Origin: Nitrospinota bacterium
Lineage (GTDB): Bacteria > Nitrospinota > Nitrospinia > Nitrospinales > JACRGP01
Length of the DNA: 37,537 nt
Direction of reading: 5' to 3'
NCBI GenBank assembly: GCA_016207065.1
Contig: JACQQK010000115.1
Coordinates: 1 to 37,537, forward strand
Shown here: positions 1 through 37,537 of the stretch, in pieces
Layout of the letters: each line of letters begins with the position of its first letter
Position numbering within the stretch: position 1 is the stretch's first letter
The notes under the pieces: generated by a model
What the model was told of the DNA's origin: nothing
Database searches by the model: none
The model's input: only the letters and a program-made list of their open reading frames with translations
Made by a program: the position numbers and the translations under genes

Positions 1-1
1 A

Positions 2-436
2 AAAGCCCAGGAAGCCTACGACCTGGAACAACGGGAGGAGATCGAGGAGAAGTTCAAGAAGAACTCGTTTTCGCTGGAGGACTTCCGCGACCAATTGCGG
101 CAGGTCCGCAAAATGGGACCGCTGGAGCAGATCCTGGGGATGATCCCCGGCGCGTCCAAACTCAAGGGGTTGAAAGTGGACGACGGGGCCTTCACCAAGG
201 TCGATGCCATCATCGGTTCGATGACCCCATACGAGAGGGAGTATCACAACGTCATCAACGCGAGCCGGAAACGCCGCATCGCCGCCGGGAGCGGTTCCAC
301 CGTCAACGACATCAACAAACTGCTCAAGCAGTTCGCGCAGATGAAGAAGATGATGAAAAAAGTTTCCGGCGGCAAATTCAAGTCCGGAATGAACATGTCG
401 AATCTCATGGGCGGAAGAGGGTTCCGTCCGTTTTGA
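2..436 (+). CDS. ffh: Signal recognition particle protein Ffh, C-terminal part (5' end outside window)
   Basis: The reading frame is open from base 2, so only the last 144 residues are present. They form the end of the linker and the methionine-rich M domain, which binds 4.5S RNA and signal peptides. Visible hallmarks are FSLEDFRDQLRQVRKMGPL, the GMIPG turn, the MTPYER segment and a RIAAGSGS-type RNA-binding stretch followed by a Met/Lys-rich helix. The ORF track starts at 95 only because it needs an in-window start codon. Ffh with FtsY targets nascent membrane proteins to the translocon. It sits directly upstream of rpsP in the common ffh-rpsP-khpA-rimM-trmD-rplS arrangement. The GTPase domain cannot be judged from this window. 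Confidence 0.96.
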   Translation, partial: KAQEAYDLEQREEIEEKFKKNSFSLEDFRDQLRQVRKMGPLEQILGMIPGASKLKGLKVDDGAFTKVDAIIGSMTPYEREYHNVINASRKRRIAAGSGSTVNDINKLLKQFAQMKKMMKKVSGGKFKSGMNMSNLMGGRGFRPF

Positions 437-485
437 ACGTTTAACGATTAACGAGGCCTAACCATTTAATAAGGAGGACTGAATT

Positions 486-731
486 TTGGCCGTTGTCATC
501 AGATTAACCCGGAGAGGAGCAAAGAAGAAACCGTTTTACAGAATCGTGGCCATGGATTCCCGTAACCCCAGGGACGGGGAATATCTTGAGAACGTTGGAA
601 CCTACGATCCGTTGAAATCGGCCGACAACATTAAAGTCGATGCTGAAAAGGCCATGGCGTGGATCAAGAAAGGCGCCAAGCCTTCGAAAACCGTTGCGTC
701 TCTCTTTAAAAAAGCCGGGGTCGGCCAGTAA
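486..731 (+). CDS. rpsP: 30S ribosomal protein S16
   Basis: This 81-residue protein has the typical S16 start (AVVIRLTRRGAKKKPFYRIV) and the conserved GTYDP segment and length of the family. S16 binds 16S rRNA and stabilises the 30S body during assembly. The start codon is TTG at 486, preceded by a strong ribosome binding site (AAGGAGG, 471-477) at good spacing. It is the first complete gene of the translation block, 49 bases after ffh. The reverse-strand ORFs overlapping it are shadows. Confidence 0.98.
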   Translation: MAVVIRLTRRGAKKKPFYRIVAMDSRNPRDGEYLENVGTYDPLKSADNIKVDAEKAMAWIKKGAKPSKTVASLFKKAGVGQ

Positions 732-845
732 CCATGGCTTCCCGAATCGCGATATCGAGCCAGACCGGTTTGCGCTGAAGCCATATCTCCTAACGAGGAC
801 CCCTTGACCCGGAGGCCGGGTCCTCAATTGCAAGGGGAGGGCGGA

Positions 846-1079
846 ATGCTGAAAGAGCTGATTCTATTGATCGCCAAATCTTTAGTGGATAAACCTGACG
901 AGGTCGAGTTGCAAGAGGTGGAAGGAGAGAAAACGACTATTCTGGAACTTCGGGTGGCCAAGGACGACCTTGGAAAAGTGATCGGCAAGCAGGGCAAGAC
1001 GGCCCGCGCCATGAGGACCATATTGAACGCCACGGCGACGAAATTGAGGAAAAGGGCCGTTTTGGAAATCATCGAGTGA
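846..1079 (+). CDS. khpA: KH-domain RNA-binding protein KhpA (YlqC family)
   Basis: This is a 77-residue single KH domain. The KH signature GxxG is present ([15 protein letters not shown], with GKQG as the RNA-gripping loop). Family members bind structured RNA, often with KhpB/Jag, and affect cell division, envelope growth or small-RNA function. The ORF track begins at TTG 804, but ATG 846 is preceded by AAGGGGAGG and gives the family's usual length, so I start there. Its place between rpsP and rimM is highly conserved in many phyla. Confidence 0.95.
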
Positions 1080-1082
1080 TCC

Positions 1083-1601
1083 ATGGATTGGGTTCTGGTC
1101 GGCAGGGTCTCCAAGACCCACGGTTTGAAGGGCGAACTGAAGTTTGCCCCTTACGTTTCGGACCCGGAGATACTCGAGGATATCGATCGCGTCGCCGTCC
1201 ATAAAGATGGGGAGAAGATGGGCGAGTGGCGCGTGAAGTACATCCGCGGCGCCGGCCATCGCCCGATCATGAAACTGGAGGGCGTGGACACCCTGGAAGC
1301 CGCGGCTTTGCTTTCGGGAGGAGAGTTGTTCGCCTGGCGGCGGGACTTGCGGCCCCTGCCCGACGGAGAATATTACTGGTTTCAAATAGAAGGTTTGCAA
1401 GTCTACGACGAGGAAGGCAGGTATCACGGCCGCGTCGAGGAGATTTGGGCAACCGGGAGCGCCGACGTTTACGTGGTCCGGGACGGAAGTAAAGAGTTGT
1501 TGCTCCCCATGATCGATTCGGTGGTTAAAACCATCGATGTGCGGGAACGGAAATTGATTTTTCACGCGGTCGAGGGACTCCTTGAAGACACTTCGGTTTG
1601 A
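1083..1601 (+). CDS. rimM: Ribosome maturation factor RimM
   Basis: This 172-residue protein has the RimM N-terminal barrel (VGRVSKTHGLKGELK) and a C-terminal PRC-barrel-like domain (EEIWATGSADVYVV, ELLLPMIDSVV). RimM binds S19 and helps mature the 16S rRNA 3' domain. The ATG lies 3 bases after the khpA stop, and the 3' end overlaps trmD by 20 bases, so the genes are almost certainly co-translated. Length is typical. Confidence 0.97.
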   Translation: MDWVLVGRVSKTHGLKGELKFAPYVSDPEILEDIDRVAVHKDGEKMGEWRVKYIRGAGHRPIMKLEGVDTLEAAALLSGGELFAWRRDLRPLPDGEYYWFQIEGLQVYDEEGRYHGRVEEIWATGSADVYVVRDGSKELLLPMIDSVVKTIDVRERKLIFHAVEGLLEDTSV

Positions 1602-2283
1602 CGTCATCACCATTTTCCCGGGGATGTTCGAGACGCTCTTCAACGAGAGCATTTTGAAGCGGGCCCGCGAACAGGGCGTGTTGGACCTGCGCGTCCATGA
1701 CCTGCGCGACTACACCCTGGACAAGCACAAGAGGGTGGACGACTATCCGTTCGGCGGCGGCGCGGGGATGGTCATGAACGTGGAGCCCATCGCCAACGCC
1801 CTGGAGGCGGTCAAGAAAGACCGGCCCAACGCCCGGACCGTCCTGATGTCTCCCGCGGGTTCCCGGTTTGACCAGAAGAAGGCGTGGGAGCTGTCGCGGG
1901 AGGAGGAACTGATCGTCGTGTGCGGACGCTACGAAGGGGTGGACGAGCGGGTCGCTCTCCATTTTGTCGATGAGGAAATTTCCATAGGCGATTACGTTTT
2001 GTCCGGCGGAGAAGTCCCGGCCCTGGCGGTGATCGAGGCCGTGTCGCGGTTGGTCCCCGGCGTGGTCGGCGACGAGAATTCCTTGAAGGAGGAATCGTTC
2101 TCGTCCTCCTTGCTGGAATACCCCCAGTACACCCGGCCGCGCGATTTCCGCGGCCTGAAGGCGCCGGAGGTCCTGGTCTCGGGAGACCCCAAAAAGATAC
2201 GGGAATGGCAATGCGCGCAGGCGCTGGAAAAGACCTCCCGGCGGAGGCCCGACCTCATGAAAAACCTTGAGGGCCCGGGATAG
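1582..2283 (+). CDS. trmD: tRNA (guanine-37-N1)-methyltransferase TrmD
   Basis: This is a 233-residue SPOUT methyltransferase that makes m1G37 in tRNAs reading CNN codons and so prevents +1 frameshifting. Diagnostic segments are FDVITIFPGMF, YPFGGGAGMVM, the SAM-knot region VVCGRYEGVDERV and EEISIGDYVLSGGE. The start is TTG 1582, inside the end of rimM; no other start fits the N-terminal beta strand. A hairpin of repeat family B starts 18 bases after the stop. Confidence 0.97.
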   Translation: MKTLRFDVITIFPGMFETLFNESILKRAREQGVLDLRVHDLRDYTLDKHKRVDDYPFGGGAGMVMNVEPIANALEAVKKDRPNARTVLMSPAGSRFDQKKAWELSREEELIVVCGRYEGVDERVALHFVDEEISIGDYVLSGGEVPALAVIEAVSRLVPGVVGDENSLKEESFSSSLLEYPQYTRPRDFRGLKAPEVLVSGDPKKIREWQCAQALEKTSRRRPDLMKNLEGPG

Positions 2284-2301
2284 GTTCCACGCATTGGGTT
2301 T

Positions 2302-2335
2302 GCTCCCCCTTGCAAAGGGGAGCGGGGGGATTTTT
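2302..2335 (+). repeat. Family B repeat, copy 1; possible trmD terminator
   Basis: GCTCCCC and GGGGAGC form a hairpin around CTTGCAAA, followed by a G-run and TTTTT. The end resembles an intrinsic terminator just after trmD. Confidence 0.55.
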
Positions 2336-2385
2336 GCCATGGTCGGGCAGGCGCCTGGAGGTAAGACCATGACGTGCCGCGATTT

Positions 2386-2452
2386 CCGGAACGCAATTCC
2401 CGCCTCGGCGTTAGCCTGAGGCGGCATTGGATCCAACGGCACGTTGGCGGGG
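2386..2452. repeat. Family A double-hairpin repeat, copy 1
   Basis: Two adjacent stem-loops: a CCGCCTC...GAGGCGG arm pair around GGCGTTAGCCT, then CCAACGGCACGTTGG. The lead-in CCGGAACGCAATTCC is shared with copy 13259-13324. It lies directly upstream of the RNA methyltransferase start and may supply its ribosome binding site. Confidence 0.75.
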
Positions 2453-2463
2453 AACGGAATAAC

Positions 2464-3042
2464 TTGGTCGAAGGGTCCAACTCGAATATTCACCTGGCGG
2501 TGGTGCATTTCCCCGTGTACAACAAGACGGGCGAAATCGTCGCCTCGTCGGTGACCACGCTGGATGTCCACGACATCGCGCGGATCGGGCGCACTTACGG
2601 CGTGGGGGGATTTTACGTGATCACCCCCCTGCAAACGCAACAGCGCCTGGTGGAGAGGATCGTCGAACATTGGTTGAGCGGGTTCGGCGCCCGGTATAAC
2701 CCGACGCGCAAGGAGGCGCTCCTCAAGACGCGCGTGAAAAGCCTGCTGGCGGACGCAGTCGAGGACATCGCCCAAACCGCCGGCGAAAAGCCCAAAACCA
2801 TCGTCACCGACGCGAAACAGTTTCCCCAGAGCGTCGGGTATGAGCGGATGCGGGAAGAAGTGAAAACGGGAGGCCAGTTTCTCCTCGTGTTTGGCACCGG
2901 CTGGGGTTTGGAGGAAAGCGTGGTCCGCGGCGCCGATCATGTGCTCGCCCCCATCGAGGGGGTCAACGGGTTCAATCATTTGCCCGTCCGGGCGGCGATT
3001 GCCATCATCCTGGACCGGTTGTTGGCAAAAAGGGAAGGTTGA
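2464..3042 (+). CDS. SAM-dependent RNA methyltransferase (PF09936-type)
   Basis: This 192-residue protein resembles the stand-alone SPOUT-type RNA methyltransferase family often found right after trmD in deltaproteobacteria-like genomes. Visible family segments are HLAVVHFPVYNKTGEIV, TTLDVHDIARIGRTYGV, the SAM-binding-like LLVFGTGWGLEESVV and a C-terminal NHLPVRAAIAIILDRLL. The RNA target is not known to me. The ORF track starts at 2374, but bases 2386-2452 are a dispersed repeat, so that N-terminus is artefactual. I choose TTG 2464, which has GGGGA about 10 bases upstream; notably, the end of the repeat supplies that binding site. Confidence 0.85.
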   Translation: MVEGSNSNIHLAVVHFPVYNKTGEIVASSVTTLDVHDIARIGRTYGVGGFYVITPLQTQQRLVERIVEHWLSGFGARYNPTRKEALLKTRVKSLLADAVEDIAQTAGEKPKTIVTDAKQFPQSVGYERMREEVKTGGQFLLVFGTGWGLEESVVRGADHVLAPIEGVNGFNHLPVRAAIAIILDRLLAKREG

Positions 3043-3058
3043 CCAGCGCGCCGCTGGA
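3042..3058. repeat. Family A half-element
   Basis: CCAGCG...CGCTGG is a single hairpin matching the second stem of family A. It lies right after the RNA methyltransferase stop codon. Confidence 0.5.
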
Positions 3059-3068
3059 GCCAGCGTTG

Positions 3069-3101
3069 CCTCCCCCTTGTAAAGGGGGGTGGGGGGATTT
3101 G
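3069..3101. repeat. Family B repeat, copy 2
   Basis: CCTCCCCCTTGTAAAGGGGGG followed by TGGGGGGATTTG, matching the other family B copies. It lies between the RNA methyltransferase and rplS. Confidence 0.65.
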
Positions 3102-3220
3102 CGTTACTCGCCGGGGCGGGTCCGGACTGGCGTTAAATCGGAATTTGCAGATAGGTTTGAACGATCCACAGTTGTTTCGCTTAGGCGGAAGAAATTTACC
3201 GGAAAAAGGAGAATCCAAAA

Positions 3221-3625
3221 ATGAATTTGATTCAACAGATCGAATCCCAACAAATGAAAAAAGACCTGCCCGATATCCGCGTGGGCGACACCGTGAAGGT
3301 GTACATACGGATTGTGGAAGGGGAAAAAGAACGCACCCAGATGATTGAGGGGATCGTCATCCGCATGGGCGGCGTCGGCATCCGCAAGAACGTCACCGTG
3401 CGCAAGATTTCCTTCGGGGTGGGCGTGGAGCGGATTTTCCCCATCCATTCCCCCGGCGTCGAAAAGGTGGAAGTCGTAAAACATGGCCGGGTGCGCCGGG
3501 CCAAGTTGTACTATATGAGGAAACTCAAGGGGAAGGCCGCCCGGTTGAAGGAAGTGAAAACGCCGTCCGCCGCGCAAGTTGCCGCCAACAAAGCGGGCAA
3601 GGTCAAGGCGGAAAAAACGGCGTAA
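3221..3625 (+). CDS. rplS: 50S ribosomal protein L19
   Basis: This 134-residue protein has the L19 core: [49 protein letters not shown] and [21 protein letters not shown]19 sits at the 30S-50S interface. It carries an alanine/lysine-rich tail of about 20 residues beyond the usual length, a common variation. The ATG follows a GGAAAAAGGAGAA Shine-Dalgarno region. It closes the rpsP-trmD-rplS block; a family B hairpin repeat lies just downstream. Confidence 0.98.
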
Positions 3626-3657
3626 CTGGAGTCGTTATTACGAAACAGCGGAAGATA

Positions 3658-3681
3658 AATCCCCCCTTTGCAAGGGGGGCG
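3658..3681. repeat. Family B repeat, copy 3
   Basis: AAATCCCCCCTTTGCAAGGGG, an almost perfect palindrome centred on TTGCAA. It lies just after rplS. Confidence 0.65.
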
Positions 3682-3690
3682 TATCGCCGT

Positions 3691-3765
3691 GTCGCCTCCG
3701 GGCGTTTGCCCGGTTGCCCCGGGTCAGCCTGAGGCGGCATTGAATCCGGCGTCACGCCGGAAACC
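3691..3765. repeat. Family A repeat, copy 2
   Basis: GTCAGCCTGAGGCGGCATTGAAT followed by the perfect hairpin CCGGCGTCACGCCGG. It lies between rplS and the M48 gene, which converge here. Confidence 0.65.
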
Positions 3766-3774
3766 CGTCTTGCC

Positions 3775-4626
3775 TCAATCTTTCGGTCTCGTCTTTTCTC
3801 CGCGGCTACGGTCAGGTTCCGGTTTGATATCGAACGTCTCCCCCAGCCCCAGTTTTTCCGCCGCGAGTTGATATTCCCTCAAGGCCGCCGGCAAACGGTT
3901 CTGGATCTGCTTGATCCGGGTTTCGTCCGCGGGGTGCGTGGACATGAACTCCGGCGGAGACTCGCCTTTCTTTTCCGCCGCGAACCGCGTCCAGAACCTC
4001 AACGCCTCGTTGGGGTCATACCCGGCCCGCGCCATGTAGACCAACCCGATTTCGTCCGCCTCCGATTCGTCGGAACGGCTGAACGGCAGGGTGATGCCAT
4101 AGAGGACTCCCAGTCCCAACGCGCCCATGATCACGTTCCGGTCCCTGTGGGTCGCCAGGCTGATCGAGGCCGCGGTCAGGGCGCCGGTGACGAGCAGTTG
4201 CTGGGACATCCGCTGAGCGCCGTGCCGCGCGATGACATGGGCTACTTCGTGGCTCAGCACCGCCGCCAGGCCCGCCTCGTTCCGGCAGACCGGCAATATC
4301 CCCGTATAAACCGCGATTTTCCCCCCCGGCAAGGCGAATGCGTTTTGCTGTTTGGAGTCCAGCAACTCGGCTTCCCACTCCAGGTTGGGCATGGCGCTGA
4401 TCCGGGCGATGCGCCTGGCCACCCTCCGCGCGATTTCGGTCAGATGGGCGTCTTCCGATACCTTTTCCTTCTTGAGAACTTCGCCGTAGGCCTGTCTTCC
4501 CAGGGAGACCTCCTGGGAAAAGGGGATCAAGATGAGGGCCTGACGTTGCGAAACAGGCGTGGTGACGCAGGCGGCGAGCGCCGCCACCGCGAATAGCACC
4601 CAAAACGACAGACGTTTAAGCGACAT
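3775..4626 (-). CDS. M48-family zinc metallopeptidase, outer-membrane/periplasmic lipoprotein
   Basis: The protein is 283 residues from the chosen start. A signal peptide ends in a lipobox (LAAC, Cys20), so it is probably lipid-anchored. The M48 zinc site is seen as HEVAH at about 126-130, with a downstream ESEAD helix that supplies the third ligand, and FMSTHPADETRI near the end. This is the LoiP/YcaL/BepA-like group that degrades misfolded envelope proteins. The ORF track starts 25 residues earlier, but only MSLKRL gives a signal peptide. A near-consensus promoter lies so close that the mRNA may begin at this ATG. The gene interrupts the usual rplS-rnhB neighbourhood on the opposite strand. 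Confidence 0.9.
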   Translation of the reverse strand: MSLKRLSFWVLFAVAALAACVTTPVSQRQALILIPFSQEVSLGRQAYGEVLKKEKVSEDAHLTEIARRVARRIARISAMPNLEWEAELLDSKQQNAFALPGGKIAVYTGILPVCRNEAGLAAVLSHEVAHVIARHGAQRMSQQLLVTGALTAASISLATHRDRNVIMGALGLGVLYGITLPFSRSDESEADEIGLVYMARAGYDPNEALRFWTRFAAEKKGESPPEFMSTHPADETRIKQIQNRLPAALREYQLAAEKLGLGETFDIKPEPDRSRGEKTRPKD

Positions 4627-4632
4627 CCTGAG

Positions 4633-4661
4633 ATTATAGTTTTCGGATCGAGGTTTTTCAA
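4633..4661 (-). promoter_or_regulatory. Predicted sigma-70 promoter of the M48 peptidase gene
   Basis: On the minus strand TTGAAA (4661-4656) is followed after exactly 17 bases by a perfect TATAAT (4638-4633). The expected transcription start, 7 bases beyond the -10 box, falls on or next to the A of the ATG at 4626. The transcript would therefore be leaderless or nearly so. The gene also lacks a clear Shine-Dalgarno. Confidence 0.65.
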
Positions 4662-4727
4662 CTCCCGATAGTTTTAAGTTGCCTGGGGTTGGGGAATGCA
4701 ATATGATTCGAAGCGTCGAACGGACTT

Positions 4728-5381
4728 ATGATGCTGAGATACGAAACCGAAACGCGCGGGATGGGTTTTTCCCGGATTGCCGGGGTGGACGAGGCCGGAC
4801 GAGGTTCCCTGGCCGGTCCGGTGGTGGCGTCTGCGGTGGTCCTGCCCGCCGACATGGCCATCGACGGCCTGACGGACTCGAAAAAACTCTCCCCCGCCGC
4901 GCGGGAAAAATATTATTCCATCATCCATGTCGTCGCTCTGGCCGTGGGCGTCGGGATTGTCCGCGAGGACGTCATCGACGAGATCAACATCCTGCAAGCC
5001 TCCTTGCTGGCCATGAAACAGGCGGTGGCCAAACTGCCCGTCCCGGCCGACTATCTGCTCATCGACGGAAACCGGACGATCGAAAGCTCTCTGCCCCAGA
5101 AAGCCATCGTCAAGGGGGACAGTTTAAGCCTTTCCATTGCCGCCGCCTCCGTGATAGCCAAAGTCGCCCGCGACCGGATGATGGATGTCTACCACGAGAA
5201 GTTTCCGAACTACGGTTTCGACAGGCACCGGGGATACGGGACGCAACTGCATCTCGACCGGATTAAACAATTCGGCCCCTGCCCGATCCACCGCAAGACC
5301 TTCAAGGGAGTGCGGGAATACGCCGGGACAGTTCCCAGCGATACCGGGACGCCGCGGGACATTTCCCCCGAGCGGTCATAA
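4728..5381 (+). CDS. rnhB: Ribonuclease HII
   Basis: This 217-residue enzyme removes RNA from RNA-DNA hybrids and incises at misincorporated ribonucleotides. The active-site DEAGRG motif (IAGVDEAGRGSLAGPV) is intact, as are LTDSKKLS, the YLLIDGN aspartate strand, IVKGDSLSLSIAAASVIAKV and the Y-x-F-DRHRGYGT segment. The first ATG is doubled (MMLRYE) and either could be used. The C-terminal 20 residues are low complexity. It is divergent from the M48 gene. Confidence 0.96.
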   Translation: MMLRYETETRGMGFSRIAGVDEAGRGSLAGPVVASAVVLPADMAIDGLTDSKKLSPAAREKYYSIIHVVALAVGVGIVREDVIDEINILQASLLAMKQAVAKLPVPADYLLIDGNRTIESSLPQKAIVKGDSLSLSIAAASVIAKVARDRMMDVYHEKFPNYGFDRHRGYGTQLHLDRIKQFGPCPIHRKTFKGVREYAGTVPSDTGTPRDISPERS

Positions 5382-5416
5382 GTCCTCTCCAAAACTTACT
5401 CCGTTGGGAACTACCC

Positions 5417-7162
5417 ATGCTTTCTCTTCTGAACAGAAAATGGCTGGTGGCCGACCCTTCTCCCGATACGGTCGCGGCGCTTTCCGGGGAATTGAAGATT
5501 GCCCCGCTCGTCGCCCGTCTCCTGGTCAATCGCGGTATCGCCGACCCCGGCGAGGCGAGGGTATTCATTCAGCCCGACCTGGGGCGGTTGCCCGACCCGT
5601 TCCTGATGCTGGGGATGCGGGAGGCGACGGACCGCGTCGTCCGGGCCATCCAGGGAGGAGAGCGGATCACCGTTTTCGGCGATTACGACGTGGATGGCGT
5701 CACCGCCGCCGCGTTCCTCGTCCATTTCTTCCGCGAACTGGGGACGCCTTTTTCCTATTACCTGCCGAACCGCATGGAGGAGGGCTATGGGCTGAACGTC
5801 GAGGCCCTGCGCAAGATCCGGGCCGAAGGCAGTTCGTTGGTGATCAGCGCCGACTGCGGCATCACCGCCGTCCGCGAAGTGGACGCGGCGCGGGAGATGG
5901 GCCTGGACGTGATCGTCACCGACCATCACCAGTTGAGCGAGGAGGGCCTGCCAAGGGCCGTCGCCGTGTTGAACCCGCACCAGCCCGGTTGCGGGTATCC
6001 GTTCCGTTTTCTCAGTGGCGTCGGGATCGTGTTCAAGCTGGCGGCCGCCGTGCGTAGCGCCCTGGCCCAGGCGGGGTGGGAAAAGGAGAAGTTGCCCAAC
6101 TTGAAGCGGCATCTGGACCTCTTCGCGCTGGGCACCATCGCCGACATGGCCCCGCTGGCCGGCGAGAACCACGTCCTCTCCCGCCACGGTCTGCAACAGA
6201 TGACGGTCACCGCCAAACCCGGCCTGGTGGCGCTCAAGTCGATCGCGGGATTGAACGGCTCCGTCGACGCCCGTTCGGTGGCCTTCGCCCTGGGGCCTAG
6301 GTTGAACGCCGCGGGCCGGCTGGGCAAGGCCGACGTCGGCCTGCATCTCCTCACCGCCTCGGACTTGCCGGAGGCGAAAAAAATGGCCCAGACCTTGGAT
6401 GATGTCAACCAGGAACGCCAGGAGGTCCAGAAATGGACGCAGGAGGAAGCCGAATACCTTCTGCAACGAGAGATCGACCTGGAACGGGACCGGGTCATCG
6501 TCCTCGCCTCGGAGAACTTTCACATGGGCGTGATCGGCATCGTGGCCGCCCGCCTGGCGCAGACCCATTACCGCCCGACGGTGTTGATCGCCCTGAGGGA
6601 CGCGAAAGGAAAAGGGTCCGCGAGGAGCATCCCCAAATTCAACCTCTTCAAGGCGTTCAGGGAGTGCTCGAGCTGTCTGGTCCAGTACGGGGGCCACGCC
6701 TACGCGGCCGGCCTCAACATCGAGCAATCCCGGGTGGACGCGTTCAGAAAAGCCATGAACGAGGTGGGACGCCGGATATTGTCCCCCGGCGACTTGGTCC
6801 CGGAGGTGAGCGTCGACGCCGTCCTTTCCCTGGCGGACATTTCCATGGCCATGTTCAAGGAAATACAACAACTGTCGCCTTTTGGCGCGGGGAACTCCCT
6901 GCCGGTATTCATGTCGCGAAAAGTTGCCATCCAGGACCTCCGGTTCATCGGCAAGGACGGACAGCATGTCCGTTTCCGCGCGGTCCAGGGAAAGAGCCAT
7001 CACGAAGCCGTCGGTTTCCACATGCGCGAAGCTTTTGCGTCTCTGGACAGCCGCGGCAACCTGTTCGACCTGGTTTACGAAATTCAGACGAACGATTGGA
7101 ACGGACAGGAAAAACTCCAACTGAAACTGCTGGACTTGCGGCCGGACGCGGCGGAGGACTGA
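5417..7162 (+). CDS. recJ: Single-stranded-DNA-specific exonuclease RecJ
   Basis: This 581-residue 5'-3' ssDNA exonuclease acts in RecFOR recombination, mismatch and base-excision repair. The DHH phosphoesterase domain shows GDYDVDG at about 88-94, ADCG at about 145 and TDHH at about 168-171. The later GGHAYAAG motif marks the DHHA1 domain, and LSPFGAGNSLPVF leads into the C-terminal OB-like domain. Length is normal. A 680-residue reverse ORF covering it is a GC-codon shadow. Confidence 0.97.
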   Translation: MLSLLNRKWLVADPSPDTVAALSGELKIAPLVARLLVNRGIADPGEARVFIQPDLGRLPDPFLMLGMREATDRVVRAIQGGERITVFGDYDVDGVTAAAFLVHFFRELGTPFSYYLPNRMEEGYGLNVEALRKIRAEGSSLVISADCGITAVREVDAAREMGLDVIVTDHHQLSEEGLPRAVAVLNPHQPGCGYPFRFLSGVGIVFKLAAAVRSALAQAGWEKEKLPNLKRHLDLFALGTIADMAPLAGENHVLSRHGLQQMTVTAKPGLVALKSIAGLNGSVDARSVAFALGPRLNAAGRLGKADVGLHLLTASDLPEAKKMAQTLDDVNQERQEVQKWTQEEAEYLLQREIDLERDRVIVLASENFHMGVIGIVAARLAQTHYRPTVLIALRDAKGKGSARSIPKFNLFKAFRECSSCLVQYGGHAYAAGLNIEQSRVDAFRKAMNEVGRRILSPGDLVPEVSVDAVLSLADISMAMFKEIQQLSPFGAGNSLPVFMSRKVAIQDLRFIGKDGQHVRFRAVQGKSHHEAVGFHMREAFASLDSRGNLFDLVYEIQTNDWNGQEKLQLKLLDLRPDAAED

Positions 7163-7210
7163 GCCGGACGCGGCGCGGCGATGACACCGGGGATGCCCCC
7201 GGTGGGCAAT

Positions 7211-7306
7211 GCCGCCCCGCGCTTGCGCCGGGGCGGTAATGAATCCGGCGTCACGCCGGCCGCCCTCGGCGTCAGTCTGAGGCGGTGTCGTCCAGCGTGA
7301 CGCTGG
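7211..7306. repeat. Two tandem family A repeats
   Basis: Each unit is one GC-rich hairpin (CCGCCCC...GGGGCGG or CCGCCCTC...GAGGCGG), a short spacer and a second hairpin (CCGGCGTCACGCCGG or CCAGCGTGACGCTGG). Both stems have compensating base changes between units. It is part of the roughly 300-base recJ/permease intergenic region, which has no gene. Confidence 0.75.
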
Positions 7307-7340
7307 TTCCGCCAGGTTTGGCTTCAATGGCGAACAATCC

Positions 7341-7412
7341 GTCATCGCGAGCGAACGGGAGCGAGCGTGGCGATCCAGCCTCTGGATTGCTTCGGCAGGG
7401 CCTCGCAATGAC
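7341..7412. repeat. Family C repeat with inverted ends
   Basis: GTCATCGCGAG and CTCGCAATGAC are near-perfect terminal inverted repeats (one mismatch) around an inner GATCCAG...CTGGATT stem. The sequence style (cgcgagcgaacg, ttgcttcg) is a familiar dispersed element of many bacterial genomes. Confidence 0.65.
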
Positions 7413-7463
7413 GCTCTCGGTTGTCGAAGAGAATCCGGAACTGGCCATTCCACACCGAGGGCG

Positions 7464-10043
7464 TCATTCCGCCCGGACGGATTTCGCCGGTTCCAGGCGG
7501 GCCGCCAGCCGCGCCGGATACAAGCCCGCCAGAAAAGACGCCAGCCAGAACAACGCCGTCGCTCCCGCGATATAAGCGTAGGGGAAATGGACCTGGATGG
7601 TCCAGCCGAACGATTGCTTGTTGATCACGAAGATAAGGATGTAGGACACGGCGATCCCCGCGGTAAGGCCGATGGCCAGCCCGATCAGTCCCAAAATGCC
7701 CGCCTCGATCAACACGATCCGTTTCACCTGCGCCGCGAACGCCCCGGCGAACCGTAAAATGCCGATTTCGCGCTTGCGCTCGAGGACCAGGGAAACGAGC
7801 GTGTTGAAAAGGCCGAGGACCGCGACCCCGATGGCGATGATCTCCAGGGAGTAGGTGATGGCGAAGGTCTTGTCGAAAATCTCCAGGACCTCCTTTTTCA
7901 GTTCCGCATTGGAACGGACGAGAATTTTATGGTCGCGGCCCACGGTCCGCGCGATTTCCCCGCGCACGTCGTTCAACCGCGCCGGGTCGTCGAGGTAGAC
8001 CGCGAAGCTGTTGATGCTGGAGTCGTTGTAGTACTTGGTATAAGTCGCCCGGTCGAGGACGATGTAGCCGCGTTCCTGGGAGTAGTCGTAATAGACCCCT
8101 GCGATCTCCAGGTCCAGCTTGCCGTTGGGCGTGTCCAGAAGCAGACGGTCGCCGGGGTTTTTACGATGTTTGAGGGAAAAAGGCTCCGACACCAGCGCGC
8201 GGTTTTTCCCGGCCATCCATCGGTCGAGTTCCCGCGCGGGCGGGCCGGATTTGATGGCCAGGTTCCCGTATTGCGACAGGGTCTTGAAATCGCCGGAAGC
8301 CAGGATGGCGGGTTCGTCGTCGTAGGAGATATCGACGGCGCGGAAGAGGTCCACCCCGGCCACGCCGGGGACCTCGCGGAGACCGGCGGTCGAGCTTTCG
8401 GGCAGGGCGTACTGGTAGTCGAGGCGCGCCCCGCCGGCCGCGCGCGCGAACAGGTCGGCGCGCAACGTCTGGCCGATCCACACGACGACCGTCTGCCGGA
8501 AGCTGTGGACCATGATCCCCATGCTGATCGCCATCATGAAGGCGATGGCGAGGGACGAAACCGAGATCGAATTTCTCCCCACGTTTTGGGCCAGGTTCAT
8601 GCAGGCCACCAAACCCTCCCCGCCGAACAACTTTTTGCAGGTCCCGCGCAGGCGGTCCCGGGCGGCGAGCAGGATGGACGGGGCCAGCAGGGAAAATCCC
8701 AGGATGAGCAGAAACACCGCGAAGAACCCGAAATAAGGGAAACGGCCGACCGGAGGGAACAGGCAGAAGATCCCCGCAAGCAGGACGGTCGATATCCCGG
8801 CCGCGGTCAAACGACGGTTGCCCCGGTAAACCTTGAGGTCGTAACTGCCCCTGCGCATGACCAGGGTCGGGGGAGTCGTCGCGGCGTCGTAAGCGGGGAT
8901 GATCGCGGACAGGAACGACAACCCCAGGCCCAGGAAAAAATACGGCCTGGCCTGGGTCCAATGAAAAGGCAGTTCCGCGACGTTGGCCGGGACGTACAGG
9001 TTGTTCACGGTGACGGCGACCGCTTTCAGCGCGAAGCGCGCGAAGTAGTAGCCGAGGCCGATTCCCAGGAGCGACCCGGCGGCTCCCACCACGCCCGCCT
9101 CCATGAAAAAGATCGCGGCGACCAGCCCGCGCCCGGCGCCCATGGCCCGCAGGACGCCGATCTCAGAACGGCGGCGGACCGCGGACAGCGCCACCATGTT
9201 GTAGATCAAGTAGAGGGCCACCAGCAGGGCGACGAACCCGAGGGCGGAGAGGTTGTATTGGAACGCCCTCAGCATTTTTTCCACCTGCTGGTTCTTGCGT
9301 TGCGGCCGGTCGACGCGCAGGAAGTCCGGAAGGGCCTGGGAAATCCGGCCCCGCACCCGGTCGAAGTCGCGGTCCTTGAGGAATGCCGCGTCGATGCGGT
9401 CAAGCTTGCCGATCTTGCCGAACGCCAGTTGCGCCGCGGCGATGTCCATCAACGCGAAGTTGCCGTTCAAGGCCTTGGCGAGGCCCTTGCTTTCGAGGAT
9501 GGCGTTGACGTTCAGGAGCTTTTCGGAGCCGTTGATCGCGAGCCGGATTTTGTCCCCCGGCTTGAAATGCGTTCCGGGAATGAATTTCTCGGGCAGGATG
9601 ACGCCCGCGGGGTCCAGGACCAGGGGAATGAAACCTTTGAGGTCCCGCCCGGCGGTTTTCAGGGAAAAGTCGCGGATGCCCGTGTCTTGAAGCAGGTCGA
9701 CGCCCAGGATCTCCACCGTCTCGCCGGTCTCCGGTTCCACGCCGTGCCCTTCGATGACGGGATAAACCTTGATCCATTCGCGGAACCGCAGGAGGTCGGC
9801 GAAATATTTTTCGTCGAAAGCCAGTCCCTCCGCGTGGACGACCGCGTCGGCCCGGCCGACCACGAGGTCGACGCTTTCCTTGAAGGAGGCCATGGTCTGC
9901 CGGTTGGCGAGTTGAATGCTCAGGAAGACCGAGACGCCCACGGCCACGCCGAATACCGCGATGCCTGCGCGGAAGGGGTCCCGCAAAATGGGACGGATGA
10001 CGAGCGCCCCGAAAAGGTCTTTAAAAAGGCTCAGGAATTTCAT
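7464..10043 (-). CDS. ABC transporter permease with two FtsX/MacB-type modules
   Basis: This is an 859-residue inner-membrane protein. An N-terminal membrane helix (FRAGIAVFGVAVGVSVFLS) precedes a MacB-like periplasmic domain. Next comes a first FtsX core at about 265-345 (RRRSEIGVLRAMGA, the coupling helix), three more helices and a second periplasmic domain. A C-terminal FtsX core ends the protein (ERKREIGILRFAGA, then two long helices). This two-module plan is that of permeases that work with a LolD-like ATPase in lipoprotein, peptide or lipid export. No ATPase or adaptor gene is present in the window, so the partner must be elsewhere and the substrate is unknown. It converges on recJ and diverges from the CysQ-like gene. 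Confidence 0.9.
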   Translation of the reverse strand: MKFLSLFKDLFGALVIRPILRDPFRAGIAVFGVAVGVSVFLSIQLANRQTMASFKESVDLVVGRADAVVHAEGLAFDEKYFADLLRFREWIKVYPVIEGHGVEPETGETVEILGVDLLQDTGIRDFSLKTAGRDLKGFIPLVLDPAGVILPEKFIPGTHFKPGDKIRLAINGSEKLLNVNAILESKGLAKALNGNFALMDIAAAQLAFGKIGKLDRIDAAFLKDRDFDRVRGRISQALPDFLRVDRPQRKNQQVEKMLRAFQYNLSALGFVALLVALYLIYNMVALSAVRRRSEIGVLRAMGAGRGLVAAIFFMEAGVVGAAGSLLGIGLGYYFARFALKAVAVTVNNLYVPANVAELPFHWTQARPYFFLGLGLSFLSAIIPAYDAATTPPTLVMRRGSYDLKVYRGNRRLTAAGISTVLLAGIFCLFPPVGRFPYFGFFAVFLLILGFSLLAPSILLAARDRLRGTCKKLFGGEGLVACMNLAQNVGRNSISVSSLAIAFMMAISMGIMVHSFRQTVVVWIGQTLRADLFARAAGGARLDYQYALPESSTAGLREVPGVAGVDLFRAVDISYDDEPAILASGDFKTLSQYGNLAIKSGPPARELDRWMAGKNRALVSEPFSLKHRKNPGDRLLLDTPNGKLDLEIAGVYYDYSQERGYIVLDRATYTKYYNDSSINSFAVYLDDPARLNDVRGEIARTVGRDHKILVRSNAELKKEVLEIFDKTFAITYSLEIIAIGVAVLGLFNTLVSLVLERKREIGILRFAGAFAAQVKRIVLIEAGILGLIGLAIGLTAGIAVSYILIFVINKQSFGWTIQVHFPYAYIAGATALFWLASFLAGLYPARLAARLEPAKSVRAE

Positions 10044-10148
10044 GGGCAGGCGGCGGAGCCGGGAAAATACGCGACACGGGAAGCTCCTGTTGATATCATG
10101 TGGGCGGGAAGACGGCCCAAGGGCGCCCGCCCGGAACCGGAGTCAATC

Positions 10149-10952
10149 ATGGAAAACGCGTCGATCATGATGGAACAGATCATGGAAATCGCCCGCGGGG
10201 CGGGAAAGATCCTCCTGGGCTATTACCGCTCCGGCGATCTGGGCGTGACAATCAAGGAAGACTTGTCCCCAGTGACCCAGGCCGACATCGCTTCCAACGA
10301 TTATATATGCGAATCCCTGGAAAAAAGTTTTAAAGTTTCGACCGTGTCCGAGGAGTCCGAGGTCGCCTACGAGGAACGGAAGGACTGGGAGGAGTTTTTC
10401 CTGATCGACCCTCTGGACGGCACGAAGGACTTCATCGCCGGGAACGACGAGTTCACGATCAATATTGCGTTGATAAAAGACCGGCGGCCCGTTTTGGGGG
10501 CGATTTACGTCCCCGCCCTCGACGAGCTGTTTTACGGGGAGGAAGGCAAGGGGGCTTATTATCTGCGGGCCGGGGACGGGCCCGTCCGTCTGCCCATGTA
10601 CCGTCTCGCCGAATACACCATCGCCCGAAGCTGGCATCACGATTCCCCGGCGATCGAGCGGTTCGCGCGCCTGAATGCCATCGCGCAAAGCCGCACCATG
10701 AGTTCGGCCATCCGTTTTCCCCGGCTGGCGCAGGGGGTCGTGAACGTCTATGCCGGGCTCAACCGCTCCAAGGAATGGGACACGGCCGCGGGACATGTCC
10801 TCGGCAAGGAAAGCGGTTGCCGTATCGTGGACCTCGCGACCCGGGCCGAGCCCGTCTACAACAAGCCCGACATCGAGAACAACCCGTTCGTCGCCTGTTC
10901 GGGCGATGTGGACCTGGATAAGCTGGTCTTCCCCGAAGATGCCGGCGAATGA
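10149..10952 (+). CDS. cysQ: 3'(2'),5'-bisphosphate nucleotidase CysQ / inositol monophosphatase family
   Basis: This 267-residue Mg-dependent phosphatase carries the family metal-binding residues: SEESE around 70, DPLDGTKDF around 97 and EWDTAAGH near the C-terminus. CysQ members hydrolyse PAP/PAPS; related inositol phosphatases share the fold, so the substrate is inferred from overall resemblance. The ORF track joins it to a 740-codon antisense frame over the permease. The real start is ATG 10149, with CCGGAG about 7 bases upstream. Confidence 0.88.
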   Translation: MENASIMMEQIMEIARGAGKILLGYYRSGDLGVTIKEDLSPVTQADIASNDYICESLEKSFKVSTVSEESEVAYEERKDWEEFFLIDPLDGTKDFIAGNDEFTINIALIKDRRPVLGAIYVPALDELFYGEEGKGAYYLRAGDGPVRLPMYRLAEYTIARSWHHDSPAIERFARLNAIAQSRTMSSAIRFPRLAQGVVNVYAGLNRSKEWDTAAGHVLGKESGCRIVDLATRAEPVYNKPDIENNPFVACSGDVDLDKLVFPEDAGE

Positions 10953-10954
10953 CC

Positions 10955-11066
10955 GTCCCCAGCGCGGCGCTGGACCCAACGGGCTCGATCCGGATGGCGG
11001 ACAAACGCCGCCTCGGCGCCAGCGCGAGGCGGAATTATCCGCGGCGATACGCCGCTGGCCGGACGG
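10955..11066. repeat. Family A repeat, copy with separated half-elements
   Basis: A CCAGCGCGGCGCTGG hairpin, a 30-base interval, then CCGCCTCGGCGCCAGCGCGAGGCGG and a GCGGCG...CGCCGC stem. It fills the space between the CysQ-like gene and the convergent membrane-protein gene and touches the latter's stop codon. Confidence 0.65.
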
Positions 11067-11615
11067 TCAGCGTTTTTGCGGGTGTTTGAACTGGTAGTAA
11101 CGGAAACCTCCCGCCATCGCCATAACGCTCGTCACCAGGAAAATCGCCAGCCCGCCCGCCGCGACGCAGGCCAGGGAAAGCGGGACATTCTCCAACAACC
11201 AACTGACGATTTCATGAAGCCCATACCAGGACTCGGGTTTTTGAAGCCAGGCCTGGAGGGCCGACCCTTCGAAAAAGTAGTCGAACAAGGCCAGCAGGGG
11301 CAGTTGGGACCAAACCCCGTCTCTCAACCAGAGAACGGCCTGATAGGCCGTCACGCCGATGCCGGAAAGAAAGACCATGCCTGACAGGAACAAAGCCGTC
11401 GCGCTCATCCCGCCGAAGATAAAATCCAGCGCCGAGAGTTTCCCGTAAAAGCCTCGCGTTTCTTCCATGGTTTTGGCAAACGCTTTTTCAGCGAGGATTT
11501 CGAAAGTCTTTTTCATCCCCCAAAGGTAGTTTCCGGCGTTGTCGAGAAAAGCGAGAATTTGTTCGGCCCTTTGGGCCCCCGTATTTTCAAAATCCGTGTT
11601 TTTGCTTGCCGTCAT
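11067..11615 (-). CDS. Uncharacterised membrane protein
   Basis: I do not recognise this 182-residue protein. An N-terminal amphipathic, charged region of about 60 residues precedes hydrophobic stretches near FIFGGMSATALFLSGMVFL and a C-terminal helix (LACVAAGGLAIFLVTSVMAMA). The protein ends with a short basic tail (FKHPQKR). The start is set at MTASKNT because AAAGGAGGGAG lies just upstream; the track's start 10 codons earlier reads through that site. It lies 75 bases downstream of the truncated thioredoxin-CcdA gene on the same strand and may be co-transcribed. A family A repeat touches its stop codon. Confidence 0.65.
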   Translation of the reverse strand: MTASKNTDFENTGAQRAEQILAFLDNAGNYLWGMKKTFEILAEKAFAKTMEETRGFYGKLSALDFIFGGMSATALFLSGMVFLSGIGVTAYQAVLWLRDGVWSQLPLLALFDYFFEGSALQAWLQKPESWYGLHEIVSWLLENVPLSLACVAAGGLAIFLVTSVMAMAGGFRYYQFKHPQKR

Positions 11616-11690
11616 GATTTTTTCTCCCTCCTTTGAAGGTTCCATTCCACGGAACGGTTAAATGTGAACGTCCTCTTCATCTTCATTGTA

Positions 11691-12674
11691 TCAATTCTCC
11701 CGGGCGATTTGGGGCCGACCCTCCCCGGCTAGAGGAACCCGGGTTGTTTCGGTTTCCGATTCGCCGTTTTCCGGGATGGACAGGCTCGGCCCTTTCCCAA
11801 AAAAGAAATAATCCTTGATGTTGACCAGGGCGAGGGTCGCGGCGACGGCCCCGGCAAGGACGGTGACGGCTTTTAATTCTCCCATGAGCAAAAACACGTT
11901 CAGCCACGCGGCCATGAAAATGAAATAAACGAGCCCGGAGAAGAGCACGAAGGTCCCGCCGATGAACGCCATTTTCGCCCGGCTCCGCGTGTGGACCAGC
12001 AGGCTCAACAGAAACAACAGGACGAAAAAGGCGCAGGGATTGAACGCGTCCATCCCGGCGACGATCAGGGGCAGGGCCGGAAGAGAGAGCGCGGAAGGGT
12101 CGATCTGTCCCATGAAGGGCAGGACAAGCGGAGTTTTTCCCGCGTCCGGCAGAGGTTTCCCCGACCCGGATGAAACGTTCGCGAGGAGGTTTTGCCTGCA
12201 GACGAGGAGTTGGTTTTTCAGAAAAACGCCGGCGTTGCGCTCGTCGTCATACCCGGCGTGAAGACGTTCGCAGAACAGGAAGGCGGGGACGGATTTCGCT
12301 TTCTCCCCAAGGGCCGAGGCGATTTTCAGATACAGTTCGGCGTTTTCGCGCGACTCGCCAAGTTCGAGGGAGTGGACGGCGAGCCAGGGATACGCGGACC
12401 GGAGGGACTCGACGAAAGGCTTGGCGCGCAGGCAGTGCGGACATTTGCCCGACCAGAAAAAATACAAATGGATTTTCGTCCCCTCTTCCGGCGAGGCGGC
12501 GTACCACCCTTCCCAGCCGGGCGGTTTGCCCTCCGGGAGAGGAAGTCCGGCGGCTTCCGCGCCGGGAACGGCCGGCGCGGGGAACCACGACAGCATTCCC
12601 GCAAGGAGCGCCGCGATAAGAAACGGGACTTGGCGGAGGAAACCGCCGGACAAAAAAACGGGGGAACTGGACAT
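11691..12674 (-). CDS. Thioredoxin-like/CcdA-like fusion with a shortened membrane domain
   Basis: The 327-residue protein starts with a hydrophobic signal/anchor. A periplasmic thioredoxin-like domain follows with a CPHC motif at about 78-81 and a cis-proline SVP near 128. A DsbD/CcdA-like membrane part begins with the typical MDAFNPCAFF (Cys about 214). Only about three membrane helices follow. After NIKDYFFFGKGPSLSIP the chain turns into a short polar tail and ends, whereas related fusions continue with further helices and a second cysteine. The sequence after the stop does not visibly encode the missing part. It may be a truncated relic or a real half-size reductase. Confidence 0.75.
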   Translation of the reverse strand: MSSSPVFLSGGFLRQVPFLIAALLAGMLSWFPAPAVPGAEAAGLPLPEGKPPGWEGWYAASPEEGTKIHLYFFWSGKCPHCLRAKPFVESLRSAYPWLAVHSLELGESRENAELYLKIASALGEKAKSVPAFLFCERLHAGYDDERNAGVFLKNQLLVCRQNLLANVSSGSGKPLPDAGKTPLVLPFMGQIDPSALSLPALPLIVAGMDAFNPCAFFVLLFLLSLLVHTRSRAKMAFIGGTFVLFSGLVYFIFMAAWLNVFLLMGELKAVTVLAGAVAATLALVNIKDYFFFGKGPSLSIPENGESETETTRVPLAGEGRPQIAREN

Positions 12675-12774
12675 GGAATTCTCCTGATGGAGAAAACTCC
12701 AGACGCCTACGACGGGTTTTCAACCCGAAAGAGCCAGACCCAAGGACAGATGCGCGCGTCGGCCGGACGCGTCG

Positions 12775-13158
12775 TCATGGCATATCGCCAAACACCTTCA
12801 TTTTCATGGCGCGGGTGGAACCGTTGGGATATGTGACCTTGCCGTCCACCAGCATATTATGAAGAAACTTGCCCTCCTGGACCGTCCCGTCTTGGAACCG
12901 CTTGGTCCCGTTGACCAGCATGTTGTTCTTAAACCAGCCTTCGAAGACGTCGCCGTTGGGGAAAACGGCTTTCCCCTTGATCAGTTCGCCGTTCCAAAAG
13001 CGGCCCTCCATGCTTCCGGCGCTGTCCTTGAGGACCAACTTTCCCTCGCCGCCGACGCAATCGCCTTCGACGCAAACGTATTCCGCCCGCGCCTCGCCGC
13101 ATAGCAGGATAACGGCGGCGATCAATTGAACAAGGGTTAGCGCCATGATGTGTCTCAT
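12775..13158 (-). CDS. Secreted MORN-repeat-like protein
   Basis: This 127-residue protein has a signal peptide (MRHIMALTLVQLIAAVILLCGEARA) followed by a small Cys pair (YVCVEGDCVGG). Several MORN-type repeats then follow, each with a core like G-x-F-x-NG-x-x-x-G-x-x-x-F/YPNGD-x-x-G. In bacteria such repeats often serve as small beta-rich binding or structural modules; the role here is unknown. The start at MRHIM is chosen because TTGGAG lies upstream and it gives a clean signal peptide; the track's start adds 20 unlikely residues. Confidence 0.75.
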   Translation of the reverse strand: MRHIMALTLVQLIAAVILLCGEARAEYVCVEGDCVGGEGKLVLKDSAGSMEGRFWNGELIKGKAVFPNGDVFEGWFKNNMLVNGTKRFQDGTVQEGKFLHNMLVDGKVTYPNGSTRAMKMKVFGDMP

Positions 13159-13258
13159 CCGGTTCTCCAAGTTGGGTATGAAGACATCATAATCGAGTTC
13201 ATCCGGCGAGGCAAACATTAAAGGTCCGGGGCGCCGTAGTGATGACCCTTCGCGACCG

Positions 13259-13324
13259 CCGGAACGCGATTTCCGCCTCGGCGTCAGCCGGGGGCGGCGT
13301 CAAGTCCAGCGGCACGCTGGACGG
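13259..13324. repeat. Family A repeat
   Basis: Same order as copy 1: CCGGAACGCGATTTCCGCCTCGGCGTC lead-in, a GGGGGCGGCGTC stem, then TCCAGCGGCACGCTGGA. It lies in the 325-base interval upstream of coaX. Confidence 0.75.
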
Positions 13325-13398
13325 AGAGCCTCCGCCGGCTATCAGCTCGACTCGGATTGCCGTCGATGATCGCTTGAGCGCGGAGCAAGCCCGGCCTG

Positions 13399-13422
13399 TT
13401 GGGTCCAGCGGCACGCTGGGAT
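13399..13422. repeat. Family A half-element next to the coaX promoter
   Basis: GTCCAGCGGCACGCTGG is identical to the second hairpin of the copy 75 bases upstream. It abuts the predicted coaX -35 box. Confidence 0.6.
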
Positions 13423-13450
13423 TGCCAATCGGTCGCGCCTCTGCTATTTT
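13422..13450 (+). promoter_or_regulatory. Predicted promoter of coaX
   Basis: TTGCCA (13422-13427) is separated by 17 bases from TATTTT (13445-13450), and TGC directly before the -10 box makes it an extended -10. The expected start near 13457 leaves a leader of about 27 bases carrying GGAAGGA before the coaX ATG. The -35 box directly abuts a family A repeat half-element. Confidence 0.6.
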
Positions 13451-13483
13451 AGGTTCAAAAAAAGCCCAAACGGAAGGAAACGT

Positions 13484-14284
13484 ATGTTACTCGCAATCGA
13501 CGTCGGCAACTCGAACAACGTGATCGGTCTGTTTCTCGACGATAAACTCTTGACCCACTGGCGCATCCGCACCGAGTGGAACCGGACGGCGGATGAATAC
13601 TGGGTCCTGATCAAGGAGTTCATCATGTTGAACAAGGCCGACGCCGAGACGATCGACGCCATCGTGATTTCCTGCGTGGTCCCTCCCTTGATCCCCATTC
13701 TGGAGGAGATGTCGCGCAAGTATTTTTCCTGCGTCCCGCTGATCGTGGGGCCGGGGATCAAGACCGGCCTTCCCATCCTGTACCGCAACCCGGCGGAGGT
13801 GGGGGCCGACCGCATCGTCAACGCCGTGGCGGGTTTTGAGAAATACGGAGGCCCCTTGATCATCGTCGATTTCGGCACGGCCACCACCTTCGACGCCGTG
13901 TCCAAAAAGGGCGAGTACCTGGGCGGGGCGATTTTCCCCGGCGTCCAGATTTCCCTCGAGGCGTTGTTCAGAAACACCGCGAAGCTTCCCAGGGTGGATT
14001 TGACCGCGCCGGGGCAGGCGATAGGCAAGTCCACGGTGGAGAGCATCCAGTCCGGAGCGGTTTACGGGTTTGTGGGGATGATCGATTCGATGGTCGCGCG
14101 GTTCCGCGACGAGTTGGGGCAGAAGGCCCGCGCCATCGCCACGGGGGGCAACGGCCAGTTGATCGCTTCCAAGACGGAAACCATCGAGATCTTCGACCCG
14201 TTCCTGACCCTCGAGGGGTTGCGTATTTTATACGAAAAAAACCGGCCGTCCGCTCATGGGAAAAAACCCGACACGGCGGCTTGA
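13484..14284 (+). CDS. coaX: Type III pantothenate kinase
   Basis: This 266-residue enzyme phosphorylates pantothenate with ATP in the first committed step of coenzyme A synthesis. The ASKHA-fold markers are LLAIDVGNSNNVIGL (phosphate loop), the EVGADRIVNAV pantothenate-binding segment, VDFGTATTFDAV, GGAIFPGVQISLEAL and the late ATGGNGQLI. Type III enzymes need a monovalent cation and are not feedback-inhibited by CoA. A GGAAGGA Shine-Dalgarno is well placed. Confidence 0.97.
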   Translation: MLLAIDVGNSNNVIGLFLDDKLLTHWRIRTEWNRTADEYWVLIKEFIMLNKADAETIDAIVISCVVPPLIPILEEMSRKYFSCVPLIVGPGIKTGLPILYRNPAEVGADRIVNAVAGFEKYGGPLIIVDFGTATTFDAVSKKGEYLGGAIFPGVQISLEALFRNTAKLPRVDLTAPGQAIGKSTVESIQSGAVYGFVGMIDSMVARFRDELGQKARAIATGGNGQLIASKTETIEIFDPFLTLEGLRILYEKNRPSAHGKKPDTAA

Positions 14285-14369
14285 TCGTCCGCGCGCCGGA
14301 ACGCGTTTTGCCGGCGGACGTTCCGTCCGTCCGGGAAGGACGGTTTCCCTGGAGTCGGGAGAAAAACAA

Positions 14370-14450
14370 CGCCGGCTTTCCTTCCTGGGGGAGAGAGTTT
14401 CAACTCAGGAATGGGAGGAGGCCTGAGTAAGAAATTCGGGAAAGCCGGCG
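14370..14450. other. Long imperfect stem-loop between coaX and the TusA-like gene (candidate structured RNA or bidirectional terminator)
   Basis: A perfect 12-base inverted repeat (CGCCGGCTTTCC at 14370-14381 and GGAAAGCCGGCG at 14439-14450) encloses a second perfect 7-base hairpin (ACTCAGG at 14403-14409, CCTGAGT at 14422-14428). A TTTC/GAAA extension lengthens the inner stem. The apical loop is purine-rich (AATGGGAGGAGG). It lies between two convergent genes with no obvious T-run, so it is not a standard intrinsic terminator. Confidence 0.45.
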
Positions 14451-14468
14451 CTTGGGAGAAGGGCCGGG

Positions 14469-14717
14469 TTATTTCCTCGTTTTCGGCGCGTCTTTCTTGA
14501 TGAACAGCCGCGTCATCCGGTAGTCTTCGTCGATGTCCGAGGTTTTATATCCTTTGGACGAGGCCCACCTTTTAAAGTCGTCCGTAAAATTCTTTTTCTT
14601 GTCCAGGATGATTTCGAGGATGCCGTTCCTGTCGATGTCCCGGCACGCTTTGCTCGCCAGGTCCATGGCGTTGAAGAAGGAAAGACCGCGGATGTCCAAT
14701 GTCTTGAAAAATGTCAT
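14469..14717 (-). CDS. TusA/SirA-like protein lacking the catalytic cysteine
   Basis: This 82-residue protein follows the TusA pattern along its length: TLDIRGLS at the start, an alpha-1 helix (AMDLASKACRDI), GILEIILDKK on the second strand, then DDFKRWASSKGYKT and a final RLFIKK strand. In TusA the position after LDxxGLx is CPxP, whose Cys carries the persulfide; here it reads SFFNAM. It therefore cannot act as a conventional sulfur carrier. The start is set at MTFFKT with GGAGG upstream and the exact family length. A regulatory or binding role is inference. Confidence 0.65.
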   Translation of the reverse strand: MTFFKTLDIRGLSFFNAMDLASKACRDIDRNGILEIILDKKKNFTDDFKRWASSKGYKTSDIDEDYRMTRLFIKKDAPKTRK

Positions 14718-15038
14718 GATGCGAAATACCTCCGTTGCGGGATTGAAAGGGCAAGGGAAACGGTCCAAATATTTCCGCTCATTTTAAAGAGCGAAGATTA
14801 AACGGAAGTTAATGGTTTATTAAAGTATTTTAATTTTTCAGGTCATTTATGTGTATGTTCGGGCAACATAAATGGCTTGAGGAACGCTTTTGTCTTTGCG
14901 GGAAAACATGCTAGCTGATTGTTTTTATTGGTTTTAATTTTTGTTTGTTTTTCGCCGGGGTTTAAATATTTGAGAACGCCCGGGTTCCCTTGTAAAATTA
15001 GGATGTTTCCCGGAAATTACGCGCCGCCGTGGCGATCG
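14718..15038. other. AT-rich intergenic region with one inverted repeat
   Basis: This stretch between the TusA-like gene and a family A repeat is clearly more AT-rich than its surroundings, especially 14770-14960. It contains no convincing ORF. It holds one perfect 9-base inverted repeat, CATTTATGT (14844-14852) and ACATAAATG (14866-14874), separated by 13 bases. It probably carries promoters for the flanking genes, but I could not assign a convincing -35/-10 pair. Confidence 0.5.
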
Positions 15039-15107
15039 CCGGAAAAAGGTTCCCGCCCCGGCGTCAGCGCGAGGCGGCGTTGGATCCAAACGGCGCGTTG
15101 GCCGGGC
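15039..15107. repeat. Family A repeat, last copy in window
   Basis: CCGGAAAAAGGTTCCCGCCCCGG lead-in, GCGAGGCGGCGTTGGATCC and CAAACGGCGCGTTGG. It produces the false N-terminal extension of the 15134 gene in the ORF track. No further copies are seen to its right. Confidence 0.7.
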
Positions 15108-15133
15108 AAGCGTTTTTCAGGAGGATTGCGATC

Positions 15134-15430
15134 ATGGAGTTTAATTTCGCCGACTTTGAGAAAGAGTTTAACGAGAGGTATAAAAAATACAAAAAACCGC
15201 CCGAGGAACTTGTGAAGAAATGGGAGGAGAACAGCAAAAAGTTCCGGGACGACCTGCTGGACGCGGAGTTTATCAAGGAAGTGGCCGCGACCGAAATCGA
15301 CGAGATGGAGTACAAATTGTTGCACACGGCCCTTTTGTCCATCATCCCCGATTTGCAGACGCAAATCGATTTGTTGCGGGAACGGATCGAGAAGCTCGAG
15401 TCTCAAAAAGGCGACAGGCCGCTCGAGTAG
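15134..15430 (+). CDS. Small charged helical protein of unknown function
   Basis: This 98-residue protein is not recognised. It is very rich in Glu and Lys and looks almost entirely helical, ending in a leucine-spaced stretch (LQTQIDLLRERIEKLESQ) that could form a coiled coil. The start is ATG 15134 with CAGGAGG upstream; the ORF track's extra 35 residues translate a family A repeat. It is 57 bases before the first LRR gene and may be its operon partner. Confidence 0.65.
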   Translation: MEFNFADFEKEFNERYKKYKKPPEELVKKWEENSKKFRDDLLDAEFIKEVAATEIDEMEYKLLHTALLSIIPDLQTQIDLLRERIEKLESQKGDRPLE

Positions 15431-15487
15431 CGCGCGGCATCCGCGGTCCTGACGACATTCGTTCGTCAAGTTTTAGAGGAATGAGCC

Positions 15488-16423
15488 ATGGGAATCATTC
15501 GCGGCGGAGGAGCCGAATACGAAAAAGAGGCGCCCTCCCTTGAGGAGAAGACGGAAAGACTGGAGGGGGTCGTCCGGGAGGGGTTGAGGAAAGACCCCGC
15601 GGTCCTCGACCTGCGCGGCCGGTTCATCGCTACGGACGAGGCGTCCATACTTTCCCGTTTGGAACTGATGCGGCCGGTAAGGTCCCTGGACCTCGGCGAT
15701 AATCAGATCGGGAACGAGGCCCTGAAAATTTTGTTCGAATCTCCCGTGTTGGAACGTCTGGAGGAGCTTCGCCTCGGCGTCAACTTCATCACGGACGATG
15801 GCGCGCTCCACCTGGCGCAATCCGCCTCCCTCAGGGTGAAAAGCCTCCGGGTCCTGTCCCTGAACGACAACCGTCTTTCGGACGCTTCCATAAGCCATCT
15901 CGCGAAGTCGCCCAACCTCGGTTGTCTGGAAGCCCTTTCGCTGGGTTGGAACCAGGTCGGCAACGGCTCCGCCAAGGCCCTTGGCGAGAGCGAGGTCCTG
16001 TCCCGTCTCAAAAGACTGGACCTGGAGCGAAGCTACATCGACGACGCGGGCCTCAAGGAGTTGTTGAAAGCGAGGTTCGCGCCCCTGCTGGAGGAGTTGG
16101 ACCTCTCGTCGAATAAATTGAGCGACGAGGGCGCGAAAAGCCTGGCCGAGGCCCGGAACCTGGGCCAATTGCGGGTATTGCGCTTGACGGCCAACGCCAT
16201 CGGCGACGAAGGCGCGAAGGCGCTGGCCCAGGCGGCGTCGCTTGCGGGGCTCGACGAGCTGTATGTCGGGCGCAATTATTTTACCGGCGAGGGGGCCGAG
16301 GCCTTACGCCAGTCCAAATCCCTTTCCAACCTGCGAAAGCTTGTCCTGTACGAGGGCGCTGAAAACACGCCTGGCCGCGTCAATTATTCCAATCCGGACC
16401 TGATCCGGCCCAATCACTCATGA
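15488..16423 (+). CDS. Leucine-rich-repeat protein, RNase-inhibitor type (LRR copy 1)
   Basis: This 311-residue protein has no signal peptide. After a charged N-terminus come about nine repeats of 24-30 residues with the RNase-inhibitor-type pattern LxLxxNxIxDEGAxxLAxS, for example LRLTANAIGDEGAKALAQA. Such repeats form a curved solenoid that binds protein partners. It overlaps the next gene by 4 bases (ATGA), which implies translational coupling with the YajG-like lipoprotein. Two paralogues lie within 6 kb. The function is unknown; a cytoplasmic protein-binding role is inference. Confidence 0.8.
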   Translation: MGIIRGGGAEYEKEAPSLEEKTERLEGVVREGLRKDPAVLDLRGRFIATDEASILSRLELMRPVRSLDLGDNQIGNEALKILFESPVLERLEELRLGVNFITDDGALHLAQSASLRVKSLRVLSLNDNRLSDASISHLAKSPNLGCLEALSLGWNQVGNGSAKALGESEVLSRLKRLDLERSYIDDAGLKELLKARFAPLLEELDLSSNKLSDEGAKSLAEARNLGQLRVLRLTANAIGDEGAKALAQAASLAGLDELYVGRNYFTGEGAEALRQSKSLSNLRKLVLYEGAENTPGRVNYSNPDLIRPNHS

Positions 16424-17049
16424 GCTTGACCCCCTTGAGCGCGCCGAGGCGGACCGGTTTTTGCCGAGTAATCCGGATCGCGCAAAAACTCGTTCTCCTG
16501 CTGGTCTTGGTCGCGGCTTGCGGATGCGCCCGGCAGTTCAAGGTGACGGTGGACCCCGAGTTGTATGTCAATCCTTCCCATGTCGGTTCGGGCAAGAGCG
16601 TGGGAGTGAAAGTCGTGGACCTGCGGCCGGACAAAACGATCGGTTCCAGCGCCCGGCTGATCAACCTCAGCAAGTTCGAGATCCGTTCCGACGCCAACGT
16701 CGCCGAAACCATCAACGCGAAGGTCCGGGATGGCTTGCGGGAGTTGCAGTTCCGGCCCAAGTCTTTCCCGGAGGAAAAGGCGCGCGCGATGAGAGTCGAG
16801 ATCCTCCGGATGAAGGAATCGTTTTCCCAGAAGATGTCCCAAATCAACGAGCGGATGCAGGTGGTCCTGAGGGTTTCCTGCCGGGGTCTGGAGGGGAAAT
16901 ATGTCCGCGTCTACAAGGCCGCCAAGGATGAGAGCCACCGGGTCCTCGCGGGCAGGTTCCCGAACGAGAAACTGATCAATCTGACCCTTTCGCTGGCCAT
17001 GCAGAATATTTTCGAGGACGACAAGTTGATCGAGTGCCTGTCGCGATAA
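16420..17049 (+). CDS. YajG-like lipoprotein
   Basis: This 209-residue protein has a basic N-terminus, a hydrophobic core (LVLLLVLVAACGCA) and a lipobox, most likely VAAC. The mature part resembles YajG/LPP-type lipoproteins in layout: a VxVxVVDLRPDKTIGSS strand, an N-terminal repeat-free alpha/beta domain and a region where homologues bind or line the outer membrane. The start ATG lies inside the 3' end of the LRR gene. Family assignment rests on pattern only. Confidence 0.6.
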   Translation: MSLTPLSAPRRTGFCRVIRIAQKLVLLLVLVAACGCARQFKVTVDPELYVNPSHVGSGKSVGVKVVDLRPDKTIGSSARLINLSKFEIRSDANVAETINAKVRDGLRELQFRPKSFPEEKARAMRVEILRMKESFSQKMSQINERMQVVLRVSCRGLEGKYVRVYKAAKDESHRVLAGRFPNEKLINLTLSLAMQNIFEDDKLIECLSR

Positions 17050-17116
17050 CGGTTTTCCGGGGGGCGGGTTCCCGGACAAAGAAGGTCCGGGAAACGGCGA
17101 GGGACCGGTCCTTGCT

Positions 17117-17302
17117 TTACTTTTTCTTTTTCAGGGTATTCAGGTATTTTTTCAATTCCTCGGGGGAATACCTTTCTTCCAGCGCCTTGCGCGTGCCCGC
17201 GGACAGTTCGTCGAGAGGATCTTTGGGCCGCGCCTCGTCTGTTTTAGTCGATTTGGGTTTTGAAGGTTTGGCGGATGGCTTGCCCTTTGGAGCGCTGGTC
17301 AT
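17117..17302 (-). CDS. Small lysine-rich hypothetical protein
   Basis: This 61-residue protein has a low-complexity Lys/Pro/Ser N-terminal half and a helical end (ELSAGTRKALEERYSPEELKKYLNTLKKKK). A GGAG site lies about 11 bases before the ATG. It sits alone in an AT-richer interval between the YajG-like gene and the receiver-phosphatase gene. No family is recognised and it could be a chance ORF. Confidence 0.4.
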   Translation of the reverse strand: MTSAPKGKPSAKPSKPKSTKTDEARPKDPLDELSAGTRKALEERYSPEELKKYLNTLKKKK

Positions 17303-17498
17303 GATAAACGGTTTCTCCGATAAGAGGCTTCCGAGCTTTTATAGAATGAAGGGTATCACATTTTGAGCTATTTTGAGAAAATTCCTCCGGCTTTAAGAGG
17401 CGATTTTTCAAAAGAATTGATGGTTTTTCGCGTTTCTCGTTAAATTTCAAACGCGTCCGTCATGATTCGTTATCTTGCGGGATATTTCCGGTTCCGCC

Positions 17499-18671
17499 AT
17501 GCATTTGAAAAGTAAAAAGAGCGCCAATTCCATTACCGAGAGACCCACCATTCTTGTCGTCGACGATTCGCAGGTCGTTGTCCGCCTGATCCGGGAAATC
17601 TTGAAGCGGGATTTCGATGTCCTTGCGGCGGGCAACGGCCTTGAGGCCGTGCAAGCGTTCCGGGAGAAAAAGCCGGACATGGTCCTCCTGGACGTGGAGA
17701 TGCCGGTGATGGACGGTTACGAAGCCTGCCGGCGTATCAAGGGGATGCGCGGCGCCGCCTTCACGCCCATCATTTTCATAACCGGCAAGAGCGACCTGAA
17801 AAGCATCAAGGAGGGGCTCGACAGCGGCGCGGAGGATTATTTGACCAAGCCGTTTCAGCCGGAGGAGTTGCTGGCGCGGGTCAACGCCGGCCTGCGCACC
17901 CGGCGTCTCTACAACCAGCTGGCGGAGGCCAACGCGCAGATCGAGCGGGAGCGGGACATCATCGCCAACATCCAAAGGAGCCTGCTGAGTCAGAGCCCGC
18001 CGGACATTCCCGGCTTCCGGTTTTTCTCGGATTACCAGCCGTCCTCCAAGGCGGGCGGCGACTATTACGATTTCATCCGGATCGACGACGAGCGTCTCGG
18101 CGCGCTGGTGGCCGACGTCTCGGGCCACGGCACCCCGGCCGCCGTCATCATGGCGATGATGCGGATCGTGTTGAGGTCTCACCTGTCGAAGGTCCAATCC
18201 CCGCGGGAGGTTTTGGAGCGGTTGAACGCCATCCTGTGCGAAAACGTGAAGACCGGGGATTTCATCACCGCCTTTTACGGCGTCATCCATCTCCCGACCC
18301 GCCGGATGACTTACGCCTCGGCGGGCCATCATCCCTGCTATCTTTTCGACTGTAATACGGGGGAGGTCCTGGATTTATGGGTGGACAAGGGGTTTCCGCT
18401 CATGATCCGGCCGGAGAATCCGATCGGCGAAGCGGAGGTTTGCCTCCCTCTCAACAGCAAGCTGGTCCTCTACACGGACGGGATCACCGAAGCCCGGGAC
18501 CCGCGCGGAGAGTTTTTCGGCGTCCCCCGGTTCCTCGAGACCATCAAGGAGCAGGGCAGGACCTTGGACGCCCAAAAACTGGGCAAGCGATTGATGGAGG
18601 TCGTCGGCGACTTCACCCGCGGAGCGGGTTTTATCGACGATTACACCCTGGTGATCGTCGACGTGGAATGA
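17499..18671 (+). CDS. Response regulator with SpoIIE/PP2C serine phosphatase output (RsbU-type)
   Basis: The 390-residue protein starts with a receiver domain: TILVVDDSQ with the acidic pocket, MVLLDVEMPVMDG with the phospho-accepting Asp, the ITG threonine region and the YLTKPF lysine. A short coiled linker (NQLAEANAQIERERDIIANIQRS) leads to a SpoIIE-type PP2C domain with the metal-binding motifs GGDYYDF, ADVSGHG, YTDGITEA and a final GFIDDYT. Such proteins dephosphorylate anti-sigma-factor antagonists. No STAS or kinase partner is visible nearby. I prefer ATG 17499 over the track's TTG 17475. Confidence 0.93.
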   Translation: MHLKSKKSANSITERPTILVVDDSQVVVRLIREILKRDFDVLAAGNGLEAVQAFREKKPDMVLLDVEMPVMDGYEACRRIKGMRGAAFTPIIFITGKSDLKSIKEGLDSGAEDYLTKPFQPEELLARVNAGLRTRRLYNQLAEANAQIERERDIIANIQRSLLSQSPPDIPGFRFFSDYQPSSKAGGDYYDFIRIDDERLGALVADVSGHGTPAAVIMAMMRIVLRSHLSKVQSPREVLERLNAILCENVKTGDFITAFYGVIHLPTRRMTYASAGHHPCYLFDCNTGEVLDLWVDKGFPLMIRPENPIGEAEVCLPLNSKLVLYTDGITEARDPRGEFFGVPRFLETIKEQGRTLDAQKLGKRLMEVVGDFTRGAGFIDDYTLVIVDVE

Positions 18672-18707
18672 CCGCGATACAATAAGGGCAAGCGGAGCCC
18701 GGCGGGG

Positions 18708-19370
18708 TCAAAAGATTTTCAGCGTTTGCAGGCGGGTCAATTTCGGAGAGTTTTTAAGGGCCGCCCGGGCTTCCTCGGACTTGATCCGGTTGCCCCCCAG
18801 GTGCAGATAGGTCAGGTTGCGCAGGGTATCGGAATTGGCGATGGCCATGGCCCCTTCGTCTCCCACCCGGTTGTCCACCAGGTTCAGGGACGTCACTTTG
18901 GCGAAGACCGGCGAATCGGCGAGCGCCTTGGCGCCCTCGGCGGTAATGCCGTTGCACTCCAGGTTCAGGATTTCGACGTTGGAGAAAATCCGCGCTTGCG
19001 ACAGGATTTTGACCCCTTCGTCGCCCAGGTTGTTGGAACCGAGGTGCAGATAAACGATCTGGGTGAGGATGGAGGATTCCGAAAGGCGCCTCGCCCCTTC
19101 GGGGCCGAGATCGTTGTGGGTCACGATCAGGGAGGAGATGGTCTTCAGGGCCGAAAAGCCGGCCAGCAGTTTCCCGAGTTCCCTGCCATGTTCTTCTCCC
19201 AGAGTTTGGCCGGTTTTGGAGAAGGCGTATCTGTCCTGGATTTTAAGGACGGTCTTGTCCTTGATGCATTCGACGATGGTCTTTTCCGCGGGCGATAACT
19301 CGGCTTTGCCGTCGCCATATTGTTCGCCGTCGTTGATCAGTTCTTCCCAGTTTTTAATCGGTTTCCGCAT
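18708..19370 (-). CDS. Leucine-rich-repeat protein, RNase-inhibitor type (LRR copy 2)
   Basis: This 220-residue protein lacks a signal peptide. After a helical N-terminal part (about 70 residues) come five or so repeats such as LHLGSNNLGDEGVKILSQA and LNLVDNRVGDEGAMAIANS, the same pattern as the LRR proteins at 15488 and 20629. The gene starts 3 bases after the Hcp-like gene, so the two are an operon: a cytoplasmic repeat protein paired with an exported one. It converges on the receiver-phosphatase gene. Confidence 0.8.
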   Translation of the reverse strand: MRKPIKNWEELINDGEQYGDGKAELSPAEKTIVECIKDKTVLKIQDRYAFSKTGQTLGEEHGRELGKLLAGFSALKTISSLIVTHNDLGPEGARRLSESSILTQIVYLHLGSNNLGDEGVKILSQARIFSNVEILNLECNGITAEGAKALADSPVFAKVTSLNLVDNRVGDEGAMAIANSDTLRNLTYLHLGGNRIKSEEARAALKNSPKLTRLQTLKIF

Positions 19371-19373
19371 GCT

Positions 19374-19835
19374 TTATTTTTCGAATTTTTTCATATTGTT
19401 GCAAGCGATCTTGTTGCCGTACTCGCAGGCGATCTTGAAATATTCCGTGGCCTTCTTGGACCGGCCTTCCCGGTATTTCAAGGCGCCCAGCTCAAAACAG
19501 CCCTTGTCGTGGTGTTCGTTGCAGGCCGTCTCGAAAAGCTCCGCCGCCTTTTTCCATTCCGGGCTGTTTTGGGTCCCTTTGACTTCGGTCAAAATTCCCG
19601 CATGGACGCAACTTGTCATGTGCTTCAGTTCGCACCCCTGAAGGAAATATTCTAACGCGGTTTTGTTGTCCATTTCCACTACGCGATATTTTTCGCCCAA
19701 TTCAAAGCATGCGTCGGCGGTCTTTTTTTCCTGGCACGAGGATTTTAATTGTTCCGTATCCATTACTTGGGAAAACCCGGGGACGGACCACAAGAGCGTA
19801 ACCACGGCCAAAACGGCGCTAATTGAAGTTTTCAC
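19374..19835 (-). CDS. Secreted Sel1-like, cysteine-rich repeat protein (Hcp type)
   Basis: This 153-residue protein starts with GTG, preceded by AAAGGG at good spacing. A signal peptide (up to about GFSQ) is followed by Sel1-like helical repeats in which Cys pairs recur (ADACFELGEKY, GCELKHMTSCVHAG, KGCFELGALKYREG, ACEYGNKIAC). That pattern is seen in Helicobacter Hcp proteins, where each repeat is locked by a disulfide. It is probably periplasmic and partner-binding. It is co-transcribed with the downstream LRR gene. Confidence 0.8.
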   Translation of the reverse strand: MKTSISAVLAVVTLLWSVPGFSQVMDTEQLKSSCQEKKTADACFELGEKYRVVEMDNKTALEYFLQGCELKHMTSCVHAGILTEVKGTQNSPEWKKAAELFETACNEHHDKGCFELGALKYREGRSKKATEYFKIACEYGNKIACNNMKKFEK

Positions 19836-19882
19836 GGTTCTACCCTTTCCTAGGTTTTGAGTTATTAAGAAAGTCCGCGGGG

Positions 19883-19891
19883 ATTATATCA
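19883..19891 (-). promoter_or_regulatory. Extended -10 promoter element of the Hcp-like/LRR operon
   Basis: On the minus strand TGA followed by a perfect TATAAT forms an extended -10 element about 50 bases before the GTG start. No good -35 box is visible, as is usual for extended -10 promoters. Confidence 0.5.
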
Positions 19892-20105
19892 CAAGTGGCG
19901 CTCCGGCCGGGCATATTCAAGGGATACCCCCGGGTCCGGAAGGCGAGGGCCGCCGAGACGGATTCATTTGCATCGGACCGCGAAATATTCTAACCTTTTC
20001 GAGACGGGGGTCATGCCCCCGCTTCGCGGCGTTCCGGGTTTTTTTACCGTAGCGTCCGTTCGAGGCGCGGGCGCCCGGTTCCGCTGAAATGGCGAAAGTC
20101 TTTCC

Positions 20106-20627
20106 ATGAATATCGTGTTGCTGGGGTACCGGGGGACCGGGAAAAGCTCCGTGGCCAGGTTTCTGGCCAAAAACCTAAAACGAAAACTTTTCTGCATCGA
20201 CGAATTGATCGTCGAATCGGCGGGCATGCCTGTCCCCCAAATCGTTGGCGAATTGGGCTGGCCCGGGTTTCGCGAAATCGAACGCCGCGTCGTGGAGGAA
20301 GTCTCCGGCCGGGAGAACGACGCGATCATCGATTGCGGCGGCGGCGTGGTTTTGGACGACCGCAATGTCCGCAACCTGCGGAAAAACGGGAAAACGGTGT
20401 TGCTGACCGCCAGTTTTGAGGCCATCCTCAAAAGAATTCATCGCGATCCCAACCGTCCTCCTCTCAAGGAAGGCCTGTCCTTCGAGGAGGAGCAGAGGCA
20501 GATCATCGAGGAGCGGGCGGACAAATACCGCGCCGCGGCGGACATGCTCGTCGATACCACCCGCGGAAAGCCCGGGGAGACGGCCATGTACATCATACGG
20601 CGCTTTAAGGAAATGGCCTGGATCTGA
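20106..20627 (+). CDS. aroK: Shikimate kinase
   Basis: This 173-residue P-loop kinase phosphorylates shikimate in aromatic amino acid synthesis. The Walker A motif is GYRGTGKSS. Shikimate-binding residues appear in FCIDELIV, GWPGFREIE and CGGGVV, and the lid region RPPLKEG is present. No other shikimate-pathway gene is nearby. The next gene, an LRR protein, starts one base after its stop codon, an unusual pairing that implies shared expression. Confidence 0.95.
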   Translation: MNIVLLGYRGTGKSSVARFLAKNLKRKLFCIDELIVESAGMPVPQIVGELGWPGFREIERRVVEEVSGRENDAIIDCGGGVVLDDRNVRNLRKNGKTVLLTASFEAILKRIHRDPNRPPLKEGLSFEEEQRQIIEERADKYRAAADMLVDTTRGKPGETAMYIIRRFKEMAWI

Positions 20628-20628
20628 T

Positions 20629-21429
20629 ATGGAAAGCCCCCTCTTCGAGAGCCTGGTCCGCAACAGCATGTCGCTCGTGTCCGAGGAGGGGGACGGCTCT
20701 CCCATGTCCGTCAACGAAACGGAAACCTTTTCCCTGGCGGAGACCGGCGACGAGCCCAGGTTCAAGCTGGAATTGAACGGCAAGGAAGTGGTCCGCGAGG
20801 AATTGCTGGACCTCGCGGATTATCCGCGACTGCGCAAGGTCAAGGTCCTGGAGTTGGATGGCAACGAGTTCGGCGACGAGGGGGTGGAAATCCTTTCCGG
20901 GGCGGAAGCGCTCTCCAACCTGGTTTCTCTTTCCCTGTCAAGCAACAAGCTGACCGACCGCGCGGTCCGGGCGCTGGCCAATTCCCCGTTCCTCAAGAGG
21001 CTCCGGCGGCTCTACCTCCAACGCAACTTCATTGGGCCGGCGGGCGCGGAGGCCCTGGCAACCTCGGAAACCCTCTCCGGTCTTGAGGTCCTGTATCTCA
21101 AGGCCAATCCCTTGGGGCCGGACGGGATTGCGGCCCTGGCCCGTTCCCGCTCGCTCCGCGACCTGCGGGAACTTTATCTGCAGAGGACGCGCCTGGGTTA
21201 CGAGGGACTTGCCGCGCTGGCGGGCTCGCCAATCCTGTCGAGCGTGCGGGTCCTGTCGCTTTCTCACAACGGGCTCGACGACCGCGCCGCGGACGCCCTC
21301 GCCGGTTCCGGGACTTTGGCGAATCTCGCCAATCTGGACCTTTACGGAAACAAGATCGGCGAAACGGGGCTCCGCAAGATCCGCGAATCCTCCAACTTGA
21401 AAAACCTGCGGGTCGTGCAGGCGGAATAA
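20629..21429 (+). CDS. Leucine-rich-repeat protein, RNase-inhibitor type (LRR copy 3)
   Basis: This 266-residue protein has an acidic, non-repeat N-terminus of about 60 residues, then about eight LRRs with a shared pattern (LSLSSNKLTDRAVRALANS, LYLQRNFIGPAGAEALATS, LDLYGNKIGETGLRKIRES). There is no signal peptide. ATG 20629 follows the aroK stop by one base; the track's longer frame runs inside aroK and is wrong. It is a paralogue of the LRR proteins at 15488 and 18708. Function unknown. Confidence 0.8.
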   Translation: MESPLFESLVRNSMSLVSEEGDGSPMSVNETETFSLAETGDEPRFKLELNGKEVVREELLDLADYPRLRKVKVLELDGNEFGDEGVEILSGAEALSNLVSLSLSSNKLTDRAVRALANSPFLKRLRRLYLQRNFIGPAGAEALATSETLSGLEVLYLKANPLGPDGIAALARSRSLRDLRELYLQRTRLGYEGLAALAGSPILSSVRVLSLSHNGLDDRAADALAGSGTLANLANLDLYGNKIGETGLRKIRESSNLKNLRVVQAE

Positions 21430-21446
21430 ATCCGGGAGACCGACGC

Positions 21447-22079
21447 ATGCCGACATCCCATCTCCCCTCGCAACGGATTCTGCTGGAACATTTCGAGAAA
21501 CGCGACCCCGCGATGGCCCGGATCGTCAGGGAGTTCGGGCCCTTGCGGTTGACGCGCAACAAAAGATATTTTTACGTCCTGTGCAAGGCCATCATCGCCC
21601 AGCAGATTTCCACCCGCGCCGCCGATTCCATAACGGCCCGCTTCGCGGCGTTGTTCGACGGCAAATCTCCGACGCCGGAACGCGTGTTTCCCCTGCCGGA
21701 CGACGCGTTGCGCGCCAGCGGCCTCTCGCGTCAGAAGGCGGCTTACTTGAAGGATTTAAGCCGGAAATTCATGGACGGGAGCATCCGGCCCCACCGTTTG
21801 CCTTATTTGACCAATGAAGAGGTCGTTGACCGGTTGACGGCCGTGCACGGCATCGGGCGGTGGACGGCGGAAATGTTCTTGATTTTTTCCCTGAACCGGC
21901 TGGACGTCCTGCCCGTGGGGGACCTGGGCCTGCGGACGGCGCTCAAAAACATTTACCGGATGAGGACGCTTCCGTCTCCGAAAAGGATCCGTGCCATGGG
22001 GGAAAAATGGCGTCCCTACCAGACCGTCGCCACTTGGTATGCCTGGAGGACGCTGGACGGCGCCATCATCGCATATTGA
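21447..22079 (+). CDS. DNA-3-methyladenine glycosylase, AlkA-like (HhH-GPD family)
   Basis: This 210-residue helix-hairpin-helix glycosylase should excise alkylated bases. The N-terminal helices contain the family's AIIAQQISTRAA segment. The HhH-GPD core is seen as LTAVHGIGRWTAEMFLIF, followed by LPVGDLGLRTAL, where the Asp is the expected catalytic residue. There is no iron-sulfur Cys cluster, as in AlkA rather than Nth. It lacks the Ada-like N-terminal domain of E. coli AlkA and is close in length to bacterial MpgII/AlkA short forms. Confidence 0.9.
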   Translation: MPTSHLPSQRILLEHFEKRDPAMARIVREFGPLRLTRNKRYFYVLCKAIIAQQISTRAADSITARFAALFDGKSPTPERVFPLPDDALRASGLSRQKAAYLKDLSRKFMDGSIRPHRLPYLTNEEVVDRLTAVHGIGRWTAEMFLIFSLNRLDVLPVGDLGLRTALKNIYRMRTLPSPKRIRAMGEKWRPYQTVATWYAWRTLDGAIIAY

Positions 22080-22099
22080 ACGAACGGAGGAGGTCCGCC

Positions 22100-22732
22100 A
22101 TGAACTTCATAGACGAAAGGATCGAGCGGTACGCTTACGACCATACCCAGGGCGAGGGAGAACTGTTGTCGCGTCTGGCGGAGGAGACGCATCAAACGCT
22201 CGAGTTGCCGGTCATGCTGACGGGCCGGGTCGAAGGCCGGTTCCTGAAACTGCTGGCGCAGATCCTCGGCGCGCGGCGCATCCTGGAGATCGGGACGTTC
22301 AGCGGGTACAGCGCGTTGTCCATGGCGGAGGCGCTCCCGGAGGACGGCGTCCTGGTCACCTGCGAGATCGACCCGCCCGCCATCGAATTCGCGCGCCGTT
22401 ATTTCGCCCGGAGCCCGCACGGGAAAAAGGTCGTCCTGCGCGAAGGCCCGGCGCTGGAGACCCTCCGGTCGCTGGAGGGGCCTTTCGACATGGCGTTCAT
22501 CGACGCCGACAAGGAGAATTATCCCCTGTACTACGAAGCGGTCCTGTCCCTCCTGCGCCCGGGCGGACTGATCGTGGCCGACAACGTGTTGTGGAGCGGC
22601 AGGGTCCTGGATCCCGTCGATTCCCACGACAAGGCCATCAACCGGTTCAACCGGATCGTCGCGTCCGACGGCCGCGTCGAGTCCGTGATGCTGACCGTGC
22701 GCGACGGAATCTATTGTATCCGCAAGAAATGA
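22100..22732 (+). CDS. O-methyltransferase, CCoAMT-like family 3
   Basis: This 210-residue class I SAM methyltransferase shows motif I as ILEIGTFSGYSALSMA, an acidic strand end (VTCEIDPP), the metal-binding FIDADKENY and VADNVLWSGRV. These are typical of divalent-cation-dependent catechol-type O-methyltransferases. The small-molecule substrate cannot be told from sequence. ATG 22100 has GGAGGAGG upstream; the track's extra 80 residues overlap the glycosylase gene. Confidence 0.92.
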   Translation: MNFIDERIERYAYDHTQGEGELLSRLAEETHQTLELPVMLTGRVEGRFLKLLAQILGARRILEIGTFSGYSALSMAEALPEDGVLVTCEIDPPAIEFARRYFARSPHGKKVVLREGPALETLRSLEGPFDMAFIDADKENYPLYYEAVLSLLRPGGLIVADNVLWSGRVLDPVDSHDKAINRFNRIVASDGRVESVMLTVRDGIYCIRKK

Positions 22733-22848
22733 CCCGCGCCGCGCTCCGATAGCCGTTGCCGGACGGCAGGAATTTATGTTAGGTTACGCCGGATAACGCG
22801 CCCGGTCGCGGAAGAGTTTCAGTAAATTACTCCCCGCGGAGAATAACA

Positions 22849-22882
22849 GGAATCCCCCCGGCCCCCTTTGCAAGGGGGCGAG
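22849..22882. repeat. Family B repeat, copy 4
   Basis: AATCCCCCCGG and GCCCCCTTTGCAAGGGGGC, ending 5 bases before the start codon of the duplicated DUF4254-like gene, where its G-run could act as a ribosome binding site. Confidence 0.65.
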
Positions 22883-22887
22883 AGCAT

Positions 22888-23478
22888 ATGGCGGAAACAT
22901 TAGGCAGTCTGGTCGATAAACTATCCATCAAAAACCTGCGCCTTTGGCACCTCGACGAACTCATCGAGCAAAAAGGCGATGCCGACCCCGAGGCGCCGCA
23001 CTTGCGGGCGAAGAGGGACTTGGTCGCCAGACAGCAGAAGGACCTGGCAAACGAAATCGACGCGTTTTTGGCCGCCGCGTTCGCGGGCAGAGTCAAGATA
23101 CGCGACGAAAAGGTCAAGTTGTATTTGAACCGCGACGCGAAACCCGCCGGCCGGATCGGCGCCCTGGGCGAAGCGATCGGCGAACTGGCGCTACGCAATA
23201 TCCGCCTGTGGCATTTGGAAGACGAGGTACGAAGGCCCGACCTTGAGGACAAACAGATCGTCGCCGTCAAGCGGCGGATCGACGCGACGAACCAGGAACG
23301 CAACGACCTCATCGACAAAGTCGACGAAATCCTGGAAAAGCAGGTCGAGGCGAGAAAAGACGGAATCTCGCGGACCGGTAAGAAAACCCCCGCGCGCAGG
23401 GCCCCACGAAGCCAGCCCCGCCGGAAAACCCAACCCCCCGCCCGGCAAAAGCGCAAGAAACGCGCGCCCAGTAGATAA
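22888..23478 (+). CDS. Tandem-duplicated DUF4254-like protein with a basic tail
   Basis: This 196-residue protein contains two similar halves. SIKNLRLWHLDELIE in the first aligns with ALRNIRLWHLEDEVR in the second, and each is followed by a charged helix (RAKRDLVARQQKDL / AVKRRIDATNQERNDL) and DEILE-like end. The LWHLEDE motif recalls DUF4254; that assignment is tentative. The last 40 residues are Lys/Arg/Pro-rich and may bind nucleic acid or an acidic polymer. Its start codon follows a family B repeat directly, whose G-run may serve as the ribosome binding site. Confidence 0.6.
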   Translation: MAETLGSLVDKLSIKNLRLWHLDELIEQKGDADPEAPHLRAKRDLVARQQKDLANEIDAFLAAAFAGRVKIRDEKVKLYLNRDAKPAGRIGALGEAIGELALRNIRLWHLEDEVRRPDLEDKQIVAVKRRIDATNQERNDLIDKVDEILEKQVEARKDGISRTGKKTPARRAPRSQPRRKTQPPARQKRKKRAPSR

Positions 23479-23600
23479 GGAGAACTTTGCACAAATCCGG
23501 TTTTCCTTCTTCTTGCCGGGAGCCCCGCCTGGGGCGACAGGAGGGGGGAAAGCATCATGTAAACACCTCACCCTTCGATTGTTTTTCTGGCGATCCTATT

Positions 23601-23619
23601 TATCTTATATTATAAGATA
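23601..23619. promoter_or_regulatory. Perfect palindrome over the toxin start codon (candidate TA operator)
   Basis: TATCTTATA, one central base, then TATAAGATA form a perfect 9-base inverted repeat. It ends on the A of the toxin ATG at 23619. Toxin-antitoxin operons are usually repressed by their antitoxin at such palindromes near the promoter. Its position leaves no room for a normal Shine-Dalgarno. Confidence 0.55.
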
Positions 23620-23873
23620 TGTATAATATCGAGTGGACGGTAAAAGCTTTCCGGCAAGTCAAGAAGATCAAGGACCGGGAAACAAGAACCCAGATCATCG
23701 ATGCCGTCGAGACGTTGAAACACTTCCCCGGCGCCGGAAATGTGGCCCGTCTGCAAAACCGCGACGATTACCGCCTGAGGGTGGGGCGTTGGCGCGTAAT
23801 TTTCGAGGTTGAACGGAGTCTTAAAATAATCGAGGTTCAGGAGGTGAAAATCCGCAATGAAGACACGTATTGA
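23619..23873 (+). CDS. RelE/ParE-family toxin
   Basis: The 84-residue protein has the RelE/ParE fold pattern: an opening strand (YNIEWTVKAFRQVKKI), a helix pair, LQNRDDYRLRVGRWRVIFEVE and a final strand. The R-x-G-x-WRVIF segment carries the basic residues that in RelE-type toxins contact mRNA in the ribosomal A site. It precedes and overlaps the HTH antitoxin gene by 17 bases, the toxin-first order typical of HigBA-like pairs. Confidence 0.88.
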   Translation: MYNIEWTVKAFRQVKKIKDRETRTQIIDAVETLKHFPGAGNVARLQNRDDYRLRVGRWRVIFEVERSLKIIEVQEVKIRNEDTY

Positions 23874-24207
23874 TTACCAGATCATCGAGCAAAACGGCGA
23901 ACCCGCCTTTGCCGTGATACCGTATAAAGATTTTGTGCGTCTTATCGCAAAACCGTCGAAAAAAAACGCTATTCCCCATGAGGTCGTCCGGGCGAACGTG
24001 GTGAACAACGTCCCTCTGATACGCGCCTGGCGGGAATATCTGGGGCTGACGCAAGCCGACGTCGCCAAACGGGCGCGGATAACGCAGGCCGCCCTGTCAC
24101 AACTGGAGAGTTCGGACGCCAAACCCCGCAAGTCAACGCTCGAAAAACTGGCCCGGGCCTTGGGGTTGAAGGTCGAACAACTACAGGCTCCTCTATGCCG
24201 GAGTTGA
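23857..24207 (+). CDS. HTH (XRE-type) antitoxin partner
   Basis: This 116-residue protein has an N-terminal segment (QIIEQNGEPAFAVIPYKDFVRLI) resembling the dimerising start of Phd/RelB-like antitoxins. A XRE helix-turn-helix follows (LTQADVAKRARITQAALSQLE, then STLEKLARALGLK). It should neutralise the upstream RelE-type toxin and repress the operon. The reading frame overlaps the toxin by 17 bases, so translation is coupled. Confidence 0.88.
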   Translation: MKTRIDYQIIEQNGEPAFAVIPYKDFVRLIAKPSKKNAIPHEVVRANVVNNVPLIRAWREYLGLTQADVAKRARITQAALSQLESSDAKPRKSTLEKLARALGLKVEQLQAPLCRS

Positions 24208-24246
24208 AAGCAAAACCATTCCAGCGAGTAGAAAAAAGCGTCAATT

Positions 24247-24561
24247 ATGGACTCGACCCTTCAGCCAAGGTTTAGCATGCAATGGATTTTCACAAATTTC
24301 GCGGCCATCGTTAATTCGATCGGTCTCTTGTTCGATATTGCTGGCGCATGGCTCGTTGCTTGGGAGGTCGTCCGGCAATTCAAGGGAGAGCCGTACGGTG
24401 TTTCAGTGGGTGTCAACCTTGGCGATATTGTAGTTGGGCAGAAGGTGAATGAAACCAAGGAATACCAAACATGGGGCGTCAGTAAATATGCGAAGATGAA
24501 AACAGGGCTCCTGCTCCTGACCTTCGGATTTGTCCTGCAACTGATTTCCAACTGGATATAG
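24247..24561 (+). CDS. Small two-helix membrane protein of unknown function
   Basis: This 104-residue protein has a membrane helix near the N-terminus (AIVNSIGLLFDIAGAWLVAWEVV), a polar middle containing QFKGEPYG and ETKEYQTW, and a C-terminal helix (GLLLLTFGFVLQLISNWI). I have a loose memory of widespread small hypothetical proteins with this layout but no function. Translation could also begin at Met12 (24280). It follows the antitoxin gene by 39 bases and might be a cargo gene of the same operon. Confidence 0.6.
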   Translation: MDSTLQPRFSMQWIFTNFAAIVNSIGLLFDIAGAWLVAWEVVRQFKGEPYGVSVGVNLGDIVVGQKVNETKEYQTWGVSKYAKMKTGLLLLTFGFVLQLISNWI

Positions 24562-24636
24562 TAGGCTAAAGCGAGGGAGTCGGGTCTTTGCCTGATGAGG
24601 GTCTGGCGCGGTCGCTGGGTTATGGGTTTCGGAGAC

Positions 24637-24666
24637 GGGATCCTTCGCTGGCGCTCAGGATGACAA
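24637..24666. repeat. Family D repeat, copy 1
   Basis: GGGATCCTTCGCTGGCGCTCAGGATGACA resembles the widespread CCTTCGNTGGNCTCAGGATGACA-type repeat. It sits in the gap between the small membrane protein and the lipoprotein. Confidence 0.5.
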
Positions 24667-24725
24667 AAAGGGCGGCGGGATTGCCGCTACGGGTCGAGCG
24701 GGCCGGTCTCCCGGGAAGACCGGGG

Positions 24726-25187
24726 TCAATTCCCCTTGAGGTGGTCGACGATTTCCTTGGAGGCTTTCTTGAACAGGGCGTTCTTGGAAACCCCGCCTTT
24801 GACCCAGGAGTTCACCTCCCAGGCCCCCACCATGGTTTTGCCCTCGAACAGGGCGACCTTGACCTGCAACTCGGCGCGGGAGGATTCCGCCAGACCCATC
24901 GTGGCGAGGCGCGTGAGGAGGTTGCCTTCCTGATATTTGGTGACCTTGAATTTGATCTGATACCGGGGTTGCTCGCTTTTTAAAACGAAAACCGTGTCCG
25001 CCAGGGATTCCTCGAGGGCGTTGACCAGACGCGTTCCGGCGTCCATGAAGCCGTCCTCGCGCGCGGACAGATCGACGAGGGCCAGGGTGTTCTCATGCGC
25101 GTCCCATTTCTTTTTGACGATGGTTTCGGCGCCGGAACAGGAGGCGAGAAAAAACGCCAGGACCAGGAGAGAGGCTATGTTTTTCAT
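24726..25187 (-). CDS. Lipoprotein of unknown function
   Basis: This 153-residue protein has a signal peptide ending in the lipobox LASC (Cys about 17). The mature domain is small and alpha/beta, with RLVNALEESLADTVFVLKSE, a hydrophilic strand series (YQIKFKVTKYQEGN) and ELQVKVALFEGKTMVGAWEVNS. The layout recalls DUF4410-type lipoproteins, a tentative match. It is the last gene of the minus-strand group with the FGE-like/CcdA fusion and TlpA. Confidence 0.65.
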   Translation of the reverse strand: MKNIASLLVLAFFLASCSGAETIVKKKWDAHENTLALVDLSAREDGFMDAGTRLVNALEESLADTVFVLKSEQPRYQIKFKVTKYQEGNLLTRLATMGLAESSRAELQVKVALFEGKTMVGAWEVNSWVKGGVSKNALFKKASKEIVDHLKGN

Positions 25188-25317
25188 AAGGGGGTTTCTG
25201 GTTTCTCGTTTGTCTGCGTTAATTCGCGGTCATTCTAGCAAATTTCAATCGTTGTCCGCAATCGGGATTATGCGCGCAAAAGTTTGTCCGGGGCCTTCCG
25301 GGGGGCGCGGCGAGGGG

Positions 25318-27102
25318 TCACATGAACCAATGGAGGATTTTTTCCTCGTAGGCGCCGAACCACACCTGGATCTCGATGGGGACCAGGTTGTTGACGTAGG
25401 TCATGTATCCCATGGCCAGGGCGACTCCTAAAAAGACGAGGAGCGCGCCGCTGAACAGGTTCGTGGTGTGGAGCGGAAGCGTCCGGTTGCCGATTTTAAC
25501 GTCCCAGCCCTTGCCGCGGAGGATCCTCCAGAACAGGCCGTCCTTTTTGAGGTGGCCGAAAAACGTGGAAATCACGATCAGCGGGGAGCCCAGTCCAAGC
25601 GCGTAGAAGAAGAGCAGGGTCATCCCCTGGAGGACGGTTTTGTCCGAGGCGGCGAGGATGAGGATTCCGGAGAGGACGGGTCCCACGCACGGCGTCCAGC
25701 CCAGCGCGAAAGTCGCGCCGAACAGGAAAAAACCCGTGAAGGAGGACGCGGGTTTCTGCCGGAAATTGGCGCCCGAAAAGCCTTTGCCGAAAAGCGTCAT
25801 CACCCCGAATCCAGCGACCAGGACGCCGCCGGCCGTAGTGAGAGAAAACAGGTAATCGCGCAGAAGTTGCCCCATGAAGCTGGCGGAGGCCCCCATGAGG
25901 ACGAACAACGTCGCCAGCCCAAGGAAAAATGTCACCGACATGAGGGCCATGCGGGTCCGCTCGGTCTGCGCGGTGATGGCGAAGTAAGCCGGCAGAATGG
26001 GCAGGGTGCAGGGGGACAGGAAACTGAACAGCCCCGCCAGAAGAGAAAGAAGGACCAAAACCAGCATTCCCGATTGAGGAAGATTGGGTTTGGGTTCGAA
26101 GGGGTTGAAAGTTTTTACTTGGGACGCGGCTGACGGTTTTTCCGGCGACGCCGGTCCGGGCGGGTTCTTGGCCGATGCGCCTCCGGCGAACGGGGGGTTG
26201 GCGGCTGACGATGGGCCAGGCGAGCCCGCGGCCATTTTCCTCATGGCTTCCGGCATCTCGTCGCTGGCGCACCGGAACCCCAGGTCGAGCGACGCCTCGT
26301 CCGGGTTCAGGAACTGGCGGAAGCCGCCTCGCGCGAATTTTTTCAGCACGGCGAGGTACGAGGGGCCGGGGAAATGGCCGACGTCGGAAGCGGACCCCCC
26401 GCGGATGACTTTGTAACCGGCTTCGTAGTCCGGGGTTTTGTAAGAGCTTCCCTTGTAAGGGGCATAATTGTCCTGGGTCCACTCCCAGACGTTCCCGGCA
26501 AGGTCGCGGATCCCCAGCGGGGTGGAGCCTTGAGGAAAGGAGCCGACTTTAACCGGGGCGTTCTTGCTTCCTTGTTTGGGCGACAGGTTGGCGTAGTCGG
26601 CGTGAAATTCGTTGCCCCAGGGGTATTCGTTGCCGTTTTCTCCGCGCGCGGCCTTCTCCCATTCTTTTTCCGTCGGCAGGCGTTTACCCGCCCAGTCGCA
26701 AAAGTTCGCGGCGTCGAACCAGTTGACCCAGACGACGGGCCAGTCGCCCTTGCCTTCCGGATAGTCCTTTCCTTTCCAATCGGGAGGAGGAATGGCGCCG
26801 ACGGCGTCCACGAATATCTTGTACCGCCGGTTGGTGACTTCGTAGCGATCGATGTAGAAACCCTTGAGGAAAATCTTTTGTTGCGGCCCTTCGTCGATAT
26901 ACCAGGGTTTGGGTATACCCAGCGAGAGGGCTTCCCCCTCGATGTCTTGCGCGTCGGTCCCGAACAGGAAATTCCCCGGGGGGACCAGGACCATTTCGGC
27001 TTCCAGGGGGTTGAGGTTTTCGGGGGTCTGCGACCGGGCCTCCGGTTGGGCAAATAACAGGAGGGCAATGCAGATCAAACTGAAAGATAAAATCCGATTC
27101 AT
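25318..27102 (-). CDS. FGE-sulfatase-like domain fused to a CcdA-like thiol-disulfide membrane reductase
   Basis: The 594-residue protein has a signal peptide (to about residue 24) and a periplasmic formylglycine-generating-enzyme-like domain at about 35-285 (MVLVPPGNFLFGTD, YEVTNRRYKIFVDA, RLPTEKEWEKAAR, AGNVWEWTQD, VIRGGS, LGFRCAS). A Pro/Ala/Ser linker (about 285-340) leads to a CcdA-like domain with six or so helices. Both CcdA cysteines are present (SPC near 365, TPC near 472). The two catalytic FGE cysteines expected shortly after RGGS are absent, so formylglycine formation is unlikely. The CcdA part should pass electrons across the inner membrane, perhaps to the TlpA-like protein encoded just upstream. 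Confidence 0.88.
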   Translation of the reverse strand: MNRILSFSLICIALLLFAQPEARSQTPENLNPLEAEMVLVPPGNFLFGTDAQDIEGEALSLGIPKPWYIDEGPQQKIFLKGFYIDRYEVTNRRYKIFVDAVGAIPPPDWKGKDYPEGKGDWPVVWVNWFDAANFCDWAGKRLPTEKEWEKAARGENGNEYPWGNEFHADYANLSPKQGSKNAPVKVGSFPQGSTPLGIRDLAGNVWEWTQDNYAPYKGSSYKTPDYEAGYKVIRGGSASDVGHFPGPSYLAVLKKFARGGFRQFLNPDEASLDLGFRCASDEMPEAMRKMAAGSPGPSSAANPPFAGGASAKNPPGPASPEKPSAASQVKTFNPFEPKPNLPQSGMLVLVLLSLLAGLFSFLSPCTLPILPAYFAITAQTERTRMALMSVTFFLGLATLFVLMGASASFMGQLLRDYLFSLTTAGGVLVAGFGVMTLFGKGFSGANFRQKPASSFTGFFLFGATFALGWTPCVGPVLSGILILAASDKTVLQGMTLLFFYALGLGSPLIVISTFFGHLKKDGLFWRILRGKGWDVKIGNRTLPLHTTNLFSGALLVFLGVALAMGYMTYVNNLVPIEIQVWFGAYEEKILHWFM

Positions 27103-27159
27103 AAACCGCGATTTCTCCGGGCCAGCGCCTGGTTGCGCAAATAAGCGTTACTAAAGCGC

Positions 27160-27216
27160 CGCCCTTCGACGGGCCCAGGGCGACAAAGGGCTGTCATGCT
27201 TGTCGAAGCATGATCC
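27160..27216. repeat. Family D-like repeat, copy 2
   Basis: GCCCTTCGACGGGCCCAGGGCGACA followed by a TCATGCTTGTCGAAGCATGA hairpin. It lies in the 224-base interval between the FGE-like fusion and TlpA genes, which holds no other gene. Confidence 0.5.
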
Positions 27217-27326
27217 ATGTTGCGCGACATGGCGCTAGAGGCCGTTCTGGCGTTCAAACGGTCGCGTAACCTTCGGCACCGGTCCGACGTTTTGGGTCCC
27301 CCGGGGTCGCCGGGGGATCTCTGGGG

Positions 27327-27845
27327 TCAGCTTGGTTTTAGAAGACCTTCGAAAAATTGCAGGACTTCGGGGTGGCTCCAATCGTCGGCTCCTTCATGGA
27401 CGCCGATGATCTTCCCTTCGGGGTCGATCAGGAACGTTGTCGGCAAACTAACGACGCCGTATTTGTGGCTTACCGTCAACCGCTGGTCCAAAAGTACCGG
27501 GAAGGTCAGGTTGTTCGCTTCGACGAAGGGGCGGACCACCTTGTCCCCGAACATGTCGCCCGACACCGCGAGCAGGCTGAAGTTGCGGGACTTGAACCGC
27601 CGGTAGAGTTTTTCCAGCGAAGGCATTTCCATTTTGCACGGGCCGCACCAGGTGGCCCAGAAATTGACCAGCAGGTATTTCCCGCGGAATTGGCCGAGGC
27701 TGAGTTTTTCGTTCGCGAGGGTATTCAGAGTAAAGTCCGGCGCCTGCGTGTTTTCTCCGGCCCCGTACGATACGGCGGGCAGGAGAAGGCATGCGGTAAG
27801 TATCGCGATAATGAAAACGAACGGGGTCCTCGATCTCGGAATCAT
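27327..27845 (-). CDS. TlpA/ResA-like periplasmic thioredoxin
   Basis: This 172-residue protein has a signal peptide or anchor (TPFVFIIAILTACLLLPAVSYG) and an AhpC/TSA-type thioredoxin fold. The active site is WATWCGPC (about residue 70), with VVSLPTTFLIDPEGKI carrying the cis-proline. TlpA proteins reduce periplasmic disulfides, for example in cytochrome c or CuA maturation, and take electrons from CcdA/DsbD. The start at MIPRSRT is chosen because the track's extra 25 residues translate a family D repeat. It precedes the CcdA fusion gene in the same direction. Confidence 0.92.
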   Translation of the reverse strand: MIPRSRTPFVFIIAILTACLLLPAVSYGAGENTQAPDFTLNTLANEKLSLGQFRGKYLLVNFWATWCGPCKMEMPSLEKLYRRFKSRNFSLLAVSGDMFGDKVVRPFVEANNLTFPVLLDQRLTVSHKYGVVSLPTTFLIDPEGKIIGVHEGADDWSHPEVLQFFEGLLKPS

Positions 27846-27890
27846 GGTTGACCTGCCGAGGGAAGCGTTAAATAGGTAATATTTCAAATG

Positions 27891-27920
27891 GGCCATCCCT
27901 CGACAGGCTCGGGATGACAA
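27891..27920. repeat. Family D repeat, copy 3
   Basis: GGCCATCCCTCGACAGGCTC followed by GGGATGACAA. It lies upstream of the TlpA gene and creates the false N-terminal extension seen in the ORF track. Confidence 0.5.
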
Positions 27921-28020
27921 GGGCTGAAATCGTCATGGCGGTCTTGTCGAGCCAAGGATTGCGCTCTCATTGAGCGCTCCCGGTAACAATATCCTCGGCG
28001 CCGTAAATGGGACTGCCGGA

Positions 28021-28254
28021 TCAGTTGACCTGTTCGACGCATCGGACGAGGGGGATGGCTTTTTTCAACGCCCTTTCGATCCCCATCTTCAGCGTTACAA
28101 GGGAACTGGAGCAGGAACTGCACGCGCCCACGAGGCGGAGCTTCACGATCCCGTCGTCGACGTCCACGAGTTCCACGTTGCCCCCGTCCGCGAGCAAGGA
28201 CGGGCGTAGGCTTTCCAGGATTTCCTCTACTTGACTTTTCAGAGTGTCCGTCAT
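28021..28254 (-). CDS. NFU/NifU C-terminal-domain iron-sulfur carrier
   Basis: This 77-residue protein is a lone NifU C-terminal (NFU) domain. It shows [22 protein letters not shown] and the cluster-binding CSSC in [10 protein letters not shown], then [14 protein letters not shown] proteins carry and deliver 4Fe-4S clusters. It is next to two ferredoxin genes and a JAMM peptidase gene, which suggests a role in loading or maintaining those proteins. Confidence 0.93.
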
Positions 28255-28273
28255 GGGATTCGCGTTTGGTCCG

Positions 28274-28537
<264 letters not shown>

Positions 28538-28579
28538 TCAAACAAATCGATTCTCTTGTTTGAATGTAGTGGTGTCGAT

Positions 28580-29041
28580 TCACGCCGTTTGTTCCTCGAA
28601 AACCTTTTTGTCCGGGTTCCAGGCGAACAGCGCGGTCCGTTTGACTTCCTTATTATAAACCGAGATTACCACATAATTGGCCCCGGGGTAAACGGGTTCA
28701 TCGTCGAACAACGCCATCCTCTTGTCTTCCTCGGAGAAGTAAGCGTCGTGGTCGGGGTGGGAGTGGTAAAACGTCTTGATCGCCAACCCTTTTTTTTCCG
28801 TCTCCTTGAGGACCCCCATCAGTTCCTTGGGGTCGATGTAAAAAGCCGTCCTCGCGTCCCGCGTGTAGGTCCTGGGGTCCATCGCATGCAACTTGTTCTG
28901 GATATTCGTGCACCGGTACAGGACGTCGTCCTCGTTTCCCGCGACCTTGCCGGCGACGACCCCGCAACATTCGTAGGGGTATTCGGCGACGGCATGCCGG
29001 CGCATTTCCTCCAGCTTGTCTTGAGTTAACGTGGACTTCAT
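28580..29041 (-). CDS. JAMM/MPN+ metallopeptidase (Mov34/PAD-1 family)
   Basis: This 153-residue zinc isopeptidase-like protein has the complete JAMM motif: the upstream Glu in EYPYECCG, then HSHPDHDAYFSEED (HxHPx7Sx2D). Bacterial members process ubiquitin-like sulfur carriers such as ThiS/MoaD or cysteine-adducted carriers. Their neighbours are often sulfur or Fe-S genes, which fits the ferredoxins and NFU beside it, although no ThiS/MoaD-like carrier is in the window. Confidence 0.9.
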   Translation of the reverse strand: MKSTLTQDKLEEMRRHAVAEYPYECCGVVAGKVAGNEDDVLYRCTNIQNKLHAMDPRTYTRDARTAFYIDPKELMGVLKETEKKGLAIKTFYHSHPDHDAYFSEEDKRMALFDDEPVYPGANYVVISVYNKEVKRTALFAWNPDKKVFEEQTA

Positions 29042-29094
29042 TTATTTTGGAATGTTGCCCTGGGATTGTCAATCGCTTTCTAGGCGTGGATCCG

Positions 29095-29115
29095 CGTCTC
29101 CGGCGGCCGGAGACG
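29095..29115. other. Perfect short hairpin between the JAMM and 2Fe-2S ferredoxin genes
   Basis: CGTCTCCGG and CCGGAGACG form a 9-base perfect stem with a 3-base loop. It starts 4 bases after the ferredoxin stop on the minus strand. No T-run follows, so it may be an mRNA stability or processing hairpin rather than an intrinsic terminator. Confidence 0.4.
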
Positions 29116-29119
29116 TCGA

Positions 29120-29437
29120 CTAAAAAGATCCTTGGGTTTTGACCACGACGTTGTCCGTGACGGACACCTGGCATGCGAGACGTATATTCGGCTGGGAGGG
29201 GATCTTCGATTTCAGCTTGTCGTTTTCCACTTCGTTTCGCGGGGCAAGGTTGCCGGAAACGACTTCCACGGCGCATGAGGTGCACAGTCCGCGGCCCCTG
29301 CAGTTCAGGATTTTGAAGATGTGCGGATAAAGTCCAAACTTGTTCCTGATGGCGGCCTGCCGCAGGTTTTCGCCGGGTTCCGCGTTTATTTTCCGGCGGA
29401 TTTCGCCCTTGGGACCGAGAAATGTGATTTCTAGCAT
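29120..29437 (-). CDS. 2Fe-2S ferredoxin
   Basis: This 105-residue plant/adrenodoxin-type ferredoxin has its cluster cysteines in LNCRGRGLCTSC and a later RLACQ. The family's glycine-rich loop is intact. The start is MLEITFLG; the ORF track's upstream 14 residues lie in the overlapping Zn-ribbon gene. The two genes overlap by 7 bases, indicating coupled translation. Confidence 0.93.
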   Translation of the reverse strand: MLEITFLGPKGEIRRKINAEPGENLRQAAIRNKFGLYPHIFKILNCRGRGLCTSCAVEVVSGNLAPRNEVENDKLKSKIPSQPNIRLACQVSVTDNVVVKTQGSF

Positions 29438-29766
29438 GCTTCGATTTCCAGGAATCGGGAGAGACTGCCTTTTCCCCAATAGCCGTGAAACGCGCTACCC
29501 ACGGTGGAACAGGCGGCGCTCATATGGACCAGGTGGCGTTCTCCGCGGTCGCCTTTCAGTACGCCGACGTGGGAGAACGGCGGGATCGGTCCGCCGCAAT
29601 TGGCGCAGACCGTCGAATACTTCTCGCACAGTTCGCGTAGGCAATCGACGCACGCCGCGGGGTCGAACAGATGGACTTCCTGTCCGCGGTACTCGACGGT
29701 TGTCGGCAGGCTGGAAACCTTGCGCCCGCATTCGACGCAAGGCCCGCCCTTCTTTTTTCTACTCAT
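29431..29766 (-). CDS. Small zinc-ribbon-like protein
   Basis: This 111-residue protein is not assigned to a family. It has three CxxC pairs (CVECGRKV, CVDC, CANCGG) plus a late His/Cys-rich part (HLVHMSAACS), suggesting one or two structural zinc sites. ORF start 29829 would add 21 residues with no binding site; MSRKKK is preferred, but neither start has a clear Shine-Dalgarno. It lies between mreB and the 2Fe-2S ferredoxin gene, overlapping the latter. Confidence 0.65.
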   Translation of the reverse strand: MSRKKKGGPCVECGRKVSSLPTTVEYRGQEVHLFDPAACVDCLRELCEKYSTVCANCGGPIPPFSHVGVLKGDRGERHLVHMSAACSTVGSAFHGYWGKGSLSRFLEIEAC

Positions 29767-29849
29767 CGCGGCGAAGGCCCCGAATTTCCCGAAAACGGTC
29801 CCGGGACTCCCGGCAGGTCGTGATTTCATCTATTTTAACCCAATACGCT

Positions 29850-30884
29850 TCAATTGATGCAGACTTTTTTCATTTCCCGGAAATTATCCAAGACCGCCCC
29901 GGCCCCCTTCACGATGCTGATGAGGGGGGCGTCGGGGATGTAAACCTTCATGGTGGTTTTTTCCTCGATGATCTTGTCCAGGCCGCGGATCAAGGCCCCT
30001 CCGCCCGTGAGGTAGATGCCGTTGGAGAAGATGTCGGCGGAAAGTTCCGGCGGGGTCTTTTCCAGGGCGCGGAGCACCACCGTGATGATGGAGCCGACGG
30101 GTTCCTTCATGGCTTCGCGGATTTCCTCGTCGTCCACGATGATGGAGGTGGGGACGCCGTTCTTCACGTTCAAGCCTTTGACCTCCGTGGTCAGTTTCTC
30201 GACGATGGGGTAGGCGCTGCCGACGGCGATTTTCGCGCGCTCGGCCTCGAATATGCCGATGTTCAAATGGTGGTTGAGCCGCATGTACCGGACGATGGCC
30301 TCGTCCATCTCGTCCCCCGCGACGCGGATCGATTCGCCATAGGCGATGGCGGACAGGGAAATGACGGCGACGTCCGTGGTGCCGCCCCCAATGTCTATGA
30401 CCATGTTGCCTTCCGGCTTGTGCACCGGGATGCCCACGCCAATGGCCGCGGCCATGGGCTCCTCGACCAAATGCACTTCGCGGGCCCCCGCCATGAGCGC
30501 GGCGTCGATGACCGCGCGTTTCTCCACCTGCGTGATGCAGGTGGGGATGCCCACCACCATCCGGGGTTTGACGAAACGGTACTGCTTCAACACCTTCTTG
30601 ATGAAGTAGGTGATCATTAAATTGGTGATCTCGAAGTCGGCGATCACCCCGTCTTTCATGGGGCGGACCGTGCGGACGCGCGCCGGCGTCCGTCCGAACA
30701 TCCGCTTGGCTTCCAGGCCGACGGCCTCGACGCCGCCGCCGTTGGCGTTCACGGCGACCACGGAAGGCTCGTCCAGCACGATCCCCCGCTCCTTGACGTA
30801 AAGCAGGGTGTTGGCGGTGCCCAGGTCCATGGCCACGTCGGCGGAAAACATGCCTATCATGCGGGAGAAAAAGTCTTTGATCAT
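29850..30884 (-). CDS. mreB: Rod shape-determining protein MreB
   Basis: This 344-residue bacterial actin forms membrane-bound filaments that guide lateral cell-wall synthesis. Conserved parts are AMDLGTANTLLYVK (phosphate 1), VVGIPTCITQVEKRAV, VEEPMAAAIG, MVIDIGGGTTDVAVISL (phosphate 2) and IYLTGGGALIRGLD. The short N-terminus (MIKDFFSRMIGMF) is amphipathic and should bind the membrane. The start codon overlaps the stop of the upstream GAF/GGDEF-like gene (ATGA). mreC and mreD do not follow, unlike the usual mreBCD order. Confidence 0.97.
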   Translation of the reverse strand: MIKDFFSRMIGMFSADVAMDLGTANTLLYVKERGIVLDEPSVVAVNANGGGVEAVGLEAKRMFGRTPARVRTVRPMKDGVIADFEITNLMITYFIKKVLKQYRFVKPRMVVGIPTCITQVEKRAVIDAALMAGAREVHLVEEPMAAAIGVGIPVHKPEGNMVIDIGGGTTDVAVISLSAIAYGESIRVAGDEMDEAIVRYMRLNHHLNIGIFEAERAKIAVGSAYPIVEKLTTEVKGLNVKNGVPTSIIVDDEEIREAMKEPVGSIITVVLRALEKTPPELSADIFSNGIYLTGGGALIRGLDKIIEEKTTMKVYIPDAPLISIVKGAGAVLDNFREMKKVCIN

Positions 30885-32302
30885 CGCGCGGTCTTGACGT
30901 TTTGGGAAATCCGGGCCCATGAGGCGCCGATGAGTTCCCCCAGGTTTTTCCCGTCCTCCGGGAATGAGGACAGCCCCAGTTCGGCGGCGACGGGGACCGG
31001 TTTGCCGTCGACGAAGAGCGGGTTTTCGTCAAACGCCAGTTTCAGCCGGGTTTCCAGATGATAGGCGTCCTCGCGCTTGGTTTGCATGAGGAGGACCAGA
31101 AACGCGGCGTCCGAATATTTGAAAATATGTTTGGGCGAGGGGACCGCGTGGGACAGCATCGAGACCATCTGTCTCAGCAGGTTGTCGCCGATTTCCACCC
31201 CCAACGTTTCGTAAAGGGACGGAAGATTGTTGATGCGCACCATCAGGGCGAAAACGGGTTGACGGCTGTTGAGGAGTTCGTTCTCGACGGCCCGGCGGTA
31301 GTCGGCGAGGAATCGGTGGTTGGGGATGCCGGTGATCGGGTCCAGGTTCTTTTCCCGGGCCGATTGGCGGCGGGTCGAGGCGCACGTCAGGGCCGCCGCC
31401 GCGCAGGAGGCCACCAGCGACAGCCGGTCGAGATGGGAATGGGTCAACCCTTCCGGCTTCCGGGAACCGCAGACGATCACCCCCAAGGCCTGGTTGTTCC
31501 AGAGGATGGGCACGGCCAGACGGGATTTGAACTTCTCCAGGCTTTCGTTTTCGGAAAATAAAACGGTTTTGCGTTTTTCCGTGTTTTCGATCAGTACGGG
31601 GACCATGTTTTTGGCGCACGAACCGGCGATCCCCTTGCCGGGGAGGATGTCCAGGTCCGTCAGGTTGACTTCCCAGCCCCGGTGCCGGGCGACTTTGCCC
31701 AGGCTCCCGTCCGGCTCCACCCAGATCGCCGCCACGGCGTCGCAATTGAGGATGGAGGGGGGGATGCGCGTCAACTGCTCGGCGATGGCCGGAGCGTCGG
31801 GCGATTCCATCAACGATCGGCTGTAACGGATCATGTCGTGATAAGGGAAGACTTCCTCGCGCCGCCAACTTTGATTCTGTTTCTCGCGGTGCAGGTGCCA
31901 GGCCATCTGTTCGGCAAAACCCGTCACGATCTTCTGAAGCTTGGGGGAAAAAGTGTATATCTCCTTGCTGTCCACCGCCAGCACGCCTTCAAGATCGTCG
32001 TAGACCGCGGGGACGATCAGATACCCCTTCAAATCCTCTTTTCTTTTGTAGAACTTTAATTTGCCGATTTCCTCCGCGCAATGTTCCACCAGAAGGGGCT
32101 CCCGGCTCCGGGCCACCTGCCCTATCGGGCCTTTGCCGACCGGGAATGCGGCGTCCCTGTCAAAATGGCCGCTGAGGGTGATGTGGGCCCGCAGGGAAAG
32201 CAATTTCTTTTCCGGGTCGAAACTGTACAGGGCGGCGGTGAAGGCGTTCGTCGCGTTGCTTGCGAGCTCGACCAGTTGAGTCAGGATGTCGAAAGAATTC
32301 AT
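30881..32302 (-). CDS. Two-GAF sensor with degenerate GGDEF domain
   Basis: The 473-residue protein has a first GAF domain (about 5-140), a second GAF domain (about 165-310) and a GGDEF-like domain (about 315-470) with DPITGIPNHRFLADYRRAVE as the usual entry helix. The active-site loop reads YSDAAF instead of GGDEF, and the metal-binding Asp position reads VRINNLP, so diguanylate cyclase activity should be lost. It may bind a ligand or nucleotide and act on partners. Its stop overlaps the mreB start by 4 bases, tying its expression to cell-shape control. No clear ribosome binding site is seen. Confidence 0.88.
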   Translation of the reverse strand: MNSFDILTQLVELASNATNAFTAALYSFDPEKKLLSLRAHITLSGHFDRDAAFPVGKGPIGQVARSREPLLVEHCAEEIGKLKFYKRKEDLKGYLIVPAVYDDLEGVLAVDSKEIYTFSPKLQKIVTGFAEQMAWHLHREKQNQSWRREEVFPYHDMIRYSRSLMESPDAPAIAEQLTRIPPSILNCDAVAAIWVEPDGSLGKVARHRGWEVNLTDLDILPGKGIAGSCAKNMVPVLIENTEKRKTVLFSENESLEKFKSRLAVPILWNNQALGVIVCGSRKPEGLTHSHLDRLSLVASCAAAALTCASTRRQSAREKNLDPITGIPNHRFLADYRRAVENELLNSRQPVFALMVRINNLPSLYETLGVEIGDNLLRQMVSMLSHAVPSPKHIFKYSDAAFLVLLMQTKREDAYHLETRLKLAFDENPLFVDGKPVPVAAELGLSSFPEDGKNLGELIGASWARISQNVKTAR

Positions 32303-32513
32303 AAAGGGGCTGACCGTGAGCGGGAACGGGGGCGGAAAGGAGCGAGGTTGACGCCGGGAATGGATTTCAATGAAAATGGGTTCAGGATGTTTTCTCGCCA
32401 GGCATATTTCGAGGATATGCGGTCGCGATTTTTCTTGGGCCTCGGGGAAACGGAAATGCCGGCCATTTACCCAATTTCCGATCGCAACATGAGCCGACGG
32501 TTAAATTATCTCC

Positions 32514-32542
32514 ATATTATAGCCGCTGATTTTTTGTGTCAA
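32514..32542 (-). promoter_or_regulatory. Predicted sigma-70 promoter of the GAF/GGDEF-like-mreB operon
   Basis: On the minus strand a perfect TTGACA (32542-32537) is followed after 17 bases by TAATAT (32519-32514), with TATAAT overlapping it in a 15-base register. Transcription would start near 32507, leaving an untranslated leader of about 205 bases. It lies back to back with the tRNA promoter. Confidence 0.65.
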
Positions 32543-32603
32543 TCTTTTAAAAACAGACGTTTTGTCCGGGACGCGGCGGGGTGGCTTGGCGAAATTAAAT
32601 CCC

Positions 32604-32632
32604 TTGACAGTACGATGAGCCGTTTATATACT
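32604..32632 (+). promoter_or_regulatory. Strong sigma-70 promoter of the tRNA-Val/tRNA-Asp operon
   Basis: A perfect TTGACA (32604-32609) and TATACT (32627-32632) are spaced by 17 bases, about 37 bases before the expected mature tRNA 5' region. This is a near-consensus stable-RNA promoter. Confidence 0.8.
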
Positions 32633-32675
32633 CCTTGCTTCCGAGCGCGCTACTCTTTGTGAAAACAGATTGCGA

Positions 32676-32751
32676 GGGCGGATAGCTCAGCTGGGAGAGC
32701 ATCGGCCTTACAAGCCGAGGGTCACAGGTTCGATCCCTGTTCCGCCTACCA
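32676..32751 (+). tRNA. tRNA-Val (anticodon TAC)
   Basis: A complete 76-base cloverleaf is visible. The acceptor stem is GGGCGGA with TCCGCCT (first pair G-U). The D arm is GCTC...GAGC. The anticodon stem TCGGC/GCCGA has loop CTTACAA giving anticodon TAC, which reads GUA and related Val codons. The T arm is ACAGG/CCTGT. The CCA end is encoded. It is transcribed together with tRNA-Asp. Confidence 0.96.
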
Positions 32752-32872
32752 TGCTTGGGATTTCTCTTTTTGCGTTCCCGTTTGGAATGCAAAGATGTAA
32801 AATAGGCGGATAGGTCAAATAGAGCGATAGAAAAGTTCCTGATCTTTCTCCCTTCCTGTCGATTTGAATTGC

Positions 32873-32949
32873 GGGGTCGTAGTTCAGTTGGTTAGAACGC
32901 TGGCCTGTCACGTCAGAGGTCGCGAGTTCGAGTCTCGTCGGCCCCGCCA
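32873..32949 (+). tRNA. tRNA-Asp (anticodon GTC)
   Basis: The 77-base cloverleaf has acceptor stem GGGGTCG with CGGCCCC, discriminator G73 as expected for tRNA-Asp, anticodon stem CTGGC/GTCAG with loop CTGTCAC (anticodon GTC), T arm GCGAG/CTCGT and an encoded CCA. It follows tRNA-Val by 121 bases. Confidence 0.96.
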
Positions 32950-32957
32950 TTAATTTT

Positions 32958-32990
32958 AAAGGCCGCCCTTAACGGGGCGGCCTTTTTTTT
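32958..32990 (+). terminator. Rho-independent terminator of the tRNA operon
   Basis: An 11-base perfect stem (AAAGGCCGCCC with GGGCGGCCTTT), a 6-base loop and a run of eight T follow tRNA-Asp directly. On the other strand it ends in a T/A-rich stretch and may also stop transcription from the SprA-like gene. Confidence 0.9.
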
Positions 32991-33014
32991 GCCGCGAGCC
33001 GTTGTCGCGGGCGT

Positions 33015-33758
33015 TCAAGCGAAGATGTCGAGGAGCGAGCCGGTCGGGGACCGCCCCGGAGGGGGATGGTCCAACCCAGATTGCCCCCGATGGCGCTCAT
33101 TCGCCATCCGAGCCGGGCCCGTTGGCTCCGGCGCCTCGCCCCGCGCCGGGTCCGTCTGGCCCGGGCCGGGGTCCTTGGTCTCCTTGGTTTCCTCGGCGCG
33201 TTTTTCGGCCGCTTCCTGCTGGGCGCGCGCTTCCATGGCCTTGGCCTGCGCGGCGACCTGGACGTCCTGTCCGGACGGGTCCGCCGGGGCCAGGGCGGCC
33301 CGTTGAATGGCCTGGGCTTTCTGTATGGTCGCTTCGGGATCGCCCTTGACTTCCGAGGTGTCGATCGACACCTCCCCGCCGACGGCATATTGTTGCCCGT
33401 CCGGGCCTGTTTCGTATTGGAAGGAGGGCCCGCCCGCCGCGTAGGGCCCCGCCGCCGACAAATGGGCCTGCTCGTGGGCCCGGACCTGCCGGTCGCGCGC
33501 TTTTAATTGTTCGACAATTTTCAACTCCTCTTCCGTCAGCCCGCCTTTCAGCCTGGCCTCGTCGCAGTTCTGGCACGGCCCTTCCGGGGCGTGGTCGTGT
33601 TTTAGGACGACCGCGGAGGCGTCCGGTCCCAGCGTCACCTTGTCTCCCGGATCGCGGGAAGAGGTTTGGGGAGTGGAAGGAGGGTTTGCCGCGGGCCGGG
33701 TTTGACCGGTCCCGGCGCTGTTTCCTGGAACAAACTCCGGGGAGAAATTGATTTCCAT
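33015..33758 (-). CDS. SprA-related putative metalloprotease
   Basis: The 247-residue protein matches the SprA-related/CJM1_0395-type family in layout. A disordered Pro/Ser-rich N-terminus carries a CQNC pair, then a helix with HEQAH (about 95-99, a HExxH zinc motif) follows. The family block [31 protein letters not shown] and a [20 protein letters not shown] segment come next. An Ala/Glu/Gln-rich coiled region and a Gly/Pro-rich tail end the chain. No signal peptide is seen. The peptidase activity is unproven. A sigma-28-type promoter precedes it, suggesting co-regulation with flagellar genes. Confidence 0.85.
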
Positions 33759-33810
33759 GGCGGTTCGCGGATGAAGGGGGACCGAAAAAGCAGTTTTTAC
33801 CGTATCTGTC

Positions 33811-33838
33811 TTATCGGCGGCCGCCGATAAAAACTTTA
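33811..33838 (-). promoter_or_regulatory. Sigma-28 (FliA)-type promoter of the SprA-like gene, overlapping a 20-base palindrome
   Basis: Reading the minus strand, TAAAGTTT (33838-33831) is followed by 12 bases and GCCGATAA (33818-33811). Both boxes match the enterobacterial flagellar consensus at every base; the usual spacer is 11. The -10 box is half of a perfect 20-base palindrome TTATCGGCGGCCGCCGATAA (33811-33830). Transcription would start about 45 bases before the ATG at 33758. Confidence 0.65.
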
Positions 33839-33936
33839 GCGAGAGAGAGGTTTTTTTTGAAAAAAATACCGGATTTGTGTTGGTTTTCGGTCAGGAAGGC
33901 GAAAATCAAACCGGAAGCTAATAATATTCAAATAGG

Positions 33937-33965
33937 ATGCCAACTTTTCTCCCATAACATATAAT
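33937..33965 (+). promoter_or_regulatory. Predicted promoter of the PhoB/PhoR-type operon
   Basis: A perfect TATAAT (33960-33965) has a weak -35 (ATGCCA, 4 of 6) 17 bases upstream. The -10 box covers the ORF track's ATG at 33964, so that start would lie outside the transcript. This supports ATG 33991 as the true start of the response regulator. Confidence 0.5.
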
Positions 33966-33990
33966 GGAGACGAATTTAGAGAGGGTTCCT

Positions 33991-34677
33991 ATGGCGAACG
34001 AAACGATTCTGGTCGTGGAGGACGAGGAGGACATTACGGATTTGATCCGCTACAACCTGGAACGGGAGAATTACCGCGTCAAGTGCGTGGTCACGGGCGA
34101 GGAGGCCGTTAAATTCTGCCGCTCGAATCCTCCGGATTTGATGTTGCTGGATCTCATGTTGCCCGGGGTGGACGGTTTGGAGGTCTGCAAGAAACTGAAG
34201 AGCGATTCCGGCTCGTCGGCCATCCCCATCGTGATGGTTTCCGCGAAAGGCGAGGACGCGGACGTGGTGACGGGTCTGGAGTTGGGCGCCGACGACTACG
34301 TTTCCAAACCGTTCAGCCCGAAGGTCCTGGTGAGCCGCGTGAGAGCCGTACTGCGCAGGAGAAGCATGTCCATTCCCGGCGATTCGTCGGTCATTCACGC
34401 GGGCGACATCACGATCCATCCCGGCCGGCACGAAACCCTGGTGAAAGACAAGCCCGCGGAGTTGACTTTGACGGAGTTCCGCATCCTGCAATTTCTGGCG
34501 CGGCGCCCGGGATGGGTGTTCACCCGCGGGCAGATCGTGGAGGCGGTGCGCAAGGAAGACTATTCCGTGACGGACCGCGCGGTCGATTTCCAGATCGTCG
34601 GTTTGCGCAAAAAACTGGGTCCCTGCGCCAAGTATATCGAGACGGTGCGGGGAGTCGGCTACCGGTTCAAGGAATGA
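33991..34677 (+). CDS. PhoB/OmpR-type response regulator
   Basis: This 228-residue protein has a receiver domain (ETILVVEDEEDI, MLLDLMLPGVDG with the phospho-Asp, MVSAKGEDAD, DDYVSKPF) and a winged-helix OmpR-type DNA-binding domain (LTLTEFRILQFLARRPGWVFTRGQI, then YIETVRGVGYRFKE). It most resembles PhoB, so phosphate or envelope regulation is possible, but targets are not shown here. GAGGG lies upstream of ATG 33991. Its end overlaps the kinase gene region, indicating an operon. Confidence 0.93.
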   Translation: MANETILVVEDEEDITDLIRYNLERENYRVKCVVTGEEAVKFCRSNPPDLMLLDLMLPGVDGLEVCKKLKSDSGSSAIPIVMVSAKGEDADVVTGLELGADDYVSKPFSPKVLVSRVRAVLRRRSMSIPGDSSVIHAGDITIHPGRHETLVKDKPAELTLTEFRILQFLARRPGWVFTRGQIVEAVRKEDYSVTDRAVDFQIVGLRKKLGPCAKYIETVRGVGYRFKE

Positions 34678-34679
34678 TC

Positions 34680-36455
34680 ATGCGAAAAAAACGGCGCCTT
34701 TGGCAAGCGTTTCTGGTCTATTCCGCCTTCCTGCTGGTTTTCCTGGCCTGCCTGGCCGGATACGGCTTCTTCTCCCTGGAAAAAATTCTGTATGGCCGCG
34801 CTTCGGCCGAGTCGGAGGCCCGGGCCCAATTGATCGTCCCGCAGGTCATGGACGCCATCGAGGCCAGGAAATGGTCCGATTTCGACGTCCTCGCCAAAAA
34901 GCTCGGGGAAAATTCGGACATGCGGATCACCTTCGTCCTCAAGTCGGGCGAGGTGGCGGGGGACTCCGAGGACGATCCCGCCCGGATGGACAACCACGCG
35001 GACCGTCCGGAAATCAAGGCGGCCCTGGCGGGCCGTCCGGGCCTGGCGAGGAGGGAGGGGGCGCGCGATGGGGCCGCGATGATTTTCGCGGCCGTTCCCG
35101 TCAAGAAAGGCGGCGAGGTCGTCGCCGCCGTCCGGACGGGCCTGTCCGCCGCCGCCGTGGAAAGGACCTTGCGCGCGGCCCGCGTTTACTCGTTTTGGAT
35201 CATGGCCGTTTTGGCGGTTTTTCTCGCCGGTTCGGGGTTTTTGATTTCCCGGCGTCTCGCCGCCGCGCTGGAGGCGGTCAAACGCGGGGTCCAGCAATTT
35301 GCCCGGGGAGAGCTCAAGTCCGGCATCGATATCAGCGCGCCCATGGAAATTTCCCTCGTCGCCGAGGCGATGAACAAGGAGGCCGCGGATTGGGAGGAGA
35401 AGTTCAATGCCGTCCTGTCCCAGCGCGCCTTGCAGGACGCGGTGTTTTCCAGCATGCTGGAAGGCGTCGTGGCCGTGGACGGCGAGGAGAACCTCATCAC
35501 CCTGAACCAGAGCGCCGCCCGGCTGTTTCAAATCGACCCCGAACACGCGCGGGGAAGGAAATTTCACGAGGCGATACGCAACACGCTCCTGCGGAAATTC
35601 GTGGGCAGAGCCCTGTCCAGCAGGGACCTGGCCGAGGAGGACATCGTCGTCCCCGTCGACGGGAAGGAGCGCATCCTGCAGGTCCGGGGGACGGTCCTCA
35701 AGGACGCGCAGGGCCGGGGGCTGGGAGCGTTGATCGTTTTGAACGACGTCACCCGCCTCCGCCGTCTGGAAACCGTCCGCCGCGATTTCGTGGCCAACGT
35801 CTCCCACGAGCTGAAAACTCCCATCACCTCCATCAAGGGTTGGGTCGAGACGCTCCTGGACGGAGCCGCGGACGACCCCGTCCGGGCCAGGAAGTTTCTG
35901 GAGGTCGTTGCCCGGCAGTCCGACCGGCTGAACGCCATCATCGAGGACCTCCTCAGCCTGTCGCGCATCGAGCAGGAGGCGGAGACCATGTCCATCGTCA
36001 TCGAGAAAGGCGATATTTTGGAGGTGATCGAGGCCGCCATCGCGGACTGTTCGGCGAAAGCCCGCCAGAAAGACCTGACCGTCAAAATGAAGTGCGACGG
36101 CGACATGCGCGCTAATATCAACCAGCCGCTCCTCGAGCAGGCCCTCGTCAACCTCATCGACAACGCCGTCAAGTACAGCGAGCCGGGGAAGTCCATCCTC
36201 GTGCAGGCGTTGCAATCCGCCAGCGAGGTGACGGTCAGCGTCCATGACGAGGGGTGCGGGATTCCCGACGACCATCTGCCGCGCCTGTTCGAACGGTTTT
36301 ACCGCGTGGACAAGGCCCGGAGCCGCCAGCTGGGCGGCACCGGCCTTGGCCTCGCCATCGTCAAGCACATTGCCCAGGCCCATCGCGGGACCGTCGAGGT
36401 CAAAAGCTCCCCTGGGAAGGGGAGCGTCTTCTCGATCCACCTGCCCAGGACGTAA
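34680..36455 (+). CDS. PhoR-type membrane sensor histidine kinase
   Basis: The roughly 591-residue kinase has an N-terminal membrane helix (FLVYSAFLLVFLACLAGYGFF) and a periplasmic sensor region of about 140 residues. A second helix (FWIMAVLAVFLAGSGFLI), a HAMP-like linker and a PAS domain (AVFSSMLEGVVAVDGEENLI) follow. HisKA (VANVSHELKTPITSIKGW, with the phospho-His) and HATPase_c (NLIDNAVKYSEPG, DEGCGIPDDHLPRLFERFYRVD, GGTGLGLAIV) end the protein. ATG 34674 overlaps the regulator stop (ATGA); ATG 34680 has AAGGA at better spacing, so it is preferred. The ORF track's longer frame is wrong. Confidence 0.94.
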   Translation: MRKKRRLWQAFLVYSAFLLVFLACLAGYGFFSLEKILYGRASAESEARAQLIVPQVMDAIEARKWSDFDVLAKKLGENSDMRITFVLKSGEVAGDSEDDPARMDNHADRPEIKAALAGRPGLARREGARDGAAMIFAAVPVKKGGEVVAAVRTGLSAAAVERTLRAARVYSFWIMAVLAVFLAGSGFLISRRLAAALEAVKRGVQQFARGELKSGIDISAPMEISLVAEAMNKEAADWEEKFNAVLSQRALQDAVFSSMLEGVVAVDGEENLITLNQSAARLFQIDPEHARGRKFHEAIRNTLLRKFVGRALSSRDLAEEDIVVPVDGKERILQVRGTVLKDAQGRGLGALIVLNDVTRLRRLETVRRDFVANVSHELKTPITSIKGWVETLLDGAADDPVRARKFLEVVARQSDRLNAIIEDLLSLSRIEQEAETMSIVIEKGDILEVIEAAIADCSAKARQKDLTVKMKCDGDMRANINQPLLEQALVNLIDNAVKYSEPGKSILVQALQSASEVTVSVHDEGCGIPDDHLPRLFERFYRVDKARSRQLGGTGLGLAIVKHIAQAHRGTVEVKSSPGKGSVFSIHLPRT

Positions 36456-36461
36456 GGTTCC

Positions 36462-36498
36462 GGAGCGGACGGTCTGTTTTCCGCTCCCGCCGTTTTTT
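36462..36498 (+). terminator. Rho-independent terminator after the kinase gene
   Basis: GGAGCGGA (36462-36469) pairs with TCCGCTCC (36480-36487), and a T-run (TTTTTT) follows after five bases. It starts 6 bases after the kinase stop codon. Confidence 0.65.
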
Positions 36499-36543
36499 CC
36501 GCATTCCCCCACGTCCCGATAGGGATTTTTCCGCGAATCCAGG

Positions 36544-36573
36544 TTGACATCGCGTTATGCTTTATTGTATATA
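36544..36573 (+). promoter_or_regulatory. Predicted sigma-70 promoter of the porin gene
   Basis: A perfect TTGACA (36544-36549) is followed after 18 bases by TATATA (36568-36573) in a locally AT-rich stretch. Transcription would start about 110 bases before the porin TTG, leaving a moderate leader. Confidence 0.55.
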
Positions 36574-36688
36574 GCGATGTCCGTTTCCCGGCCGGTCCCG
36601 ATTTTGAGGTTGCGGCGTGGAGCGCGCTCCGGAGGGAGGCGGTTTGAGCGGCGCGAATTGAATGATCGAACGAAAGGAGGATGGGATC

Positions 36689-37537
36689 TTGGCAAATTTG
36701 CTCAAGGCGGTATTGTTGATTTTTGTCATGTCGATCGCATCGGGGGCGGGGGCAGAACCCTCCGACTACGAGCTTCGCTTGAAGGCCTTGGAGGAAAAAA
36801 TGGAGGCCGGGTCCAAAACGCGGGAGTGGCTGGATAAATTCTCCTTCAAGAACGACCTGCGCCTGCGCCACGAAAGCCGGTTTCTGGACAAGGACGCCGC
36901 CGGCAACAACGTGTTGGACCAGCATCGGCAGAGGTTCCGGTTGCGTTTGGGCGGGGAATACAACTTCGACTCGAACCTCAAGGTGGGCTTGCGTCTGGCC
37001 ACCGGCAGTACCGACCCCATTTCCACCAATCAGACCATGGCCGACGCTTTTGGCAAGAAGGCCATTAATGTCGATTGGGCCTATGCCCATTATGCCCGGT
37101 CTTTTGGCGCCTTGAAGACCTGGTTTACCGGCGGCAAGTTCGACGAGCCGTTTTTCAGGGCTTCGCAGTTGCTCTGGGACTACGACTTGACCGCGGAAGG
37201 CCTGACGGAAAGTTTTGCCTTTCCCTTGAGGTCTTCCACGACGTTATTCGCGACGTTCGGGCAGTTCGCGGTCGACGAAAGCGCGGCCCAGCAATACGAT
37301 CCTTATTTGATCGGCTACCAGGGCGGAGTGGAGCAAACATTGGGGCCTCTGGGAAAGGTAAAAGCGGCGGCCGCCTATTACGATTACGCGAACGTTAAAG
37401 GAAAAGTCATCCCGCACCGGAAATCGACCAACACGCTGAGCGGCGGCGGTCTGGCCAACGATTTCGACATTATCAGCGCGGCCGCGACGTGGACGGTCGA
37501 TATGGGAGTCCCCTTCACGGTCCTGGGGGAGTATGCA
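36689..37537 (+). CDS. Putative outer-membrane porin (Porin_5-like), 5' part
   Basis: The frame is open to the end of the window (283 codons), so the gene is missing from the ORF track. The predicted start is TTG 36689 with AAAGGAGG 8 bases upstream; ATG 36662 lies before that site. A signal peptide (LLKAVLLIFVMSIASGAGA) is followed by a short helical/coiled segment (ELRLKALEEKMEAG) and beta strands such as DLRLRHESR, QRFRLRLGGEYNF and LKVGLRLATGSTDP, typical of putative porins of the alginate-export/Porin_5 type. Placed after PhoBR-like genes, it might be under their control. Confidence 0.8.
   Translation, partial: MANLLKAVLLIFVMSIASGAGAEPSDYELRLKALEEKMEAGSKTREWLDKFSFKNDLRLRHESRFLDKDAAGNNVLDQHRQRFRLRLGGEYNFDSNLKVGLRLATGSTDPISTNQTMADAFGKKAINVDWAYAHYARSFGALKTWFTGGKFDEPFFRASQLLWDYDLTAEGLTESFAFPLRSSTTLFATFGQFAVDESAAQQYDPYLIGYQGGVEQTLGPLGKVKAAAAYYDYANVKGKVIPHRKSTNTLSGGGLANDFDIISAAATWTVDMGVPFTVLGEYA

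Follow-up and report, generated by a model that had tools for sequence, protein, structure and literature searches.

The sprA locus and its product

The window, by which we mean the whole 37,537-nucleotide stretch of DNA that was analysed, makes up contig C60 of a Nitrospinota MAG (2.96 Mb, 79.6% complete) that belongs to a groundwater relative of Nitrospina. Near one end of the window lies a gene of the SprA-related family, here called sprA; its features and those around it are summarized in Table 1. The nearest named record of the protein is from Nitrospinota bacterium NC_groundwater_1754 (76% identity across the entire SprA protein), and further close relatives carry the labels Nitrospinaceae and Nitrospina. 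Downstream of the sprA stop codon are a GC-rich hairpin, which is the terminator for the tRNAs when read on the plus strand, and two opposite-strand tRNA genes, the only matches in an Rfam scan of the window. Because the hairpin and the opposite-strand tRNA genes stand behind it, sprA is the sole apparent target of the promoter described below. On the upstream side, a divergent gene for an OmpR-type response regulator begins at about 33991 and is followed by a histidine kinase gene (Pfam). The sigma-70-like box of this response regulator gene was found on the plus strand only, and the corresponding scan of the minus strand gave no sigma-70 promoter for sprA. Elsewhere in the window, a single ORF (25318-27102) joins an FGE-sulfatase-like domain to a DsbD-type transmembrane domain.

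Table 1. Features at and around the sprA promoter
Feature	Position	Strand	Details
Sigma-28 (FliA)-type promoter (putative)	33811..33838	-	-35 box TAAAGTTT (33838-33831), 12-base spacer, -10 box GCCGATAA (33818-33811)
Perfect 20-bp palindrome	33811..33830		TTATCGGCGGCCGCCGATAA; includes the -10 box; unconserved among homologous promoters
Inferred 5' leader of sprA	33759..33803	-	Start assumed ~8 bases 3' of the -10 box
SprA-related (PF12118) gene, 247 aa	33015..33758	-	Pfam E 1.7e-34; alignments; HEQAH at residues 95-99
GC-rich hairpin	32958..32985		Between sprA and two convergent tRNA genes
tRNA genes, two	32676-32748 and 32873-32946	+	Rfam

The window protein matched PF12118 with 120.1 bits against a gathering score of 27.3. 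H95, E96, and H99 of its HExxH motif are invariant in an alignment of 42 members, as are G128 and V130, while D133 is nearly so. In the AlphaFold2 prediction, residues from about 76 to 195 form a confident core (core pLDDT above 90), made up in order of a helix, a beta hairpin, and two helices, and the ends are disordered. For PF12118, a zincin-like fold has been predicted by profile analysis (PMC3650047). The window protein shares the family profile and the HExxH motif, but a Foldseek search with its predicted structure gave no match to a solved structure, zincins included, at E <= 0.001. A sequence search against solved structures likewise returned nothing significant, and NCBIfam gave no match. 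Judged from the motif, though with no backing from the structure comparison, it is plausible that SprA is an active metallopeptidase. Many SprA proteins from distant phyla end in a short motif of the type G-x-LLDIFA (window residues 240-247; loci L108, L110, L120, and L149).

A probable sigma-28-type promoter upstream of sprA

The minus strand upstream of sprA (33838-33811) reads TAAAGTTT TTATCGGCGGCC GCCGATAA. As the preliminary description had claimed, both boxes are exact, agreeing at 16/16 positions with the published E. coli sigma-28 consensus, TAAAGTTT-n11-GCCGATAA (PMC2859248). It had also correctly given the spacer as 12 bases, one more than the 11 of the consensus, and had placed the gene 53 bases further on; in fact 52 bases separate the -10 box from the ATG at 33758. 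Shuffling the window 100 times produced no exact match to the site. Under an independent-base model with three spacers allowed, about 0.001 exact matches are expected in the whole 2.96 Mb genome; with spacers of 10-14 the genome contains two, the sprA site and one at C115:11863.

Within the order, PF12118 has members in 31 of 64 genomes. The upstream region was usable for 29 sprA genes, from loci that span families f1 to f4, and 24 of these, in four families, have a site of 13/16 or better in the 130 bp upstream. The same test on 200 dinucleotide shuffles gave 0.1 on average and never more than 1. Among control ORFs of the same loci, one of 160, a spurious ORF, had a site, namely that of a second sprA (contig C120); the remaining 159 had none. 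A chance match as the origin of the site is ruled out by this conservation together with the shuffles and the control ORFs. All of 26 sprA sites share bases T1, A3, A4, G5, and T6 in the -35 box and the CG in the -10 box. This logo is conditioned on the E. coli consensus by which the sites were found, so the argument leans on the shuffles and the control ORFs. The spacer is 11 bases at 24 of the 26 and 12 bases at two, both of them in the window genome. The same-genus sprA homologue has a 16/16 site with a spacer of 11; both boxes persist in the three nearest sprA promoters, whose spacers differ by one base. In addition, the ~40 bases just downstream of the -10 box are conserved with the promoters of genome G001 and C120.

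No 13/16 site was found within 130 bp of five of the 29 genes. One of the five has a 12/16 site, and another is the second sprA, with a 15/16 site (spacer 12) 344 bp upstream; an insertion-like stretch with CCCCTTT-type repeats separates this site from the gene. The second sprA encodes a protein with 76% identity to the window protein. Since the C-terminal end of this protein resembles that of G001 more than that of the window protein, the gene may be a paralogue, or it may stem from a relative whose DNA is in the bin (contamination 2.85%). At this locus (L022, 278-621), the about 340 bp between site and sprA hold inverted CCCCCTTTGTCAAAGGGGG repeats, as if an element had inserted.

The -10 box is also one half of a palindrome that was absent from the preliminary description, with halves TTATCGGCGG and CCGCCGATAA and a NotI site at its centre. 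The palindrome is perfect, spans the -10 box, and lies in a divergent intergenic region adjoining the OmpR-type regulator gene; it could thus be imagined as the functional element, either a hairpin or an operator bound by a repressor or by the divergent response regulator, with the sigma-28 match as a by-product. We consider this highly improbable. The two nearest homologous promoters, those of the same-genus homologue and C120, keep both boxes and have lost the palindrome, its folding is no better than that of shuffles (z about -1), and palindrome-free sigma-28 sites occur across the whole order. As the palindrome is unconserved and folds in an ordinary way, an operator or hairpin was rejected. 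The site is very probably a FliA (sigma-28) promoter.

Spacer length and the flagellar regulon

Absence of fliA or flagellar genes from the genome, which the preliminary description named as refuting it, was checked and is not the case. The window genome encodes fliA (contig C62, E 4.8e-87), flagellins (six Flagellin_N matches), fliD, motA, flgM, and flaG, and sigma-28 sites occur in front of several of these genes. Those before fliD and motA have a spacer of 12, whereas those before flaG and a flagellin gene have a spacer of 11. A site before a gene for a YjfB-like motility protein, a weak family match, also has a spacer of 11, as does a site before flgM, the latter with three mismatches. With up to three mismatches allowed, the genome scan gave as many matches as the reversed control, so that only the top of the list is informative. 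Similar sites at C5:6046 (L059), C9:4003 (L060), and C115:11863 (L002) precede genes without a convincing Pfam match, which may also belong to the flagellar regulon. The YjfB-like protein, encoded on contig C142, has the C-terminus GGLIDTKA.

In order to place the 12-base spacer, the regions upstream of 30 fliD genes of the order (L180-L209) are informative: in all 30 promoters the spacer is exactly 12 bases long, and the boxes match at 13 to 16 positions. The same procedure applied to E. coli fliD and fliC gave the best score at a spacer of 11, with 14/16 matches each. Because 30/30 fliD promoters have 12 bases, we take the spacer at sprA to be a lineage variant of the same kind of promoter and not a defect. 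That the boxes are a decayed site, inactivated by the longer spacer, with sprA transcribed from another promoter, would accord with the published spacer of 11 (PMC2859248) and with the 11 bases at most sprA sites of the order. It is nevertheless very hard to reconcile with two perfect boxes, with the fliD promoters, with the 12-spacer site of motA in the same genome, and with a minus-strand sigma-70 scan in which no alternative sprA promoter appeared. The lineage variant is thus retained. The conserved 12-base fliD spacer appears to be new; it means that a spacer of this length can be fixed order-wide in front of a core flagellar gene, and promoter scans that demand 11 bases will therefore miss fliD in this order.

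The sprA site shares all 16 box positions with the FliA class 3 promoters of E. coli, as well as a position tens of bases before the start codon and a setting with fliA, flgM, and sites before late flagellar genes. It differs from them in the spacer (11 in E. coli class 3, 12 at the window sprA), as does fliD of the lineage.

Distribution of the link and a proposed role for SprA

Intact sprA was found in 27 of 54 genomes with fliA and in one of 10 without it (p 0.03), a weak comparison, as it is confounded by completeness and shared ancestry. As only half of the fliA-bearing genomes have it intact, sprA is not essential for flagella. In G005, which is 98% complete, fliA is a 66-residue remnant with two stops and sprA a truncated remnant that lacks the HExxH part, while fliD is still present. 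An apparent second case of joint loss, G040, was dropped, as fliA may simply be missing from this 78% complete MAG. Outside Nitrospinota, a site of 13/16 or better in the 150 bp upstream occurs at eight of 67 homologous loci: Acidobacteriota, Cloacimonadota (two, both with a spacer of 12), Deltaproteobacteria, Gammaproteobacteria (three), and a MAG that carries the label Emcibacter. Among the 67 loci, those of Marinobacter and Methylomonas and most of the planctomycete homologues have no 13/16 site. Since only this minority carries a site, a family-wide rule outside Nitrospinota is ruled out, and control of sprA by FliA, as predicted from the sites, is recurrent and not universal.

The best reading is that sprA is a late flagellar gene with a predicted dependence on FliA. 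The notion that the promoter ties an HExxH family to the flagellar regulon is supported by fliA, the other regulon sites, and the conserved site; as a novelty for the whole family it does not stand. In Campylobacter jejuni, the SprA-related CJM1_0395 (CJJ81176_0441) was present in supernatants of the wild type and not of the flgG mutant, in two strains (PMC5223770). The two proteins share the family name, a predicted zinc metalloprotease core, and a flagellar link, but in C. jejuni, a pathogen, the link is secretion, whereas in the environmental Nitrospinota it is a promoter. The order-wide sigma-28 link of sprA appears to be new, and a literature search on Nitrospina with flagella and sigma 28 found nothing.

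FliA, freed upon export of FlgM, would bind both boxes and so give rise to a short transcript of sprA alone, alongside those of the late flagellar genes. The HExxH protein, with its disordered ends and ordered core, would probably leave via the flagellar type III apparatus; if it works as a zinc metallopeptidase, its targets may be proteins of the filament, the cap, or the surface. A disordered N-terminus is expected of flagellar export substrates, and that of SprA is disordered in the AlphaFold2 prediction. Export through the flagellum is rated as likely, by a modest margin, because one distant relative, CJM1_0395, needs the flagellum to reach the supernatant. A less probable reading keeps FliA control and has the product stay inside the cell or leave by another route, in a regulatory or structural role; the secretion evidence for the family does come from a Campylobacter member and from no Nitrospinota member, and the SprA core matches no solved fold. 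Against this reading are the disordered N-terminus and the Campylobacter protein, which reaches the supernatant only with a flagellum (PMC5223770). The promoter link gives a widespread family that has no role assigned a functional handle: late flagellar timing, probable export, and a testable substrate space. It also agrees with the isolated Campylobacter secretome result from a distant phylum. Much more speculatively, and rather unlikely as a whole, SprA-related proteins could be flagellum-exported metallopeptidases of environmental bacteria, co-regulated by FliA with the filament cap; Nitrospinota FliA could use spacers of 11 and 12 to grade or time late genes, and sprA of the window genus could have moved to the fliD-type class.
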